Positions 1 to 64,000 of a DNA stretch of 64,000 nt are shown here, in pieces. The translations under genes were made by a program, and so were the position numbers. This stretch comes from Bryobacteraceae bacterium (GTDB taxonomy: Bacteria > Acidobacteriota > Terriglobia > Bryobacterales > Bryobacteraceae). The stretch's first letter is position 1. Every line of letters starts with the position of its first letter. Under the pieces are notes generated by a model that was not told where the DNA came from, did not search any database, and saw nothing but the letters and a program-made list of their open reading frames with translations. The stretch spans positions 62,001-126,000 of the forward strand of contig JAIEMJ010000007.1 in the NCBI GenBank assembly GCA_019752335.1. The letters are read 5' to 3'.

Positions 1-427
1 CCACGCGCTCAATCGTCTCGTTGATGACGAGCGAGATGATGGCGCCCGCGAGAAAAAACGGCAAGGCGCTCGCGAAGTAAACCGCGGCGAGCGTGGCATT
101 GGTAAACTCGCCACGCCGCGAAAGCAGAAAGATCAGCGACCCGACGACGACCAGACTATTCGCCGAAGCCAGCCAACCGAGTTTCAAGAACGTCCCGCCG
201 CGCCAGCCCGAAACCACGTAAGAGAACACGCCGCCGGCGCCCAGCCCAAAGAGGGCGATCGAGATCGCCAGGAAAGCGAAATGGTAATAGAAGACGACGG
301 AAAATACCCGCGTCAGCGAGAGCTCCATCACCAGGGTGGCCAGCGTCGTGAGGGCGACACCGGTATAGATCTGCCACCAGTTCAGGTTGCCTGGTTCATG
401 GGCCAAGGAAAGGGAAATACGAGACAA
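1..427 (-). CDS. Multipass membrane protein, spermidine-synthase-like family (N-terminal part, runs off window)
   Basis: Open minus-strand frame entering from the left edge. About 142 codons are visible and the C-terminus is missing. Translation shows a membrane segment around MELSLTRVFSVVFYYHF, a second one (FLAISIALFGLGAGG), then SALPFFLAGAIISLVINE. This pattern is typical of large acidobacterial membrane proteins whose later part is a spermidine-synthase-like methyltransferase fold; that part would lie outside the window. There is no in-frame ATG at the beginning. TTG at 427 or TTG at 406 are the candidate starts, the first preceded by AAGGGA at very short distance. The start is therefore uncertain, and the family call rests on the N-terminal pattern only. 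It lies 17 nt downstream of the SDR gene on the same strand. Confidence 0.6.
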   Translation of the reverse strand, partial: MSRISLSLAHEPGNLNWWQIYTGVALTTLATLVMELSLTRVFSVVFYYHFAFLAISIALFGLGAGGVFSYVVSGWRGGTFLKLGWLASANSLVVVGSLIFLLSRRGEFTNATLAAVYFASALPFFLAGAIISLVINETIERV

Positions 428-444
428 TCCCTTATGGTAGCGTG

Positions 445-1194
445 CTACGCCGCCGTCCAGCCACCATCAATCGAGATCACGGCCCCGTTGACGAAGGCGG
501 CTTCGGCGGACGACAGGTAGAGCGCCAAGTGCGCAATCTCGTCCGGCTTGCCCAAACGCCCCACCGGCTGCCGCTGATTCAACTCCGCGCGGACTTTCTC
601 TTTTTCGTGCGAGTGATACTTCTCGAGGTAGCCTTCCACAAACGGCGTGTCGACGGTGCCTGGGCAAATGCAGTTCACGCGCAGTTGCTGCGGATAGTCG
701 ACGGCTAACTGCCGCGTCATCGCCACCACGGCGCCCTTGCTGGCGCAATAGCCGAAGCGCCGTTTCACTCCCACCAAGCCGGCCACCGAACCCAGATTCA
801 CAATCGACCCGTGCGACGCGAGAATCAGCGGCAGCGCGTACTTCGTCATCAGGAAGAGTCCGTCGACATTGACGCGGAAAACGCGCTGGAAGTCAGCCAG
901 GTTCGTCTCTTCCACGTTGCCCACCAGTCCGATGCCGGCGTTATTCACCAGAATATCCAGCCGCTCGATGGGCAAGAACGAAGTCGCCACGGCCTCCTCG
1001 TTGGTGATGTCGCAAGCCATGGCGCGTCCGCCAGGCAGGGAAGCAGCGAGCGCTTCCGCCTTTTCGCGATTCACGTCGCAGATGATCACCGAAGCCCCAG
1101 CGGCGGTGAAGATGCGCGTGATCTGCTCGCCGATCCCACTGGCGCCGCCAGTCACCAAAGCAATCTTGCCGTCAAGACGAAAGGGTGTACTCAT
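445..1194 (-). CDS. SDR family NAD(P)-dependent oxidoreductase
   Basis: Classical short-chain dehydrogenase/reductase of 249 residues, the normal family length. The Rossmann nucleotide-binding motif TGGASGIG lies near residue 15, the structural NNAG motif near residue 87, and the catalytic YxxxK as YCASK near residue 149. The C-terminal region FVNGAVISIDGGW is the usual SDR ending. Such enzymes oxidise or reduce alcohol/keto groups with NAD(H) or NADP(H) in the cytoplasm; the substrate cannot be told from sequence. The ATG at 1194 has no Shine-Dalgarno sequence, but a TACACT/ACTATA stretch lies just upstream, so a leaderless mRNA is possible. It may be co-transcribed with the membrane protein gene that follows. 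Confidence 0.93.
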   Translation of the reverse strand: MSTPFRLDGKIALVTGGASGIGEQITRIFTAAGASVIICDVNREKAEALAASLPGGRAMACDITNEEAVATSFLPIERLDILVNNAGIGLVGNVEETNLADFQRVFRVNVDGLFLMTKYALPLILASHGSIVNLGSVAGLVGVKRRFGYCASKGAVVAMTRQLAVDYPQQLRVNCICPGTVDTPFVEGYLEKYHSHEKEKVRAELNQRQPVGRLGKPDEIAHLALYLSSAEAAFVNGAVISIDGGWTAA

Positions 1195-1217
1195 GAACCC
1201 TATAGTGTAACCTGAGG

Positions 1218-3350
1218 CTAAAGCTTCTCGCGCTTTTCGAGGTTCTGTTCGATCTCCGGCCGCTCCCGCCAGACGGGATGCAGCTTCTTATCGCGCAACA
1301 GCGGCAACTGGTCTTCGATGTGCGGTGACCCCGGCTGGCTCGCATTCCCGTAGCCCAACGCGCACTGCGCACGTTGCGGCGCGCCGAACTCGATCGCGCA
1401 AACGAAGGTCTCGCCGTGCGACGGGAAGAAGCGATTGCCGCTCTTCTTGCCAAATTGCATGGTCCGGAAAACGCCCATCCGGCCGTGGCCCCCATTGCCC
1501 GGTACGTCCGTCTTCCCGCGCGCAAACCGGTACACTTCACCCCATGGGACATCCAGGCGGCCATAGGCGCGCCGGCACTCCACCGCCGCCGCGCGCAGGC
1601 TTTCGAGCGCGGCCTTCGGGTCCGCAATGCCGTACGCCGTGTCGAGCGGGCGCGTATGGTCGTACTTCACGCGCAGTTGGGCTTCGATCGTATCGCCCGG
1701 CCCAAAGAAGCGGTCCGCGAAGATCTGGAAGAGTACGGCGCCTTGGCTCGCGGCCTCGGTCTGGCGGTCCCACTGTTCCAGGACCTTGGCTGCTTCGAGC
1801 GTCAGCGCGTCGGGACTCGTGCGCGCGGCCGCGATGAGTTCGGGCAGCACGGCGTCGGCCAATTCCATGCGCGTGGAGTGCTTGTAGGCGAGCAACTCGT
1901 CGTAGGTGATGGACGCGTCCTCGGAGATCATCCGCAAGGAGCGCTTGGTGCGGAACGACGTCAGGCGCTGATTCCCCGGAGCCACGTAGGCCGGGTATCT
2001 GTTGGGGTCCAAGGGCGGCATGGTGAATTGCCAGGGAGGCTCGTTGGCGTTCTGGTGGAAGCCGCTGGCCGGGTCGAGCGACTTCGGCAACTCCTCGTAC
2101 TTCAGATAATCAGTCCACAGCGTCTTCGACGTATTGCCCGCCACCACCTGGTTCCAGTCGGCGTAGTTGCCGGACGGGCGCCGCGCGACGAGTCCGTTGA
2201 AGACGAGCAGAATGTGGCCCGCGGAGTCGGCGTAGTTCACGTGCCACATCGGAATTGCCTGCATCCGCAGGGCGCGTTCGAATTCATCCAAGGACCGGGC
2301 GCCGCCCATACGGAACCATTGTTCCAGCATCTTCGGCCGGTCAATCCCCGCCACGCGCATCGCCAGCGTGACGCCCTGTTCGTCCAACACCACGGGCCCT
2401 TGAATGCTGCGCCGCACTTCGAGCTTCTCTTCGCGTAGCGTGCCATTGGCCTCGCGAATCTTCAGTGTCTTGGTGGCGCGTTCAAAGTCCTTCCACTGGC
2501 CGTCATATTCGTACTTGCCGTCGCGCGTGGTCAGCCGGTAGAAGTCCACCGTATCGATCGTGTTGACGGTGCGCCCCCAGCCGGTATAGCGATTGAAGCC
2601 CACCACCGGCACCGGGAAGCCGATCTGAGGGGCGCCGTAGAGGTCGTAGCCGGGGCCCGTGAGATGCACCTCCATGTAGCTGTAGAAGTCTTCCCAGATC
2701 AGATGCGGATTGATGATCAGCATCGGCTTGCCGCTGGCCGACCGCGACGGGCCCACCGCCCAGGTATTGGAGCCGGCCGGCGCCACCGGTTCCGTCAGCC
2801 CGGCTGGCAAAGCCGCCAGCGAGCGCTTCGGTAATAGCGGCGCGGCTTCCGTGCGCAGACGCGCCTGGCTGCCCATATACATGTAGTGGACGGCGCGCAG
2901 CGTGTGGCCTACGACATCCACGCCGCTTACCGGCAGAACTTGGCGGTAGGCCGGGCTGGTATGCTCCGGATGCGCCGCGGCGAAGGCATTGATGCCGCGG
3001 GCAAAGGCGTCCAGGTACGCCCGGAACCGCGGATCCTGCGCCCGGTGCCAGGCGATGGCCCGTTCGGGCACTTCGTTCGTGCGTACCCAACGATCCAGCG
3101 CAAGATTATCGCGGCCCTGCGCTTGCGCGCCCCAGTATTCGGCGGCGCGCCCGCGGGATTCGCCGTACAGGCGCAGCAAGAGGTCGGCCTGATTCTGCAT
3201 CTGCGCCCAACCGTGGGCGTAAAACATTTGTTCCAGGGAGTCGGCGAAGATGTGTGGCACGCCGTAGCGGTCCCAGAGGATCTCGGTCTTGCCGGCCGTC
3301 TTGGCGAGGTTGGGCAGAGCCACCAGCAGAAGCAGCACAATCTTGCGCAT
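1218..3350 (-). CDS. Penicillin acylase family protein (Ntn hydrolase)
   Basis: Secreted N-terminal-nucleophile hydrolase of 710 residues, in the usual range for this family. It starts with a signal peptide (MRKIVLLLLVALPNLAKTAG) followed by the alpha-chain motif EILWDRYGVPHIFA. The autocatalytic cleavage site is at residues 193-194 (PAG/SNTW), so Ser194 would become the nucleophile of the beta chain, and the conserved NPHL follows. These enzymes hydrolyse amides such as acyl-homoserine lactones, beta-lactam side chains or cyclic lipopeptides; which one is unknown here. I chose ATG 3350 because AAAGGA sits 9 nt upstream; the frame stays open further upstream to 3758, but that part is non-coding in character. 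It is probably exported to the periplasm. Confidence 0.9.
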   Translation of the reverse strand: MRKIVLLLLVALPNLAKTAGKTEILWDRYGVPHIFADSLEQMFYAHGWAQMQNQADLLLRLYGESRGRAAEYWGAQAQGRDNLALDRWVRTNEVPERAIAWHRAQDPRFRAYLDAFARGINAFAAAHPEHTSPAYRQVLPVSGVDVVGHTLRAVHYMYMGSQARLRTEAAPLLPKRSLAALPAGLTEPVAPAGSNTWAVGPSRSASGKPMLIINPHLIWEDFYSYMEVHLTGPGYDLYGAPQIGFPVPVVGFNRYTGWGRTVNTIDTVDFYRLTTRDGKYEYDGQWKDFERATKTLKIREANGTLREEKLEVRRSIQGPVVLDEQGVTLAMRVAGIDRPKMLEQWFRMGGARSLDEFERALRMQAIPMWHVNYADSAGHILLVFNGLVARRPSGNYADWNQVVAGNTSKTLWTDYLKYEELPKSLDPASGFHQNANEPPWQFTMPPLDPNRYPAYVAPGNQRLTSFRTKRSLRMISEDASITYDELLAYKHSTRMELADAVLPELIAAARTSPDALTLEAAKVLEQWDRQTEAASQGAVLFQIFADRFFGPGDTIEAQLRVKYDHTRPLDTAYGIADPKAALESLRAAAVECRRAYGRLDVPWGEVYRFARGKTDVPGNGGHGRMGVFRTMQFGKKSGNRFFPSHGETFVCAIEFGAPQRAQCALGYGNASQPGSPHIEDQLPLLRDKKLHPVWRERPEIEQNLEKREKL

Positions 3351-3449
3351 GGCGTTTTCCTTTCGGCTTTCGTGAACGAATCTCAAGATTCTAGCGAATT
3401 TTGGGGGGTGATAGCGTTGCGGCGAAAAAGGGAATACAATAAGGCCGTA

Positions 3450-3860
3450 ATGTTCGAGAATAACCACCAAATGGACTCGCTGCTGCCGTCGCCGCAGCCG
3501 CGAGTGTTCCGCTTGTCGCAAAGCGCTGGACCGAAAGCGCAGGCCGTGTTGTGGGGCAGCGAATGCGAGGCGCCCGCTTCGCTGGGCAGTTGCCACGCGG
3601 GCATCACGCGGGCCTTGCGCGGTGATCAACCGATTGAGTTGGGTTGGTGGTCGGAAACATTGGAGCGCCACCTTACGCAATTGGTCGATGGCTACATGGC
3701 CGGTTGCCGCGCCGCCCATCACTGGGACTTGCCGGAAGTGGTCCGCGTGCATTGGCACGCCTACTCCATCAAGGCCCGCTTGCGAGGCGCGCGCTTTTTC
3801 CCCCGTGTTTGGGTAGGCGCCAGCCGTTCGTTAGCGAATTTGCAGGCCATTCACTCGTAA
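3450..3860 (+). CDS. Conserved hypothetical protein, 136 aa
   Basis: Small soluble protein without a signal peptide or recognised domain. It is rich in Trp, His and Arg (LGWWSETLERH, VVRVHWHAYSIKARL), and the middle SLGSCHAGITRALRGD is glycine/cysteine containing. I do not recognise the family. ATG 3450 is preceded by AAGG at 3441 and by a TACAAT hexamer at 3435-3440; the alternative ATG 3471 has no better context. It is divergent from the penicillin-acylase gene, and its 3' end overlaps the convergent membrane-protein gene by 10 nt. The codon pattern looks coding, but the function is open. Confidence 0.55.
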   Translation: MFENNHQMDSLLPSPQPRVFRLSQSAGPKAQAVLWGSECEAPASLGSCHAGITRALRGDQPIELGWWSETLERHLTQLVDGYMAGCRAAHHWDLPEVVRVHWHAYSIKARLRGARFFPRVWVGASRSLANLQAIHS

Positions 3861-4555
3861 TATTCGCCTAATTGATCGCGTGCGGCGTTAGCTTGGTCTC
3901 GTCCTTGCGGATTGGCGGGCGGGCGAGTGTCGGCTTCGCCCTCCGGGCGGATCGCCCAGATCCACAGCACGGGAAACAACACCGAGCCGATCCCCAGTAA
4001 AGTACCACCCCAAGCGAAAAACTTGTGGTTGTTCAGCCACGCTGCCGCCGAGGTAGTCGCCGCCATCGCGGCGATGATGCGCTCATGCCAGACGACATTG
4101 CGCCGCCGTCGCGGGTCGAAGTAGTTCAGCAAAATCACCAGCCCCACGGCGCTCATCGCCACCGCCAAACCCAGCACGCGCTGGGCTACGAACAGCCCGC
4201 GTTCTGTGTTGTAGGCCGGCTCCAAGGCTCCCGCCACCAGGGAGAAAAGCGCCACCACGCCGCACGCCGCCCCAATGGCCCGGCGGCTCAAGCCGGGATA
4301 GTGCTCCAGAGAAAGCGCCACCGTTTCGAGAAATGCCCCCAGGAGAGTGAGCATCGTTACGAGGGCACCCGCGGCCCACGCACGCATGCCCCACTCGGTG
4401 TCCAACCTGGTGATTCGTTGGGCGATAGCCCAGACAGCGTGGGAGGCCAGGAAGGTAGCCAGCAGGGGGAACCGGCGCAGTAGCTTGGTGCGCCAAAGGT
4501 GCCAAACCACGGCAATCTGCAGGCAGGCAGCAATCAATGGGACAAAGTTGGGCAC
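3851..4555 (-). CDS. Multipass integral membrane protein, unknown function
   Basis: A 234-residue protein dominated by about seven hydrophobic segments: residues near 4-18, 32-46, 57-75, 95-110, 126-146, 163-176 and 186-203. It ends in a charged cytoplasmic tail rich in Asp, Arg and Gln. The arrangement resembles the small seven-helix membrane proteins common in Acidobacteriota, but I cannot name a family. No catalytic motif is visible. The final 10 nt overlap the convergent gene ending at 3860. Confidence is high that it is a membrane protein and low for any role. Confidence 0.65.
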   Translation of the reverse strand: MPNFVPLIAACLQIAVVWHLWRTKLLRRFPLLATFLASHAVWAIAQRITRLDTEWGMRAWAAGALVTMLTLLGAFLETVALSLEHYPGLSRRAIGAACGVVALFSLVAGALEPAYNTERGLFVAQRVLGLAVAMSAVGLVILLNYFDPRRRRNVVWHERIIAAMAATTSAAAWLNNHKFFAWGGTLLGIGSVLFPVLWIWAIRPEGEADTRPPANPQGRDQANAARDQLGEYYE

Positions 4556-4805
4556 CCGGCGCTATCGTACGCCCAGTACGCAACATTTGCAAGTTTGAGT
4601 CTCCTGTCGCCAAGCGCTGTACGGCTTTAACGGCTCGTTGTGCCGGTCCATCGGCCAGCCCTCCGCGAAGCCTTAACGCATGCGACCGAGTCGAGAGCAC
4701 GTCAAGAACCCGTAGCGCAGCACCACCCCGGTCCGCCTGGTCGAACTCACCAAAGGCTGACCCCGCCTTCCACACATTGCGCGCAGGGAGCGTCCTTCTC
4801 TGAGA
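4556..4805. other. Intergenic region without a recognisable gene
   Basis: This 250-nt region lies between the membrane-protein gene start and the decayed permease. In related genomes ADOP permease genes often follow a PadR-type regulator. I looked for a remnant of one here in all frames and saw no convincing match. Confidence 0.4.
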
Positions 4806-5228
4806 ATGACGAACCTGTACGCTGACCTACGACATGCGCTACGCTCCATGCGGGCGGCCCCCGGATTCACGGCGACGGCGCTTCTGACGCTGGTGCTGGG
4901 AATCGGCGCCACCGCTTCATCGAGGGCGAGCCCGAGGAGACCAACAAAAGCCGGCCACTGACCTGGACCACCGTCAGTGGAGACTGCTTTCAGGCGCTGG
5001 GGATTCCCCTCTTGGCGGGCCGGCCATTTTCTGACCTCGACCGGAGCCGGCTTAGCGGCCGGCGCGACTCAGCTTCTTTCGAGCTTGCTGTTTGGTGTGA
5101 CGGCGACCGATCCGGCGACCTTCGTTTCGGCTCTCACCCTTTTGCTGGCCGTCGCTGCCGTAGCCACCTTGATCCCGGCCTGGCGCGCCTCGGGCACCGA
5201 CCCTCTTGTGGCTCTGCGTAATCAGTAA
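4806..5228 (+). pseudogene. Remnant of an ADOP/MacB-like ABC transporter permease
   Basis: Three pieces of one roughly 800-residue permease family survive in order. From ATG 4806 an N-terminus reads MTNLYADLRHALRSMRAAPG, followed by the first membrane segment (FTATALLTLVLGIGAT), as in ADOP permeases. From about 4916, in another frame, comes the middle-domain segment VSGDCFQALGIPLLAGRPFSD. From about 5045, back in the first frame, comes the C-terminal membrane segment LLSSLLFGVTATDPATF, ending PAWRASGTDPLVALRNQ. Most of the periplasmic domain and several helices are missing. Large internal deletions plus frame changes make this a dead gene. It ends within the 3' end of sppA on the other strand. 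Confidence 0.85.
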
Positions 5229-7003
5229 CGCAACGACAATGATGGCGCCAGCAGCTCACCTTGCGGACCCGGCAAGAGTCCGGTGGCGCGTAGCGCGGTA
5301 AAGAGGGGGCGCAGTTGCTGGAGGGTGGCGCGGTAGCGATCCGTCTCCGTGGTGGTGACCTCTGCGTCGTCCGAGTTATCGCCGGATTCGCCGCTGCCAA
5401 AACGCGCGACCAGGGCCGCGATCCCCGTCTTCCGCTTGGGGAATTCCTTCAGCTCAATCTCGTCACTCTCCTTCAGCTTGATGGCGCGTTTGGCGGCGTT
5501 GAGCGCGGCGTTGAAGCCGCCGAGTTCGTCCACCAGCCCCAGGCCGAAGGCGTCCTCGCCGCTCCAGACGCGGCCCTTGGCGATCTGCAGTACCTTCTCC
5601 TTCGGTAGCTTCCTACCGGCGGCGACGCGCGAGGTGAAGTTCTCGTAGATCCGGTCCAACGACGAGCGGAAGCGCTCGAGTTCGGTGGGTGAGAAGTCCT
5701 GGCCCGCGTCGTACATGCTGGAGTTCTGGCCGTACTTCACGGCGTCGAAGGAGAGGCCGAGTTTCTCGAAGAGGCCGGCCATGATGAACTTGCCGGCGAC
5801 GACGCCGATGGAGCCGGTGATTGTGCCAGGTTGGGCGACGATGCGGTCGGCGTCCATGGAGACCCAGTAGCCGCCCGACGCGGCGACGGCGCCCATCGAG
5901 ATGATCACGGGCTTGCCCTTCTGGCGCGCGCGCTGCACCTCGCGGCCAATCACGTCCGAGGCGATGGCGCTGCCGCCCGGCGAATCGACGCGGAAGACGA
6001 TGGCTTTCACATCGCGGTCGTCCATGGCTTGCCGGAAGGCGGCGGCGACGGTATCGGAGCCCATCGTGCTTTCGCCCATCAGCGGATCGGAGGCGCTGCG
6101 TCCGGAGGTAATCGCGCCCACGCCGTAGATCAACGCGACGCGCGTGCCGCTGTCGTTCAGCTTCTTGGCGGAGGCGTGGTATTTGCTCAAGAAAAGTAGC
6201 TTGGCGCCGGCGCCCGCCTTCTTCTTGGCTTGCTCATAGACCTGATCCCGGTAGGCGAGCTCATCAATGAGCTTGTGCGTGACGGACTCGGCGGCGAAGT
6301 GGGGAGCCTGGTCAATCAATTCCTTTACGCGCTCCGGCGTGAGTCCGCGGCCGGCGGCGACGCCCTTGACGATCTGCTCGAAGAGGCTGCCGACGAGCTT
6401 ATCGGTGGCCTCGCGATGCGCGGGCGTGAACTTCTTTTCCATGTAGTAGTCGCGGGCGTTCTTGTATTCGAAGCGCCCCTCGAAATGGGGTTGCACGCCG
6501 AGCTTGTCGAGCGTGCCGCGAATGAACTGCTGGTCGGCGAAGATGCCCGTGATGGAGACTTCGCCCGAAGGAAGCAGATACAAACGGTCGAAACTGGAGG
6601 CGAGATAGTAGTTGCCAAGGCCGCCGTAGCTCTCCGAGTAACCGTAGACGAATTTCTTCTTGGCGCGGAATTTGGTGATCGCTTCGCGCAGGTCCTGCAT
6701 GGTGGAGACGCCCACGGGCGCGGCGCCAAGCGTGACCAGGAGGCCGGAAACATTGGGGTCATCGCCCGCCACCTGTAGAGTGTCGAGGTAGTCGCGCAGG
6801 GTTAAGGCCGAACCCCGTCCCGATAGCGCCTGCAAAGGATCCTCGCTGGACTCTTCGGGAATCCCGCCCAACTGCCACTCCAGCACGATCGGACCACTGT
6901 AGGATTTGGGGCCGCGGAAATATCTCCCCGCCACCGCGGCCACCGCGAGGACGATCAGTAGGCCGAGAATCAGGCCCCGGACACCTTTGAATAAATTGCG
7001 CAT
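5222..7003 (-). CDS. sppA: Signal peptide peptidase SppA (67K long form)
   Basis: Membrane-anchored serine protease of 593 residues that degrades cleaved signal peptides in the cytoplasmic membrane. It has one N-terminal membrane segment (residues 10-26) and tandem Clp-like domains, as in the long Escherichia coli type. The catalytic lysine is probably K181 (EYKNARDYYMEKKFTPAHRE) and the serine nucleophile S377 (GAVAASGGYW). The substrate-groove strand FRVDSPGGSA and the motif GTITGSIGV are intact. ATG 7003 has AGGAG 8 nt upstream. It lies 32 nt downstream of a small hypothetical gene and is likely co-transcribed with it. The 3' end overlaps the decayed permease by 7 nt. Confidence 0.93.
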   Translation of the reverse strand: MRNLFKGVRGLILGLLIVLAVAAVAGRYFRGPKSYSGPIVLEWQLGGIPEESSEDPLQALSGRGSALTLRDYLDTLQVAGDDPNVSGLLVTLGAAPVGVSTMQDLREAITKFRAKKKFVYGYSESYGGLGNYYLASSFDRLYLLPSGEVSITGIFADQQFIRGTLDKLGVQPHFEGRFEYKNARDYYMEKKFTPAHREATDKLVGSLFEQIVKGVAAGRGLTPERVKELIDQAPHFAAESVTHKLIDELAYRDQVYEQAKKKAGAGAKLLFLSKYHASAKKLNDSGTRVALIYGVGAITSGRSASDPLMGESTMGSDTVAAAFRQAMDDRDVKAIVFRVDSPGGSAIASDVIGREVQRARQKGKPVIISMGAVAASGGYWVSMDADRIVAQPGTITGSIGVVAGKFIMAGLFEKLGLSFDAVKYGQNSSMYDAGQDFSPTELERFRSSLDRIYENFTSRVAAGRKLPKEKVLQIAKGRVWSGEDAFGLGLVDELGGFNAALNAAKRAIKLKESDEIELKEFPKRKTGIAALVARFGSGESGDNSDDAEVTTTETDRYRATLQQLRPLFTALRATGLLPGPQGELLAPSLSLRY

Positions 7004-7035
7004 TGCGAACGCTCCTGCTTTGAGGATAAGCGAGG

Positions 7036-7347
7036 CTAAGGGGTGCTGAGGACTTCTTCCTCTTCGGCGTCGTAGGGCGCATTCTGCGCGGCGCGGTAGG
7101 CGCGGCTAAAGGCGCGGGCCATCGGTGTGCAGGCGAGGTCCGGGTAGATCTTGAAGAACGAGTCGCGCAGGGAGTTCGGGCTCAGTTCCGCACAGATCGA
7201 GGCCAGGTTGGCCGCTGATTGCTGGATGCAGGGCAGGCACTCGAGCCCCACCAGACGGCAGCTTTGCGGCTTGGGTAACTCCTCATCCCCCACCTCGCGG
7301 TCGCGAGGTGGACAGCCCGCGCGTGGCCCAAACTTGTTGTTCTCCAT
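7036..7347 (-). CDS. Small conserved hypothetical protein, 103 aa
   Basis: Soluble protein with four cysteines in a short span (CRLVGLECLPC, then C in SICAELS) and an acidic C-terminus (DAEEEEVLSTP). No signal peptide or known domain is recognisable. I chose the ATG at 7347 over the one at 7359 because GGGGAG lies directly upstream at a proper distance. The clustered cysteines could bind a metal, but this is only a guess from composition. It precedes sppA by 32 nt on the same strand, so the two are probably in one transcript. Confidence 0.6.
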   Translation of the reverse strand: MENNKFGPRAGCPPRDREVGDEELPKPQSCRLVGLECLPCIQQSAANLASICAELSPNSLRDSFFKIYPDLACTPMARAFSRAYRAAQNAPYDAEEEEVLSTP

Positions 7348-7401
7348 ACTTCTCCCCACTTCCCCAATAGGCCATCCGGCGTGACAGAACGAATAACAAA
7401 T

Positions 7402-8571
7402 TTAACTCATTCCCGCTTTCGAACCTATGCGTGGATGAGGGCTTCTCACGCCTCTTATGGGGGGTGGCGCCGGCACTGTTTGCTGCTTCACAGAACGGCG
7501 TTTCAGCTTGAAACATGGCCTCTCCAGGGTTGCCAACGTGACGAGTGAGATGATCCAGAGCCACATCGGGAAACGGGCCATGGGGTAGTCGAAAAGGGCA
7601 TGCAGACCCGCCACCAGCACTCCCAAAAGCCAGGGCGTGGCCAGCGCAAGTCGGCAAGTGTAGAGATATCCAGCGAAAACAAGTACTACAAGTACTACTC
7701 CGCCCTCTACCCCACATTCGAGCCAATCGTTATGCGCGTGGTCCACCAACTCACCGGTGTCAAACGTCGCGGCCTGCGGATAGACGACGGCGAAGGTGCC
7801 GAGCCCGTGGCCCAGCCACGGAGCTTCCCGCCACAGAGTGATCGCCGAACGCCACATCTGATCGCGATACAGCAGCGGTTCCGGGTCACGCAGTTTGCGA
7901 GCCAGGGTGTCGCCCCCTAACAGAACGGCGAGCGCGGGAAAGGCAATGGCGGCTAAGGCGAGCTTACCGCGATGCCGACGCATCCCGGTCCAGGCGAGGA
8001 GCAGCAGGAGTTCCAGCACCAGCAGCCCGAGTCCCGCGCGGGACCCGCTCGACGCCCCGGCCGTCAGCAACGCCGCTGCTGCCCACCAGAACCGCGGCTT
8101 CGTCGCCGCGAGCCACACCGCCGGGGCCAGCAGCAGTTCGCACCAGACGGCCAAATGATTCGGATTCCCCCACGGCCCACGGCGATGGGCGGCCATCATA
8201 GCCAGCGAGAGCAGGGCGAGGGCGCCCGCGCCATGGACCGCGAACTCCAGAAATCGCACTCGCGCGCGGACCAGCTCGCGTTGGAGGGTGAAGAACCAGG
8301 CCGCCAGGGCGAGCGCGCGCACCCCTGCCAACAGCGTCGCCGACGGCAGAGGCGTTGCTCCGAGAGCAATCTGCCCCAGGGCCAGCGCGGCGATGGCCAG
8401 CAGTCCGAACCCAAAGCTGGCCGGGCGCCAACGCTCTCCTTTTGTGAGACTCACCGCCGCCAGGAAAAAGACGGCCGCCGCCAGCACCAGTTCCCAAGCC
8501 GCGTCGCGCCAGAACGCGCTCAGCGTCGCGACCCACAAACCGGCGAAGACGCCCCAGGCGCGCGGCGGCAT
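7402..8571 (-). CDS. O-antigen ligase family protein (Wzy/WaaL-like)
   Basis: Polytopic membrane protein of about 389 residues with roughly ten hydrophobic segments. It carries the family periplasmic loop: WREAPWLGHGLGTFAVVYPQ followed by DHAHNDWLECGVEGG, the characteristic H-x-H-N-x-(W/L)-L/E pattern of O-antigen ligases and polymerases. It would join or polymerise lipid-linked sugar chains on the periplasmic side of the inner membrane. An upstream TTG at 8586 is possible. I prefer ATG 8571 because it overlaps the stop of the preceding gene in a TGATG, a typical coupling arrangement. It forms a two-gene unit with the upstream 366-residue protein. Confidence 0.88.
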   Translation of the reverse strand: MPPRAWGVFAGLWVATLSAFWRDAAWELVLAAAVFFLAAVSLTKGERWRPASFGFGLLAIAALALGQIALGATPLPSATLLAGVRALALAAWFFTLQRELVRARVRFLEFAVHGAGALALLSLAMMAAHRRGPWGNPNHLAVWCELLLAPAVWLAATKPRFWWAAAALLTAGASSGSRAGLGLLVLELLLLLAWTGMRRHRGKLALAAIAFPALAVLLGGDTLARKLRDPEPLLYRDQMWRSAITLWREAPWLGHGLGTFAVVYPQAATFDTGELVDHAHNDWLECGVEGGVVLVVLVFAGYLYTCRLALATPWLLGVLVAGLHALFDYPMARFPMWLWIISLVTLATLERPCFKLKRRSVKQQTVPAPPPIRGVRSPHPRIGSKAGMS

Positions 8572-9671
8572 CAGCGTGTACTCCAAGCGACGCGCCGGAT
8601 GACGATCGGCTGTCGCCAGGGCTTTTGTCCGGGCGAGCGGCGGTACTCCACTTGCAACATACCGGCGCCTGCGGCCGGTATCGCCGTTGCCACTAGGTAG
8701 CCGGGTGCATTGCTCTCAATCTGAGGTACAGGGGCTGGCCACAGGACGCGCTGTTGCAACAAGACGGCGCGCTCCGCCGGATGCGGTCCTAGGTCAATAT
8801 GCCAGCCGTCCGCGCCCTGGCGGCCATCGACGCCCTTCGCCGGACGCCAGTCGAAGCCGCGACCGGTGGGTGGGGTGCGAAACGTAGGATTCACCACTTG
8901 CCGGCCCACGCGCTCCGCGCCGTCGGTGGTGACCAACCCGCGCCGCACCAGCGACTGCCAGAGCTGAAGGGCCTGCGGGGACTCGCCGCGGTCCAGGTGC
9001 AGATCGGCCAGGTCAAGCCCGAGGTGCGCTCGCTCGGTGGCGCTCGCGACGAGTCCCGCGTTGGCGCGGCTCTCGGAGGCGATGGGCAAAGCGATCAGGC
9101 GCGCGAGAGCCGTCCGCGCGGCGCCGAGGTCGTCCTGTTCCATAAAGAAAGACGTGGCGTAGAAGAGCACGGGCGGTGAATCCGGGATGACGTTGCGCAA
9201 GAGGAATGTGCCGTCCGGCCGTGCGCGCCAAAGCGCTTCGAGTAGCGGACGGCGGTCGCCGTAGCTCATCATGAAGCAGCGCCGTGCGGTCGTCCAGGGA
9301 GCGCCGCGTTCGGGATGCCGTAGCTCGAATTCGAGCCGCGGCCACTGGGCCCGGTAGCGCTGGTCGTCACGCGCCGCCTGCGCGAGCGCCGTATCGGCGC
9401 CGTCCAGGTCGCCCCGCCACTCGGCCAGCAGAGCGCTGCGGACGCGGGCCTCGGTATCGCGCGGCGCCAGCGCCAGCCAGCGCGCGAGCCAGGGTTCCGG
9501 TTGCTGTTCCGCCATGGCGCGCGCGTAGTCCGGCCACCACGCGAGCAGGGCGCATGGGCCGGCAAAGGTCTGTAAGGCGTAGGCAGCTGTCAGACATCCG
9601 CCGGACAGGATCAGGGCGGCGGCGGCAAGAAATAATGACGTGGCGTGTCCCACTACCTCATCCTTCGGCAA
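8571..9671 (-). CDS. TPR-like exported protein coupled to the O-antigen ligase
   Basis: A 366-residue protein with an N-terminal membrane/signal segment (SLFLAAAALILSGGCLTAAY). It is followed by alanine- and leucine-rich helical repeats (for example ARWLALAPRDTEARVRSALL and ARTALARLIALP) that look like degenerate TPR units. A C-terminal part (about 260-366) is beta-rich and carries GRGFDWRPAKG and ERAVLLQQRVLW, suggesting a carbohydrate-binding-like sandwich. No catalytic motif is seen. Its stop overlaps the start of the O-antigen ligase gene (TGATG), so both products are probably made together and act in the same surface-polysaccharide step. That role is inferred from context. Confidence 0.7.
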   Translation of the reverse strand: MPKDEVVGHATSLFLAAAALILSGGCLTAAYALQTFAGPCALLAWWPDYARAMAEQQPEPWLARWLALAPRDTEARVRSALLAEWRGDLDGADTALAQAARDDQRYRAQWPRLEFELRHPERGAPWTTARRCFMMSYGDRRPLLEALWRARPDGTFLLRNVIPDSPPVLFYATSFFMEQDDLGAARTALARLIALPIASESRANAGLVASATERAHLGLDLADLHLDRGESPQALQLWQSLVRRGLVTTDGAERVGRQVVNPTFRTPPTGRGFDWRPAKGVDGRQGADGWHIDLGPHPAERAVLLQQRVLWPAPVPQIESNAPGYLVATAIPAAGAGMLQVEYRRSPGQKPWRQPIVIRRVAWSTR

Positions 9672-9815
9672 CGATCAGCGCTCGCACCAGAACCCCGAAA
9701 GCCCTACTCCCCTGCATTCCGCACTTACTCCCTCTTATCGACGCCCTCCCCGCCGAAAACTAACTGAGGGACCCGCAGTCCCGCGCAACAGAAGAATAGG
9801 TAAGGACCACACAGC

Positions 9816-10751
9816 ATGAGACTGAAGAATCTGACACAAGTAACCGCCATGGGCCTGTCCCTGACGCTGGCGGCGGCGCCAGCCGCGCCGTTGAGTACGG
9901 GGCGAGTGATCGGGACGGCCGTTAGCGCCGGGAATTTTCAATTGAACGAACGCACTATGCCGGGTAGCGGCAGTGTTCCGGACGGTGCGGTGCTGGCCAC
10001 CCAGGGCGCCGGCTCGATGCTGCATTTGGACGGCGGTGTACGCCTGGAGCTCGCGCCGCATTCGCGCGGGCAGGTCTATCAGAATCGGCTGGTGCTGGAA
10101 GCGGGCGAGGCCGCCACGGAAGGCGCTTACCGGATTGACTCGGGTGAGCTGCGGGTGCAAGCGGCCAGTGGTGCGCGCTCGGCCGTGGGCTACGCCGCCG
10201 ATGGCCGCTTGCAGGTCTCGGCGAACTCTGGCGCGGTGCGCGTCAGTCATCGCTCCGGCCTCCTGCTGGCGCAGGTGATGCCGGGTCACAGTGTCCTGTT
10301 TGCCCCGCGCGCCGGCGGCGCGACCAACGCCATGTCTTTGGTGGGCACCGTGGAGAAGCGCGAAAACGGCCTCTTCCTGACGGACGAGACTGCGGGCATC
10401 ACGGTCAAGCTTCAAGGCGGGGAACTCGACAAATTTGTCGGCAAGAAAGTCCGCATCGCCGGTAAGACGGATGACCAGGCTCCGCGCCTGGACGGTATCG
10501 CGGCCACCGTGGTGGTCGACCGCGTACAGCCGGCGGGCAGCGCGGCCAAGAAAAAGACCGGGGTCGCCGCCGGCGCCGCCGGTGGCGTTGCGGCTGGCGC
10601 GGCGGGCTTGTCCACGACGGCCATCGTCGTCGGCGGCATCGCCGTGGCGGGCGCGGTTACCGGTACTTCAGTCGCCGTGAACCGTAGCGGCCGGAGTGCT
10701 CCCGCCCCGCCGCCCTCCGGTGGCTTCGGACCCACCACTATCAGTCAGTAA
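9816..10751 (+). CDS. FecR-like exported protein with C-terminal Ala/Gly-rich hydrophobic region
   Basis: A 311-residue protein. The signal peptide (MGLSLTLAAAPAAPLSTG) leads into a beta-rich FecR-like region: GAGSMLHLDGGVRLELAPHS, then RIDSGELRVQAASG and GRLQVSANSGAVRVSHRSG. After a second small beta domain (residues about 185-240, VGKKVRIAGKTDD) comes an Ala/Gly-rich hydrophobic segment (GVAAGAAGGVAAGAAGLSTT), then a probable membrane helix and a proline-rich tail. The gene is preceded by TAAGGA about 10 nt before ATG 9816. Proteins of this shape occur near polysaccharide loci in Acidobacteriota; a structural or surface role is inferred only. Confidence 0.7.
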   Translation: MRLKNLTQVTAMGLSLTLAAAPAAPLSTGRVIGTAVSAGNFQLNERTMPGSGSVPDGAVLATQGAGSMLHLDGGVRLELAPHSRGQVYQNRLVLEAGEAATEGAYRIDSGELRVQAASGARSAVGYAADGRLQVSANSGAVRVSHRSGLLLAQVMPGHSVLFAPRAGGATNAMSLVGTVEKRENGLFLTDETAGITVKLQGGELDKFVGKKVRIAGKTDDQAPRLDGIAATVVVDRVQPAGSAAKKKTGVAAGAAGGVAAGAAGLSTTAIVVGGIAVAGAVTGTSVAVNRSGRSAPAPPPSGGFGPTTISQ

Positions 10752-10824
10752 ATTAATTTCGCCATTTATTCGCCTTGCCTCGGTAGTACCTTCCTGCAAG
10801 GTTGGTTTTGGTAAGATAGAGCCA

Positions 10825-10850
10825 GTGGGCAGCCCTCAAACGCTGCCCAC
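10825..10850 (+). terminator. Perfect 9-bp hairpin between the FecR-like and lytic transglycosylase-like genes
   Basis: GTGGGCAGC (10825-10833) pairs with GCTGCCCAC (10842-10850) across an 8-nt loop. It lies 74 nt after the stop of the FecR-like gene and 116 nt before the next start. No T-run follows, so it may be a terminator without U-tract, an RNA-processing site or part of the 5' leader of the downstream gene. Confidence 0.45.
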
Positions 10851-10965
10851 CCGCCGACTCATTCCGCGGTTTTTGTTCGACCGCTGATTGCCGCTGTTTC
10901 GCATCCGAGTCGTCGTTTCGCTAGACCTCGGCCCTCCGGGCTTGGTTTGGCTGTGGATAAAAATT

Positions 10966-11487
10966 ATGATGAACAACCTTGTCCGGAAATCGGTTCTTGC
11001 CGCTGGGCTCTTTGGATTCGCCGCCCTCCCGGCTACCGTCAGTCCGGATGCTTCCTTCGAGCCAGTTCCCGACGCCCGCCTTCAGAAGCTCCGTAAATTC
11101 TTTGTCTTACGAGCCAGCCCCATCTCTCACCTCTCCGAAGACTTCCTCCGGGTCGCCGACCGTCATGGCCTCGATTGGCGCCTGCTCCCCAGCATCGCCA
11201 TCGTCGAATCGAGTGGCGGTAAATACTACCCCAACAACAATATCTTCGGCTGGGCCAACGGCGCCACCCGCTTCACCTCCATCCAGCGCAGCATCGACGT
11301 GATCGGCGCCCAAATCGCCGCCATTCGCTATTACAAGAACAAAGACCTGAATGGTTTCTTACGGGTCTACAACCCGGTTGGCGACTACCCCAGCCGGGTG
11401 AAACGGGTGATGCGCGCTTTGGACCCTCAGTTCCAGGACTCGGGCCGGGCCGTGTTGCAGCCCTACTTGATTCGCCAAACCATCTAG
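10966..11487 (+). CDS. Lytic transglycosylase/glucosaminidase-like exported protein
   Basis: A 173-residue protein. The signal peptide (SVLAAGLFGFAALPATVS) is followed by a short lysozyme-fold domain: HGLDWRLLPSIAIVESSGGK with the probable catalytic Glu81, then NNNIFGWANG and FTSIQRSIDVIG. These match the E-S-x-x-G-K/N-N-x-F-G motifs of peptidoglycan-cleaving muramidase/glucosaminidase domains. It would cut cell-wall glycan strands in the periplasm. ATG 10966 or 10969 is chosen because the signal peptide starts there; the frame is open upstream but codes nothing signal-like. Its stop overlaps the convergent DUF4380 gene by 4 nt. Confidence 0.75.
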   Translation: MMNNLVRKSVLAAGLFGFAALPATVSPDASFEPVPDARLQKLRKFFVLRASPISHLSEDFLRVADRHGLDWRLLPSIAIVESSGGKYYPNNNIFGWANGATRFTSIQRSIDVIGAQIAAIRYYKNKDLNGFLRVYNPVGDYPSRVKRVMRALDPQFQDSGRAVLQPYLIRQTI

Positions 11488-12392
11488 TCTTGCAGGCGGG
11501 GAAGAATGAGGGCGTCCAGGGAGGCGTCGCTGATTTCGCTTAAGCTTACCCCGCGGTCCAGGCTCCACGTCTCGACAAACTCGGTGTGGCCGCCGGGTGC
11601 GACGAACTCATACGGGCCCATCGTCTCCAACTCCAACATGTCGCAATTGCTGAAGGACTGGTAGCTGCAACCCATGTCGGCGTAGGTTTTGCTCGGGTCC
11701 GGGCGGAATTGCTTAAGGAAGAGATGACCGTCGAGCAGGTAAGCGCCAAAGGTGTGCGGGTTGAAGAGGCCGAGCTTTTGGGGCGCCTTGGCTTGCGGAT
11801 CCTGACGCAGGGTGACGTACTTCGAGGTGAAGCGCCAGCGGGGATCGCTGAAGTCGGTGTAGCTCCACATGACGAGGGGGTTGACGGGTTCCAGGTCCTC
11901 GGGATGGGTGCCGCGCGGCGGGAAGCCAGTAATGCCGAGGCCGCCGGGGGCCATCACGGTGGGTCCCCAGGCGGCGCAGGAGATAGGGAAGAGGGTCGTG
12001 TTGGTGAGGCGATTGGTGACGGTGACGCGACGTCCGGCCAAGCGCAGGATCATCGTCTTTTGCAAACCGGTGCGCGCGTCGACCGGCGACGTCGCGTGTA
12101 CCGTGTCACCCGTCACCGTCACCTCCACCGGATGGTTGTCGAGCTCATAAGTGATGTTCGCGCGCTCAGGCGCCACCCAGACGCGATGGCCGCCGCGGAT
12201 CTTCCACGTCGTCTCACCGGTGCCGCCCAGCTCTTCGGCGTACTCTTTGAAGACGTTCGGACCGCCCACGAAGCCGCAACGAATGACGCGCGGGCCGACG
12301 TCGGCTGTGAGAATGAGTTCGATCTCGGAATTCGCGAGGCGGTAGCAGTGGGGCCAGCCGCCGTAAGCGATGGGCTCAATGTGGGTGCTCAT
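11484..12392 (-). CDS. DUF4380-type protein (aldose-epimerase-like beta sandwich)
   Basis: A 302-residue cytoplasmic protein related to galactose-mutarotase-like folds. Typical features are LILTADVGPRVIRCGFVGGPN near the N-terminus, GGHRVWVAPE near residue 68, VTVTNRLTNTTLFPISCAAW near 130-150, and ETWSLDRGVSLSE at the end. The family is common in Acidobacteriota and Verrucomicrobiota and is presumed to bind or isomerise sugars; activity is undefined. The gene is divergent from the RNase T2 gene with only 21 nt between starts. No Shine-Dalgarno is visible, and TATTAT on the coding strand lies 8 nt before ATG. Confidence 0.8.
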   Translation of the reverse strand: MSTHIEPIAYGGWPHCYRLANSEIELILTADVGPRVIRCGFVGGPNVFKEYAEELGGTGETTWKIRGGHRVWVAPERANITYELDNHPVEVTVTGDTVHATSPVDARTGLQKTMILRLAGRRVTVTNRLTNTTLFPISCAAWGPTVMAPGGLGITGFPPRGTHPEDLEPVNPLVMWSYTDFSDPRWRFTSKYVTLRQDPQAKAPQKLGLFNPHTFGAYLLDGHLFLKQFRPDPSKTYADMGCSYQSFSNCDMLELETMGPYEFVAPGGHTEFVETWSLDRGVSLSEISDASLDALILPRLQD

Positions 12393-12396
12393 GTGT

Positions 12397-12406
12397 CCCT
12401 ATAATA
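12397..12406. promoter_or_regulatory. Shared AT-rich -10 element between two divergent starts
   Basis: The 21-nt gap between the DUF4380 and RNase T2 start codons contains TATAAT on the plus strand (12400-12405). TATTAT can be read on the minus strand at nearly the same position. Each hexamer ends about 8 nt from its start codon, so transcripts would begin at or next to the ATG. No good -35 hexamer is visible for either. Confidence 0.5.
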
Positions 12407-12413
12407 ACGACTG

Positions 12414-13052
12414 ATGCGTCGCGCCATTTTGTTCGTGTTGAGTATTACCGCCCTGGCCGGGCAACCCCGCCAATCCCCGCCGGGCCAATTCGACTTCTAC
12501 GTGCTGAGCCTCTCCTGGTCTCCCGACTATTGCGCCAGCCCGGCCGGGGCGCGGGATCGCTTTCAATGCGCGGGTCCCCGGCGCTATGGCTTCGTCGTGC
12601 ATGGCTTGTGGCCGCAGTTCGAACGTGGTTGGCCCGCGGACTGCACCACGGACCCTTTGAATCTGCCTGGCCAGCTGCGGCGCGACATTTTGGAGATCAT
12701 GCCGTCCGAGCGCTTGATGAATCACGAGTGGCGGAAGCATGGTACTTGTAGCGGGCTGAGCGCGAAGCAATACTTCGAGAGCATTCTATCGATCTGGGCG
12801 AACGTCCGCATTCCTCCGGAGTTGAAGAGTCTGACGAAGGCCGAGGTGGAGTTCTCGCCCGCCGACCTCGAGCGGCGCTTCGTCGCCGCCAATCCCGGTT
12901 TGCAGCCGAACATGATCGCCGTCGATTGCGGTGGGCGCTTCTTGAAAGAAGTGCAGGTCTGCTTCGACAAGAATCTGAGGTTCCGCGCGTGCAGCGCGCA
13001 GGTGGAGCGCGGCTGCCGGCTCCCGAAGATCATCGTGCGGCCGATCCGGTAA
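12414..13052 (+). CDS. Ribonuclease T2 family protein
   Basis: Secreted endoribonuclease of 212 residues, similar in build to Escherichia coli RNase I. The signal peptide (RRAILFVLSITALAGQ) is followed by FYVLSLSWSPDYC. CAS I is FVVHGLWPQ (His63), and CAS II is LMNHEWRKHGTC (His104, Glu105, His109). Cysteines typical of the family (C40, C52, C77, C112) support disulfide formation in the periplasm. It cleaves RNA to 2',3'-cyclic and 3'-phosphate ends. Four nt separate its stop from the zinc-ribbon gene, so the pair is one operon. The start is probably leaderless (TATAAT 8 nt upstream). Confidence 0.93.
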   Translation: MRRAILFVLSITALAGQPRQSPPGQFDFYVLSLSWSPDYCASPAGARDRFQCAGPRRYGFVVHGLWPQFERGWPADCTTDPLNLPGQLRRDILEIMPSERLMNHEWRKHGTCSGLSAKQYFESILSIWANVRIPPELKSLTKAEVEFSPADLERRFVAANPGLQPNMIAVDCGGRFLKEVQVCFDKNLRFRACSAQVERGCRLPKIIVRPIR

Positions 13053-13056
13053 TCAG

Positions 13057-14133
13057 GTGGCCCAAGCACGCTTCACTTGCGACGCCTGCGGCGCCGATTT
13101 GGTGTGGGACCCCGCGCAGGGCCAACTGAAGTGCAGCGCGTGCGGCAAGCTGCAGACCGTCGCCGCGGCCGGCGGCGATGCGGCGGCGAAGGCCATCGCG
13201 GAGCAGTGCTTCGATGCGGCCTTACGTGCGCAGCAGCCGATCACGCCCGGGGCGCTCGAAGTGAAGTGCGACGGCTGCGGGGCGGTGTTCAACTTTGAGC
13301 CGCCGCAGGTGGCGGGCGCGTGCCCGTTCTGCGCGGCCAGGATCGTGGCGCAGCCGAAAGCCGCGAGTCCGCTGGTGTCGCCGAGCGCGCTGTTGCCCTT
13401 CCGTACGCCGGTGGAAGGCGCGCGCGGCTTGGTGCAAAGCTGGATCGGCGGGCTCTGGTTCGCGCCCAGCGCGCTGCAAAAGATGGCGCAACTCGATGCT
13501 CTCCGTGGCGTCTATCTGCCGCACTGGAGTTACTCCGCAGCAACGCGTACGCGCTACGCGGGCGAGCGTGGCGACCGCTACACCGAACTCGTCACCACGA
13601 CGAATGCCCAGGGCCAACGCGTGCAGCAGACCGTGGTGCGTGTGCGTTGGCGTGCGGTGCAAGGCATCGTCGAAGGGCCGCTCCGCGACGTTCTCGTCGT
13701 AGCCACGCAGGTGGTGGATGAGCGCGTCACGGCGCTGGAGCCTTGGGATCTTGAATCGCTCACCGCCTATGAGCCCGCCTACCTCGCGGGCTTTCAAGCG
13801 CAGCGCTACCAGATCGACTTGCCTGCGGGCTTCGAACTCGCCAAGCAACGGATGCAGCCGGTGATTGAGGGTTGGATTCGCGCGGACATCGGTGGCGATG
13901 AGCAGCGCATTCACGCGCGCGACACGCGCTATGACGACGTCGCCTTTCGGCATATCCTGCTGCCGGTCTGGATTGGCGCGTATCGCTTCAAAGGCCGCGT
14001 GTTTCAGATCGCGGTGAACGCGCGCACGGGCGAAGTGCAAGGTGACCGGCCTTACAGTGCGCTGAAGATCACGCTGCTGATTTTGGCCATTTTTCTGGTT
14101 ATTTTGGTTTTGGCGCAGGCAAGTCGGCGCTAG
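13057..14133 (+). CDS. Zinc-ribbon protein with C-terminal membrane anchor
   Basis: A 358-residue protein starting at GTG 13057. It has two CxxC pairs forming a first zinc ribbon (C8/C11 and C26/C29) and two forming a second one (C71/C74 and C89/C92). A large soluble region follows with the aromatic motif YLPHWSYSAATRTRYAGERG. A membrane helix (ITLLILAIFLVILVLA) ends the protein. This resembles the widespread TFIIB-type zinc-ribbon proteins of unknown function, which have been confused with primosomal PriA. It is probably translated with RNase T2. The 3' end overlaps the convergent DUF4440 gene by 35 nt. No enzymatic residues are recognised. Confidence 0.75.
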   Translation: MAQARFTCDACGADLVWDPAQGQLKCSACGKLQTVAAAGGDAAAKAIAEQCFDAALRAQQPITPGALEVKCDGCGAVFNFEPPQVAGACPFCAARIVAQPKAASPLVSPSALLPFRTPVEGARGLVQSWIGGLWFAPSALQKMAQLDALRGVYLPHWSYSAATRTRYAGERGDRYTELVTTTNAQGQRVQQTVVRVRWRAVQGIVEGPLRDVLVVATQVVDERVTALEPWDLESLTAYEPAYLAGFQAQRYQIDLPAGFELAKQRMQPVIEGWIRADIGGDEQRIHARDTRYDDVAFRHILLPVWIGAYRFKGRVFQIAVNARTGEVQGDRPYSALKITLLILAIFLVILVLAQASRR

Positions 14134-14557
14134 TGTGGTCGAGCACGATCTTCCAGCCATCTTTCGTCTGTTGCAAGACGAGGGTGAAGCGTCCACTGGC
14201 ATCGCCACCGCCTTCTGCCGTACGGGCCAAGTGAAAGCGGCCCATCACCCACGCGCTTTTCTGGTCGAGCGGATGCACTTCGAGTTCCGAAAAAGTCAGG
14301 TGGCCCATGGCGGCCGGTGTGGGATAAGTTTTTTCGTAGCGCTCGAGTGTGGCCTGCCAACCGCGCGTCACTTTCTGTCCGACGAACGTGAGTTCGGCCG
14401 AAGGCAGGTACTCGCGCATGAAGGCGCGCAGGTCGCCGCGATTCCACGCGTCCTGCTGGCGTAGCAGGGCGGCTTTGATCTCCGCGGAGGGATCGGCGGC
14501 CGGGAGAAGCGCGAGCGTGAGGGCGGCGGAGAAGAGGAGTCGCAAGGTGGTGGGCAT
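14099..14557 (-). CDS. DUF4440/SnoaL-like exported protein (NTF2 fold)
   Basis: A 152-residue protein. The signal peptide (LRLLFSAALTLALLPAAD) is followed by an NTF2-like domain: IKAALLRQQDAWNRGDLRAF, then YLPSAELTFVG, GWQATLERYEKTYP, SAWVMGRFHL and GWKIVLDHTS. DUF4440 proteins are cone-shaped small-molecule-binding or enzyme folds; no substrate is known here. It probably acts in the periplasm. Upstream, the lysine-rich mini-gene ends in a strong terminator, so this gene should have its own promoter. Confidence 0.8.
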   Translation of the reverse strand: MPTTLRLLFSAALTLALLPAADPSAEIKAALLRQQDAWNRGDLRAFMREYLPSAELTFVGQKVTRGWQATLERYEKTYPTPAAMGHLTFSELEVHPLDQKSAWVMGRFHLARTAEGGGDASGRFTLVLQQTKDGWKIVLDHTSADLPAPKPK

Positions 14558-14602
14558 AAGAGAAAAGTGCGTTTTGCTGGGGATTTTTCGACTTTTAGAG
14601 CC

Positions 14603-14633
14603 GGAAAAGAGAAAAGCCCCACTTGCGTGGGGC
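14603..14633 (-). terminator. Rho-independent terminator of the lysine-rich mini-gene
   Basis: GCCCCAC (14616-14622) and GTGGGGC (14627-14633) form a 7-bp GC-rich stem with a 4-nt loop. Read on the minus strand it is followed by TTTTCTCTTTTCC. It lies 35 nt after the stop of the 22-codon lysine-rich gene and upstream of the DUF4440 gene. Confidence 0.8.
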
Positions 14634-14667
14634 CTTCCTCGGTCTCACTCTCCGAAGAGAGCGTTCA

Positions 14668-14736
14668 CTACTTCTTCTTCTTAGCAGCCTTCTTGGCCGG
14701 AGCCTTCTTTGCTGCTTTCTTGGTCGCGTTCTTCAT
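14668..14736 (-). CDS. Very small lysine/alanine-rich basic protein (22 aa, histone-tail-like)
   Basis: The minus strand encodes a 22-residue peptide made almost only of Lys, Ala and one Pro (starts MKNATKKAAKKAPAKK, ends KKKK). It has ATG 14736, stop TAG at 14668-14670, and AGGGAG 9 nt before the start. It is followed 35 nt later by a clear rho-independent terminator, so the transcript looks complete. The composition matches histone H1-like tails (KKAAKKA repeats) and other bacterial nucleoid-associated lysine-rich proteins. Binding to DNA or RNA through charge is inferred. At this length it is easily missed by gene finders. That it is translated is supported by the RBS and terminator but not proven. 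Confidence 0.7.
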   Translation of the reverse strand: MKNATKKAAKKAPAKKAAKKKK

Positions 14737-14901
14737 CGAACCATTCTCCCTAACATCAAAATTACGATCAAGATTGATCGCGTATGTGATCCAGATATAA
14801 AAGGTTTTGAAAGTAATGTCAAGAAGAAAAATGTGAAGCCGCGCGATGGGCGAAACAGAAAAAACGCGGAGGGCTACAATTGTTTTAGAGGACCGGCGCC
14901 C

Positions 14902-15459
14902 GTGTATCGTTTTCTGCTCTCATGCACCGCACTTTTGGCTCTGTTGAGTGTCACCGCTTGTGGACGCAAGCAGGCGCCACGCATCACTGGCATGGCGCGC
15001 GTGAAGCTCGGCTACGAAGAGCGCGGCATCGCCAGTTGGTATGGCGTGCCGTATCACGGACGCCAAACCGCGAGCGGCGAGATCTACGACATGGAGCGCC
15101 TCACCGCCGCGCATCCACGCTTGCCCTTCGGTGTCACCACGCGCGTCGACAATCTGAGCAACGGCAAACACGTCGAGGTGCGCATCAATGACCGTGGACC
15201 CTTCGTGGGCGGCCGCATCATCGACCTTTCGCGCGCCGCCGCGCGTCAGATCGATCTGCTGGGGCCGGGCATCACGCGGGTCCGCCTCAAGGTGATCGCC
15301 GCGCCGGCGAGCGTGCGTGCGGGGATGGGCGCCGGTACTCCCCCTAGTCCGCGCTTCGCATTCTTGCTGCATCCCATCCGCTCCCGGCGGGAGCGCGCCT
15401 TTCTGGCCTCGCTCAGTACTTTGGCCGCTCCTGATCCTTCCCCCCGAAAGTCAGAATAG
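14902..15459 (+). CDS. rlpA: Septal ring lytic transglycosylase RlpA family lipoprotein
   Basis: Lipoprotein of 185 residues from GTG 14902. The signal peptide ends in the lipobox VTAC (Cys20), and a double-psi beta-barrel domain follows. Conserved motifs are GIASWYGVPYHGRQTASGE, RLTAAHPRLPFGT-like LPFGVTTRV, and RINDRGPF with the catalytic Asp97. RlpA cleaves naked glycan strands at the septum or pole. There is no SPOR domain, and a roughly 45-residue Arg/Pro-rich tail replaces it. AGAGGA lies about 10 nt upstream of GTG, and a TACAAT hexamer at 14875-14880 could be the -10. The lipobox and signal peptide decide this start. Confidence 0.88.
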   Translation: MYRFLLSCTALLALLSVTACGRKQAPRITGMARVKLGYEERGIASWYGVPYHGRQTASGEIYDMERLTAAHPRLPFGVTTRVDNLSNGKHVEVRINDRGPFVGGRIIDLSRAAARQIDLLGPGITRVRLKVIAAPASVRAGMGAGTPPSPRFAFLLHPIRSRRERAFLASLSTLAAPDPSPRKSE

Positions 15460-15538
15460 TCCCCCTCACAAGAACCGCCAAACCCCACGCTTGCGGACTG
15501 GAGAATCTCAGTGGTTTCCTCTAACCTCAGAGTTCGGA

Positions 15539-16684
15539 ATGAAACACCAGTTCGAAACGAGCCCATGTCGCGTTCCGCTCCCCCAGAACCCTCTGTCGAT
15601 GACTATTGAAGACCAAACACGCGTCCTGATCGGACAATCCGCGCGTACGCGCCAACTGCTCCGCCTCATTGAGAAGCTCGGCCCCGCGCAGTGGCCGGTC
15701 CTTTTGATGGGGGAGACCGGCACGGGCAAAGAAGTAGTGGCCCGCCGTCTGCATTCCGCCCGCGCCGCCGGGCCCTTTGTCACAATCGATTGCTCCGCCA
15801 TGGTGGGGCCGTTGATGGAAAGTGAACTCTTCGGTCACGCCAAGGGCGCCTTTACGGGCGCGCAAAACCAAAAGCTGGGGCTGGTGGAGGCAGCCACCGG
15901 CGGCACCGCCTTCTTCGACGAAATCGGCGAACTACCGCTGGATCTGCAATCGAAGCTGCTGCGGCTATTGCAAGAGAAAGAGTACCGGCCGGTGGGCTCC
16001 GTCGCGGCGCGCAAGGCGGACTTCCGCGTGGTGGCGGCCACCAATCGCGATCTGGCCAAAGAAGTCGAGAAGGGCACCTTCCGGCGCGACCTCTACTATC
16101 GCCTCAACGTCGTCACCGTGCGTCTGGCGCCCTTGCGCGAACGCCGTGAGGATATACCGGCGCTAGTGTCGCACTTCCTGGCGAGCCATGGCACGCGCCA
16201 TCAGCTCTCCACCGATGCGCTCGAAACCCTGTTGGCCTATGACTGGCCGGGGAACGTCCGCGAACTCGAAAACGGTGTCGCGCACATGGTGGCCGTCAAC
16301 TCAGGCCCCTACATCACGGTGCGCGACTTGCCGACGGGCGTGCAGAACTTTGCCATGCAGCGCGGCCAACCCCAAGCCCGCGCGGCGGCCGCCGCGGCGC
16401 CCGGTCTGCTTGCGCCCGGCCTCACCGTCGGCCACCATGCTGGCCACCATGCTGGGGCGGCCCCCGCCCTGGCGCCGATGGTGGAAATCCACTCACACTC
16501 GGCGCCGGCTCCGCGCTTCAATGGTCCGATTTTGCGGCTAGCCGAACTCGAGCGGCAGCATATTCTCCGGACGCTCGAATACACGCGCGGTGACCGCATC
16601 ACGGCCGCCTCGTTGCTGGGCATCGGCCGCACAACGTTGTATCGCAAGCTCAAGGAATATCAGGCGCGGCCGGGCGTGTTATAA
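15539..16684 (+). CDS. Sigma-54-dependent transcriptional activator without receiver domain
   Basis: AAA+ enhancer-binding protein of 381 residues. It has Walker A GETGTGKE (58-65), the sigma-54-contacting GAFTGA loop (103-108), Walker [10 protein letters not shown] (121-129), a WPGNVREL motif (236-243), and a C-terminal Fis-type helix-turn-helix (about 337-375, [18 protein letters not shown]). There is no N-terminal receiver, GAF or PAS domain, so activity must be controlled by partners or by amount. The linker before the HTH (about 275-325) is Ala-rich and contains GHHAGHHAG and IHSHS, unusual clustered histidines. The start is not certain: ATG 15599 is an alternative. The following glycosyltransferase gene begins 8 nt downstream. 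Confidence 0.9.
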
Positions 16685-16691
16685 CTGGCGC

Positions 16692-17723
16692 TTGATCGCC
16701 CTGGACGCCTCTTACTCGCTTGACCCCCAACCCACCGGCGTCGCCGTCTATTCGCAAAGGCTCCTGCGCGGCTTGGCCGCCGCGCAGCCCGCGCAGGACT
16801 TCGCCTGGTGCTACCGCGGGCATCGCTACTTACAGGCGCCGCCGTCGCAAGGCAATTGCCGGCGCCGCCTGCTGCTCGACGCCGGACCCCTCACCCTCCG
16901 CGCCCCCCAAATCTTCCATGGCTTGAACCAACGGCTGCCCCGGCGCAAGCGTTCCCCCTCCGTCGCTACATTTCACGACCTGTTCGTCCTTTCCGCCGAG
17001 TACTCCACGGCTGACTTTCGGCAGCGCTTTGCGGAGCAAGCGAGAAATGCCGCGCGCCAAGCCGACTTGGTGATCGCCGTGTCGCAGTTTACAGCTTCAC
17101 AAGTCGAGCATCATCTGGGGGTACCGCGAAGCCGCATCCGCGTCGTGCCGCATGGCGTCGACCTAGCGGATCCCCCCATCGGCGACCAAGAACGCCTCCC
17201 CGTCATCCTACATTTGGGGGCCATCCAAAAGCGCAAGAATTTGCGCATGTTGGTGGAGGCTTTTTCCGGCGTGCCGGAGCCTTGGGAGTTGCACTTGGCC
17301 GGCGGCCACGGTTACGGCGCGGACGAAGTGCTGGCGGCCGTGGAGCAGAGCCCCGTCCGTGCGCGAATCCGGCTGCCCGGCTACCTGTCACCGGATGAAC
17401 TTGGGCGAGCGTACCGGCAGGCGAGTGTTTTTGCCTTTCCGTCGCTCGACGAAGGCTTCGGCATCCCGGTGCTGGAAGCGATGGCGCATGGACTGCCGGT
17501 GTTGACCTCCACCCGTTCGGCTTTGCCCGAAGCGGCGGGTGGCGCGGCTTGGCTGCTGGATCCGGATGACACGGCCGCCTGGACCGCGGCCTTGCAACAA
17601 CTCTGCGGCGACCCTCATCTCCGGCGCCAGTGGCAGGCACGCGGCCTCGCTCGCGTCGCCGATTGCGGCTGGCCGCATGCGGTCGCAGCCACTTGGCGTG
17701 TTTATGCAGAGCTCCTGATTTAG
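16692..17723 (+). CDS. Glycosyltransferase family 4 protein
   Basis: GT-B fold glycosyltransferase of 343 residues. The C-terminal nucleotide-sugar domain has ILHLGAIQKRKNLRMLVEAF, then GYLSPDELGRAYRQASVFAFPS and the catalytic E-x7-E motif in SLDEGFGIPVLEAMAHGLPV. The N-terminal domain has LIALDASYSLDPQPTGVAVY and SVATFHDLFVL. It transfers a sugar from a nucleotide donor to a polysaccharide or lipid acceptor on the cytoplasmic side of the membrane. The start is TTG 16692, 8 nt after the stop of the activator; homologous GT4 proteins start exactly at this strand. It is probably co-transcribed with the activator gene. Confidence 0.87.
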   Translation: MIALDASYSLDPQPTGVAVYSQRLLRGLAAAQPAQDFAWCYRGHRYLQAPPSQGNCRRRLLLDAGPLTLRAPQIFHGLNQRLPRRKRSPSVATFHDLFVLSAEYSTADFRQRFAEQARNAARQADLVIAVSQFTASQVEHHLGVPRSRIRVVPHGVDLADPPIGDQERLPVILHLGAIQKRKNLRMLVEAFSGVPEPWELHLAGGHGYGADEVLAAVEQSPVRARIRLPGYLSPDELGRAYRQASVFAFPSLDEGFGIPVLEAMAHGLPVLTSTRSALPEAAGGAAWLLDPDDTAAWTAALQQLCGDPHLRRQWQARGLARVADCGWPHAVAATWRVYAELLI

Positions 17724-17732
17724 AATAGGGCC

Positions 17733-18647
17733 ATGCTCCAACTGGGATTCGTCAGCGCCATTCTGCCAGACCGTTCGTTTGAAGAGGTGATCGGCTTCGC
17801 CGCGCGGGAAGGCTTCGATTGCGTCGAAGTGATGTGCTGGCCCCCGGGCAAGGCCGAGCGCCGCTACGCGGGCATCACGCACCTCGACGTGGTGGGCTTC
17901 ACGAAGAGCGAAGCCGCGCGCGTGAATGACCTGGTAGCCGAAGCGGGCGTCTCCATCAGCGGCCTCGGCTACTATCCAAACCCGCTCAGCGCGGACCTGG
18001 CCGAAGCCAAGGTCTACACGGAGCACATCAAGAAGGTGATCAAGGCCGCGTCGTTATTGGGCCTCGGCGTGGTGAACACGTTCGTCGGCCGCGACCACAC
18101 CAAAAGCATCGACGAGAATTGGCCGCGCTTCCTGAAGACCTGGCGCCCGCTGCTGAAGTTCGCCGCGGATCACGGCATCAAGATCGGCATCGAGAATTGT
18201 CCGATGTCCTTCTCGAAGGATGAGTGGCCCGGCGGCAAGAATCTGGCCGTCTCGCCCGCCGTGTGGCGGCGCATGTATCAGGACCTGCCGGACGCTAACT
18301 TCGGCCTGAATTTTGACCCTTCGCATTTCATCCTGCAACACATGGACTACCTGGCGCCGCTACGCGAATTCACGGATCGTCTGTTTCACATTCATGCCAA
18401 GGACGTGCGCATTGACGTGGCGCGCCGGAACGACGTGGGCGTCTTCGCGCATCCGAATCAGTTCCACACGCCGAAGTTGCCCGGCATGGGCGATGTGAAT
18501 TGGGGCCAGTTCTTCTCCGTGCTCACCGAGGTGTACTCGGGGCCGGTGTGTGTCGAGGTGGAAGACCGCGCCTTTGAAGGCTCGCTCGCCGCGCGCGAGA
18601 ATTCGCTCCGCCAGAGCCGGAATTACCTGCGGCAGTTCATCGCATGA
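17733..18647 (+). CDS. Sugar phosphate isomerase/epimerase family protein (TIM barrel)
   Basis: A 304-residue AP-endonuclease-2-like TIM barrel (xylose isomerase-like superfamily). Recognisable parts are [20 protein letters not shown] at the N-terminus, [20 protein letters not shown] with a metal-ligand Glu, [21 protein letters not shown], and [10 protein letters not shown] near the end. Such enzymes isomerise or epimerise sugars, inosose or hydroxypyruvate using a divalent metal. TAGAAT lies 6 nt before the ATG with AGGG between, so a very short leader is possible. The stop overlaps the nikR start (ATGA), indicating one operon with nikR. Confidence 0.9.
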
Positions 18648-19051
18648 GCACGCTAGCCCGCATCGGCGTGGCCATGGACGCCGAACTCCTCGCGGATTTC
18701 GACGCCTACCTCGAACGGCGCAAGTACGCCAACCGCTCGGAGGGCTTTCGCGACCTGGTCCGCGACGCCCTCATCGGGGAGAAGACCGCCAAGAGCAACG
18801 CGCCCGCCGTAGGCACGCTCACCTTGGTCTATGACCATCACACGCGCTCGTTGAGCGAGAAGCTCACCGCTATGCAACACGAGCATCAGGATCTGGTGGT
18901 GTCGACGCTGCATGTGCATTTGGATCATCACAATTGTTTGGAGGTGCTGGTACTGCGCGGCCAGGCGGGGCGCATCCGGCAATTAGCTGAAGGCATCATC
19001 GCCACCAAAGGAGTGCAGCACGGGCAACTCACGCTGACCACCACGGCCTAG
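18644..19051 (+). CDS. nikR: Nickel-responsive transcriptional regulator NikR
   Basis: A 135-residue ribbon-helix-helix repressor with an ACT-like metal-binding domain, the normal size. N-terminal [23 protein letters not shown] and [13 protein letters not shown]. The square-planar Ni(II) site of Escherichia coli NikR (H76, H87, H89, C95) is fully conserved as H79, H90, H92 and C98 ([11 protein letters not shown]). With Ni bound it tetramerises on a palindromic operator and shuts down nickel uptake. The cbiMQO-type importer 4 kb downstream is the obvious candidate target. The start overlaps the stop of the epimerase gene by 4 nt. Confidence 0.95.
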
Positions 19052-19063
19052 CATAATAAAGGT

Positions 19064-21550
19064 ATGTATAGACTGGCTTTGCTGGCCGTCCTTCCCGCGA
19101 TGGCCGCGGTGGACTATGTTACGGATGTCGCTCCGTTGCTGAAGAAGCGCTGTTCCGGTTGCCATGGCGCGGCGCAAGCCAACAGCGGCTTCCGCGTGGA
19201 TTCCGCTCCCGCCCTCCTGGCCGGCGGCTATACCGGCCCGGTCGTGATTCCCGGGAAAAGCTCTGGCAGTTCGCTCATCGAGCGCGTCACGTCGGCCAAG
19301 GAAGGCTTCCAGATGCCCCCGATGGGCGCCCGCTTGACCGCCGCCGAAGTCTCTCTGCTGCGCGAGTGGATCGACGCGGGCGCCAAGCACAACGAGACTC
19401 CCGCAGTGTCGACCGCGCCGAAGCGGGCGAAGCATTGGGCTTTTGAACCGCTGACCCGGCCGGTGCCGCCCTCGGCGAGCGGGGTCCGCAATCCGATCGA
19501 CAATTTCGTTTTCGCGCGACTGGCCAAGGAAGGTGTGGCGCCGTCGCCCGAAGCGTCCAAGGCCACCCTGCTGCGCCGCGCTAGCCTCGACCTGCGCGGC
19601 TTGCCCCCCACGCCCCAGGAAGTGAGCGAGTTCCTGGCGGACGCGCGCCCGGACGCCTATGAGCGCATGGTGGATCGCTTCCTGGCCTCCCCCCACTACG
19701 GCGAGCGCTTCGCACGCCCTTGGCTCGACCTGGCCCGTTACGCCGACTCAGACGGCTTCGAGAAGGATCTGGTCCGCCCCTGGGCCTGGCGCTACCGCCA
19801 GTGGGTCATCGACGCCCTCAATCAGGACCTGCCGTTTGACCGTTTCACCGTGGAGCAGATCGCGGGGGACCTCTTGCCGAACGCCACGGTCGAGCAACGC
19901 GTCGCTACGGGCTTTCATCGCATGACGCTCTACAATCGAGAAGCCGGCGTCAGCCGCCAGGAGGATCGCTTCGAGCAGACCATCAACCGCGCCAACACCA
20001 TCGCCACCACCTGGATGGGACTTACCGCCGGTTGCGCCCAATGTCACGACCATAAGTACGACCCCATCTCGCAGCGCGAGTATTATCAGCTCTTCGCCTT
20101 CATGGATGCCGCACAGCATGAAGATATTGACGCGCCATTACCTGGCGAATTGGGCCCGTATTTACGCGCCAAACCCTCTTACGACAAAAAACGCCAGGAC
20201 TTACTCACCGAATACAACGTGCCCGCTCTCCAGGCTACTTTCGAGACGCAGTTAATCAAGGCGATCCGGAAGCCGGGCGACAATCTCGAATGGGACTTCT
20301 GGGTAACCTCCTGCACCGCGATGGTGGAGCGCTGCCAGCAACTCTGGTTGAAGCCGCCAGCCGAGCGTACGCCGCGAGAAGCCGAGATGCTCACCGACTA
20401 TTTCATCGCCAACGTAGGGCCGGATCTGCCGCGGGACCAAGCCGTGCTCGACAAGATCAAGGAACTGCGTACGAAGCTCTCCGAATTGAAGCGCACCCTG
20501 CCGCGCTTCACGCAAGCCTACACGATGGCGGCTGACCCTCGCGCGGAGCCGACGCATATCGCACTGAAGGGCGACTACAAGCGGCCCGGCCTCGCCGTGC
20601 AGCCGGGCACTCTCGCCGTTTTGCCACCGTTTAACCCGGGCCAGGAACCGCCGCGCTTGGCCTTCGCGAAGTGGCTCACCAGTGTGGAGAATCCGCTCAC
20701 GCCGCGCGTGATCGCCAATCGCGCGTGGCAGGAATTCTTTGGCCGCGGCATCGTCAAAACGGCCGAGGACTTCGGCACCCAAGGCGACCGCCCCACGCAC
20801 CCCGAGTTACTCGACTGGCTCGCTGTCGAATTGCGCGAAGGCGGCTGGAGCCTGAAGCACCTGCACAAGACGATTGTGCTCTCGGCCACTTATCGCCAAA
20901 GCTCCCAAACGCGCCCCGAATTGAAGGATCGTGACCCGGAGAATACCTGGCTGGCGCGCCAGAATCGTTTGCGTTTGCCGGCCGAACTCATCCGCGACGC
21001 GGCGCTGGCCGCCAGCGGCTTACTCATGTCTACGATTGGGGGACCTAGCGTGATGCCGCCGCAACCCGCCAGCGTTACCGCGCTGGGCTACGGCAGCCGC
21101 AAGTGGGAAGAGAGCCAGGGGCCGGAGCGTTACCGCCGCGGCCTCTACATCCACTTCCAACGCACGACGCCGTACGCGCAACTGATGACCTTCGACGCTC
21201 CGGATTCGAACGTGGCCTGCGCGCGCCGCCGCCCGTCGAACACTGCGCTGCAGAGCCTGAATCTCTTGAATGACCCGGTCTTTTTCGAAGCGGCGCAGGC
21301 GTTGGCGATTCGTATTGACCGCGAGGCCCCGCCGAATCAAAAGCTTGACTATGCGTTTGCGTTAGCGCTGGGACGTCCGGCCGCGCCGGCCGAACGGGAG
21401 CGTTTGGCGAAGTATCTGGATCTGCAAGCGAACTTAGTGGCAAAAGAAAACTCCGCCGCGACGTTGTTACCCGCGGAGCCGTCACTGGCCCCGTGGGTCG
21501 GGCTGAGCCGGGTGCTGCTGAACTTAGACGAATTCATGACGCGGGAATAA
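19064..21550 (+). CDS. PSD1 and planctomycete-type cytochrome c domain protein (DUF1549/DUF1553)
   Basis: An 828-residue exported protein. The signal peptide (YRLALLAVLPAMAAV) is followed by a PSCyt1 domain with a haem-binding CSGCH (C30, C33, H34) and the distal GFQMPPMG. Next come DUF1549 (RASLDLRGLPPTPQEVSEFL, RYADSDGFEKDL) with a further CAQCHDHKYDPI haem-like motif. DUF1553 follows at the C-terminus (NPLTPRVIANRAWQEFFGRG; RPSNTALQSLNLLNDPVFFE). These proteins occur in Planctomycetes, Verrucomicrobia and Solibacter-type Acidobacteriota, always with a DUF1501 partner, as here 5 nt downstream. A role in periplasmic redox or polysaccharide breakdown has been proposed, not shown. CATAAT and AAAGG precede the ATG. 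Confidence 0.93.
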   Translation: MYRLALLAVLPAMAAVDYVTDVAPLLKKRCSGCHGAAQANSGFRVDSAPALLAGGYTGPVVIPGKSSGSSLIERVTSAKEGFQMPPMGARLTAAEVSLLREWIDAGAKHNETPAVSTAPKRAKHWAFEPLTRPVPPSASGVRNPIDNFVFARLAKEGVAPSPEASKATLLRRASLDLRGLPPTPQEVSEFLADARPDAYERMVDRFLASPHYGERFARPWLDLARYADSDGFEKDLVRPWAWRYRQWVIDALNQDLPFDRFTVEQIAGDLLPNATVEQRVATGFHRMTLYNREAGVSRQEDRFEQTINRANTIATTWMGLTAGCAQCHDHKYDPISQREYYQLFAFMDAAQHEDIDAPLPGELGPYLRAKPSYDKKRQDLLTEYNVPALQATFETQLIKAIRKPGDNLEWDFWVTSCTAMVERCQQLWLKPPAERTPREAEMLTDYFIANVGPDLPRDQAVLDKIKELRTKLSELKRTLPRFTQAYTMAADPRAEPTHIALKGDYKRPGLAVQPGTLAVLPPFNPGQEPPRLAFAKWLTSVENPLTPRVIANRAWQEFFGRGIVKTAEDFGTQGDRPTHPELLDWLAVELREGGWSLKHLHKTIVLSATYRQSSQTRPELKDRDPENTWLARQNRLRLPAELIRDAALAASGLLMSTIGGPSVMPPQPASVTALGYGSRKWEESQGPERYRRGLYIHFQRTTPYAQLMTFDAPDSNVACARRRPSNTALQSLNLLNDPVFFEAAQALAIRIDREAPPNQKLDYAFALALGRPAAPAERERLAKYLDLQANLVAKENSAATLLPAEPSLAPWVGLSRVLLNLDEFMTRE

Positions 21551-21555
21551 CTACC

Positions 21556-22959
21556 ATGAACGACGTACTTTCCATTCACGCCCGCCGCCGTTTTTTACAA
21601 GCCATTGGTGGCGGTGTCGGTACTCTGGCGCTGGGTGACTTACTCGCTGCCGAAGATCCGTTAGCTCCGCGCGAGCCGCATTTTCCGGGCAAGGCCAAAA
21701 GCATCATCTTCATGTTTATGGAGGGCGGGCCGAGCCAGTACGATTTATTCGATCCGAAGCCCGAGCTACAGAAGTGGCATGGGAAGCCGCTGCCCGAGTC
21801 CTTAACGAAGCAGATGCAGTTGGCGTTCATTAAGCCGAACGCCGCGGTGCTGGCGAGTCCGCGGGTGTTTACGAAGCACGGCCAGGCGGGCACCGAATTT
21901 TCTGACTGGATTCCCCACACGGCCTCCTGCGCCGACGACATCTGTCTCGTGCGTTCGATGCACACCGATGCCTTCAACCATCATCCCGGGCAACTGCTGA
22001 TGTTCACCGGCACGACGCAGATCGGCCGCCCGACGTTGGGCGCGTGGAGTGTTTATGGCCTGGGGTCGCAGTCGAAGAATCTGCCGGGCTTCGTCGTGCT
22101 GTCGTCGGGGGCAGGAACTTCCGGCGGCGCCACGAATTTCTCTTCGGGTTTTCTGCCCTCCACATATCAGGGCACTCCACTACGCTCCACCGGTGACCCC
22201 ATTCTGTATCTGTCGAACCCGCCCGGTGTCTCCGGCGACATGCAGCGCGCCGGGCTCGACGCCATGCGCGACCTGAATCAGCAGCGCCTGCAAGCCACGG
22301 GCGACGCTGAGATCGCCTCGCGCATGGCCAACTACGAGCTCGCTTACCGCATGCAAGCCTCGGCGCCGGAGATGAGCGACTTGTCGCAGGAGTCCAAAGA
22401 CACGCTGGACCTCTACGGTGTCGGCCAGGCGCCGACCGATCAGTTCGCGCGCAATTGCTTGATGGCCCGGCGGCTGGTGCAGCGTGGTGTCCGCTTCATT
22501 CTCATTACGCACGCGAGTTGGGACGACCACACCAAGCTGAATCCGAATCTCAAGAAGAACTGCGACATCACGGACCGGCCCACGGCCGCGCTGCTGAAGG
22601 ACCTGAAGCGCAACGGCCTGCTCGATTCGACGATGGTCGTCTGGGGCGGCGAATTCGGCCGCACGCCGATGCAAGAGATCCGCAACACGCGCGACCCCGA
22701 AGGGGCCGGGCGGGACCATCATCCGCTGGCTTTCTCCATGTGGCTGGCCGGCGGCGGCATCAAGGGCGGGCAGGTCGTCGGCCGCACGGACGACATCGGC
22801 TTCAACATTGTCGAGAACCCGGTCCACGTCCACGACCTGCAAGCGACCATGCTGCACGCCATGGGTTTCGACCATACACGTCTCACCTACCGCCACATGG
22901 GCCGCGACTTCCGTTTAACGGATGTCGATGGCAAAGTGGTAAAGGCGATGCTCGCCTAG
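21556..22959 (+). CDS. DUF1501 domain-containing protein (Tat-exported, sulfatase-like fold)
   Basis: A 467-residue partner of the preceding DUF1549/1553 protein. The N-terminus RRRFLQAIGGGVGTLALGD is a twin-arginine signal, so export is of the folded protein. Family motifs are SIIFMFMEGGPSQYDLFDPK, VRSMHTDAFNHHPGQLLMFT, VVWGGEFGRTPMQE and GRDHHPLAFSMWLAGGG; the Asp/His clusters are likely metal ligands of the alkaline-phosphatase-like fold. The start at 21556 follows the upstream stop by 5 nt without a Shine-Dalgarno, pointing to coupled translation. The exact substrate is unknown. Confidence 0.93.
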   Translation: MNDVLSIHARRRFLQAIGGGVGTLALGDLLAAEDPLAPREPHFPGKAKSIIFMFMEGGPSQYDLFDPKPELQKWHGKPLPESLTKQMQLAFIKPNAAVLASPRVFTKHGQAGTEFSDWIPHTASCADDICLVRSMHTDAFNHHPGQLLMFTGTTQIGRPTLGAWSVYGLGSQSKNLPGFVVLSSGAGTSGGATNFSSGFLPSTYQGTPLRSTGDPILYLSNPPGVSGDMQRAGLDAMRDLNQQRLQATGDAEIASRMANYELAYRMQASAPEMSDLSQESKDTLDLYGVGQAPTDQFARNCLMARRLVQRGVRFILITHASWDDHTKLNPNLKKNCDITDRPTAALLKDLKRNGLLDSTMVVWGGEFGRTPMQEIRNTRDPEGAGRDHHPLAFSMWLAGGGIKGGQVVGRTDDIGFNIVENPVHVHDLQATMLHAMGFDHTRLTYRHMGRDFRLTDVDGKVVKAMLA

Positions 22960-22986
22960 ATCAGGCAAATCCAAATCGCGTTAGGC

Positions 22987-23028
22987 TGCGTACTGGAGTT
23001 TGTAGCACAATAATGATGATCGTATGCA
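22987..23028. promoter_or_regulatory. Imperfect dyad before cbiM, weak candidate for a NikR operator
   Basis: TGCGTAC (22987-22993) and GTATGCA (23022-23028) match as inverted half-sites in 6 of 7 positions. They flank the CACAAT -10-like hexamer and run into the cbiM start codon. The spacer of 28 nt is longer than in characterised NikR boxes, and the right half is partly fixed by the conserved N-terminal Met-His-Ile, so this is a tentative mark only. Confidence 0.2.
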
Positions 23029-24070
23029 CATCCCTGACGGCTATCTGAGTCCCTCCACCTGCGCGGTCGCCTACGCGTCGGCAGCGCCGTTTTGGTATGT
23101 GGCGATGCGGAAAGTGAAGCGACGGCTCCATAGCCGGTTCTTGCCGTTGATCGCGGTTTTTTCGGCTTTCTCCTTCGTTATCATGATGTTCAACCTGCCT
23201 CTCCCCGGCGGCACGACGGGGCACGCCACCGGGGTCGGGCTCGCCGCTGTCGTCCTGGGGCCCTGGGCCGGCATGCTCGCCATCTCCGTCGCGCTCGTGA
23301 TTCAGGCCGTCTTCTTCGGCGACGGCGGCATCACCGCGATTGGCGCCAACTGCTTCAACATCGCCATTGTCGGCAGCCTGGTGGCGTCGCTCGTTTACCG
23401 CCTCGTCGCGGGCACGTCACCCACGGGCTCCTCGCGACGCTTGCTCGGTGCCGGCCTCGCTGGCTACGCCGGCATCAACGCCGCCGCGCTGCTCACCGCC
23501 ATCGAGTTTGGCCTGCAACCTTTGCTCTTCCACGATGCCACGGGAACGCCCCTGTACGCGCCCTATGCTCTGGGCATCGCCGTGCCCGCCATGATGATCG
23601 GCCATCTTACCTTCGCGGGCTTTGCCGAGTTCTTCGTCTCGGCCGGCGTCGCGAGTTACCTCCAACGGACCGACCCGGGCTTGCTCGCCCGCGAAGCGCC
23701 CGGCGCCGAACGTGGCAAGCCGGATTCGCTCAAGAAACTCTGGGCCGCGCTCGCCATTCTGATGCTGCTGACGCCGCTCGGCCTGCTCGCCGTCGGCACC
23801 GCTTGGGGCGAATGGGCTCCCGAGGACTTCAGTAAAGCCGACACCCGCCGCGAAATTGCCGCCGTGACGCATGGCCAAGCGCCCGCCGCCGCCCCCGCGG
23901 GCCTCGCGCGCCTCTCCACCGTTTGGACGGCCCCGATTCCGGACTACGCGCCGCCAATTCTTAAAAACGCCGCCTTCGGCTACGTCCTCTCGGCCATGGC
24001 CGGCACCGGGCTCATCATCCTGGTCACCTTAATGCTCTCGGCGCTTCCCTCGCGGACCCGCGATGTCTGA
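23024..24070 (+). CDS. cbiM: Nickel/cobalt ECF transporter substrate-binding membrane protein, CbiM-CbiN/PDGLE type fusion
   Basis: A 348-residue protein. It starts with MHIPDGYLSP, whose free N-terminus and His2 bind Ni(II) or Co(II) in CbiM/NikM proteins. Seven hydrophobic segments fill residues 1-215, with the conserved NLPLPGGTTGHATG near 65 and GDGGITAIGANCFNIA. The extra C-terminal part (about 240-345) has WGEWAPEDF and APPILKNAAFGYVLSAMAG, the PDGLE/NikN-like accessory domain, with two more helices. So M and N components are fused. With cbiQ and cbiO it makes a full energy-coupling-factor importer. NikR 4 kb upstream suggests nickel as the main substrate. Confidence 0.93.
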   Translation: MHIPDGYLSPSTCAVAYASAAPFWYVAMRKVKRRLHSRFLPLIAVFSAFSFVIMMFNLPLPGGTTGHATGVGLAAVVLGPWAGMLAISVALVIQAVFFGDGGITAIGANCFNIAIVGSLVASLVYRLVAGTSPTGSSRRLLGAGLAGYAGINAAALLTAIEFGLQPLLFHDATGTPLYAPYALGIAVPAMMIGHLTFAGFAEFFVSAGVASYLQRTDPGLLAREAPGAERGKPDSLKKLWAALAILMLLTPLGLLAVGTAWGEWAPEDFSKADTRREIAAVTHGQAPAAAPAGLARLSTVWTAPIPDYAPPILKNAAFGYVLSAMAGTGLIILVTLMLSALPSRTRDV

Positions 24071-24899
24071 GGGCCTGCACCATCTCGTCCACCGGCGCAA
24101 AGGCTTCCTGGATCGCACGCTGGGCGAGATCTCGCACGTCGTGGACCGCTCCTTCTCAGCCGAACTCTCCGCCGCGCAAGGTGGCCTCTTGCAAGGCGTC
24201 GACGCGCGCGTGAAGCTGGCCGGCGCGGCGCTGCTGATCCTCACCGCCGCCGCGACGCCCTCCCACGCTTTGGTTGCGGGCATCGGCGCCGTCGCCGTGG
24301 GGCTGGCGCTGGCCAGCCGCTTGCGGCTAGGCGAACTTACCACGCTGTGGACGGGCGTCCTGCTCTTCAGCGGGGTCATCGCCCTGCCCGCGCTCTTCCT
24401 CACGCCGGGCGAACCGTGGTGGCGCGTGCCGATCCTCGGCTGGACGGTTACCACCACCGGTTTCCGCACCGCGACGCTGCTCCTGGCGCGCGTCTTAACC
24501 ACCAGCACCCTCGGCTCCGTCCTGGTCTCCACCACGCCCTGGCACGCGCTGCTCCGTGCCATGCGCGCCTTCCGCTTGCCCGTGGTAGCGGTCGTCCTCA
24601 TCGGCATGACGTACCGCTATATCTTCCTCTTCATCCAAACGACGCTCGATATGCTGGAGGGTCGGCAAAGCCGATTGGCCGGGGAACTGCCCGCCGCGCA
24701 ACGCCGCGGCATGGCCGTGGCCACTGTCGGCGTGCTGATGAGCAAGGCCTTCGAACTCAGCGGCGACGTCCATTTGGCCATGCAAGCGCGCGGCTATCGT
24801 GGCGAGGTCCACGTGTTGGACGAAGCGCCCCTGCGCCCGCTCGACTGGTTGATGATTAGCGCGCTCACCGTGCTCTGCGCGGGTGTCCTGTGGCGGTAA
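24063..24899 (+). CDS. cbiQ: Energy-coupling factor transporter transmembrane protein CbiQ/NikQ
   Basis: A 278-residue T-component of the Ni/Co importer. Hydrophobic helices lie at about residues 55-85, 100-120, 140-160, 175-200 and 260-275. The conserved coupling motifs are recognisable: TTPWHALLRAMRAFRLPVVA near 160, and the second A-R-G motif as AMQARGYRGEVHVL near 240. These Ala-Arg-Gly motifs dock on the ATPase. The long N-terminal soluble extension is somewhat longer than average. It overlaps cbiM by 8 nt and cbiO by 10 nt, so the three genes are one operon. Confidence 0.93.
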   Translation: MSEGLHHLVHRRKGFLDRTLGEISHVVDRSFSAELSAAQGGLLQGVDARVKLAGAALLILTAAATPSHALVAGIGAVAVGLALASRLRLGELTTLWTGVLLFSGVIALPALFLTPGEPWWRVPILGWTVTTTGFRTATLLLARVLTTSTLGSVLVSTTPWHALLRAMRAFRLPVVAVVLIGMTYRYIFLFIQTTLDMLEGRQSRLAGELPAAQRRGMAVATVGVLMSKAFELSGDVHLAMQARGYRGEVHVLDEAPLRPLDWLMISALTVLCAGVLWR

Positions 24900-25636
24900 A
24901 CGTCTTCGAACTCGAACGCGTCAGCTTCTCCTATCGCGGCGTGACGGCGCTGGACGATGTGTCGCTCACCGTGCCCACCGGCCGCCGCCTCGCCCTGTTG
25001 GGCGCGAATGGCTGTGGCAAATCCACCTTACTGCGAATCCTGGCCGCGCTCTACTTTCCGGACTCGGGCAGCGTCCGCTACCACGGCGCGCCACTCACCG
25101 AAGCCGAGTTCGAACACGATAGCTTCTCGCACGCCTTTCGCAAGCGCGTCGGTTTGGTCTTTCAGAATCCCGATGTCCAACTCTTCTGCCCCACCGTCTT
25201 CGACGAAGTCGCGTTCGGCCCGCTCCAGTTAGGCTGGCCGAAGGAGCGAATCCGGCAGACCGTCAACGAAGCGCTCGACTACTTCGAAATCGCTGACCTG
25301 CGGGAGCGCGCCCCGCATCGCCTCTCCGGCGGCGAGAAGAAACGCGTGGCGCTGGCGTCGGTGCTGATCATGGACCCCGAGGTGATTCTGCTCGACGAGC
25401 CCACCGCCGCGCTCGATCCGCGCAGCCAGTCGCAGATTGTCGCCCTCATGAAAAGCTGGGAGAGCCTCGGCAAGACGCTCGTCATCGCCACCCACGACCT
25501 ACACCTGCTCACCGAAATCGCCGACGACTGCCTCGTGCTGGACAAAGGCCGCATCGCGGGACGCGGCACGCCCGCCGAAATCCTCGCCGACGAATCCATG
25601 CTGCTCCGCGCGAACCTGATTCGCCCGGCTTGTTGA
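24890..25636 (+). CDS. cbiO: Nickel/cobalt ECF transporter ATP-binding protein CbiO/NikO
   Basis: A 248-residue ABC ATPase. Walker A is GANGCGKST (about 40-48), the Q-loop VFQNPDVQLFCPTV, the signature LSGGEKKRVALA, Walker B VILLDEPTAALD, and the switch histidine in IATHDLHLL. The FQNPDxQ motif is diagnostic for ECF-type ATPases. It powers metal import through CbiM and CbiQ. The start is GTG 24890, 10 nt inside cbiQ. The stop lies 5 nt before the convergent cyclophilin gene's stop. Confidence 0.95.
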   Translation: MAVNVFELERVSFSYRGVTALDDVSLTVPTGRRLALLGANGCGKSTLLRILAALYFPDSGSVRYHGAPLTEAEFEHDSFSHAFRKRVGLVFQNPDVQLFCPTVFDEVAFGPLQLGWPKERIRQTVNEALDYFEIADLRERAPHRLSGGEKKRVALASVLIMDPEVILLDEPTAALDPRSQSQIVALMKSWESLGKTLVIATHDLHLLTEIADDCLVLDKGRIAGRGTPAEILADESMLLRANLIRPAC

Positions 25637-25641
25637 CCGGA

Positions 25642-26253
25642 CTATTGAATCGTGGCCTTCGTGATCTTATCGAGCTTCGGGAAATTCTGCGCCAGGTAAG
25701 CGTCGCCCTTCTGCTCAATCTCACTCTGCTGCGGCGACTCGCCGTATTCGGCGTTAATCTTGTCTACTGACTCCATCCCCTCCGTCACCAGGCCAAACGG
25801 CGAGAAGCCCATCTGATCCAGCCGCATGTTGTCGCCCACGTTGATAAACAACTGCGTCGTGCGGCTATTGGGCCCCGACGTGGCAAACGTCACGAAGCCG
25901 CGGCCATTGCTGCGCCGCACCGGATCGTCCACTAAACTGGGAGCCTTCCACGCCGCGGTGACCGCCGGGTCAGCATTCAAGCCAAATTGAATCACAAAGC
26001 CGGGCACCACGCGGAAGAAGCGGGCGCCATCGAAATAGCCGCTCTTCACCAGGTTATAGAAACGGTCCGCCCCGAGCGGCGCCCATTCCCGCTGCACATC
26101 GACGGTGAAGGGCCCGGCCGTCGTCTCGAAACGCGCCTTGAAGGACGCCGGAGCCTGCTGGTTCCATTTTGCCGGTCCACCCACGGCGGCCGTCTCGGTC
26201 TTGCTGCAACTGGTGAGGGCCAAAGCGGCCACAAGGAGTAAGGTCAGACGCAT
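25642..26253 (-). CDS. Cyclophilin-type peptidyl-prolyl isomerase, lipoprotein
   Basis: A 203-residue PPIase. The lipoprotein signal has a lipobox ending LTSC (Cys16), so it is membrane-anchored in the periplasm. The domain has FTVDVQREWAPLGADRFYNL, DGARFFRVVPGFVIQFG (with the catalytic Arg in FFRV), RGFVTFATSGPNSRTTQLFI and LDQMGFSPFGLVTEGM. It accelerates cis/trans isomerisation of X-Pro bonds in exported proteins. Length and motif order are typical for bacterial cyclophilin A-like proteins. Confidence 0.93.
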   Translation of the reverse strand: MRLTLLLVAALALTSCSKTETAAVGGPAKWNQQAPASFKARFETTAGPFTVDVQREWAPLGADRFYNLVKSGYFDGARFFRVVPGFVIQFGLNADPAVTAAWKAPSLVDDPVRRSNGRGFVTFATSGPNSRTTQLFINVGDNMRLDQMGFSPFGLVTEGMESVDKINAEYGESPQQSEIEQKGDAYLAQNFPKLDKITKATIQ

Positions 26254-26300
26254 AATCTTTCAGCGTATCGCGATTCCCTTTCGCTTGGCGCTCGTCTACC

Positions 26301-29300
26301 ATGGGCAGTATGCGCTGGCTTCTCTTTCTTGCCATGGCCCTGGCGGCGTATCCGCAGAGCCGTACCCTGTTCCGGAACCCGACCGTCAACCGGACCCAAG
26401 TCGTTTTCTCCTACGCGGATGACCTTTGGACCGTGCCGCGCGCCGGCGGCGAAGCCGTCCGCCTCACCTCCGGCCTCGGCACCGAAGCCGCGCCCATCTT
26501 CTCGCCCGACGGCACCCAAGTAGCCTTCACGGCCACCTACGAAGGCAACGTCGACGTCTACGTCGTCCCCGCCAAGGGCGGCGTACCCAAGCGCCTCACC
26601 TATCACCCGGACGCCGACATCGCGCAGGGTTGGACGCCCGATAGCCAACGCGTACTCTTCTCGAACACCGGCGGCACGCCGAACGACAAGCCGCGCCTCT
26701 ACACGGTGGACCTCGGCGGCGGCTTCCCGTCGGAGTTGCCTCTGCCCATCGCCGCCGCGGGATCGTACTCGGCTGACGGCAAGCAGATCGCCTACCTGCC
26801 CTTCGCCCGCGCCAACCTGATCTGGAAGAATTACCGGGGCGGCCGCGCCACCCCCATCTGGATCGCGAACCTGAGCGACTCATCCATCACCAAGGTCCCC
26901 CACGCCGGCTCGAATGACCATTCGCCGCTTTGGATCGGTGACAAGATCTATTTCCTGAGTGACCGTAATGGCTCCGATACCCTATTTGCGTATGACACCG
27001 GCTCCAAAGCCGTCACGCAGTTAGTAGAAAATAAGGGCCTCGACTTCAAGAGCGCCACCGCCGGACCCGATGCGATTGCCTACGAACAATTCGGCGAAAT
27101 CTATCTCTATGACCTAAAGACTAAGAAACCCGCCAAGGTGAATATTACGCTCTCGGCGGATTTACTCAACGTCCGTCCGCGCCTGGAGAAATTGGCGCGC
27201 AGCATTACGAATTGGAATATTTCGCCCACCGGCGCGCGCGCGGTCGCCGAAGCGCGCGGCGAAATCTTTACGATTCCGGCCGAAAAAGGCGACGTCCGCA
27301 ATCTCACGGCCTCCTCCGGCGTCGCGGACCGCGATCCCGCCTGGTCACCCGACGGTAAGCTGATCGCCTACTTCTCCGACGAAAGCGGCGAGTACGCTTT
27401 GCACCTGCGCGACCAGACCGGCCGTGGCGACGTGACCAAGATCTCTTTGGGCGAGACCCCGTCGTTCTTTTATTCCCTCCAATGGTCACCGGATAGCAAG
27501 CAGCTTACCTTCACCGACAAGCGCCTGAATCTGTGGCGCGTCGAGTTAGCATCAAAGCAGGTGAAGTTAGTCGATAAGGGATTATTCAATGGCGACCAGA
27601 ACGTGTTCCGCGCGCGTTGGTCCCCGGATAATAAATGGATTGCTTACGCGAAGAGCATGCCGAATCAGCTTTCGGCGATCTTCATTTATTCGGTCGAAAC
27701 CGGCCAGACCAAGCGCATCACCGACGGACTCAGCGACGCCGGTTTCCCCGTCTGGGATAAGGGCGGCAAATACCTCTACTTTGCCTCCTCGACGGACTCC
27801 GGCCCCTCCAGCGAGTTCGACCTCTCCTCCGCCTACCGCGCCTCCAGCAGCAGCCTTTATCTCGCTGTTCTTTCGAAGACCGAGCCCTCACCCTTTAGCC
27901 CAGAGAGCGACGAAGAGAAGCCCGCGCCCGCCGAGGGCAAGAAGGAAGAGCCCAAGAAAGAAGAGTCCAAGGCCGTGAAGATCGACTTCGACGGCATTGA
28001 CCAGCGCATCGTCCCCTTGCCCCTGCCCGCCCGCAACTACCGCGGACTCGAAGCCGGCAAGGCCGGCACCCTTTTCTACTTCGAAGCTCCCGCCACCTTT
28101 GGCTTCACGCCCGGCAATCCCCTGCAGAAGTTTGACCTCAGCAAGCGCAAAGCCGACTTATTCGCCGCCGGAGTCACCGCGTTTCGTCTATCGGCGAACG
28201 GTGAGAAGATTCTGATCGGCCTGCCCGGTGGCGTTGCCGCCATCGTGGCGACGGCCGCGCCGATGAAGCCCGGCGACGGCTTGCTCAAGCTCGATGGCGT
28301 CGAAGCCTTTATTGACCCGCGCGCCGAGTGGAAGCAGATGTACAAGGAAGCCTGGCGCATCGAACGCGACTTCTTCTACGACACCAAGTACCACGGCCTG
28401 GACTTACAAGCAGCCAACGAACGTTACTCGCTCTATCTGAATAGCCTGGGCAGCCGTAGCGACCTCACTTACTTATTCCAGGAGATGCTGGGCCAGATGA
28501 GCGTCGGCCACTTATACATCGGGGGCGGCGATCAGCCGAATCAACCCAAGCCCGTCAATGGTGGCTTACTCGGCGCCGACTATATCATTCAGCAGGGCCG
28601 CTACCGGCTGGCGCGCGTTTATTCCGGCGAAAACTGGAATCCGCAAACCCGCGCTCCGCTCACGCAACCCGGCGTCGGTGCCCAGGCCGGCGAATTTCTG
28701 CTCGCCGTCAATGGCCGCGAACTTACTGGCTCCGACAATATTTATTCCTTTTTCGAAGGTATGGCCGGCAAGCGCGTCCTGCTGAAGCTGGGCCCAAACG
28801 CCAATGGCGAGGGTTCGCGCGAAGTGACGGTGATTCCGGTCGACTCCGAAACCTCCCTGCGCACCCTGGCTTGGGTGGAAGAGAACCGCCAGGCCGTCGA
28901 TAAGCTCTCGGGAGGTAAGTTGGCCTATATTCACATGCCCGATACGGCGGGTGGCGGCTACACTTACTTCAATCGTTACTTCTACGCGCAAACCGATAAG
29001 CAAGGCGTGGTCCTCGACGGCCGCTTCAACCGCGGCGGTAGCGCCACTGAGTACGTCATTGAACGCCTGCAACGTAAGCTTTCGAGCCTCTGGGCCTCGC
29101 GCGACGGTGCCGTTACCACGACGCCGAGCTCGGGAATCTTCGGGCCCAAGGTGATGGTGGTGAACGAGTACTCGGGCTCCGGCGGTGACTTACTCCCGTG
29201 GCTCTTCAAACGCGCCAAGCTGGGCCCCGTCGTGGGTAAGCGCACTTGGGGCGGCCTGGTCGGCATCGGCGGTTACCCCACGCTGTTGGACGGCGGCTCG

Positions 29301-29570
29301 GTCACCGCGCCGCACTTCGGCTTCTGGAGCCCCGAAGGTAAATGGGAAGTAGAGAACCACGGCACGCCGGTCGATGTTGAAGTCGACCTGGATCCGAAGG
29401 CGTGGCGCGAAGGCCACGATCCGCAGCTTGAGCGGGCCGTGGAGCTCGCCATGGCCGAACTCAAGAAGAACCCGCCGCCCACGCCGGTGCGGCCTGCCTT
29501 CCCGGACTATCACACCGGCAAGCCCACGGGCCGCCCGGCCAACGGCGCGCGCGCGGGCGGTTCTAACTAA
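26301..29570 (+). CDS. Tricorn-type protease (beta-propeller, PDZ, S41 peptidase)
   Basis: A 1089-residue protein, the usual length for bacterial tricorn homologues. The signal peptide (MRWLLFLAMALAAYPQS) is followed by two WD40/PD40-like beta-propellers (about 25-520; for example APIFSPDGTQVAFTA and DPAWSPDGKLIAYFS). Then come a Lys/Glu-rich linker (about 535-560), a C1 helical domain, a PDZ domain (about 755-840) and an S41 catalytic domain. The catalytic Ser is in NEYSGSGGDLLPWLF and the His in MSVGHLYIGG. It would finish off peptides made by other proteases; a signal peptide places it in the periplasm. ATG 26310 is an alternative start. Confidence 0.93.
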   Translation: MGSMRWLLFLAMALAAYPQSRTLFRNPTVNRTQVVFSYADDLWTVPRAGGEAVRLTSGLGTEAAPIFSPDGTQVAFTATYEGNVDVYVVPAKGGVPKRLTYHPDADIAQGWTPDSQRVLFSNTGGTPNDKPRLYTVDLGGGFPSELPLPIAAAGSYSADGKQIAYLPFARANLIWKNYRGGRATPIWIANLSDSSITKVPHAGSNDHSPLWIGDKIYFLSDRNGSDTLFAYDTGSKAVTQLVENKGLDFKSATAGPDAIAYEQFGEIYLYDLKTKKPAKVNITLSADLLNVRPRLEKLARSITNWNISPTGARAVAEARGEIFTIPAEKGDVRNLTASSGVADRDPAWSPDGKLIAYFSDESGEYALHLRDQTGRGDVTKISLGETPSFFYSLQWSPDSKQLTFTDKRLNLWRVELASKQVKLVDKGLFNGDQNVFRARWSPDNKWIAYAKSMPNQLSAIFIYSVETGQTKRITDGLSDAGFPVWDKGGKYLYFASSTDSGPSSEFDLSSAYRASSSSLYLAVLSKTEPSPFSPESDEEKPAPAEGKKEEPKKEESKAVKIDFDGIDQRIVPLPLPARNYRGLEAGKAGTLFYFEAPATFGFTPGNPLQKFDLSKRKADLFAAGVTAFRLSANGEKILIGLPGGVAAIVATAAPMKPGDGLLKLDGVEAFIDPRAEWKQMYKEAWRIERDFFYDTKYHGLDLQAANERYSLYLNSLGSRSDLTYLFQEMLGQMSVGHLYIGGGDQPNQPKPVNGGLLGADYIIQQGRYRLARVYSGENWNPQTRAPLTQPGVGAQAGEFLLAVNGRELTGSDNIYSFFEGMAGKRVLLKLGPNANGEGSREVTVIPVDSETSLRTLAWVEENRQAVDKLSGGKLAYIHMPDTAGGGYTYFNRYFYAQTDKQGVVLDGRFNRGGSATEYVIERLQRKLSSLWASRDGAVTTTPSSGIFGPKVMVVNEYSGSGGDLLPWLFKRAKLGPVVGKRTWGGLVGIGGYPTLLDGGSVTAPHFGFWSPEGKWEVENHGTPVDVEVDLDPKAWREGHDPQLERAVELAMAELKKNPPPTPVRPAFPDYHTGKPTGRPANGARAGGSN

Positions 29571-29661
29571 GAACCGCTCCGAATTAGCGCGTGCCAACCA
29601 GCCGCGAACGATAGTGAGCGGGTCCTCCAGGAGCGACGGTGTTGCGCAGGAGTCAGCGCGG

Positions 29662-29687
29662 TGAATCTATTTGTGATAAAAGATTCA
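29662..29687. promoter_or_regulatory. 7-bp inverted repeat just upstream of a TonB receptor start
   Basis: TGAATCT (29662-29668) and AGATTCA (29681-29687) are perfect inverted arms separated by 12 AT-rich nt that include a GATAAA -10-like stretch. The right arm ends 2 nt before ATG 29690. It could be an operator or a stem-loop hiding the ribosome-binding region. Confidence 0.4.
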
Positions 29688-29689
29688 TC

Positions 29690-32600
29690 ATGCACTCGCT
29701 CAGAACTTGGCTCCTGCTCGGTGGCTTGGCCACCGTTCTCGCTTCCAGCGGATTCGGCCAAACCGCCACCGCCACTATCTTCGGCACCATTACTGACTCC
29801 AGCGGCAGCGCGCTGACGGCGGCTCGCGTCACCGCGATCCTCGGGGAAACCGGCGCCCGAGAAACCGTCAACGCCAATGAGCGTGGCGATTACATCTTTC
29901 CCAGCCTGCGCCCTGGCACTTACTCGGTGGAGGTGGAGTCAGCGGGCTTCAAGAAGGCGCAGGCTAAAGGCGTGCTGATCGAAGTAAACCAGCGCGCCCG
30001 GCAGGACTTTTCGATGCAAGTGGGCGAAGTGCAGCAAGTGCTGGACGTCTCCGCGAACGCCACCACGGTGGATACCTTCAGCGGCACCATCAAAGAAGTC
30101 GTCGATTCCGGCCGCATGGCGGAGTTGCCGTTGAACGGCCGTAACGCCCTGCAGCTACAGGCGCTGCTGCCTGGCTCCATCCAGATGGGCACCGGTTCGG
30201 CAGCCTCGGGCATCGCGCTCAACACGAATATCGTTTTCAGCGTGAACGGCGCGCGCCCGAATAGCAGCGCCTACACCCTGGATGGCGGGCTCAACATGGA
30301 TATGTACAATAACCTGCCTGCCGCGTTTCCCAATCCAGATACCCTCCAGGAGTTCTCTATTTTGCAGAACGGCTACAACGCCATCAACGGCCGTAACGCC
30401 GGCGCGGTGGTCAATATGGTCACCAAGTCCGGCACGAACGAATTTCACGGCGTGTTATTCAACTTCCTCCGCAACGACAAGCTGAACACCCGCAATTTCT
30501 TCGCCGCCGGCGTCGACCCACTCCGCCGCAATCAATTCGGCGGTACCATCGGCGGACCCATCCGCCTGCCCCGCTACAACGGCAAGGACAAGAGCTTCTT
30601 CTTCGTCGCCTACGAAGGCACGCGGCAACGCCTGGGCGCTACATCGAGTTCGATTATCGTGCCCACGGCGCTCGAACGCATCGGCGACTTCAGCCAGAGC
30701 GCCCTGCGCGGCACTCGCGTCTCCGTCGCGCCGCCGGATACGGTTACCGCGCAAGCCCCACAAGGGATTCCCTTCCCGAATAATGTCATCCCCCGTTCCC
30801 TGCTGGATCCCGTCGCCGTCAAGTTTACTGACGTATTCATGCCGCTGCCGAATCGCACGGGCAATATCTTTGCCTACAACGTCTCGCTGCCGACGGAGGA
30901 GGATCAGGTCACTATCAAGCTTGACCATAATTTCTCTGACAAGCAGCGCACCAACTTCCGCATGTTCTTCGACGACTTCCGCCGCAATCAGAACGCTGGC
31001 TTGCTGCTCTTCAATTCCCAGAATAACTGGGTGACTTATAACGGCACCCTGAACCACAGCATCGTCTTCTCGCCGAGCCTGGTGAACAACACCACGGTCA
31101 CCGTCGCGCGGAATACCTTCGTGCGCGCGCCCCTGCCCACCACGCCCGCCCTCGATTGGGCCGCCTTGGGTTGCCGGAGTTGCATCAGCCTCTCGCCCCC
31201 CGGAGTCCCGACGGACTGGGCCATCTCGATCGCCAACGGCCTGAACGTCCGCGTTGACACGAATTTTCAAAGCTACATGATGAATTACCAGGTGATCAAT
31301 AACATGACTTATACCCGGGGTAATCACACCATGACCTTCGGCGGCGAGATTTCGCGCGTCCGCCGCAATGGCCGTGAGTTCTTCCAGAAAGACACACAGT
31401 TTAGCGTCAACGGCCAACGCAGTGGCAATCAAGGCTACGGCTACGCGGACTTCTTCCTCGGCGCCGCCAACGACGTCTACCAGAATTCGCCCATCCGCGC
31501 GTACCAATATAAGTGGACCCCGTTTTTCTACGTCCAGGACGACTGGCGCGTCACCCGCCGTCTAACCCTCAACTTCGGTCTGCGTTGGGAGCCCTTCCTG
31601 ATGGTGAAGGAGAAGAATCAGGAACTCGGCGCCTTCCGCCCCGGCCAGCAATCCACCATCTATCCGCGCGCGCCGCTGGGAGCGCTGTTCCCCGGCGACA
31701 ATAATATCCCCAACGGCATTGTCGGCAACGACTGGAATAAGCCCGCGCCCCGCTTCGGCTTTGCCTGGGATCCTTTCGGCAACGGCAAGACGAGTATCCG
31801 CGGCGGCTACGGCATCTTCTGGGATACGTTGCGTCTCGTCGGTCTGAATACGAATTCCATCAATCAGCCGTTTTCCTTCGGCCTGCGAACCTTCACCGTG
31901 CAACTGAGTGATCCTTACGCCGCCAACCCCGGCCAGTTACAAACGCTGCGCAACTACACGCCGCCCGTCACCGCGGACGACCGTGCTCGCCGGGCCTTCA
32001 TCACGCCGATCACCCATAACTCCGTAGACCCCAATTTCACCAGCGGCTATATGCAGCAGTGGAATTTAAATGTCCAGCGCGAGTTACTCTGGAAAACGGT
32101 ATTTACCGTCGCTTACATCGGCTCCAAGGGCTCGAAATTCATGGTGGGCCAGAATATCAACCCTGCCGTGTTCGTCGCCGGACAATCTACCACGGGCAAC
32201 GTCGACGCCCGACGCCTCTATCCGGGCTTCTCCGAAATTCGTAGCACCCAAGCCACCGCGAATTCCACTTACCATTCGTTGCAACTCAGTTGGAATCGCC
32301 GTCTGAGCGGTGGCTTCTCAATTCTGGGGAGCTATGTTTGGTCCAAGAGCCTGGACCTCTCCTCCAACGACGGCAACTCCGGCACCGGCAATCAGGCCAC
32401 GAATCCTTTCCGGCAGAATCTCGACAAAGGCCCCAGCGACTTCGACGTCCGGCATCGCGTCGTCAACAGCGTCCTGTGGGATCTGCCCTTCGGCCGGGGC
32501 GCCAAGGGCCTCACCAAGTATCTGCTGGGTGGCTGGCAGTTGAATGGCATCTCGACGCTGCAAACCGGCTTGCCCTTCAGCGTTTCCGCCGGCGTCGACC

Positions 32601-32977
32601 GCAGCTTGGCCGGCATTGGCCGTGACCGGGCCGACGTCTTGCGCGCTCCCGAAATCTACGGTGGCCGCTCCCGCAACGACATGATCCCCCGTTACTTCGA
32701 GACGGGAGCCTTCGCGCTGCCCGCTTTGGGCACCTTCGGCACATCGAGCCGCAATTACCTCTATGGCCCGGGCATCATCAACTTTGACCTGGGCGCCTTC
32801 AAGGCCTTCCAGTTCACCGAACGCCGCCGGCTGGAGTTCCGCTGGGAAGTCTTCAACGCGCTCAACAAGCCGAACTTCTTCAACCCGGTGTCCGCTGTCC
32901 AGAACGGCAACTTCGGCCGCATCACGAGCGCCCGGGATCCCCGGATTATGCAGGCCGCCCTAAAGTTCTACTTTTAG
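29690..32977 (+). CDS. TonB-dependent receptor with N-terminal carboxypeptidase-regulatory domain (Oar-like)
   Basis: A 1095-residue outer-membrane receptor. The signal peptide (RTWLLLGGLATVLASSGFG) is followed by a carboxypeptidase-regulatory-like beta sandwich (about 25-110; IFGTITDSSGSAL, GDYIFPSLRPGTYSVEV). A plug domain spans about 120-240 (MAELPLNGRNALQLQALLPG, FSVNGARPNSSAYTLDGG). A large beta-barrel follows and ends with an aromatic residue (ALKFYF). This architecture is greatly expanded in Solibacter-type Acidobacteriota and imports large substrates such as oligosaccharides using TonB. The ligand is unknown. The start is chosen by the signal peptide; the open frame further upstream is not coding-like. 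Its 3' end overlaps the convergent YdeI-like gene by 18 nt. Confidence 0.93.
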   Translation: MHSLRTWLLLGGLATVLASSGFGQTATATIFGTITDSSGSALTAARVTAILGETGARETVNANERGDYIFPSLRPGTYSVEVESAGFKKAQAKGVLIEVNQRARQDFSMQVGEVQQVLDVSANATTVDTFSGTIKEVVDSGRMAELPLNGRNALQLQALLPGSIQMGTGSAASGIALNTNIVFSVNGARPNSSAYTLDGGLNMDMYNNLPAAFPNPDTLQEFSILQNGYNAINGRNAGAVVNMVTKSGTNEFHGVLFNFLRNDKLNTRNFFAAGVDPLRRNQFGGTIGGPIRLPRYNGKDKSFFFVAYEGTRQRLGATSSSIIVPTALERIGDFSQSALRGTRVSVAPPDTVTAQAPQGIPFPNNVIPRSLLDPVAVKFTDVFMPLPNRTGNIFAYNVSLPTEEDQVTIKLDHNFSDKQRTNFRMFFDDFRRNQNAGLLLFNSQNNWVTYNGTLNHSIVFSPSLVNNTTVTVARNTFVRAPLPTTPALDWAALGCRSCISLSPPGVPTDWAISIANGLNVRVDTNFQSYMMNYQVINNMTYTRGNHTMTFGGEISRVRRNGREFFQKDTQFSVNGQRSGNQGYGYADFFLGAANDVYQNSPIRAYQYKWTPFFYVQDDWRVTRRLTLNFGLRWEPFLMVKEKNQELGAFRPGQQSTIYPRAPLGALFPGDNNIPNGIVGNDWNKPAPRFGFAWDPFGNGKTSIRGGYGIFWDTLRLVGLNTNSINQPFSFGLRTFTVQLSDPYAANPGQLQTLRNYTPPVTADDRARRAFITPITHNSVDPNFTSGYMQQWNLNVQRELLWKTVFTVAYIGSKGSKFMVGQNINPAVFVAGQSTTGNVDARRLYPGFSEIRSTQATANSTYHSLQLSWNRRLSGGFSILGSYVWSKSLDLSSNDGNSGTGNQATNPFRQNLDKGPSDFDVRHRVVNSVLWDLPFGRGAKGLTKYLLGGWQLNGISTLQTGLPFSVSAGVDRSLAGIGRDRADVLRAPEIYGGRSRNDMIPRYFETGAFALPALGTFGTSSRNYLYGPGIINFDLGAFKAFQFTERRRLEFRWEVFNALNKPNFFNPVSAVQNGNFGRITSARDPRIMQAALKFYF

Positions 32978-33547
32978 CAGGCCCTGGCCCGCGAGGATCC
33001 GCTCGAGGTTCCTCGCGATCCTTTCTTCGCGCGTCTTGCTTTGTTTGGCGGATGAGAAGTGGAGCAGGTAGCCGCGCTGGCGCCCCGGTGTCAGCGCGGC
33101 GAAGGCCTTCTTCAAAGCCGGCGACGCCTGCAGTCTCCGCGCGAACTCCTCCGGCATCGCAAACTCCCCCGTCTGCCTCAGCGTCACCTTCAGGCCGGCT
33201 TTCTCCACTTTGATCGCCTGTTGGATGTACGCCTTCAGCCCGCGTTCCAGCTTGCTGATTTCGCGCGCATCCTTGAAGCGCACCTGGCGCGCCGACTGCA
33301 CATTCTCCGTCTGTTGCACCAGAATACCCTGCGGATCGTTCACCAAAGCACCCTTGTGAAAAAGCAGCGCGCAGTACTCCTTGAAGCCGTGGATCAGCAC
33401 CACGTTCTTCTGGTTCAGGGTGTAGCACGGGCAACCCCACTTCAGTTCCTCGCTGAGGCCGGCGTCGAGTAGGATCACGCGAAGCTTCGCATACGCCTCC
33501 TGCCACGGCGACTCTTTTTCGAAGAACCAGTTAACTCTCGGATTCAT
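32960..33547 (-). CDS. YdeI/DUF1801 family protein
   Basis: A 195-residue soluble protein. The first half is a DUF1801-like domain (ARL-type WGCPCYTLNQKNVVLIHGFK, YCALLFHKGAL). The second half is the YdeI/OmpD-associated domain (FAMPEEFARRLQASPALKKAF, LTPGRQRGYLLHFSSAKQ, KTREERIARNLERIL). YdeI-type proteins are linked with resistance to some cationic peptides in enteric bacteria; the biochemical role is unknown. The ATG shares its A with the stop of the upstream gene (TGATG), so translation is probably coupled. Confidence 0.85.
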   Translation of the reverse strand: MNPRVNWFFEKESPWQEAYAKLRVILLDAGLSEELKWGCPCYTLNQKNVVLIHGFKEYCALLFHKGALVNDPQGILVQQTENVQSARQVRFKDAREISKLERGLKAYIQQAIKVEKAGLKVTLRQTGEFAMPEEFARRLQASPALKKAFAALTPGRQRGYLLHFSSAKQSKTREERIARNLERILAGQGLLKVEL

Positions 33548-35148
33548 CAGTAGCCGCGAAGTTCGAGGTCGCGCCTTTCTCGCCCGCCCCGCGTCAGCGT
33601 GACCTTGCTGGCAGCCGCCGAGAGCCGTTCCAGGTCGTCCGCATCATTGATGTTGGCGGACACCGACGCAATCACCCGATAGTCGCCGGGCGGCACGTCG
33701 CTGAAGACGTACTGCCCTTGGTCATCGGTCTGCGTGGACATCACCGCCGACTGGCCGCTCAGCAACAGCACCGGCACGCGCTTCGCCGGCGACTGGTCCG
33801 GTCCCATCACGCGCCCCGTCAGTTCCGCCGTGCCTTTCTCCAAAGCCACCACCAGCTCGCCCCCAGCCCCCTCCAGGTTCAGGCGATCCTTCACCTCCAG
33901 GCTGCCCATGCGCATTTGCCGCACATAGTAGCCCTTGGGCCGGCCATTCACCTGCACCTGGTAAGTGTCTTTCTGCAGATTGTCGACGCTGAACTGGCCC
34001 AAGGCGTCAGCCCGGCCATAGGCGCCCACGCTCGGGCCGTCGCTGCGCCGCAGATGAAGAGTGAGCCCGGTGAACGAAACCGGATCCTCGGCCACGAAAC
34101 GGCCGTTCAGCGTGAGGAGCGGCTCCAGCGTCAGCGCGATCCCGGTTACGTCGCGGTCGCCCACTTCGAGGTTCATCCGCGCCGTCCGCCGGTCCTGAGT
34201 GCTGCCGAAAATGTTGGCGATCAGCGTATAGGAACCGGCGGGGACTTCGGTCAAATCGAAGTCGCCCAGCGAAGTCACCGGCGACGAGCGCAGGCGCTCG
34301 ATCCGGTTCATCGGCGACGCCGCGTGGCGCGGCTCCAACTGCACCATCATGTTCACGCCGCGGCTGGCGGCGCCCATCACGGGCAAGGGACCCACTTTGC
34401 CTTGCACCCGCACCACCCGCACTTTACTCAACCGCAAGTCGACGCCTTCGCGCGTTTGGCCCGGCGCCATCGGAATGGCCTCCGCGGTCGCGACGTTGGT
34501 GACGCTGGGAAAGTAAACCGTGGTGTAGGCTTGGCGGCCCGCTTCGTTCTCCAGGCTAGCCCGGTAGGTGGCTTGCGCCGCGATGAGGTACTTCCCCGGC
34601 GCCAAACCGTAGAGCCGGTATTCGCCCAGGTCGTTTGTGGAGACGGCGCCGCCGCCTTGCGGCATCAGTGTCCGCTGGCCGTTCAGCCCTCCGGTGATCA
34701 CCCATTTCAGCGGCTGCACCATAGCCCGCACGATGGGCTCGCCGTCCTCGTCGAGCACGCGCCCGGTGATCACGCCGTGTTTGTTGAGCTTGAGCGTGAC
34801 GCTCACCGTCTCACCCGCGGTCACGGTGACGCTCTTCGCGGACTCCAGGTATTCGACATAACGCGCGTGCCCCGCGCTGGCCAGGTAACTGCCCGGGCTC
34901 ACCTGCCCCCGGAAATTGCCCGCCGCATCGGTAACGATGCCCCGGTCGCCGGGGGTGGTCGTTATCTTCGCCAGAGGCTGGCCATTCACGAACCGGGCCA
35001 CCCGCGGACCGCGATCCGTGTCGGGCACCAGCGTCACTGTGGCCTTACGAATCGGTTCGCCGGTAATCGAGTCCACCACGCGGCCGCTGATGATCGCGCT
35101 GGACTGGAACGCCGCGACCGCGCTAAAGAAAAGCATCGTGGCCAGCAT
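33547..35148 (-). CDS. Exported protein with repeated carboxypeptidase-regulatory-like domains
   Basis: A 533-residue protein. The signal peptide (MLATMLFFSAVAAFQSSA) is followed by at least three beta-sandwich repeats of the carboxypeptidase-regulatory/Cna-B type. Examples are ISGRVVDSITGEPIRKATVT, VITGRVLDEDGEPIVRAMVQ and ELTGRVMGPDQSPAKRVPVL. Each is followed by a G-x-Y-x-(L/I/V) strand (GEYRLYGLAPGKYLIA; GQYVFSDVPPGDYRVI). There is no peptidase catalytic site. In Acidobacteriota such proteins are common and probably bind carbohydrates or act as periplasmic adapters. It is co-transcribed with the YdeI-like gene. Confidence 0.85.
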   Translation of the reverse strand: MLATMLFFSAVAAFQSSAIISGRVVDSITGEPIRKATVTLVPDTDRGPRVARFVNGQPLAKITTTPGDRGIVTDAAGNFRGQVSPGSYLASAGHARYVEYLESAKSVTVTAGETVSVTLKLNKHGVITGRVLDEDGEPIVRAMVQPLKWVITGGLNGQRTLMPQGGGAVSTNDLGEYRLYGLAPGKYLIAAQATYRASLENEAGRQAYTTVYFPSVTNVATAEAIPMAPGQTREGVDLRLSKVRVVRVQGKVGPLPVMGAASRGVNMMVQLEPRHAASPMNRIERLRSSPVTSLGDFDLTEVPAGSYTLIANIFGSTQDRRTARMNLEVGDRDVTGIALTLEPLLTLNGRFVAEDPVSFTGLTLHLRRSDGPSVGAYGRADALGQFSVDNLQKDTYQVQVNGRPKGYYVRQMRMGSLEVKDRLNLEGAGGELVVALEKGTAELTGRVMGPDQSPAKRVPVLLLSGQSAVMSTQTDDQGQYVFSDVPPGDYRVIASVSANINDADDLERLSAAASKVTLTRGGRERRDLELRGY

Positions 35149-35179
35149 GGCCTTTATTCTACGCCTACCAGATCAGAGT

Positions 35180-35229
35180 GGTGACGGGCTTCAGCCCGTA
35201 TTTGTACGACGGCCCCCTGGTCCGTCACC
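35180..35229. repeat. REP-like palindromic element
   Basis: GGTGACGG (35180-35187) and CCGTCACC (35222-35229) are perfect inverted arms. Inside lies a second hairpin, ACGGGC-TTCA-GCCCGT (35184-35199). The element sits in non-coding DNA between the carboxypeptidase-regulatory gene start and an HD-domain pseudogene. The nested hairpin form is like REP/BIME elements; no second copy is seen in this window. Confidence 0.5.
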
Positions 35230-35244
35230 CCTAGGGAATCCAGT

Positions 35245-35456
35245 CTACAAGCCCAACTCGGCTGACCGCGCCTGCATCGCCCGCAGGCAGAAGCCGAAAT
35301 GCGCGTCCAGATCGATCCCCATCTCGGCCACACCCAAAGCAATGTCATCCCGGTTCACGCCGCGGGCGGAGGCCTTGTTCAGCTTCTTCTTGATGCCCGC
35401 CAAGCTAGTTCGTCGCAGGCGAACAGGGGTGCATGCGACAGAATCGCGCTCTGGAT
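35245..35456 (-). pseudogene. Remnant of an HD-domain hydrolase (COG2316 type)
   Basis: Two pieces of one family lie in different frames. The minus strand from 35456 reads IQSAILSHA and, directly joined, LFACDELA; in intact relatives about 15-20 residues separate these two motifs. After a frame change at about 35403 it reads GIKKKLNKASARGVNRDDI, then LGVAEMGIDLDAHFGFCL and the family ending AELGL before the stop at 35245-35247. The segment normally between DELAG and KKKL is also missing. The HD metal-binding N-terminus is absent. This is a decayed gene for a small HD-superfamily phosphohydrolase. Confidence 0.7.
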
Positions 35457-35587
35457 CGTGCCTCCGCAGACTCAAGGACTGCACAACGCGCAGACCATTT
35501 TCCTGGCTCCTTCCCGGGTCATATTTGGATATTCGGACAGAAATTTCGAAGCTGAAGAATTTACCGGTCAGCGCTCTATCCGCCGAT

Positions 35588-35618
35588 GAAGGAGGGGCAC
35601 CCTTGGGTCCCCTCCTTC
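35588..35618 (-). terminator. Strong hairpin downstream of the DUF-type exported protein gene
   Basis: GAAGGAGGGG (35588-35597) pairs perfectly with CCCCTCCTTC (35609-35618) over an 11-nt loop that can itself pair (ACCC/GGGT). It starts 20 nt after the stop of the minus-strand gene ending at 35639. There is no T-run, so factor-independent termination is likely but not certain. Confidence 0.6.
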
Positions 35619-35638
35619 TCTACGGGCTGGTTGGCACG

Positions 35639-36292
35639 TTAGTGGTCGGCTTGGCCGACGAGGATCATGGACACCGGGAGGTCGCCGATTTTGCCGGAGA
35701 GGACCCAGTCGTGGTCGCCTTCCTTGTGGAAGCCGGCTTTGAATTCGGACGCTTCGGGCTTCCAGATGGAGAAGACTCCCGGGTGCGGGGTGCCGGTGGC
35801 CTTCATGCTCATGCCGACGAGTTCGGCGAAAGCCGGGGTGGCGGCGCCGTTCTGGTCGTCCTTGGCCGGCGAGAGCAGGAAGAAGTCACGTTGAGGGGCG
35901 ACGCCCTGATGGTCGCCGGTGATGGGGAAGAGGCTGTAGCGCATGGTGTACAGGCCGGGCTTGATGGTCTGGCCGCGCCGGTCTGCCCATTTTTCGGGGA
36001 AACTCACGACCGCCATGAGCGTGCCTTGGGGCACGGTGTTAATCGACACATTCTCTTCGGCGGAGGCGGGACCCTTCGGGGCTTCGGCGCGGAGCCAGAT
36101 ATCGAGCGCGTGCTTGCCCCCCGCGCTGAGAACGCGGTGGCCGTCCTTGGCTAGCAGCGCCGAGACGGAAGCGGCCAATTCCGCGGGTGGGGCGCCGGTT
36201 TTCTCCAGGCGATATTCGGGTCCGCCGATGGTTACTTGCGCGTAAGCGGTTGTCGCGGCGAGGGTTAGCCAATAGAACAGTTTCATCTTCAT
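35639..36292 (-). CDS. Exported hypothetical protein, 217 aa
   Basis: The signal peptide (KLFYWLTLAATTAYAQ) is followed by a beta-rich soluble protein with ALDIWLRAEAPKGPASAEEN, IKPGLYTMRYSLFPITGDHQ, QRDFFLLSPAKDD and the C-terminal PVSMILVGQADH. The LYTMRYSL and FFLLSPA elements recall small acidobacterial proteins of the DUF2911-like beta-sandwich type, but the match is too loose to name a family. ATG 36292 and ATG 36286 are both possible. A strong hairpin terminator follows 20 nt downstream. It is divergent from the large propeller gene. Confidence 0.65.
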   Translation of the reverse strand: MKMKLFYWLTLAATTAYAQVTIGGPEYRLEKTGAPPAELAASVSALLAKDGHRVLSAGGKHALDIWLRAEAPKGPASAEENVSINTVPQGTLMAVVSFPEKWADRRGQTIKPGLYTMRYSLFPITGDHQGVAPQRDFFLLSPAKDDQNGAATPAFAELVGMSMKATGTPHPGVFSIWKPEASEFKAGFHKEGDHDWVLSGKIGDLPVSMILVGQADH

Positions 36293-36371
36293 CCAATCAG
36301 ATGCTCAACTGGCCGGTGCGGTTACCAAATCTGGCCACATAAGTACGCAACTTTCGCTCGGCGCCCAGGGT

Positions 36372-36377
36372 TACAAT
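36372..36377 (+). promoter_or_regulatory. -10-like TACAAT before the propeller gene
   Basis: TACAAT ends 9 nt before ATG 36387, leaving room for only a 1-3 nt leader. GAGAAG between them could act as a weak ribosome-binding sequence only if transcription started earlier. No clear -35 hexamer is seen at 16-18 nt spacing. Confidence 0.4.
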
Positions 36378-36386
36378 GAGAAGCTC

Positions 36387-39300
36387 ATGGCCCCCGCACG
36401 CTTGCACGCCGTCTCGAAAACGCTCTTTCTGCTCCTTTTTGCCAGCGCCCTGATGTTCGCCGCCACGTTCGGTACCGTGGTGCCACTGGTGGGCGGCGCG
36501 ACGGACATCGTGCTCGACGCGTCCCGCAACCGGCTCTACCTGGTGGGTGTGCCGGACACGCTGCAGATCTATTCGATTCCCGAGCGGCGCTTTCTGGCTT
36601 CGATTCGTACGGACGCCCTGGCGCTCTCGTTGGCGATGACGCGCGATAACCGCTTCCTCTACATTGCCTGCCACAACTCTTCGTCGCTGAATGTCGTGGA
36701 CCTGAACACCTTGCAAATCATTCGCCGGATCAGCCTGCCGGCGCGGCCCGAGGGCCTGGCGATTGGCAATGACAACCGCGTGCTGATTTCTACGATCGGC
36801 ACGGGCGCGAACAATGCGCAGAATATTCTCCTGCTGTACGATCCGGCCGCCGAAGCCTCGGGACAGGCGATTTCCGCGATCCCGGTAACGCCGCCGCCGC
36901 CCACGCCTCCGGTTTTGCCCGCGCCCTCCGGACGTACGTTTCAGGCGAATCGCAGCCAGTTGCTGGCCTCGAACGATGGCCGCTTTATTGTCGGTGTGAA
37001 TCTGCCGAATGCTACTACGCGCGCCGTCTTTGTGTATGAAGTGGCTTCGAATACGGTGTTGCGCAGCCGGTCCCTGACAGGCGCCTCTAGCGTGTTGGCG
37101 ATCGCGCCGGACAACAGCCGCTTTATGGCTGGACTGACGCTCTTTGACCTACAGACCCTCGAGGTGCTGGCCCAGCAGAATCTGGCCAATGCGCCGTATC
37201 CGATTCCGTCGAACACCAATTTCAACACGCAGGTGAACCAGGGCGGCAGCGTCTTCACCAGCGACAGCCAGACGCTCTATTCGGCCTTTAACGTAGCACC
37301 CGTGCAGAATCCGCCGGCGCGCGCCAACATCGCCCAACTCATGTATTCTGACCCGGACAACCTCCTGATCCGGGGCGCGTTGCAGACCCCCGAGAATTTG
37401 GCGGGCAAGATGGTGATGTCGGCCGACAACGCCAATCTTTACGCGCTGTCGGAGTCCGGTTTTGTGATCTTTCCGCTTTCCACGCTAAATCAAAGCGTGT
37501 TGCTGACGCCCACGCGGACTGCCGTGTTGCTGGCCAATGACCAATGTGGCGTGGTGGCCAATCAACGCACCGCGCGTGTCACGTTGCGCAACGATGGGCG
37601 CGGCCCGATCGGCCCAGTCACGACGCAACTGTTGGATGCGACGAACACGCCGTCCGGACTGGGTGGTGTGGGTGGCATCGGCGGCGGAGTGATCGGCGGA
37701 GCTGGCGGCGGCGGCGCGATTCCGGGCATTCCGGGCGTGCCGGGCGGCGGTGTCATCATCAATATTCCTGGCTTCCCGGGCATTCCCGGTGCGGGCGGAG
37801 CCGCCGGTGGCCAACAGAATAACGCGGCGAATGCCTTCGCGAATTCGGCGCCGGCGGTGCGGCCCGTGGCGGGAGCGGAGTCCGCACTGGACTTTACGAT
37901 TACCACCGCGACCCGCAACATCGGCACGGTGACGCCTACGCACAACTTTTTGTTGCAGGCGCCCCAGGCCGTTAACCTGCCGCCGCGGGTGACGGTGTAT
38001 CAGAACAATCGCAACTCCGAGGCCCGGGGCGACATCATGCCGATTGAGACCGGCATTTCGGCCGCCGAGGGCCTGGTGGACCTGGTGATGGATACGCCGC
38101 GCCAACGCGTCTACATCGCGAACTCCGGCCTGAACCGCGTGGAGATTTATGACATTCGCACGCGGACGATGCTGCCGCCGATCAAGGTGGGCCAACTGCC
38201 GCGGGCCCTGGCCCTGGCGCTGGACGGCACGCTGCTGTATGTCGCCAACTCCGGCGGCGAGAGCATCACCGTGGTGGACCTGGACCGGCGCACCACCGTG
38301 GGCCGCATCAAGTTCCCCCCGATTCCGTTTAACTCAAACGCCGTCCTGATCACGCCGCAGGCGCTGGTGGCCACGCAGCGTGGCCTGATGGTGATCATGA
38401 ATAACGGCACCATCTGGCGCGCCGTGGGCGACGAACTGGTGCCGCGCGACTTGAGCCCGATCATCGGCACGGCGACGATTCCCGCGCCGCGCACGATGAC
38501 GTCGACGCCGAATGGCGAATACGCCCTGCTGCTGGCGGGCAACGGCAACGCCTACCTGTACGATGCCGTGGCGGACCAGTTTGTGCAGTCGCGGACACTG
38601 TTTACGGGCACTTCGCTGAACTCTGGGTTTTACGGCCCGGTGGCGGCGGGTCCGCGGGGGCAGTATTTCCTCGTCAACAACACCGTGCTGAACCAGAGCC
38701 TGACTCCCCTTTTCAGCGCGCAGAGCAGCACCGCCGCTCCGGGACAGCGTCCCGGCCAGCCGACGGTGTTCACGAATACGCCGATCCCGGCGGTGACGCC
38801 CTTAGGGGCCACCAGCTTCCTGCGCGTCACGCTCGGCACGACGGCCACGACGAGCACTGGCGTCGCTTCGCTCGAAATGGTGGACACCAATACCGGCAAT
38901 ACTATGCGCCGGCTGGAGATGCTGGAAGGTCCGGCGGTGGTGGTGAACAACCAACGCCAGAATATTGTCGCGCGGACGATGGCCGTTGACGCCACTGGCA
39001 CCAACGCCTACGTGATTACCGCGAGCGGACTGAGCATCGTCCCGCTCGACCAGACCGTGCCCGCGGCGGATCGTCCGGCGCCCAATCAAAACGGCACGGT
39101 GTCAATGGCCAGCTACCTGCCGCCGGTGGCGCAAGGCGGCCTGATCTCGATCTTTGGCCGCAACCTCGCCGAGAACGCTTCGGCTGACACGTCGCGCGCC
39201 CTGCCCACCACGCTGGGCGGCCTGTGTGTGACGCTGAACAACACGCCGATCCCGCTGATCATGACCTCTTCCGGCCAGATCAACGCCCAGGTGCCGCCGG

Positions 39301-39797
39301 AGTTCGCGGCCGGCCGCTTCCCGCTGCTGGTGCGCAATATCAACAAGAAGGCCGCCGCGCTTCTCGCGACGCAGCTTACCGTGGCCAAGTATGCGCCCGC
39401 CGTCTTTGTGCAGGCCGAGAACAAGCAGGCGGCCATCTATCATGAGAACGGCCAACCGGTGACGCCCGCCAATCCCACGACGCGCGACAAGCGCGTCACC
39501 ATCTACGCCACGGGCCTCGGACTCACCAAAGGCACGCGCGTGATCGGCGGGACGCCTTCCCCGGCGGGCACTACGACGGACAAGGTGGAGGTCTTCTTTG
39601 GCGATCCGCGTTTCTCGCAGTCCGATGTCGTCGTTGAAAGCAGCCGGCTGCTGCCGGGCGCCATCGGCGTTTACGAGATTAAGGTCTACGTGCCGGGGGA
39701 CCGCATGCGCGGCTCGGCGTTGCCGGTGACGCTCAAGATCGGTGGTGTCAGTTCGCCGGTGAATGGTCCGCTGCCGCCCACGGTCGCCGTCGAATAA
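36387..39797 (+). CDS. YVTN-type beta-propeller protein with Solibacter C-terminal domain (TIGR03437 type)
   Basis: A 1136-residue exported protein. The signal peptide (TLFLLLFASALMFAA) is followed by a first YVTN/YncE-like propeller (about 30-370; ASRNRLYLVGVPDTLQIYSI, NRFLYIACHNSSSLNVVDL). A collagen-like Gly/Pro/Ile-rich linker lies at about 425-480 (GGAIPGIPGVPGGGV, IPGFPGIPGAGG). A second propeller spans about 560-910 (RQRVYIANSGLNRVEIYDI). The C-terminal domain (about 915-1130) begins ASYLPPVAQGGLISIFGRNL and includes SSGQINAQVPPE and VTIYATGLG, the signature of the uncharacterised Solibacter C-terminal domain. It is probably a secreted or surface protein of unknown ligand. Confidence 0.9.
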   Translation: MAPARLHAVSKTLFLLLFASALMFAATFGTVVPLVGGATDIVLDASRNRLYLVGVPDTLQIYSIPERRFLASIRTDALALSLAMTRDNRFLYIACHNSSSLNVVDLNTLQIIRRISLPARPEGLAIGNDNRVLISTIGTGANNAQNILLLYDPAAEASGQAISAIPVTPPPPTPPVLPAPSGRTFQANRSQLLASNDGRFIVGVNLPNATTRAVFVYEVASNTVLRSRSLTGASSVLAIAPDNSRFMAGLTLFDLQTLEVLAQQNLANAPYPIPSNTNFNTQVNQGGSVFTSDSQTLYSAFNVAPVQNPPARANIAQLMYSDPDNLLIRGALQTPENLAGKMVMSADNANLYALSESGFVIFPLSTLNQSVLLTPTRTAVLLANDQCGVVANQRTARVTLRNDGRGPIGPVTTQLLDATNTPSGLGGVGGIGGGVIGGAGGGGAIPGIPGVPGGGVIINIPGFPGIPGAGGAAGGQQNNAANAFANSAPAVRPVAGAESALDFTITTATRNIGTVTPTHNFLLQAPQAVNLPPRVTVYQNNRNSEARGDIMPIETGISAAEGLVDLVMDTPRQRVYIANSGLNRVEIYDIRTRTMLPPIKVGQLPRALALALDGTLLYVANSGGESITVVDLDRRTTVGRIKFPPIPFNSNAVLITPQALVATQRGLMVIMNNGTIWRAVGDELVPRDLSPIIGTATIPAPRTMTSTPNGEYALLLAGNGNAYLYDAVADQFVQSRTLFTGTSLNSGFYGPVAAGPRGQYFLVNNTVLNQSLTPLFSAQSSTAAPGQRPGQPTVFTNTPIPAVTPLGATSFLRVTLGTTATTSTGVASLEMVDTNTGNTMRRLEMLEGPAVVVNNQRQNIVARTMAVDATGTNAYVITASGLSIVPLDQTVPAADRPAPNQNGTVSMASYLPPVAQGGLISIFGRNLAENASADTSRALPTTLGGLCVTLNNTPIPLIMTSSGQINAQVPPEFAAGRFPLLVRNINKKAAALLATQLTVAKYAPAVFVQAENKQAAIYHENGQPVTPANPTTRDKRVTIYATGLGLTKGTRVIGGTPSPAGTTTDKVEVFFGDPRFSQSDVVVESSRLLPGAIGVYEIKVYVPGDRMRGSALPVTLKIGGVSSPVNGPLPPTVAVE

Positions 39798-39811
39798 TCG
39801 ATAATGAAGAA

Positions 39812-40267
39812 ATGAAGACTCTCCTCACGCTGATCGCCGCTGGCGCGTTGACGCTTGCCGCGAAGAACCAGGACCTGGGCAAGCCGCTCACCTTGAAGCA
39901 GCCGATGAACGTCGGCACGGTGGTGTCGCAGCCGGAGCCGCTGATCGGCAAGACCGTCCAGGTGAAGGGCAAAGTGACGGAAGTCTGCACCATGGCTGGT
40001 TGCTGGATGGCGCTGGTGGATCCCGAAACCAGCCAGACCCTCCGCATCAAGGTGAACGACGGCGAAATCGTTTTCCCGAAGGAAGCCATCGGCAAGCTCG
40101 CGCTCGCCGAAGGCACCCTCAAGAAGATGGTGCTTACCAAGGAGCAGACCATCGCCCGCATGAAGCACGAAGCCGAGGAGACGGGCCGGAAGTTTGACCC
40201 CGCCAAGATCACCAGCGGCATGACCATCTACCAAATCAACGGCACAGGCGCGCGCCTGCTGGACTAG
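39812..40267 (+). CDS. DUF4920 domain-containing exported protein
   Basis: A 151-residue protein. The signal peptide (KTLLTLIAAGALTLAAK) is followed by an OB-fold-like DUF4920 domain: IGKTVQVKGKVTEVCTMAGCWMAL, with a conserved C-x4-C-W, then LRIKVNDGEIVFPKEAIGK and VLTKEQTIARMKHEAEETG. The two cysteines could bind a metal or form a disulfide. It is presumably periplasmic. GATAAT lies 6 nt before ATG. The stop TAG shares its last base with the GTG of the downstream RNA ligase gene (TAGTG), so the two are translationally coupled although their functions seem unrelated. Confidence 0.85.
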   Translation: MKTLLTLIAAGALTLAAKNQDLGKPLTLKQPMNVGTVVSQPEPLIGKTVQVKGKVTEVCTMAGCWMALVDPETSQTLRIKVNDGEIVFPKEAIGKLALAEGTLKKMVLTKEQTIARMKHEAEETGRKFDPAKITSGMTIYQINGTGARLLD

Positions 40268-41331
40268 TGCTTTATCCTAAGCTGGACCTGCTGCACGAAT
40301 TCGTCGCCAACGGATACTGCACTCGCCGCCGCCATGCGCGCTTGCCGCTGTGGATCTACAACTACTCGCAGCGCACCCAGTTCGACTTTAAGGCCCATGA
40401 CTGGCCCGACGTTCTGCGCGACGCCCGCGGCCTGGTGCTTGATGAGCAGGGGCAGGTGGTGGCACGTGGCTTCGCCAAGTTCTTCAACCTGAGCCAGCTC
40501 ACCGAATTGCCCGCTGGCCATCCCGAATTCTGGGAGAAGGTGGACGGCAGCCTGATTCTGCTCTTCGCCTACGAAGGCGAACGCGTCTTTTCAACGCGCG
40601 GCAGCTTCGAGAGTGAACAGGCGGTGTGGGCGCACCAGTGGTTTCTGTCGCAGGCGCCTGAATACTACCCGCCCGCCGGCGAGACCGTGTTGATGGAAGC
40701 CGTCTATCCGGGCAACCGCATCGTCGTCGACTATGAGGGCCGGGAAGAACTCGTCTCATTGGGTTCGGTGGACCTGGCCGGCCGCGACACGGCCACTTGG
40801 CAGCAGTTACCCGGCGTGATCCGGCCAGCTCGCTTCTACGGGCGGCAGGACGCGCGGACGATCCCGGCCACGGAAGGCGAGGGCTTCGTGCTGCGCTGGC
40901 CCGACGGCACGCGCGCCAAGGTGAAGCTCGACGAGTACGTCCGCCTGCACCGGATGATCTTCGGCACGTCGACCAAGACGATCTGGGCGGCGTTGCGCGC
41001 CGGCGAGACGCCGGACGAGATTCCGGCGGACATCCCCGCTGAACTGCGCGACTGGATTCGCGAGCAAGCCGCTTTGTTGCGCGCCGCGCACGCCGGCGTC
41101 CTCGCCGAGGTGCAAGGCTATGTGGACGAGGCGTCGCGCTTGGGTTTGGTGCAGGGTCCGCGCAAGGAGTTCGCGGCGTGGGTGACGTCGCATCCGGTGA
41201 TCAAGCAGCGCGGCCTTAGCGGGCTGATCTTCCGGGTCGCGGACGGACGTGACTCTACTGATGAAATCTGGCGTTGGGTGGAGCCCGAATTCGCCCAGCC
41301 CGCGTGGCTACAGGGTGCCGACGCCGAGTAA
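40267..41331 (+). CDS. RNA ligase, T4 Rnl1-like family
   Basis: A 354-residue nucleotidyltransferase. Motif I is EKVDGSLILLF with the AMP-accepting Lys91. Upstream lies the family segment ARGLVLDEQGQVVARGFAKF leading to FFNL, as in Rnl1-type ligases. Further motifs: Ia FSTRGSF (about 108-114), III LMEAVYPGNRIVVDY (Glu144), IV GEGFVLRW and V AKVKLDEY (Lys218, Lys220). A C-terminal helical domain of about 120 residues follows. It would seal RNA 5'-phosphate and 3'-OH ends using ATP, acting in repair of broken RNAs. The start is GTG 40267, overlapping the previous stop. No polynucleotide kinase/phosphatase gene is nearby to prepare RNA ends. Confidence 0.85.
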   Translation: MLYPKLDLLHEFVANGYCTRRRHARLPLWIYNYSQRTQFDFKAHDWPDVLRDARGLVLDEQGQVVARGFAKFFNLSQLTELPAGHPEFWEKVDGSLILLFAYEGERVFSTRGSFESEQAVWAHQWFLSQAPEYYPPAGETVLMEAVYPGNRIVVDYEGREELVSLGSVDLAGRDTATWQQLPGVIRPARFYGRQDARTIPATEGEGFVLRWPDGTRAKVKLDEYVRLHRMIFGTSTKTIWAALRAGETPDEIPADIPAELRDWIREQAALLRAAHAGVLAEVQGYVDEASRLGLVQGPRKEFAAWVTSHPVIKQRGLSGLIFRVADGRDSTDEIWRWVEPEFAQPAWLQGADAE

Positions 41332-41339
41332 ATTGTTTT

Positions 41340-42326
41340 ATGCGACTCTCTTTGTTGTTTCTCGGGGCTCTCGCTTTCGCGCAAAGCCCTTATCAGATCA
41401 AGACCCGCTGGCCCATCGGCGGCGAAGGTGGGTGGGACTACATCACGCTCGACGTGGCGGCGCGGCGCTTATATGTGTCGCACGCCACCCGCGTCGAGGT
41501 GCTGGATGCGGACTCCGTTAAGGTAGTGGGTGCCATCGCCGACACGCCCGGCGTCCATGGCATCGCCATCGCCGGCCGGCATGGCTTCACGACGAATGGC
41601 CGCGAGAATAAGCTAACGGTCTTCACGCCCGGCACCCTAGCCGTCGTCAAGAAGCTGGATGTGGGTAAGGGTCCGGACGGCATCTTCTACCACGCGGCGA
41701 CGAAGCGCGTCTTCACCTGCAACCATGGCTCGCACGATATGACGGTGGTGGATGCGGAGAAGGCCGAGGTGATCGGCACGGTGGAGTTGAAGGGCGATGG
41801 CGAGTCCGTTGTGCTAGGTAAGGACGGGTTGCTGTACGTCAATGTGGAGGACACGACGGAGGTGGCCGCGGTGGATCCGAAGACGATGAAGGTGATGCGC
41901 AGACTGCCGACTCAGGCCGCCAAGATTCCCACGGGCCTCGGCTACGACCCGAAGACGAATCACCTCTACATCGCCTGCCGCGACAAACCGCTGATGGTAA
42001 TCATGGACGCCGGCACCGGCCAGGTGGTCACCACGTTTCCGATCGGCACGGGCGCCGATTGGGCTCATTTTGACCCGAAGAGCAAACTCGTGATGTCGTC
42101 CTCCGGCGACGGCACGATGGGCATGTTCCAGCAGAAGGGCGCGACTTACACGGACCTGGGCGCGTTCAAGACCGAGCTCGGCGCCAAAACGTTTGCGTTT
42201 GACCCGAAGACCGGCCGCATCTTCCTACCGACGGCCGATATCGTTGTGACGCCAGCCACCGGCGAAAAGAAGGGCGGGCGCACCGTCACCGCAGGCACGT
42301 TCCGAGTGCTGGTGGCGGCCCGGTAA
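41340..42326 (+). CDS. YncE family beta-propeller protein
   Basis: A 328-residue exported protein. The signal peptide (RLSLLFLGALAFAQS) is followed by a seven-bladed YVTN propeller with repeats such as ARRLYVSHATRVEVLDADS, TKRVFTCNHGSHDMTVVDAE, DGLLYVNVEDTTEVAAVDPK and TNHLYIACRDKPLMVIMDAG. It is likely a periplasmic binding or scaffold protein, with no catalytic residues recognised. It begins 8 nt after the RNA ligase stop and could be in the same transcript. The last 100 nt overlap, on the other strand, the 3' end of the frameshifted DUF1080 gene. Confidence 0.88.
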   Translation: MRLSLLFLGALAFAQSPYQIKTRWPIGGEGGWDYITLDVAARRLYVSHATRVEVLDADSVKVVGAIADTPGVHGIAIAGRHGFTTNGRENKLTVFTPGTLAVVKKLDVGKGPDGIFYHAATKRVFTCNHGSHDMTVVDAEKAEVIGTVELKGDGESVVLGKDGLLYVNVEDTTEVAAVDPKTMKVMRRLPTQAAKIPTGLGYDPKTNHLYIACRDKPLMVIMDAGTGQVVTTFPIGTGADWAHFDPKSKLVMSSSGDGTMGMFQQKGATYTDLGAFKTELGAKTFAFDPKTGRIFLPTADIVVTPATGEKKGGRTVTAGTFRVLVAAR

Positions 42327-42889
42327 TTCCAGCTTCCGTACCCGCAGATTGCGGAAGGCGATGCGTTGCTTCGGTTGGCATTGGAGCCCAATTACGCCCG
42401 CCGCGTGCTTTTGATCGTGTGCGTCGAGCACCACGGCGCCGTTCAGCTTCACGACGAAGTGGTCGCCGCGCGCGGTGACGTCGAAGCGATTCCAGGCGTC
42501 GGGCTTGATCTTGGTGGGCGACGCCTTTACGCTGCCCACCAGACTTCCGGTAAGAAAGCCGGCGGGTTGCATGTCCCAGATTTGGAGTTCGTAGCCGGTG
42601 ACGTGGGGTTCGCCTTGCTTCTCGCTGCGCAGGAAGACGCCGCTGTTGACGGTGGCTGCGCCGCGAAACTCGAGTTGCAGGCGGAAGTCCTGGAAGCTCT
42701 CGTCGGTAGCGAGCCAGCCCGCGCCGCCGCCTCCGCAAAGAATGGCGCCGTCGGCGATTTGCCAGTCGCCGGTGACGGGGGGCGCGGAAGTCGCGCGGGC
42801 CTGCCAGCCCTGGAGCGACTTCCCATCGAATACCAGCCCTGAGCGTTCGCGACGGAGGCGAGTAATAACGGAAATAAGAACCAGCGCAT
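42225..42889 (-). pseudogene. DUF1080 (3-keto-disaccharide hydrolase-like) gene with a frameshift after the signal peptide
   Basis: ATG 42889 opens a signal peptide (MRWFLFPLLLASVANAQ). The DUF1080 domain itself continues one frame away: GLVFDGKSLQGWQA, GDWQIADGAILCGGGGAGWL, FRLQLEFRGAATVNSGVFLR, GYELQIWDMQPAGF and WNRFDVTARGDHFVVKLNGA. The break is at the G-run just after the Ala-Gln cleavage site near 42837; one missing G would restore the frame. No in-frame start precedes the domain. After the usual family end (FRNLRVRKL) about 33 extra codons run into the convergent YncE gene. It is either a recent pseudogene or a one-base sequencing error. Confidence 0.8.
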
Positions 42890-42915
42890 GGAGGGCAGCT
42901 TATCAGAGAACAGCG

Positions 42916-44271
42916 TTACCGGGCCAAGCGTTCGGCCAGGGTGAAGGCAAGTTGCGTTACGCGCTCCATCTTGTCCCAGTTGATCAGGTCGAGGGTGTCG
43001 GTGGGTTCGTGGTAGCCCGGGTGCCAACCGGCGAAGAGCCACAAGTCCGGCACGCCGGCCACGAGGAAGGGGAAATGGTCGCAGCGGTAGAGCGCGTTCT
43101 GGGAAGAGTCGTGGTCGTACTTTTCGTCCAGTTCCAGGCCGACCTTGGTGTTGGCGCGGCGCAATTGCTTTAGCAGGCCAGGGAAGTAGGCGCCGCCCAG
43201 AACGTTCAGATGGCGGCGGGTATCGGCCGGGACCTTGACGCGGCCCTCCGTCTGCGGCGTGTGCGCCTCGTCGCGGCCGATCATGTCGAGGTTGATGACG
43301 GCTTTCGTTCCTGCCAGAGGAAACGGCGGATGCGCTACATAGTGGTAAGCGCCCAGCAGGCCCTCCTCCTCCGCGCCGAACGACACGAAGACCAGCGTTC
43401 GCCGCGGCTTCTGCTTACGGGCGGCGAAGCGGCGAGCCAATTCGAGCACGGCCACGGTGCCGGAGCCATTGTCGTTCGCGCCCGGATAATAGCCGGTGTC
43501 GCGCGCGGGCAGATGGTCATAGTGCGAAGTGAGCAGCACGGTCTCCTGCGTGCGGCCAGGCAACACGCCGATCACGTTCCAGGTGACGCCTTGGCGTTCG
43601 ACGCGATTGCGTAAACGCAGTTCAACCTCGCCCGCCAACGGCACGGCGACGGGGCGCAGGGTGCGGTCTAACTCGGCTTGGACCTCGGTATACTTCGGCA
43701 CGAGTTGCCTGGCGGACTCGCGGGTCAGGGTCAACATCGGAATGCGCAGTGCCTCGTCCAACATCAGAGGCGCCCCGCCGCGGCGAGGTGTACGGTCACT
43801 GGCGGCCGGCGCCGTCGTCGTGCGCGGGCTGGGAATCACCAACACGGCGACCGCGCCGTGCGCCTGCGCGTTCAGCCGCTTGCCGCGCGGCGCGACGTGC
43901 TTGGTCAGACCCGTGCCGAGAAAGACGCTCGTGGGGTTCGCCTCCTGCGGCTCGCGCTCGAAGATCACCACCACCTTACCCTTGGCGTCGATGCCGCGGT
44001 AGTCGTCATAGCGGTACTCGGGCGCAGTGATGCCGTAGCCGGCGAAAACCAGGGGCGCGCGCAGGTCGACGGCCTGGGAGAAGGTGCCCGTATAGGCGAG
44101 CTTTTGGCCTTGATAGAGCAGGTGGCTCGCGGTGGGGTCCGCCACGGGGGCGACGAGGGGGAACTCCTGCAGGTAGCTGCCGTTGCAGCAGGGTGCGAGT
44201 CCGGCTTGGCGGAAGCCCGCGGCGATGAAGTCAGCGGCGAGGCGCGCCGGGCTCCAGCGCCACGCGGCCAT
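42916..44271 (-). CDS. M28 family metallopeptidase (5' end displaced by a frameshift)
   Basis: A 451-residue aminopeptidase-type protein. A PA (protease-associated) domain covers about 60-190. The zinc-binding M28 domain follows with LLTSHYDHLPARD (His and Asp ligands), YYPGANDNGSGTVAVLELAR, VFVSFGAEEEGLLGAYHYV (Glu-Glu) and VINLDMIGRDE, and CDHFPFLVAGVP near the end. It would remove N-terminal residues from peptides in the periplasm. The signal peptide (MKILLFLLLPLAAEDG) is encoded from ATG 44359 but one frame off. One extra base in the CCCGGCGCG stretch near 44250 breaks the gene. As written, the longest intact frame starts at 44271 and lacks the export signal. Confidence 0.8.
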   Translation of the reverse strand: MAAWRWSPARLAADFIAAGFRQAGLAPCCNGSYLQEFPLVAPVADPTASHLLYQGQKLAYTGTFSQAVDLRAPLVFAGYGITAPEYRYDDYRGIDAKGKVVVIFEREPQEANPTSVFLGTGLTKHVAPRGKRLNAQAHGAVAVLVIPSPRTTTAPAASDRTPRRGGAPLMLDEALRIPMLTLTRESARQLVPKYTEVQAELDRTLRPVAVPLAGEVELRLRNRVERQGVTWNVIGVLPGRTQETVLLTSHYDHLPARDTGYYPGANDNGSGTVAVLELARRFAARKQKPRRTLVFVSFGAEEEGLLGAYHYVAHPPFPLAGTKAVINLDMIGRDEAHTPQTEGRVKVPADTRRHLNVLGGAYFPGLLKQLRRANTKVGLELDEKYDHDSSQNALYRCDHFPFLVAGVPDLWLFAGWHPGYHEPTDTLDLINWDKMERVTQLAFTLAERLAR

Positions 44272-44359
44272 TCATCGCGGGTGCTGTCAGCGCGGCGAGG
44301 TCGCGCCGCATCCCGTCTTCCGCGGCCAGCGGAAGCAGGAGAAAGAGAAGGATTTTCAT
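44231..44359 (-). other. Displaced N-terminal fragment of the M28 peptidase gene
   Basis: ATG 44359 begins a 42-codon frame that gives a signal peptide, then RRDLAALTAPAMNGRVALEP, the normal beginning of such peptidases. It stops at TGA 44231-44233. The M28 frame continues one base later (ARLAADFIAAGF). Removing one base around 44250 joins both. Confidence 0.7.
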
Positions 44360-44399
44360 GGCTGGCTTCGATGATAGCTCGCGTTGGCCAGCCTCAGCT

Positions 44400-45938
44400 T
44401 CAGCGGCCGCCGGCCGCCGCGTCGCTGGCGCGCTGGAAGAGGTTGCCCATGCGGTTCATTTCGTCGTCGCTGATGTGTTGCGGGAAGCCGGCCAGGATGC
44501 CGGTGACGTTCCGGAAAGAACGGCCGATGTGCATGCCGGTGCCGTCGATCAGGAACTCGCGGATGTTTTTGTCGTGGTGCGAACCGCGCATTTTGAGGAC
44601 GGTGATTCCACGGCGCATTTCGCCGATCATTTCGACGTAGCGCAGCAGGATGATGGAGTCCGTGACGGTGGAAATGTGGGCCTCAGTGACGGACGTCCCG
44701 CCCATCAGGGTGGGGGTGGTGGCGGTGAAGAGGCCGGCCATTTCGCGATGTTTCACGAACGACGTCAGGTCGACGACGAATTCGCGGTAGCTCTTCAGGC
44801 TGGCGACGCGCTCCAGCGCGGACAAACTGTCGATGGCGATACGCTGCGGCTTGAATTCGTCCACGGCGCGCTTGATCATCAGCAGGTGGTCTTCGAGGCC
44901 CTCATGCTCCGGGTAGGTGCAAACCACTTTGATGAGCCCCTGCGCTTCGAGCGCTTCGTAGTCGACGCCCCAACCGGTGGCGTTGCGGAAAAGCTGATCG
45001 CGGCTCTCCTCGAAGGCGAAGAGCAGGCAGCGTTCGCCGCTCTTGGCGCCGCCGGCGATGAACTCCGTGGTGATGAGCGTCTTGCCGCAGCCGGTGGCGC
45101 CGGTGATGAGGACGATGGAATCCCGGAAGAAGCCGCCGCCGCACATTTCGTCCAGCATTTCGTTGCCGGAACTCACCCGCATGCTGGAGGAGCGCTGCTT
45201 GAGCTCCAAAGCGGAAAGCGGGATGACGACAATGCCCTCGCCGTTGACGATGGTGAAGGGGAACTCGCCGCGCTGATGGCGGGTACCGCGGAACTTCAGC
45301 ACTTCAATCGTGCGGCGGCGCTTTTCGTCATCAAGCGAATTGCGGAGAATGATCACGTTGTCCGCGACGAACTCTTCCACGCCATGGCGGCTGATCTCGC
45401 CGTATTCCTCGGTGCGCTCCGCCGTCATCAGGGCGGTGACGGCCATGCCCTTTAGCACCAGGCCGATGCGGAAGAGTTCACGGCGGATGACGGAACTATC
45501 GGGCAACTGGGTAAAGATGGCGCCGAGCGAATCCAGCGAAACACGGGTCGCTTTCACCTTGCGCACGGCGTACTCGATGCGGGCGGCGAGGGCGCCGAGG
45601 TCGTAGGAACCGCTGATGACGATAGACTCGGGCTCCGGCGACGCATCGACAAAGGCCCACTTGCCTTCGGCCTCCCACCGGTCAATGTTCCAGTTCAGGC
45701 TGCGCATGTTGGCGCGGATATCGGCGGGAGACTCCTCAAAGGTGACGAAGACGCCGCCCTCGCCCGTGCTCTCGATGCCCGCCGCCAGAAACTGCGCGGC
45801 GAGGATGGTCTTGGCGCTGCCGGAGGTGCCGGCAACCAACGTGGTGCGGCCCTTGGGCAAACCGCCTTCGGTAATCAAGTCGAGGCCCGGGATGCCGGTG
45901 CTCAGCTTTTCAATGGTGGCGAGTACGGGAGGATTCAA
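44400..45938 (-). CDS. kaiC: Circadian clock protein KaiC-like double RecA-domain ATPase
   Basis: A 512-residue protein with tandem KaiC domains. The CI P-loop is GTSGSAKT (37-44) and its catalytic Glu pair E68/E69. The CII P-loop is GATGCGKT (280-287) with E310/E311. The CII phosphorylation sites of cyanobacterial KaiC (T426, S431, T432) are conserved as T418, S423 and T424 in TEAHISTVTDSIILL, followed by MRGSHHDKNIREF. After FRNVTGILAGFPQHI comes a 25-residue tail (ISDDEMNRMGNLFQRASD) at the place of the A-loop and KaiA-binding tail. An autokinase/ATPase oscillator or hourglass protein is therefore plausible. It overlaps kaiB by 4 nt; the operon order is regulator, kaiB, kaiC. Confidence 0.93.
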   Translation of the reverse strand: MNPPVLATIEKLSTGIPGLDLITEGGLPKGRTTLVAGTSGSAKTILAAQFLAAGIESTGEGGVFVTFEESPADIRANMRSLNWNIDRWEAEGKWAFVDASPEPESIVISGSYDLGALAARIEYAVRKVKATRVSLDSLGAIFTQLPDSSVIRRELFRIGLVLKGMAVTALMTAERTEEYGEISRHGVEEFVADNVIILRNSLDDEKRRRTIEVLKFRGTRHQRGEFPFTIVNGEGIVVIPLSALELKQRSSSMRVSSGNEMLDEMCGGGFFRDSIVLITGATGCGKTLITTEFIAGGAKSGERCLLFAFEESRDQLFRNATGWGVDYEALEAQGLIKVVCTYPEHEGLEDHLLMIKRAVDEFKPQRIAIDSLSALERVASLKSYREFVVDLTSFVKHREMAGLFTATTPTLMGGTSVTEAHISTVTDSIILLRYVEMIGEMRRGITVLKMRGSHHDKNIREFLIDGTGMHIGRSFRNVTGILAGFPQHISDDEMNRMGNLFQRASDAAAGGR

Positions 45939-46252
45939 GCAGATTGGCCCTTTGCGGAGGAATTTGCGGAGTTGTGATCGAGGGCGACGAGGTCAAGCCC
46001 GATGAGAACTTTGTCAGCTTCGGAGAGGTCGCCGACGATGCGGCGTAGCGGCGGCGGCAGTTGGCGAATCAGGGTGGGCGTGGCGAGGATGCGCTCGTCC
46101 TCGGCCAATTGCGGACGTTCGAGCACGTCGATGATCGTCACTTCGTACTGGCCGCCGAGGTCGTCGGCACAGATGCGTCTGAGATTGTGGATAGCGGCGC
46201 GGGCGCGCTCGGTGTTTCCGGTGACATAGAGGCGGAGGATGGTCTTTTCCAT
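45935..46252 (-). CDS. kaiB: Circadian clock protein KaiB
   Basis: A 105-residue thioredoxin-like protein very close to cyanobacterial KaiB. Conserved parts are LRLYVTGNTERARAAIHNLR, YEVTIIDVLERPQLAEDERI, and LATPTLIRQLPPPLRRIVGD with LSEADKVLIGLDL at the end. In cyanobacteria KaiB changes fold and binds phosphorylated KaiC to sequester KaiA and to signal to SasA/CikA. The residues of the fold-switch region (PPPLRRIVGDLS) are kept. The stop overlaps the start of kaiC (ATGA), and 17 nt separate the start from the upstream regulator gene. Confidence 0.95.
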   Translation of the reverse strand: MEKTILRLYVTGNTERARAAIHNLRRICADDLGGQYEVTIIDVLERPQLAEDERILATPTLIRQLPPPLRRIVGDLSEADKVLIGLDLVALDHNSANSSAKGQSA

Positions 46253-46269
46253 GGTCGGTCGAGTTCTTT

Positions 46270-47112
46270 CTACCCCTGAGTAGCGGCTTGGGATTTCCCG
46301 GCATAGCTGGCCAGATAATGGGTCCGGTAAAAGCTCGCCAGATTTCCGACGAGGCTGAGAATCAAGAGGCGCCCTTCTTCGAGATAAGCCTGGCGGCGGG
46401 CGCGCGGGGCTTGCGCGGTAGCGGTTTGCATCCCGGCCATGTGCACTTCAATGAGGTCGCGCGGCGAGGCGCGCAGGCGGCCTAACTCCTCGCCCATCGT
46501 CACCAGCCGCGCGGCCACGGTCGACTCAATCTGGAAAGTGCGCTCCTCCAGGGCTTGCTCCAGCAGTTCACGATACGCCGCATGGAAGCGTGCGAAAGCG
46601 TCCGGGTTTACGTCTTTGAGCGCGGTGTTGGCATAAAGCTGAGTGGTCACCGCCGTGGCGGGCGAGGCCAAGCGTTCGAGCGACTGCAGTTCGCGCTCGC
46701 TCCGCGCCTGCTCCACCATCTGGTGCAGGCGATGCCGTTCGACGGCGTAACGGATTACCCGCTGGAGCAAGGGACCGTCCACGCGGTCCTTGTGGAGGTA
46801 ATCCTGGCCGTCCACACTGAGCGCCTGCAGGGCGCTATCGCCAGCGTGTTCGCCAGAGAAGACAATTACGGGCACGTTGGCGGACTCCGCGCGGAAACGC
46901 GCCAGCGTGTCGCGCCCGGCCGAGTCCGGCAGATTGAGGTCCAGGAGGGCGACGTCAAAACGGTCCCGGCTCAGCCAGCTCAGACCCTCGCTCAAGGTGT
47001 GGGCATGCGCATCCACCACGTTCGCCGAGCCGGCCAACATCTCTTCCACCAGCAGCGCCCAGGCAGCGTCGTCCTCGATCAAGAGTACGCTGACTCTGGG
47101 ATTTGCGGTCAT
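46270..47112 (-). CDS. Response regulator with KaiA-like (KaiA/RsbU-N fold) C-terminal domain
   Basis: A 280-residue two-domain protein. Residues 7-125 are a receiver domain with the acidic pocket E13/D14/D15, phospho-acceptor Asp58 (ALLDLNLPD), Ser86 and Lys108. A helical linker (about 128-150) follows. Residues 165-268 form an all-helical domain: AAYRELLEQALEER, SPRDLIEVHMAGMQTA and GRLLILSLVGNLASFYRTHY. These align by eye with the helical C-terminus of KaiA (VLEIHVELM and LIDVIAHLCEMYRR). It has no DNA-binding domain. As first gene of the kaiB-kaiC operon it is a candidate KaiA equivalent under phosphorelay control. The receiver call is firm; the KaiA-like call is inference. Confidence 0.8.
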   Translation of the reverse strand: MTANPRVSVLLIEDDAAWALLVEEMLAGSANVVDAHAHTLSEGLSWLSRDRFDVALLDLNLPDSAGRDTLARFRAESANVPVIVFSGEHAGDSALQALSVDGQDYLHKDRVDGPLLQRVIRYAVERHRLHQMVEQARSERELQSLERLASPATAVTTQLYANTALKDVNPDAFARFHAAYRELLEQALEERTFQIESTVAARLVTMGEELGRLRASPRDLIEVHMAGMQTATAQAPRARRQAYLEEGRLLILSLVGNLASFYRTHYLASYAGKSQAATQG

Positions 47113-47117
47113 TCCTC

Positions 47118-47130
47118 ATGATAATATCAT
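47118..47130. promoter_or_regulatory. 13-bp palindrome in the divergent promoter of the clock locus
   Basis: ATGATA-A-TATCAT forms a perfect palindrome in the 32-nt gap between the start codons of the response regulator (47112, minus) and the cobalamin-binding protein (47145, plus). It contains -10-like hexamers for both directions (TAATAT plus, TATTAT minus). It could be a shared core promoter and/or operator. Confidence 0.55.
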
Positions 47131-47144
47131 CAGTATTCAGAATA

Positions 47145-47798
47145 ATGGTCGGAATTGATCAATCTTTTGCGGGTCTGGCGGGTGGGTATCTGCAGTGCCT
47201 ACTATCCGGGAATGGCGACGGCGCCTGGCATTTGGTCAAGCAGGCAATGGCGGACGGGGTTCCCATCCGCGACCTCTATTTGCAGGTGTTTCAACCCTGC
47301 CAGTACGAAGTGGGGCGGCTGTGGGAAGCCAATGAGGCGACCGTCGCGCAGGAGCATTACTGCACGGCCGCCACCCAGACGATCATGTCGCGGCTGCATG
47401 CCCGGGTCTTTTCGGCTGAACGTACCGGCCGGTCCGCGGTGGTGGTGGGTGTCGGGGGCGAGTTGCATGAGATTGGCGCGAGAATGGTGGCTGATTTCCT
47501 GGAAATGAAGGGTTGGGATACGCGGTATCTCGGCCCCAATCTGCCTCCCGATGAGATCAGCCGCAACGTCATCGCGCACGATCCGGACTTGGTCTGCCTT
47601 TCTTGCACCATGACCTACCACGTGAGTCTGGTGGAGCAGACGGTCGCCGGGTTGCGCGAGGCCAAAGCGCGAGCCAAGGTCCTGGTAGGCGGGCTTCCCT
47701 TTAACCGCGACCCCGAATTGTGGCGCCGGACCGGGGCCGACGGCTGGGCGCCGGACGCTGGATCCCTGGTGGACTGGCTGCGGGCGGCGGCATGGTAG
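47145..47798 (+). CDS. Stand-alone cobalamin-binding protein with CarH-type light-sensor motifs
   Basis: A 217-residue protein made of a B12-binding-2 cap (about 10-90) and a Rossmann-like B12-binding domain (about 95-215). The cap has W60-x9-E70-H71 (LWEANEATVAQEH), the motif of CarH/LitR-type adenosylcobalamin photoreceptors. The lower-axial ligand motif is E106-x-H108-x-x-G111 (GGELHEIGARM), again the CarH form rather than DxHxxG. Further B12 motifs are S153 (CLSCTMTYH) and G182-G183 (VLVGGLPF). There is no HTH, so unlike CarH it cannot bind DNA by itself. It sits between the clock operon and a histidine kinase, suggesting a light or cobalamin input. ATG 47145 is chosen; an upstream in-frame ATG overlaps the promoter. 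Confidence 0.85.
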   Translation: MVGIDQSFAGLAGGYLQCLLSGNGDGAWHLVKQAMADGVPIRDLYLQVFQPCQYEVGRLWEANEATVAQEHYCTAATQTIMSRLHARVFSAERTGRSAVVVGVGGELHEIGARMVADFLEMKGWDTRYLGPNLPPDEISRNVIAHDPDLVCLSCTMTYHVSLVEQTVAGLREAKARAKVLVGGLPFNRDPELWRRTGADGWAPDAGSLVDWLRAAAW

Positions 47799-47866
47799 GG
47801 CGAGCCCCCCGGCCCTCCTCAACCACGAGCATGAGCCACCGGGCGGGCCAGGGGGCCCGCCCTACC
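47794..47866. repeat. Long palindromic element filling the gap before the histidine kinase gene
   Basis: A 22-nt left arm (47794-47815) and right arm (47845-47866) are inverted copies with two mismatches, separated by 29 nt. The left arm starts at the stop codon of the B12 protein, and the right arm ends 2 nt before the kinase ATG. It is GC-rich and REP/BIME-like. In mRNA it would form a stable hairpin directly at the kinase start, where no Shine-Dalgarno sequence is visible. Confidence 0.7.
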
Positions 47867-47868
47867 GT

Positions 47869-48918
47869 ATGACACTCCGATTTGCGGTGCGTTGCAATGC
47901 CGCCGGGATCATCACGGAGGTGCTGCGCGGCGCCGCGCCGCTCGGCGTGCCATTCCTTGATTTGCTGGACGGTGGCAGCCTGGGCAAGGCACGCCGTTTC
48001 GTGGCTCAAGTGGCGTTGCAAGGCGCCGTCTCCGGCTGGGAGTTCAACGTCCTGGCGGGCGACTCCGCCGAAGCCGTCCAATTCACCGGGCTGCTCGACG
48101 ATGACGGCGGATACCGGATCATCGCCGCCAATCTCCCGCCCGGCTTTGAACAAGCGGCCCGCCTGCACAACGAACTCGTCTCTTCGCAGCGCGACCTTGG
48201 CCGCCAGAACGCGTCGCTCGAACGCGTCAACCGGGAATTGCAGCAATTCGCCGCCACCGTCTCGCATGATCTGCGCGCCCCCCTGCGCAACATCCGCCTG
48301 CTGATCGGTCTGTTCGAAAGCAAGGCCCCACAACTGCTTGACGAGAGGGCCGCCCTTTGGCTGAGCCACATTGTCGCCAATGCCGAACGCATGCAGCGGC
48401 TGCTGGACCGTACACTCGAATATGCCTCCGCCGAAGGTGCGCCTCTGCGTTTGGAGGCCGTCCCGTTGAATGAGGTGGTGGACGTTACGGCGAACCCCTA
48501 CGTCACCCGCGGTGACCTCCCCGCCGTGCAGGGGGATCGCGTGCAACTCGAGCGCCTCTTCCAGAATCTCTTCGATAACGCCCTCGCTTACCGACGCGAG
48601 GAGACACCCCGCATCGAAGTACACGCGCGACCGGCGGGGAGCTACTGGCGGATCGCCGTCAGCGACAACGGCCTGGGCATTGCCTCCGCGGACCAGTCAC
48701 GTATCTTCGAAATGTTCGGGCGCGTGAACCCCCGTGGAGAAGGTGTCGGCATCGGCTTGGCTACTTGCCGCCAAGTGGTACACCGGCATCAGGGAGAGAT
48801 CTGGGTAAAGTCAGGGTTGGGGGAGGGAAGTACGTTCTATGTCACATTGCCCGCGGCGGCTACATCACCCGAGCTTGGCAGCCGTCCAGTAGACGGGATA
48901 GCGATTGCGGATCACTAA
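47869..48918 (+). CDS. Sensor histidine kinase (soluble, HisKA-HATPase)
   Basis: A 349-residue kinase without membrane segments. The N-terminal 95 residues look like a degenerate PAS domain (GWEFNVLAGDSAEAVQFTGL, then DDDGGYRIIAAN). A short coiled coil (about 98-126) leads to the HisKA H-box QFAATVSHDLRAPLR (His133). The HATPase domain has the N-box NLFDNAL (Asn237), G1 SDNGLGI (266-271) and G2 GEGVGIGLATCRQVV. The HDLRAPLR form is like kinases attached to phytochromes. It may phosphorylate the receiver domain of the regulator across the divergent promoter. Unlike SasA it has no KaiB-like domain. The last 59 nt overlap a KaiB-like gene on the other strand. Confidence 0.9.
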   Translation: MTLRFAVRCNAAGIITEVLRGAAPLGVPFLDLLDGGSLGKARRFVAQVALQGAVSGWEFNVLAGDSAEAVQFTGLLDDDGGYRIIAANLPPGFEQAARLHNELVSSQRDLGRQNASLERVNRELQQFAATVSHDLRAPLRNIRLLIGLFESKAPQLLDERAALWLSHIVANAERMQRLLDRTLEYASAEGAPLRLEAVPLNEVVDVTANPYVTRGDLPAVQGDRVQLERLFQNLFDNALAYRREETPRIEVHARPAGSYWRIAVSDNGLGIASADQSRIFEMFGRVNPRGEGVGIGLATCRQVVHRHQGEIWVKSGLGEGSTFYVTLPAAATSPELGSRPVDGIAIADH

Positions 48919-49147
48919 GGTCGCCCAGAATCCGCACGGTGGGCATCGGCATTAGGCGCAAAAGAGTCGGCGTGGCGATGACACGATCCTGCTCGGCCCG
49001 TCCGGCATCCTCCTGCACGTCCACCACCTCGATCTGCACCGTAGCTTGCCGCTCCCGGCAGAAGGCACGCAGGTTTTCGAGCGCCACTTGCGAACGGGAA
49101 CTCTGGCCGTGGATGAAGAGACGTAAGATCACAAGCGCGACTTTCAT
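48860..49147 (-). CDS. Second KaiB-like (thioredoxin-fold) protein
   Basis: A 95-residue protein with the KaiB/SasA-N pattern: ALVILRLFIHGQSSRSQVAL at the N-terminus, VQIEVVDVQEDAGRAEQDRV in the middle and ATPTLLRLMPMPTVRILGDL at the end. It is more divergent than the first kaiB: PPP is MPM, and the GLDL end is replaced by RLLDG. It could be a fold-locked KaiB paralogue that competes for KaiC, or a free equivalent of the SasA sensory domain for the adjacent kinase. Its 3' end overlaps the kinase gene by 59 nt in antisense. The ATG at 49147 is preceded by GCTAGG. Confidence 0.85.
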   Translation of the reverse strand: MKVALVILRLFIHGQSSRSQVALENLRAFCRERQATVQIEVVDVQEDAGRAEQDRVIATPTLLRLMPMPTVRILGDLSDPQSLSRLLDGCQARVM

Positions 49148-49187
49148 CCTAGCAAAATCTGGCCGTCTTTAGCATGCCCCTGAACGA

Positions 49188-49201
49188 GGGTTTTCGAACC
49201 C
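49188..49201. other. Small TTCG-loop hairpin in the gap before the KaiB-like gene
   Basis: GGGTT-TTCG-AACCC is a perfect 5-bp stem with a TTCG loop in the 85-nt gap between the NIPSNAP stop and the KaiB-like start. It may help end the minus-strand NIPSNAP transcript, but no T-run follows on that strand. Confidence 0.3.
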
Positions 49202-49232
49202 CCGCCCCGGTTCGTCCTCAAGGTGATGGCCG

Positions 49233-50012
49233 CTATCGAATCTGTGAAAACGGCAGCGGTGAGAACATCGTGTTCGAGATATTCGAGACGATTTCGGCAT
49301 CCGAGTAGCCGTCGGTGGCGCGCAGCTTCAGCCATTCTGGATCGGTAACAAAGGTGCGCCAGTTGCGTTCGCGCGACGCCAGGTCGTCGAAGGCCAGCAG
49401 GTAAGTGAGTGACGGCTGATTCGGGCCAAAAACCGTCTCGCCAAAGAACACCGGCAACAAGCCGGTCTTCTTGAAAATGCGAATCTCGCCCATCGTGTCG
49501 AACATGCCGATTTTCTTGCGCAACGCTCCCCAGTTGTTGGCTTCGTAGGTCCGCAATTCGAAGACGCGTGCCGGTTTCTTCTCATCGACCGGCGGCGCAA
49601 CGACCTTGGGAAAGCCTTCAAAGGCCCGTAGCAACTGCGTCTCGACGCGCATGTAACTCAAGCCGGGCAAGGCTTGAAAGGCCTGCGTGGCTTTCTGATA
49701 CTCCGCGTCGGCGCCGATCTTGTCCCAGGCTTGCTCCATGGCATATAAGGATCCATAAGAGCGCGCGGTGAGAATATAGGGCGTGTCGGCGCCAATCAAG
49801 CTGGAAAACACGCCCACCGGCCCCAGCCCGGCGCGCACCGCCACCGGCAAGTAGGAATTCTTGATGAAATCCACGACGCGCTGCCGTTGATTCTCCCGTG
49901 TGTTTCGCAGCCGGAAGTAGCGCAGCTCGATGTAGGAGCTTTCGGGACGCTTCGGCGCGGGCGTTTGGGCCATGGCCAGGGGGGCGGCGGCAAGAACGGA
50001 TCGGCGTTTCAT
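49233..50012 (-). CDS. NIPSNAP family protein
   Basis: A 259-residue exported protein. The N-terminus KRRSVLAAAPLAMAQ is a short signal with twin arginines. Two NIPSNAP/ferredoxin-like repeats follow: SYIELRYFRLRNTRENQRQR in the first and RVFELRTYEANNWGALRKKI in the second. Further family elements are LPVFFGETVFG and LTYLLAFDDLASRERNWRTF, which leads into the VTDPEW typical of the C-terminus. The dimeric alpha/beta-barrel fold is of unknown function in bacteria. ATG 50012 has GGGAG 6-7 nt upstream and a minus-strand TATAAT about 10 nt upstream, inside a palindrome shared with the divergent MFS gene. Confidence 0.9.
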   Translation of the reverse strand: MKRRSVLAAAPLAMAQTPAPKRPESSYIELRYFRLRNTRENQRQRVVDFIKNSYLPVAVRAGLGPVGVFSSLIGADTPYILTARSYGSLYAMEQAWDKIGADAEYQKATQAFQALPGLSYMRVETQLLRAFEGFPKVVAPPVDEKKPARVFELRTYEANNWGALRKKIGMFDTMGEIRIFKKTGLLPVFFGETVFGPNQPSLTYLLAFDDLASRERNWRTFVTDPEWLKLRATDGYSDAEIVSNISNTMFSPLPFSQIR

Positions 50013-50021
50013 AGCTCTCCC

Positions 50022-50040
50022 GATTATAGCCGCTATAATC
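50022..50040. promoter_or_regulatory. 19-bp perfect palindrome carrying divergent TATAAT boxes
   Basis: GATTATAGC-C-GCTATAATC is a perfect palindrome (9-bp arms) in the 37-nt gap between NIPSNAP (start 50012, minus) and the MFS gene (start 50050, plus). It places a consensus TATAAT on each strand, 10 nt from each start codon, so one element could drive both genes. Confidence 0.65.
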
Positions 50041-50049
50041 ACTCTTAGC

Positions 50050-51282
50050 GTGCGCCACTTACTCCCCAGTTTGTCCCCGTTCCACGCCTCCGCCGCCTTC
50101 CGGTATCTGTTTTTTGCGCAACTGATTTCGAGCTTCGGTTCCGCGCTGACCTATGTCGTCCTGCCGTTCGAAATGTACCGTCTCACCAAGTCCACCGCGT
50201 TGGTGGGCCTGCTGGGCGTGGTGGAATTTGTGCCGATGTTCCTGCTGGCTTTCGCCGGTGGCGCGCTGGCCGATCATTTCGAGCGAAAGCGCTTGATTCT
50301 GTGGGCCGAGTCCGCGATGCTGCTGGTGTGCTTGCTGCTCACCGTGAACGCCGCGCAAGCGCAGCCGGCGCTGTGGCCGCTCTGGGTGGCGGCGGCCTTG
50401 CTAGCCGGGCTGAACTCTTTGCACCGCCCGGCAATGGAGGCTTTGACGCCGCAGCTTCTCCCGGCCTCCGAGATGACGGCCGTCGCGGCCTGGCAATCCC
50501 TACGCGGCAACTTCACCCACATCATCGGCCCCGCCCTGGCCGGCTTGTTGGCGGCAACGTATGGGGCGCAAGCCGCTTTCGGAATCAACGCCCTCACCTA
50601 CTTGCTTTCCCTGCTGATGATTGCGCGCGTGACGGGTATTCCGGCGCTGACACCGCCGGAGGAAAGCCTTACTTGGGTTTCGCTCCTCGAAGGATGGCGT
50701 TATGCGCGTACCCGGCCGGACTTACTTGGTACTTACTTAATTGACTTGAACGCCATGTTCTTCGGCATGCCCAACGCCCTGTTTCCCGCCATCGCCGAAC
50801 GCTGGGGCGCCGCCACGCTTGGCATGCTCTACGCCGCGCCATCGGTAGGCGCCCTGTTCGCCGCGCTAACTTCTGGCTGGGCCAGGCGCGTACACCGGCA
50901 CGGCTTGGCGATTACCTTAGCGGCGACGCTGTGGGGCGTGGGAATTATCGGCTTTGGACTGGCGGCGCAATTGTGGGTCGCCTTGAGTTTCCTGGCCGTC
51001 GCCGGTGCGGCGGACATGATTAGCGGCGTATTCCGCATGACTATCTGGAACCAAACGATTCCGGCCCACTTACGTGGCCGCATGGCCGGCATCGAAATGG
51101 TGAGCTACTTAAGCGGCCCCTATTTGGGCAACGCCGAAGCGGGCTTCGCCGCCAAGTTATTCGGCTTGCAGGTCTCGGTAGTGAGTGGCGGAGTGCTCTG
51201 CGTGCTAGGCTCCGGCTTACTCGCTCTCCTGCTGCCGAAGTTTATCCGTTACGATAGCCGTCTACTTCGTCACCACCGGTAG
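50050..51282 (+). CDS. MFS transporter (EntS-like)
   Basis: A 410-residue major-facilitator protein with about 11-12 hydrophobic helices. The loop 2-3 motif is seen as GGALADHFERKRLILWAE, and SLRGNFTHIIGPALAGLLAA and HLRGRMAGIEMVSYLSGPYL are typical of the EntS/MFS_3 group. It probably exports a small molecule by proton antiport. The start is GTG 50050 (VRHLLPSLSP), 10 nt after TATAAT; there is no Shine-Dalgarno. The 3' end overlaps the convergent rhodanese gene by 21 nt. Confidence 0.9.
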   Translation: MRHLLPSLSPFHASAAFRYLFFAQLISSFGSALTYVVLPFEMYRLTKSTALVGLLGVVEFVPMFLLAFAGGALADHFERKRLILWAESAMLLVCLLLTVNAAQAQPALWPLWVAAALLAGLNSLHRPAMEALTPQLLPASEMTAVAAWQSLRGNFTHIIGPALAGLLAATYGAQAAFGINALTYLLSLLMIARVTGIPALTPPEESLTWVSLLEGWRYARTRPDLLGTYLIDLNAMFFGMPNALFPAIAERWGAATLGMLYAAPSVGALFAALTSGWARRVHRHGLAITLAATLWGVGIIGFGLAAQLWVALSFLAVAGAADMISGVFRMTIWNQTIPAHLRGRMAGIEMVSYLSGPYLGNAEAGFAAKLFGLQVSVVSGGVLCVLGSGLLALLLPKFIRYDSRLLRHHR

Positions 51283-52116
51283 CTCTGGCCGCGCGCTCCA
51301 ATCCTGGAAGGAACCATCGTAGAGTTTCACCTTCTTACCGCTCAGATGAGCGGCAAAGAACAATACCGTCGCCTGCTGGCCGATGTGGCAGTAAGTGATG
51401 ATCGTGCTGCCGTTGCCCATCTGTTCGGCGAGTTGCTTGCGGGGAATAAATTCCTTGGTCTCGGTGAGCAACGTGGGATATGGTACATTCCAGGCGCCAG
51501 GAATGTGGCCGCCCCGAGGCATCTGGCCCGCGTTCTCGCCCGTGTAGAACTCCGGCAGACGCGCATCCAGCAACACGACGCCGGGATCCGTACGATGCGC
51601 ATTCAGCCAGTCGGCGTCGACAATCAACTCTGGCCGCCGCACCAGCTTCACGGTGGTAGAAGCCGCAAATTCCGAGGGAGCTTTGGTGACTTCGAGGCCC
51701 TTCGCCTTCCAGGCGGCCAAGCCGCCATCGAGCAACTTGGCGGGCAGGCTGAGAAACTCGAAGGTAAACCAGACCCGCGTGGCGCTCTGCACGGACTCAG
51801 TCGCGGCGTAGATCACGGTCTTTGAAGCATTGGTGATGCCCAGCTTCAGCAGCGCCGCCTCCAGTTTCTCCGTGGGCGGCATCTCCAGGCGCAGATTCCG
51901 GTCGCCGGTGACGGAGATGTCGGCCAGCGTCACCAGGCGGGCGCCCGGCAAATGGCCCTCGTCGTAGTCCTTCTGGCTGCCGACGTGGAGCAGGACCAGG
52001 TTCGGGTCCTGCAGTTGCGTGGCAAGCGCGTCCACGGAGAGCAGCGCGTCCTGGGCGAACGCGCCGGTAGCAAGAGCAACGGAGGAGAGAGCGAGCACGG
52101 CGAAAAAAGTGCGCAT
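51262..52116 (-). CDS. Exported two-domain rhodanese (thiosulfate/3-mercaptopyruvate sulfurtransferase)
   Basis: A 284-residue protein. The signal peptide (RTFFAVLALSSVALATGAFA) is followed by two rhodanese domains. The first is inactive-like (VLLHVGSQKDYDEGHLPGAR). The second has the catalytic loop ITYCHIGQQATVLFF with the sulfur-accepting Cys. Between them VWFTFEFLSLPAKLLDGGLAAW is conserved. It transfers sulfur to cyanide or thiols in the periplasm. ATG 52116 is chosen from the signal peptide and GAGG 3 nt upstream; the frame stays open further upstream but is not signal-like. Confidence 0.92.
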   Translation of the reverse strand: MRTFFAVLALSSVALATGAFAQDALLSVDALATQLQDPNLVLLHVGSQKDYDEGHLPGARLVTLADISVTGDRNLRLEMPPTEKLEAALLKLGITNASKTVIYAATESVQSATRVWFTFEFLSLPAKLLDGGLAAWKAKGLEVTKAPSEFAASTTVKLVRRPELIVDADWLNAHRTDPGVVLLDARLPEFYTGENAGQMPRGGHIPGAWNVPYPTLLTETKEFIPRKQLAEQMGNGSTIITYCHIGQQATVLFFAAHLSGKKVKLYDGSFQDWSARPELPVVTK

Positions 52117-52177
52117 AACCTCATTGTGCCAAATGCCGAACGTGTAGAATAAACGCCGGGAGGCTTTCCGCCACAAC

Positions 52178-52819
52178 ATGAAACATTCCGCTCTCGCCCT
52201 GGTTTTCGCCCTCACTCTCTCCGCGCAGGACCGCAGCGTGCCGATCGACAACGACCAAGTGAAAGTGCTGAAAGTGACGCAGGCGCCGCACATCAAAACC
52301 AAGCTGCACAAGCACGACATGAACCGCGTGATGATCTACCTGCAGGCCGGCAAACAGACCATCGCCTATCAGGGCGCCAACACCGCGCACCTGAATTGGA
52401 AGGCCGGCGAAGCGCTTTGGAGCCCTAAGTCCGGCATGCACATTGCCGAGATCACTTCGGACAATCCGGTCACCATCGTGGAACTCGAGCTCAAGAACGC
52501 CGGCCGCAAAGTCACCATGCCGGCCAAGGATCCGCTCAAAGTGGCGCCGGCGCAGTACAAGCTCGAAATGGAGAATGACCAGGTGCGCGTGCTACGTTCG
52601 CGCGTGGGTCCCAAGGGCTCGATTCCGCAGCACGAACACGGCTTGAACCGGGTCGTCGTGTTTCTCACCGATCAGGACTTCAAGATCACCAAGGCCGACG
52701 GCACCGTGGATATGCTGAAGCATAAAGCCGGCGACGTTACCTGGAGCGGACCCGTGACGCATAAGGAAGAGAACCTCAGCGACAAGCCCTTCGAAATCCT
52801 GATCGTCGAGATCAAATAG
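52178..52819 (+). CDS. Exported double-cupin protein
   Basis: A 213-residue protein. The signal peptide (KHSALALVFALTLSAQ) is followed by two related cupin halves. The first has NDQVKVLKVTQAPHIKTKLHKHDMNRVMIYL. The second repeats it as NDQVRVLRSRVGPKGSIPQHEHGLNRVVVFL. The shared H-x-H-x3-R pattern gives a potential metal site in each. It may bind a metal or small ligand in the periplasm. The promoter has TAGAAT at 52145-52150 and GGGAGG about 16 nt before the start. It is divergent from the rhodanese gene and convergent with tex. Confidence 0.85.
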   Translation: MKHSALALVFALTLSAQDRSVPIDNDQVKVLKVTQAPHIKTKLHKHDMNRVMIYLQAGKQTIAYQGANTAHLNWKAGEALWSPKSGMHIAEITSDNPVTIVELELKNAGRKVTMPAKDPLKVAPAQYKLEMENDQVRVLRSRVGPKGSIPQHEHGLNRVVVFLTDQDFKITKADGTVDMLKHKAGDVTWSGPVTHKEENLSDKPFEILIVEIK

Positions 52820-52823
52820 TCGC

Positions 52824-55076
52824 TTACCGCGATTTCCACTTCGATTGCAGCGCCGCCAGCTTGTCGTTCATATTCGGCGCCGGCTTGGCCGCCGGTGGGC
52901 GGGGCGCGTTCGGCCGCTGTGGCGCGGGCCCCATCAGGGCCTTCATCGAAAGCGCGATGCGTTTCGCCTTCGGGTCCGCGCTCAGCACCTGTACCTTCAC
53001 GATCTGCCCCACCTTTACGGCTTCGGACGGATCCTGAATGTAGCGATTCGACAGTTCGCTGATATGCACCAAGCCATCCTGATGCACGCCGATATCGACA
53101 AAGGCGCCGAACTTCGTCACGTTGGTGACGACGCCTTCGAGTTGCATGCCACTCGACAAGTCAGAGATCGCGCGCACGTCGTCGCGGAAGGACGGCGCGA
53201 CGAACTTATCCCGCGGATCGCGGCCCGGCTTTTTTAGCTCTTCGAGAATGTCGTTCAAGGTAAATGTACCGGCCTGGAGTCCGGTCTTGTTTACTTTTTC
53301 CAGCAAACCTGGCTCGGCAATCAACTCCGGAATACTCTTCCCCAGCGACTGCGCGATCTGCTCTACCAGCGGATAGCTCTCCGGATGCACGGCGGTAATG
53401 TCGAGCGGATTCTCGCCGTGCCGGATGCGTAGGAACCCGGCGGCCTGTTCAAACGTTTTGGGGCCGACGCCGGGCACGGCCATCAGTTGTACGCGCGACT
53501 GAAACGCGCCATGCTGATTGCGGAATTCCACAATCTTGATCGCCGTGCGCTCGTTGATTCCTGCCACGTAACGCAGCAAAGCCCACGAGGCTGTATTCAA
53601 ATCCACGCCGACGCGGTTCACGCAGCTCTCAATCACCGTTTCGAGCGACTGCTGTAACTGCCGCTGATCCACGTCGTGCTGATACTGGCCCACGCCGATC
53701 GATTTGGGGTCGATCTTCACCAACTCGGCCAAGGGATCCTGCAAGCGGCGGCCAATGGAAATCGCGCCGCGCACCGTCAGGTCAAGGTCGGGGAACTCCT
53801 GGCGCGCGATGTCGGAAGCCGAATAAATCGAAGCGCCCGATTCGTTCACCATCACCGTGAAAATGCCGCTCAGGTTCTCGCGCTGGAAAAAGTCCTTTAC
53901 GAAGCTATCCGTCTCGCGCGACGCCGTGCCGTTGCCGATGGCAATCGCCTTTACCTTGTGCTTTTCGATCAGATTCTTTAGGATGCGCGACGCGCCAATC
54001 ACGTCATTCTTGGGCTCATGCGGATAGATGACGGAATGCTCGAGAATCTTGCCGGTTTCGTCGATCACGGCCAACTTGCAGCCGGTGCGAATGCCGGGGT
54101 CCAGCGCGAGGACGGTGAGTTCGCCGGCCGGGGGCGCGAGGAGTAAGTTCTGCAGGTTATCGCGAAAGACGCGGATTGCCTCGGCGTCTGAACGCTGCTT
54201 CAGCTCCATACGAATATCTGTCTGAATCGAGTTATTCAATAGCCGCTTCCAGCAATCATCGACACTGAGCTGTAAGTGCGGCACCCAATCGCCCGGCGTG
54301 CGAATCACCTGCGACTTCAAATAAGCCAAAGGCCGCTCGGCCTCCAGCTCAATCAGGAAATAGAGTACGTTTTCGTTCTCGCCGCGGCGAATGGCCAGCA
54401 TGCGATGCGACGGGATGGACTTCGCGGGCTCGCGATAGTCGTAATACATCTTGAACTTCTCTTCCGGATCCGGCGCATCGGTGACACGGCGGCTGGTGAT
54501 CACGCCTTCATCCAGCATCATCTGGCGCAACGTCTTGCGATAATCCGCCTGCTCACTAATTAACTCGGCAACAATGTGCCGCGCCCCTTCCAGGGCCTCA
54601 TCCACCGTCGCGACGCCCTTTTCGGCATCGATAAACATCGCGGCGAAGTCACTCAGCGGCACCCCCGTGGCTTCCTGGTTCCATAAGTACAGGCCCAACG
54701 GCTCCAGGCCCTTCTCCTTGGCGATAGTAGCCTTGGTGCGCCGTTTCGGCTTGTAGGGCAGATAGAGGTCTTCCAGTTCGCTCAGGTCCAACGTGGCTTC
54801 GATGCGGGCCTTAAGCTCGGGAGTCAGCTTGCCCTGCTCTTCAATGGATGCGAGCACGGTGGCCTTGCGGTCCACCAAGGCGCGGAAGTAAGCGAGATTC
54901 TCTTCAATGGCGCGGATCTGCACCTCGTCCAGATTGCCGGTAGCCTCCTTGCGATAGCGAGCGATAAACGGGACGGTGCCGCCCTCATCGAGTAACTCAA
55001 TCGTCGCCATCAGGCTTTTGATGGAGACGTTCAATAACTGGGAAATGTGAAGAAGAATTTCGGGAGTAAGTTGCAT
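52824..55076 (-). CDS. tex: RNA-binding transcription accessory protein Tex
   Basis: A 750-residue protein with the full Tex order. The N-terminal helical Tex domain has VPFIARYRKEATGNLDEVQI, with LEDLYLPYKPKRRTKATIA after it. A YqgF/RNase H-like domain (about 320-450) has LALDPGIRTGCKLAVID. Helix-hairpin-helix repeats follow (about 490-620; GVDLNTASWALLRYVAGINE, LMAVPGVGPKTFEQAAGFLR). A C-terminal S1 domain (about 645-715) has GMQLEGVVTNVTKFGAFVDI. It is a cytoplasmic nucleic-acid-binding protein associated with RNA polymerase and ribosome rescue pathways. Length and motifs are normal. Confidence 0.96.
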   Translation of the reverse strand: MQLTPEILLHISQLLNVSIKSLMATIELLDEGGTVPFIARYRKEATGNLDEVQIRAIEENLAYFRALVDRKATVLASIEEQGKLTPELKARIEATLDLSELEDLYLPYKPKRRTKATIAKEKGLEPLGLYLWNQEATGVPLSDFAAMFIDAEKGVATVDEALEGARHIVAELISEQADYRKTLRQMMLDEGVITSRRVTDAPDPEEKFKMYYDYREPAKSIPSHRMLAIRRGENENVLYFLIELEAERPLAYLKSQVIRTPGDWVPHLQLSVDDCWKRLLNNSIQTDIRMELKQRSDAEAIRVFRDNLQNLLLAPPAGELTVLALDPGIRTGCKLAVIDETGKILEHSVIYPHEPKNDVIGASRILKNLIEKHKVKAIAIGNGTASRETDSFVKDFFQRENLSGIFTVMVNESGASIYSASDIARQEFPDLDLTVRGAISIGRRLQDPLAELVKIDPKSIGVGQYQHDVDQRQLQQSLETVIESCVNRVGVDLNTASWALLRYVAGINERTAIKIVEFRNQHGAFQSRVQLMAVPGVGPKTFEQAAGFLRIRHGENPLDITAVHPESYPLVEQIAQSLGKSIPELIAEPGLLEKVNKTGLQAGTFTLNDILEELKKPGRDPRDKFVAPSFRDDVRAISDLSSGMQLEGVVTNVTKFGAFVDIGVHQDGLVHISELSNRYIQDPSEAVKVGQIVKVQVLSADPKAKRIALSMKALMGPAPQRPNAPRPPAAKPAPNMNDKLAALQSKWKSR

Positions 55077-55089
55077 GAAGAAAAAACGA

Positions 55090-56346
55090 TTACCAAACGT
55101 GGAGCGCGAGTATTTGCGGTGGGCTCGCGCTGGAGCCGATTACCTTGGTGGCGATCACCATTTGCAGGTTCTTGGCTTCCCAGCCCGCGGGCGCCTTGGC
55201 GAGCGCCTCATTCATTAGGGTGGGGGATAAGACGAATTCGCCGCCCGCTTGTGTGGCCAAGTGCGTAATGCCGCCGATGCTGATCACCGGATGGCCGCTG
55301 GTACGGTCAAAAATACGATTCAAAATGGCGTAGTCCGCGTACTCGCTGGCGGAGGGACGATCCACCGGAGTGCCCTTCCATTCCCGGCGCTCGGGATGTT
55401 CGCGATCCAGCAGATAACGATGACCATCGGGCAGGAGGTCCTGATAGAAGCGCAGATTCTTGTTCATCCGCAGCGTCCAATCGTTGCTGAAGGCGCCGAA
55501 GAGAATCGTCGCACCCTCGCGTAAGTCGGTCAGCCGCGTCGCGGAACTGCCGCGGATGCGATACTCCCGCCGGCGATGATCCAGAAAGATGGCCATGTTG
55601 GAGATGCTCACCGCGTCTCCGATCGGGACGTAGCGTTCCCACGCCGGAATCAGGTCCTGGGCGGTGACGGTTTGGCTGTCGGGAATCGTCCGTGCCGGTT
55701 GGCCGGTCTGGTCCTGGTCGAGCGCGGCTTCCACGCGTAGCGCCAATTCTTTGCGCAGGGAGTAAACGCGACTTTGTCCAACCGACAGCAGAATAGGCCC
55801 TGGCGTCGTTAGGGTCGGCGCCCAGAAGCGCTCAAACGGACTTGGTGGGCCAATCCACCCGGCGCGCCACGCCAACAGCGTCAGCGTTCCAAACAAAGCC
55901 AATCCCCACCACCAACGCCGGCTCGGGCGGGTAGATGGCCCAGCCAACGGCACGTCCGGCACGGGAACTGGGGTCTGCGCGGGCGAGCTTGGCTGAAACT
56001 CCGGCACATACGACCCAGCCACCAGTTCGATGCGCAGTTCCGAAGCGTGCCCCGGTTCCAGGTAATACTGCGCCAGCCGCTTGCGGACTTCGCCCGCCGT
56101 CACGCGCACTACGGGGTCGTCATTCGAGTCGTAACCCGCGCTCCGGCCAAAGGCCTCCACGCCGATCACCTTCTCGCGAAGATTGTCCGCCGCGCCGGCG
56201 AGGCGCTGATTCACGACATATTCGAGAAAGACGACACAACGACGGCTGCCCTTAAAGACGTCGCTTGACAAAATACGCCGCAACTGCCGCTGGACGTCCT
56301 CCGGCGGCATGGCCAATTCCGTCAACTCATCTAACCTCGACTTCAC
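55090..56346 (-). CDS. Membrane-anchored regulator-like protein (Solibacter-type)
   Basis: A 418-residue protein. The N-terminal soluble region (about 15-115) has QLRRILSSDVFKGSRRCVVF and NLREKVIGVEAFGRSAGYDS, then VVRVTAGEVRKRLAQYY. This block is frequent at the start of acidobacterial signalling proteins and looks like a winged-helix or adaptor domain. A proline-rich stretch leads to one membrane helix (about 145-165, RWWWGLALFGTLTLLAW). The C-terminal part (about 175-418) is probably periplasmic with conserved ISNMAIFLDHRRREYRIRG and YAILNRIFDRTSGHPVISIG. It is divergent from the second TonB receptor, so a regulatory link to it is plausible but unproven. Confidence 0.65.
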   Translation of the reverse strand: MKSRLDELTELAMPPEDVQRQLRRILSSDVFKGSRRCVVFLEYVVNQRLAGAADNLREKVIGVEAFGRSAGYDSNDDPVVRVTAGEVRKRLAQYYLEPGHASELRIELVAGSYVPEFQPSSPAQTPVPVPDVPLAGPSTRPSRRWWWGLALFGTLTLLAWRAGWIGPPSPFERFWAPTLTTPGPILLSVGQSRVYSLRKELALRVEAALDQDQTGQPARTIPDSQTVTAQDLIPAWERYVPIGDAVSISNMAIFLDHRRREYRIRGSSATRLTDLREGATILFGAFSNDWTLRMNKNLRFYQDLLPDGHRYLLDREHPERREWKGTPVDRPSASEYADYAILNRIFDRTSGHPVISIGGITHLATQAGGEFVLSPTLMNEALAKAPAGWEAKNLQMVIATKVIGSSASPPQILALHVW

Positions 56347-56411
56347 TCACTCCAAAGCGTATCATACGGTCCGGTAAAATGTTGAAACCACGTGAGGATA
56401 CTGTATTTCTC

Positions 56412-56440
56412 TTGGCCAATGTGACAATTGGGTGCAAAAT
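56412..56440 (+). promoter_or_regulatory. Putative promoter of the second TonB receptor
   Basis: TTGGCC (56412-56417) and CAAAAT (56435-56440) are spaced by 17 nt, giving a moderate sigma-70-type match. The start codon lies 23 nt further on with CAGG as a weak ribosome-binding sequence. The 117-nt gap also has an AT-rich TAAAAT stretch nearer the divergent gene. Confidence 0.4.
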
Positions 56441-56463
56441 GGTAGGTACACCACTCAGGTCTT

Positions 56464-59400
56464 ATGAAAAACATTACCTCGTCGTACCGCTTGCTCCCCG
56501 TTTTGCTGGCCTTGGCCGCCAGCGCCCTCGCTCAACAAACCACCGCGACCCTCACCGGCATTGTGACGGACGCGTCTGGCGCGCCCGTCGCCAACGTCCG
56601 CGTGAAGGCCACCAGCGTCCTCACCAACGCCATTCGTGAAACCACCACCAACGAAGCCGGCAGCTACAGTCTGCCGTTCCTCGCCGCCGGTGACTATAAT
56701 GTCGACACCACCAAGGAGGGCTTCGCCTCCGGTAAAGTAGCCGGCCTTTCGCTCCAGGTGGGTGTTACGGCTCGCGTCGACATTCAGATTAAGGTTGGCA
56801 ACGTGGCCGAGTCGATTAACGTGGAGGCTAGTTCCGCCGTCCTGCAGACGGAGAACGCCACTGTCGGTTCGGTGATCGACGCGCAGAAGATCGTGGACCT
56901 GCCGCTCAACGGGCGCAACTTCATTCAATTGGCGCAACTGATTCCCGGCGCCCAGGCCGGTACGCCCGGTTCCATCACCGTCCGCCGCGGCCGCGGCTCC
57001 ATTGGCCAGGCCGATAGCTCCTTCGGCAGCACCGGCTTTTCGGCCAACGGCTCGCGCGACACCGCGAATCGCTTCTTCCTCGACGGCATCGAAGTGATGG
57101 ACTACGACGCGATGACTTACTCCTTCTCGCCCTCGGTGGACTCGCTCGCTGAGTTCAAGGTGGAAACGTCGAACTACTCCGCGGAGTCCGGCGGCGCCCC
57201 CGGTGGCCACGTCAACATGCTCACCAAGCGCGGCGGCAACGTCTATCACGGTACCCTCTGGGAGTTCAACCGCAACGACGCCTTTACCCAAACCTACGAC
57301 GCCATCGCCAAACGCTCCTTGACGAATCCGCGTCTGAATCGCAATCAGTTCGGCGCGAACATCGGCGGCGCGGTGCGCATTCCGAAGGTGTACAACGGCA
57401 TCGACAAGACGTTCTTCTTTTTCAATTGGGAGCGCGGCCGTAACGCGCAAGGGGCCGTCCCCGGCTTCCGCACCGTTCCCACGGCAGACTTCCGCAATGG
57501 CGACTTCAGCAAGTTAGTGAACGCCCGAACCGGCGCGCCGATCGTTTTGCTGGACCCGCAGCGCGTGCCGATCGCGAATAACATCATTCCGCGCAGCGCG
57601 CTGAGTCCGCAGGCGCTGGCCTTCCTCAACTTCACGCCGCTGCCAAATTTCGCCGGCCCGAATCCTCTCGTCAATAACTTCCTCAATAACCCGGCCTCGG
57701 CCATTTCGAAGCAAGATAACTACAACGCCCGCATTGACCATCAGCTCTCTTCGAAGGACGCCATCTTCGGCCGCTTCGTCTTTAACGACACCTTTGAGGC
57801 CGGCGTACCTTACTGGGGCAACGATCAACGTGACAACCTGGGCCGTACCAAGAATCTGTCTCTCGGTTACACGCGCACCGTCTCCGCCTCCATCGTGAAC
57901 GAACTGCGCGGCGGCTATCATAACTTCTACGAGAACGAGACCTTCGGGACCACCGGCCGCGCCGATTTTGACGTCGCCAATAAGATGGGCTTGCCGTTGG
58001 TTTCGAAGGACCCCAAGTTCTTCGGCCCGCCCATCGTCAATGTTACGGGTAATGAGGGTGGCTTCAGCTTTTTCGGCTTGCAACGCACCATCGGACCGCG
58101 TGAACGTTCGAACGGCATCCTGCAGTTCGTAGACAACCTTTCCTGGCAGCGCGGTAAGCACTTTGTCAAAGTGGGCGCCGACATCGCCCGCCGCACCGTC
58201 ACCTTCAATCAGGCTCGCGATCCGCGAGGCAACTTCTCCTTCGATGGCACGTACACGGGCAGCGCCTTCGCTGACTTTATGCTCGGTTATGTGCGTTCGG
58301 CCAGCTTGAATCCGGCCGTGACGGTAACCGACCTGAGTAACTACTGGCAGGCATATTACTTCAATGACGATTGGAAGGTCTCCTCGCGCCTGACGATTAA
58401 CTTTGGTGCACGCTATGACTATTTCGGCAAGATGGTACAGAGCGATGATAAGTTCGTGAACATCGAGCAGAACGGCTTGCAACCGGCAGGCTTCGCCGGC
58501 CCGAAGGACTCCCGCTACGGCCGCGGCCTCTTGCAGCCGGATCGTAATAACTTCAGCCCGCGTTTCGGTTTCGCCTACCAGCCGGCCTTCGTGAAGGACG
58601 CGGTAGTCCGCGGCGGTTATGGCATTTACTACACGCCGCAGATTTCGAACGCCATCTTCGCGATGGCCGAAGGCGCGCAAGCCACGGCCGGCGCCAACGT
58701 CATCGGTAACATCGCCGGCGCGCCGAACCTCTTCTTCAGTAACCCCTTCGCTGGCGCCGCCACCACGGGCGTCTTCAATTTCGCCGTCTCGAATGACCAG
58801 AATATGCGCGACTCCTACATTCAGCAATGGAACCTGAATATCCAGAAGAAACTCTGGGGCGGCTTCGTCGTTGATGCTGGTTATGTCGGCAGCAAGGGCA
58901 CCCGGCTGGTGGCCACCTTGGGCGACATCAACCGTCCGGTAGCTGTCCTCGATCCTCGCGTACCGGGCACGCCTTCGCTCAACTCACGCCGGCCCAATCA
59001 GCTCTTCCAGCGTCCGGTGACGGGTGACAAGGCCATCGGCAACTCTATTTATCATTCGCTCCAAATGAAGCTGGAGCGCCGCATGGCCACCGGTGTCACG
59101 GTGCTCTCCGCCTTTACCTGGGCTAAGGCCTTCACGGGTCCCACGGATATCGGCGGCCAGGTAGGCGGCGGTAACTACATCGGTAGCGTGCAGGACCTCT
59201 ACAACCTTCAAGGTGAACGCACCATCGCCGGCTTCGACCAGAAGCTGCGCTCGGTAAATACCGTGCTCTACGAGCTGCCTTTCATGAAGCGCTCTCGTGG
59301 ACCGCTGGCTTACGTCGTGAAGGGCTGGCAGGTCTCCACCATCATCACCGCGCAGACCGGCTTTGGCGCGCCGATCTCCTACGGCATCGACACGACGGGT

Positions 59401-59802
59401 ACCGGCGTTGGCTCACGGCCCGACCTCGTCAGCGGACAGAATGGCAACCTCGACGGTTCCGCCCGCACCTACCAGCGTTGGTTCAACACCGGCGCCTTCA
59501 CCATCAATGAGCGCAACACCAATACGCCGTTCTTCGGCCGCTTCGGCACCGCGCCGCGCACGAACGCCATTCGCCTGCCCGGACTGATCAACACTGACTT
59601 CTCGGCCAACAAGCGCTTCGCCGTCGGCGAACGCCGCTACTTCGAGTTCCGGTCTGAGTTCTTCAACCTCTTTAACCACTACAACCCCGACGTCGCCTCG
59701 GTGGACTTAAACGTCCGCTCGCAGACCTTTGGCACCATCGGAGGCGGCATCCGCGGCACCACTACGCGCGTGATTCAACTCGGGGCCAAGTTCGTCTTCT
59801 AA
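56464..59802 (+). CDS. TonB-dependent receptor with N-terminal carboxypeptidase-regulatory domain (Oar-like)
   Basis: A 1112-residue outer-membrane receptor of the same class as the one near 30 kb. The signal peptide (LLPVLLALAASALAQ) is followed by a regulatory beta sandwich (about 28-110; LTGIVTDASGAPVANVRVKA, GSYSLPFLAAGDYNVDT). The plug spans about 125-250 (KIVDLPLNGRNFIQLAQLIP, GFSANGSRDTANRFFLDGIE). The long barrel ends with aromatic QLGAKFVF. The Arg/Gly-rich insert in the plug (TVRRGRGSIGQ) is a local oddity. Substrate unknown. It is divergent from the membrane-anchored regulator-like gene. Confidence 0.94.
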   Translation: MKNITSSYRLLPVLLALAASALAQQTTATLTGIVTDASGAPVANVRVKATSVLTNAIRETTTNEAGSYSLPFLAAGDYNVDTTKEGFASGKVAGLSLQVGVTARVDIQIKVGNVAESINVEASSAVLQTENATVGSVIDAQKIVDLPLNGRNFIQLAQLIPGAQAGTPGSITVRRGRGSIGQADSSFGSTGFSANGSRDTANRFFLDGIEVMDYDAMTYSFSPSVDSLAEFKVETSNYSAESGGAPGGHVNMLTKRGGNVYHGTLWEFNRNDAFTQTYDAIAKRSLTNPRLNRNQFGANIGGAVRIPKVYNGIDKTFFFFNWERGRNAQGAVPGFRTVPTADFRNGDFSKLVNARTGAPIVLLDPQRVPIANNIIPRSALSPQALAFLNFTPLPNFAGPNPLVNNFLNNPASAISKQDNYNARIDHQLSSKDAIFGRFVFNDTFEAGVPYWGNDQRDNLGRTKNLSLGYTRTVSASIVNELRGGYHNFYENETFGTTGRADFDVANKMGLPLVSKDPKFFGPPIVNVTGNEGGFSFFGLQRTIGPRERSNGILQFVDNLSWQRGKHFVKVGADIARRTVTFNQARDPRGNFSFDGTYTGSAFADFMLGYVRSASLNPAVTVTDLSNYWQAYYFNDDWKVSSRLTINFGARYDYFGKMVQSDDKFVNIEQNGLQPAGFAGPKDSRYGRGLLQPDRNNFSPRFGFAYQPAFVKDAVVRGGYGIYYTPQISNAIFAMAEGAQATAGANVIGNIAGAPNLFFSNPFAGAATTGVFNFAVSNDQNMRDSYIQQWNLNIQKKLWGGFVVDAGYVGSKGTRLVATLGDINRPVAVLDPRVPGTPSLNSRRPNQLFQRPVTGDKAIGNSIYHSLQMKLERRMATGVTVLSAFTWAKAFTGPTDIGGQVGGGNYIGSVQDLYNLQGERTIAGFDQKLRSVNTVLYELPFMKRSRGPLAYVVKGWQVSTIITAQTGFGAPISYGIDTTGTGVGSRPDLVSGQNGNLDGSARTYQRWFNTGAFTINERNTNTPFFGRFGTAPRTNAIRLPGLINTDFSANKRFAVGERRYFEFRSEFFNLFNHYNPDVASVDLNVRSQTFGTIGGGIRGTTTRVIQLGAKFVF

Positions 59803-59846
59803 TTCCTTGCGGAAACGGTGAGCGCGTTTGAAGCGTCATACTGGTT

Positions 59847-60440
59847 ATGATGACCCGGATCTTCGCGCTCACCCTTTTTGCGGCCGCGACCTTGGCCGCG
59901 TCCCGCGGCACTGACCTCTATGCCGCCAATCAATTCGCCGACGCCGAGGGCGCCCTGCGCGCCGAGGTGGCGGCGGACGCGGATAACGCCAAGAGCTGGC
60001 AAGCACTCGGCATGACCCTCCTGCGGCTGAACAAGATCGCTGACGCCCAGGAAGCCTTGCGCAAAGCTGCAACGCTGGATCCTGATTCGCCCGAAGCGCC
60101 GCTCGGTCTGGCCGAAGCCTCCGCCTTCTCCAAAGAGTTTGCGGAGGCCGAAATCTTCGTCCAGGAAGCGGCCAAAATCGACAACGACAGTAGCCAACTC
60201 TCCTACGTGCGTGGCGTGATCAAGGCTGGCCAGCGCAACTTCGCCGGCGCCGTGAAGGACTTGGAAGACGCCACGGCCAAGGACGACCGGCACGCCTATG
60301 CGCACTACTACGCGGGCCTTTCTTACAACGCGTTGAAGCGCCCCGACAAAATGATTGAGCACTTCCAGAAGTTTCTGCGCCTGGCGAACAAGGCGCCCGA
60401 GGCGGATCGTGTACAGTCGATCCTGAGAGCCGCGAGGTAA
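59847..60440 (+). CDS. TPR-repeat exported protein
   Basis: A 197-residue protein. The signal peptide (RIFALTLFAAATLAAS) is followed by about four tetratricopeptide repeats: GTDLYAANQFADAEGALRAE, AKSWQALGMTLLRLNKIADA, PEAPLGLAEASAFSKEFAEA and HAYAHYYAGLSYNALKRPDK. It likely forms a protein-interaction scaffold in the periplasm. Starts at ATG 59847 or 59850 are equivalent. The gene for the TamB-like protein follows after 11 nt, so a role in envelope assembly is suggested by context. Confidence 0.85.
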   Translation: MMTRIFALTLFAAATLAASRGTDLYAANQFADAEGALRAEVAADADNAKSWQALGMTLLRLNKIADAQEALRKAATLDPDSPEAPLGLAEASAFSKEFAEAEIFVQEAAKIDNDSSQLSYVRGVIKAGQRNFAGAVKDLEDATAKDDRHAYAHYYAGLSYNALKRPDKMIEHFQKFLRLANKAPEADRVQSILRAAR

Positions 60441-60451
60441 CCTCTCCCGGG

Positions 60452-63400
60452 ATGGCCACTTGGCGGCGCAGAGCGATTTACTTCAGCGCATTGCCGCTGC
60501 TGGTGATCTGCGCATGGTGGATGCTCCATGGCGACGCCGCTCGTCGCGCGATCCTGTCGCGGCTCGAGACCGAAACCATTCAGATGCGGGCGGGCCGCTT
60601 GGACTATGACTTACTCACCCTGTCCGCCAGGCTGCAAGACGTCACGCTGCTCGCGAAACAAGCCCCGGATCTGCCACCCTTCCTCCGGGCAAAAGACTTA
60701 CGACTCCGCCTGAATTGGCGGACCCTGAGCAGCCTTTCTCTCGACTTAGACCAAGCCGACATCGAAGGCGTGCAGATAAACCTTGTCCTGCAACCGAACG
60801 GTCGCAACAACTTGCCGAGAGCTACCAGCGGCGAGTCCTCGCCGTGGTTGATTCGACGGCTACGCGCGCGGGGTGCTTTGGAAGTAAACTCTGGTTCGCA
60901 GGGTTCCGTCATCTTTCCAGCGTGGAACTTACAACTCAGCGGCGAGCCCGCTACGCGACAGCATACGCTGCTGCTGAACGCCGGCGCTGGCACGGCTAAT
61001 TACCAGGGGCGGCGAATTCCGCTGGACCAACTGTCGCTGAAAGGAATTCTTACGGCGAATGCCTTTGAATCTCTGCAAGCGACTGTCGCTAGCCAGCTTC
61101 TGCAAGTTACAGCCACCGGCCGTCTCCCTTTCCGCGGACCCATCGCGATCACCGCCCATGCAGGTCTCGATACATCTTTTCTGGGAATCCCCTTACAAGG
61201 CAAAGTAACTTCGGTGAGCGAGATTACTGGCCTAGTCGGCCAGCTCCAACTTACTTCTTCGCTCAGCTCGGTTGCGTTAACCTACGAAAACTATCCGCCC
61301 GTTGCGCTGCAAGCCAAAGCGGAGTACCGGCAGGCGCAAGATCGCCTCCTCGTGACGGAAGCGGCGCTCAAGACGGCCTACGGCGGCGCTCAGGTAACAG
61401 CTGACGTCGCCCTGCGCCAAGGCGAGAGCCGCCTCAGCGCCCAAGTGCCGAATCTCGTCCTACCGGATTTCCCGCAAAAAATCTCCTCCGCCACATCGGT
61501 CACCGTGGAAGCTCGCTGGCCCTCGCTCGACTTCGCAAGTGCCACAGCCACGGGCAATGTGCGGCTGAAACCGCTACCCTCGCCGGATCGGATCCCGGTC
61601 GCGGCCGATATCGGTTTCGCGGGCAACCTCGCATCCTTGCGGATTGCTGTCCGATCACTCGCCGCCGCCGGCGCCGAAGCCTCCGGCATCCTGTATCTCG
61701 AAGGACAGAAGAATCTGCGCGGAGAATTCGTGGCCGGCACAAATAGCCTAGCCCGCGTACTCTCGACCCCGGACATTGACGGACCTGCCGCCCTCACCGG
61801 AGTCATCGGCGGCACGATTGCCGCGCCAGTCGCCGCCGCCACCCTCAGTGCCGAAGATCCGGCGAAGGGCGCCAAGCTCACCGCCGCGCTCACTTACGAG
61901 GACCGCGTTCTGCGAGTCAGCGCCTTGGACGCGCGTTGGAAAGGCCAGTTGCTGCGTGGAGACGGATCGCTGGCGCTGGAAGGCAACTTACTCGAGTTCA
62001 CCGCCTTTACTGACGGTGTCCGCGCCGAGAAACTTCTCGACGGCCCCATCACCGGCTCGCTACGCCTCGAAGCACACGGCGGTGGCACCTTGGAGCATCC
62101 CACGGCGCAAATCACTCTCACCGGCAATAATCTAACCGTCGCGGAAGAGTCACTGGGTCCACTGGAAGGCCAGGCGAGTCTCGATGGCCGCCTGCTTCGA
62201 GTAAGTCAGTTGCGGCTACCGCGCCAAGGCTTTACCGCCACCGGCACTTATGATCTTGCGCAAAAGCTCTACACGCTCGACGCACAAGCCACCGCGCTAC
62301 GCCTCCGTTACGGACAGTTTGCCGTAAAGGCCGCTGGCCAAGGTACGCTCGACAATCCCCAACTTACTGCGCAAGCCTCTAGCCCGACGTTTACCTACGG
62401 TCACCGTCTCTACGGGCCTGTGGAAGCAACCCTCGACGTTAAGGACCACTTTGCGGATATCAGCGCCCGCGCCCCCAACTACCAGGCGGCAGCTAAGGCG
62501 CACCTATCTACCTCTGCACCTTACGCCGGCAACTTTACGCTGGAAGCGAACTCCATACCGCTGGAAGATCCGCTCAGCGGCAAGTTAGTCGTGAATGCGC
62601 AAGGTGAAGTCAGCCTTGAAAAATGGCAGTCCGGCAACGCAGAAGTTGCCGTCCAGTTACTCGGCGTGAAATACAACGGTGAACCGCTCACCAGCCAGAA
62701 ACCTCTCCGCGCAAGGATCGCAGAGGGCACCATGCAACTTGAGCCCGCCACGCTCACGCTCGCCGGTTCCACGCTCTCGCTCACGGGTAGCCTACCCGTC
62801 GATCCCCGATCCACCGCCGGATCGCTTCAACTTCAAGGCGCCTTGGATCTCGCCGGCCTCACGAAGCTCATCCCCGAGTGGACCGCCTCTGGAATTCTGA
62901 AGCTCAACGGCGAGGTGAAAGGCAACTTACAACGCATTGAGCCGCAATTCACCGCCACTCTGCGCGACGCCATCGTCACTCCGCCTGGGTTGAATCCCGT
63001 AGTCGACCTCCAACTCGACGCCAATTTGCGCGACGGGCGCTTGACCTTGGACCGGCTCACCGGCAACTGGGCCAAAGCCCAGTTACAAGCCTCCGGCGAT
63101 TTCCCTCTAGGTTTACTTCCCAAGAACCTGCCCATTGACTTTGCCCGCCCCAGCGGCCCCGCCAAGCTCAGCTTTGACGCCCGCGGCCTCGATGTCGCCG
63201 CGCTCGCGGCGGTACCTGCCAATACCGGTGGCCGGATTACACTGCATGTCGAAGCAGAGTCCGCCAAAGCAGAGATTAGCAGCATTCGCGCGCGCGCCGT
63301 TCTTGAGGAACTTACTCTGCGCGCCGGCGACTTCACCGTGCAGCAGACATCGCCCTCGGTGGTGATCGTAGAGGACGGGAACGCGCGGATTGAAAACTTC

Positions 63401-64000
63401 GCGCTCGCCGGACCGGGCACAGAACTGGTTCTGCGCGGCAAAGCAAGTCTGCTTGGCGATAACCCTGTCGCTCTGCGGCTCGCCGGCTCCATCGAAACGG
63501 GAGTGCTCTCCAACTTAGTCGCGCCCGCCAAATTGCGTGGGCCAGCGCGCATTCAGCTCTCGGCTTACGGCCCGGCGCGCGCGTTGAAGGCGGCTGGCTT
63601 TGTCGACGTCGCCAACGGCCAGTTACTTCTGCCTCGCCCCCGTCTGGCGGTTGACCAATTACAGGCCCGGGTCAACTTCACTGGCGAACAAGTGTCAGTG
63701 GAGAAATTCGAAGGGCTGCTCAATGGCGGCACCATCAGCGCCAAGGGCGGGCTGCGTTTTGCGGGGGGAGAAACGAAAGCGATTGATCTTTCCCTCAACG
63801 CACAAAACGTCTACTTCGACTATCCCTACGGACTCCGCACCCTATCCGGCGGTAGCCTGACCCTCAAGCAAATCGGCCAGCGCATTGTGTTGGGGGGGGA
63901 CATCGTCATTGACGAAGGTTCTTTTCGCGAGTTAGTGACGATCGAGGGTAACTTACTGGCGGCTTTAAATCCTACCAGTGAGGACGCGTTTGGCGTGGAG
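60452..64000 (+). CDS. TamB/AsmA-like translocation and assembly protein (partial, runs off window)
   Basis: The frame stays open for 1183 codons from ATG 60452 to the last base of the window. The N-terminus has one membrane anchor (IYFSALPLLVICAWWML). A very long, repetitive beta-rich region follows (LRLRLNWRTLSSLSLDLDQA; GRLLRVSQLRLPRQGFTATG; DIVIDEGSFREL near the end). This is typical of the inter-membrane TamB/AsmA family that bridges inner and outer membranes for lipid or outer-membrane-protein transport. The C-terminal DUF490 domain expected to define TamB is beginning at the end (about residue 1120 onward). Together with the TPR gene it looks like an envelope-biogenesis operon. Confidence 0.85.
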   Translation, partial: MATWRRRAIYFSALPLLVICAWWMLHGDAARRAILSRLETETIQMRAGRLDYDLLTLSARLQDVTLLAKQAPDLPPFLRAKDLRLRLNWRTLSSLSLDLDQADIEGVQINLVLQPNGRNNLPRATSGESSPWLIRRLRARGALEVNSGSQGSVIFPAWNLQLSGEPATRQHTLLLNAGAGTANYQGRRIPLDQLSLKGILTANAFESLQATVASQLLQVTATGRLPFRGPIAITAHAGLDTSFLGIPLQGKVTSVSEITGLVGQLQLTSSLSSVALTYENYPPVALQAKAEYRQAQDRLLVTEAALKTAYGGAQVTADVALRQGESRLSAQVPNLVLPDFPQKISSATSVTVEARWPSLDFASATATGNVRLKPLPSPDRIPVAADIGFAGNLASLRIAVRSLAAAGAEASGILYLEGQKNLRGEFVAGTNSLARVLSTPDIDGPAALTGVIGGTIAAPVAAATLSAEDPAKGAKLTAALTYEDRVLRVSALDARWKGQLLRGDGSLALEGNLLEFTAFTDGVRAEKLLDGPITGSLRLEAHGGGTLEHPTAQITLTGNNLTVAEESLGPLEGQASLDGRLLRVSQLRLPRQGFTATGTYDLAQKLYTLDAQATALRLRYGQFAVKAAGQGTLDNPQLTAQASSPTFTYGHRLYGPVEATLDVKDHFADISARAPNYQAAAKAHLSTSAPYAGNFTLEANSIPLEDPLSGKLVVNAQGEVSLEKWQSGNAEVAVQLLGVKYNGEPLTSQKPLRARIAEGTMQLEPATLTLAGSTLSLTGSLPVDPRSTAGSLQLQGALDLAGLTKLIPEWTASGILKLNGEVKGNLQRIEPQFTATLRDAIVTPPGLNPVVDLQLDANLRDGRLTLDRLTGNWAKAQLQASGDFPLGLLPKNLPIDFARPSGPAKLSFDARGLDVAALAAVPANTGGRITLHVEAESAKAEISSIRARAVLEELTLRAGDFTVQQTSPSVVIVEDGNARIENFALAGPGTELVLRGKASLLGDNPVALRLAGSIETGVLSNLVAPAKLRGPARIQLSAYGPARALKAAGFVDVANGQLLLPRPRLAVDQLQARVNFTGEQVSVEKFEGLLNGGTISAKGGLRFAGGETKAIDLSLNAQNVYFDYPYGLRTLSGGSLTLKQIGQRIVLGGDIVIDEGSFRELVTIEGNLLAALNPTSEDAFGVE

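Follow-up and report, generated by a model that had tools for sequence, protein, structure and literature searches.

A light-type B12-binding protein and its likely partner histidine kinase between two kaiB genes in a Bryobacteraceae bacterium

Genes of the locus

The window, as the whole analysed stretch of 64,000 nucleotides is called here, belongs to contig JAIEMJ010000007.1 of a Bryobacteraceae bacterium (Acidobacteriota). On its plus strand, positions 47145-47798 are an open reading frame for a B12-binding protein of 217 aa, which an upstream TTG at 47103 could extend to 231 aa. The gene lies among the following features.

44400-45938, minus strand: kaiC, with the phosphosite HIST and the CI Walker A motif GTSGSAKT (NCBIfam KaiC, 720 bits against a cut-off of 408)
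45935-46252, minus strand: kaiB (Pfam KaiB, 2e-28)
46270-47112, minus strand: response regulator of 280 aa, with a receiver (residues 9-118) and a helical C-terminal half of no assigned family
47113-47144: divergent gap of 32 nt between the regulator gene and the B12 gene
47145-47798, plus strand: stand-alone light-type B12-binding protein, with a four-helix cap (residues 14-84) and a Rossmann part (97-205)
47869-48918, plus strand: likely partner histidine kinase of 349 aa, with a PAS-fold domain (residues ~1-91) and a helix, HisKA (124-189) and HATPase_c (222-330)
47881-48198, plus strand: partner domain of the kinase with its helical linker (residues 5-110), without a Pfam match
48860-49147, minus strand: second kaiB-like gene, 95 aa (Pfam KaiB, 6e-18), convergent with the kinase gene and overlapping it at its tail by 59 nt

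The minus-strand order is response regulator, kaiB and kaiC. The histidine kinase gene starts 70 nt downstream of the B12 gene on the plus strand, at the distance given in a preliminary description of this DNA. That description had the B12 gene divergent from a kaiB/kaiC operon. The strands are indeed opposite, but the adjoining gene is the response regulator, and kaiB and kaiC follow it.

Both Kai genes that it had reported beside the sensor are genuine by their profile scores. Solved KaiC proteins match the window KaiC with up to 715 bits, and those scoring ~585-613 bits are presumably cyanobacterial. The locus has both a kaiB and a double-domain kaiC with a Ser/Thr phosphosite, the two features that mark a Kai clock locus. 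The nearest solved relative of the second kaiB-like product is Lpp1115 (4kun), which we take to be a Legionella protein. Only two kaiB genes were found in the genome (assembly ~97% complete), and both flank the B12-kinase pair.

One genome of the same genus was searched (G465, 94% complete). It gave no B12 gene at 1e-10 and no match at the DNA level to the window from ~44277 to 49233. The two genes flanking the module are present there, at separate places. Given these results, the block from ~44277 to 49233 was probably gained or lost as one unit.

A light-type B12 domain near photocobilins

Pfam, at E values up to 1, found B12-binding_2 at residues 14-84 (4e-17), B12-binding at 97-205 (2e-25), and nothing else in the B12 protein. 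No helix-turn-helix or MerR-type DNA-binding domain appeared at this threshold, which agrees with the preliminary description. The two motifs it had named, W60-x9-E70H71 and E106-x-H108-x-x-G111, are found in the translated frame at the positions claimed. GxxW, EH, GxxH and GxxxP constitute the SignatureFinder signature of light-responsive cobalamin-binding domains, according to PMC11796333. This signature is complete in the window protein (GxxW at 57, EH, GxxH at 105, GxxxP at 130).

The preliminary description had called the protein CarH-type. The light-type motifs stand, and Wx9EH and ExHxxG are common to the window protein and CarH/LitR (5c8a, 3whp), but the nearest solved sequences are photocobilins (SasPcob 8j2w/8j2x, AbDPcob 8j2y), which likewise have the light-type B12 domain. 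The best match is 8j2x (6e-28), followed by 8jbs, a putative cobalamin-binding protein (2e-20), AbDPcob (2e-15), 1y80 (8e-15) and 4jgi (9e-12). CarH 5c8a (5e-10) and AerR 7te2 (1.3e-6) rank lower. Both 1y80 and 4jgi, placed above CarH, are presumably of the corrinoid-protein type. Unlike CarH/LitR, the window protein has no MerR DNA-binding domain, and membership in CarH was rejected on this ground. By its sequence, it is a light-type B12 domain nearest to photocobilins and not CarH proper.

In contrast to photocobilins, the window protein is without a bilin-binding domain, and its likely output is a separate kinase. A profile of 30 sequences for the globin-like bilin-binding domain, run with filters off against 718 frames of the window, gave nothing significant (best E 0.62). 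Stand-alone action has a precedent in this group: SasPcob has been suggested by its authors to act through protein-protein contacts (PMC10979010).

The same two Pfam domains are found in corrinoid carriers for methyltransferases, and the best NCBIfam match of the window protein by E-value is such a carrier, MtgC, far under its cut-off (59.6 against 370 bits). CarH comes just below (53 bits against 400). At 1e-10, the B12 protein has matches in 161 of 200 genomes of the same family. Besides the window, only seven places in the family exceed 119 bits, and the 22 loci retrieved below these are carriers. These 22 read D-x-H-D-I-G and are without Wx9EH, whereas the window protein has Wx9EH and ExHxxG. 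The preliminary description had proposed a phylogeny as a check against the carriers. In a tree of 68 rows, rooted at the midpoint only and excluding L077 (a near copy of L078 from another genome), all 22 carriers are on one branch (support 100/100, length 2.9), and the window protein lies outside it. It is weakly grouped (90/79) with four proteins, three of them from Desulfuromonadales or deltaproteobacteria and the fourth from Acidobacteriota. Among 12 window proteins scanned with Pfam, there is no methyltransferase. The identity as a carrier was rejected on motifs, tree position and neighbours, and we regard it as extremely improbable.

The scan of named genomes returned 10 loci, and 23 of 396 Acidobacteriota genomes, including the source genome, have matches at 1e-20. 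Elsewhere in the source genome, two weak matches were observed, in frames of 1193 aa and 134 aa. One relative, L107, reads AH in place of EH and is thus negative for Wx9EH. L085 is the same region as L013 and was dropped from every count of distinct loci.

Bilin-type domains are found in 28 of the 42 light-type rows (41 distinct loci). In L097, the bilin-type domain is a separate frame of 162 aa after the kinase. In L004 and L013, the B12 protein has the B12 domain only, and one or two genes upstream on the same strand is a gene for a heme oxygenase with a bilin-type domain.

L004:3475-4782, 424 codons: N-terminal heme oxygenase and photocobilin-type bilin-binding domain
L013:4662-5972, 430 codons: the same arrangement

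Such a protein is probably a biliverdin maker joined to its binder. B12-type domains with other ligands or cues exist, and the SCHIC domain of AppA binds heme (PMC9144470). The window protein could accordingly sense cobalamin level or redox state instead of light and report it through the kinase. We consider this unlikely, given the four published light-response signatures and the frequent bilin-type domains among the relatives. Light sensing is favoured because the heme oxygenase-bilin-domain genes adjoin the B12 gene in two of them. The source genome encodes two PF01923 adenosyltransferases, so a supply of adenosylcobalamin is probable.

The histidine kinase and its N-terminal domain

A downstream partner gene is present in 16 of the 18 distinct loci whose B12 score is at least 190 bits, the window included; 14 come from the locus survey, which is limited by a distance cut or contig end, and two (L076, L077) from the iterative search. 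The remaining two are L087 and L088. No kinase lies within ~400 nt of the carrier gene in any of the 22 carrier loci (flanks ~1.1-1.5 kb). The pairing of the B12 sensor with a histidine kinase is well supported.

Pfam gives nothing for residues 1-124 of the kinase. An iterative search of 6225 frames with the N-terminal partner domain gave 19 distinct loci with a score of at least 70 bits, and in each of them the domain is in the gene directly after the B12 gene; weaker matches (L080, L087, L088, L097) were left out of this count. In the same search, the domain is missing from eight loci whose kinases match the core of the window kinase better. The catalytic core is in fact closer to unpaired kinases (170 bits) than to B12-paired ones (121 bits at best). 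The set of frames is not random, because the loci were fetched for B12 or kinase genes. The hosts of the partner domain after B12 genes are Acidobacteriota, Desulfuromonadales, Paenibacillus, Azospirillum and one Clostridia genome, where the output is GGDEF.

Whole genomes were scanned with a profile of the partner domain, scoring the best 12 or fewer, or the best 26 or fewer, candidates per genome. At least six places were found in 396 Acidobacteriota genomes, six of six beside a B12 gene. In 193 genomes of the class of G355, there are at least five matches, the weakest in G677 (4e-8), where no B12 gene was found in the 16.5 kb read. Pooling both scans, the match is beside a B12 gene in eight of nine distinct genomes. 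As the profile already contained rows from seven of these genomes, what carries weight is how few other matches there are; the two new genomes are G646, with the match beside a B12 gene, and G677. The recurrence of the partner domain after B12 genes is what is new here.

The domain is not bound to kinases. In L012 (6623-7612), it is fused to GGDEF in place of a kinase after the B12 gene. A GGDEF gene also follows the B12 sensor gene at L130:5653-6594, and of these two loci one has the partner domain. In Ilyobacter, a GGDEF gene follows the B12 gene without a match to the partner domain. Independently of the Kai question, such a module, linking B12 photosensors with kinases or diguanylate cyclases, would represent a novel type of two-component switch driven by light.

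The AlphaFold model of the partner domain is fairly confident (mean pLDDT 84) and shows a PAS fold with a following helix, according to Foldseek and to VIA-align, where many PAS domains align at Z ~12 to 13. Foldseek also matches PpsR chains. They are absent from the best 50 VIA-align matches, where many other PAS domains have Z 12-13, and sequence profiles show no kinship; a specific relationship to PpsR was thus rejected.

The arrangement resembles that of AerR/PpaA with CrtJ/PpsR and of AppA SCHIC with PpsR, in which a B12-type protein acts on a partner that begins with a PAS domain and has a long helix. AerR acting on CrtJ is a known case of a stand-alone B12 photoreceptor working through a protein partner, and the solved contact of AppA SCHIC is on the helix after the N-terminal PAS domain of PpsR (both PMC9144470). 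The window has a stand-alone B12 protein and a PAS-fold neighbour, which presumably touch in a similar way. It differs in that the output is a histidine kinase, the match to AerR is weaker (1e-6), and there is no sequence match to PpsR. Action through a protein partner, as the preliminary description had supposed, is supported by the conserved gene pair and the recurring partner domain, and the adjoining kinase is the likely partner.

The B12 gene of the window probably specifies one half of a light sensor of photocobilin type, the B12 half, made as a separate protein and read by the adjoining kinase, with an output that is perhaps on Kai. The B12 protein would take up adenosylcobalamin in the dark, and illumination would cleave the Co-C bond, with His71 and His108 as ligands of cobalt, an assignment taken over from CarH. 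The PAS-fold domain and the following helix of the kinase would sense the altered protein, so that kinase activity would depend on the state of the B12 protein. The receiver protein at 46270-47112 would be the most likely phosphate acceptor. In the open-access literature, no paper among those listed is described as dealing with a B12 photosensor with a histidine kinase or with a B12-light-Kai system.

Linkage to the Kai genes

Distinct loci number 42 (the window, L004-L013, L076-L105, L107 and L148, with L085 counted as L013 and plasmid loci outside). Only two of them, the window and L083, have both kaiB and kaiC in the stretch read, and several contigs end early. L083 belongs to another Acidobacteriota family and is the top-scoring place after the window itself in the scan of 396 genomes. 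Its genes for the B12 protein, kinase, LuxR-type response regulator, KaiB and KaiC are on one strand in this order. Its kinase has the partner domain closest to that of the window (1e-9, 37 bits), and its KaiC (L083:10147-11655) is 63% identical to the window KaiC. The CI Walker A motif is degenerate in both of these B12-linked KaiCs (GTSGSAKT in the window, GSAGSCKS in L083), and CII is intact.

Since the Kai genes were part of what drew attention to the window, it was left out of the estimate of chance. The remaining 31 loci (L077 left out), with 381 kb around them, include a single Kai locus, for which P is ~0.07 on the assumption that each 5 Mb genome has one. Two Skermanella plasmids (L133, L134) carry, ~6 kb from the B12 gene, a kinase-like gene and a gene for a distantly related ATPase of KaiC type (188 and 190 bits). 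The stretch read shows neither kaiB nor the partner domain, and these plasmids were kept out of the Kai-linkage count. The L133 B12 protein carries a bilin-type domain.

The B12 protein and kinase might be a real light two-component pair beside Kai genes that are unrelated or merely a co-regulated module. The 40 of 42 distinct loci without kaiB and kaiC in the stretch read are in keeping with this. In another genus of the family, L110 and L113 have triads of kaiB, kinase and regulator, and over the stretch read they show neither kaiC nor a B12 gene; such triads indicate that kaiB and kinases can come together without a B12 gene. Against this speak the position of the pair between two kaiB genes, with no others found in the genome, the repeated linkage in L083 with a same-strand gene row and the regulator between, and the degenerate CI Walker A of both KaiCs. 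We judge an unrelated Kai module rather unlikely. The output of the B12-kinase pair may bear on Kai, because the pair lies between both kaiB genes and the L083 pair is upstream of kaiB and kaiC. That it does so is a real possibility, short of an even expectation. Coupling to Kai, with L083 as one independent recurrence, is a plausible and serious hypothesis and not a result. With a B12 photosensor and its own kinase inside a Kai locus, direct light input to Kai is testable with few purified proteins.

The response regulator is where such input could enter. Its receiver is normal by Pfam. Its C-terminal half matches no family in Pfam or NCBIfam, KaiA and KaiA3 included. At 1e-30, the regulator finds only itself in 200 genomes of the family. 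In 297 genomes, the C-terminal half has, besides itself, one weak match (4.7e-4), and the frame concerned looks like a different kind of protein; in plasmids the half has no match. Its structure model is poor (mean pLDDT 45). With this model, KaiA 5c5e is rank 2 in Foldseek (E 0.042), and VIA-align aligns the C-terminal domain of KaiA (1q6a) at Z 7.7 over 99 residues with rmsd 3.5. In this comparison, 1q6a is top among natural folds, and three designed helical proteins score higher, so a KaiA-like C-terminal half stays a lead. Helical bundles often match by chance at such Z. The photocobilin bilin domain reaches a Z of 7.1, near that of KaiA. A hidden bilin domain in this half was rejected, as the profile gave nothing significant in the window and the hhalign probability is 0.5%. 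An RsbU-like pattern was also considered and does not show in Pfam or NCBIfam.

The regulator beside kaiB may, on the basis of this fold comparison, be KaiA-like. In KaiA3 of Synechocystis, a receiver is joined to a KaiA part, and its gene lies upstream of kaiB3; the protein keeps a phosphorylatable Asp, and its kinase is reported as not identified (PMC11372060). As in that KaiA3-KaiB3-KaiC3 system, the receiver protein of the window is encoded directly upstream of kaiB; unlike KaiA3, its C-terminal half matches no family by sequence. Histidine kinases linked to Kai genes are also known in SasA and CikA, whereas Pfam gives no KaiB-like or phytochrome-like input domain in the window kinase. It is conceivable, at low probability, that the regulator is KaiA3-like, with a receiver and a KaiA/RsbU-type bundle, and is phosphorylated in a light-dependent manner by the B12-kinase pair, whereby light would reset KaiC via a dedicated photoreceptor and a phosphorelay. 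If so, a Kai system would here receive its input from a genuine photoreceptor.

Elsewhere in the window, positions 40267-41331 encode a 354-aa protein with an RNA ligase domain (RNA_lig_T4_1, 2.5e-9).
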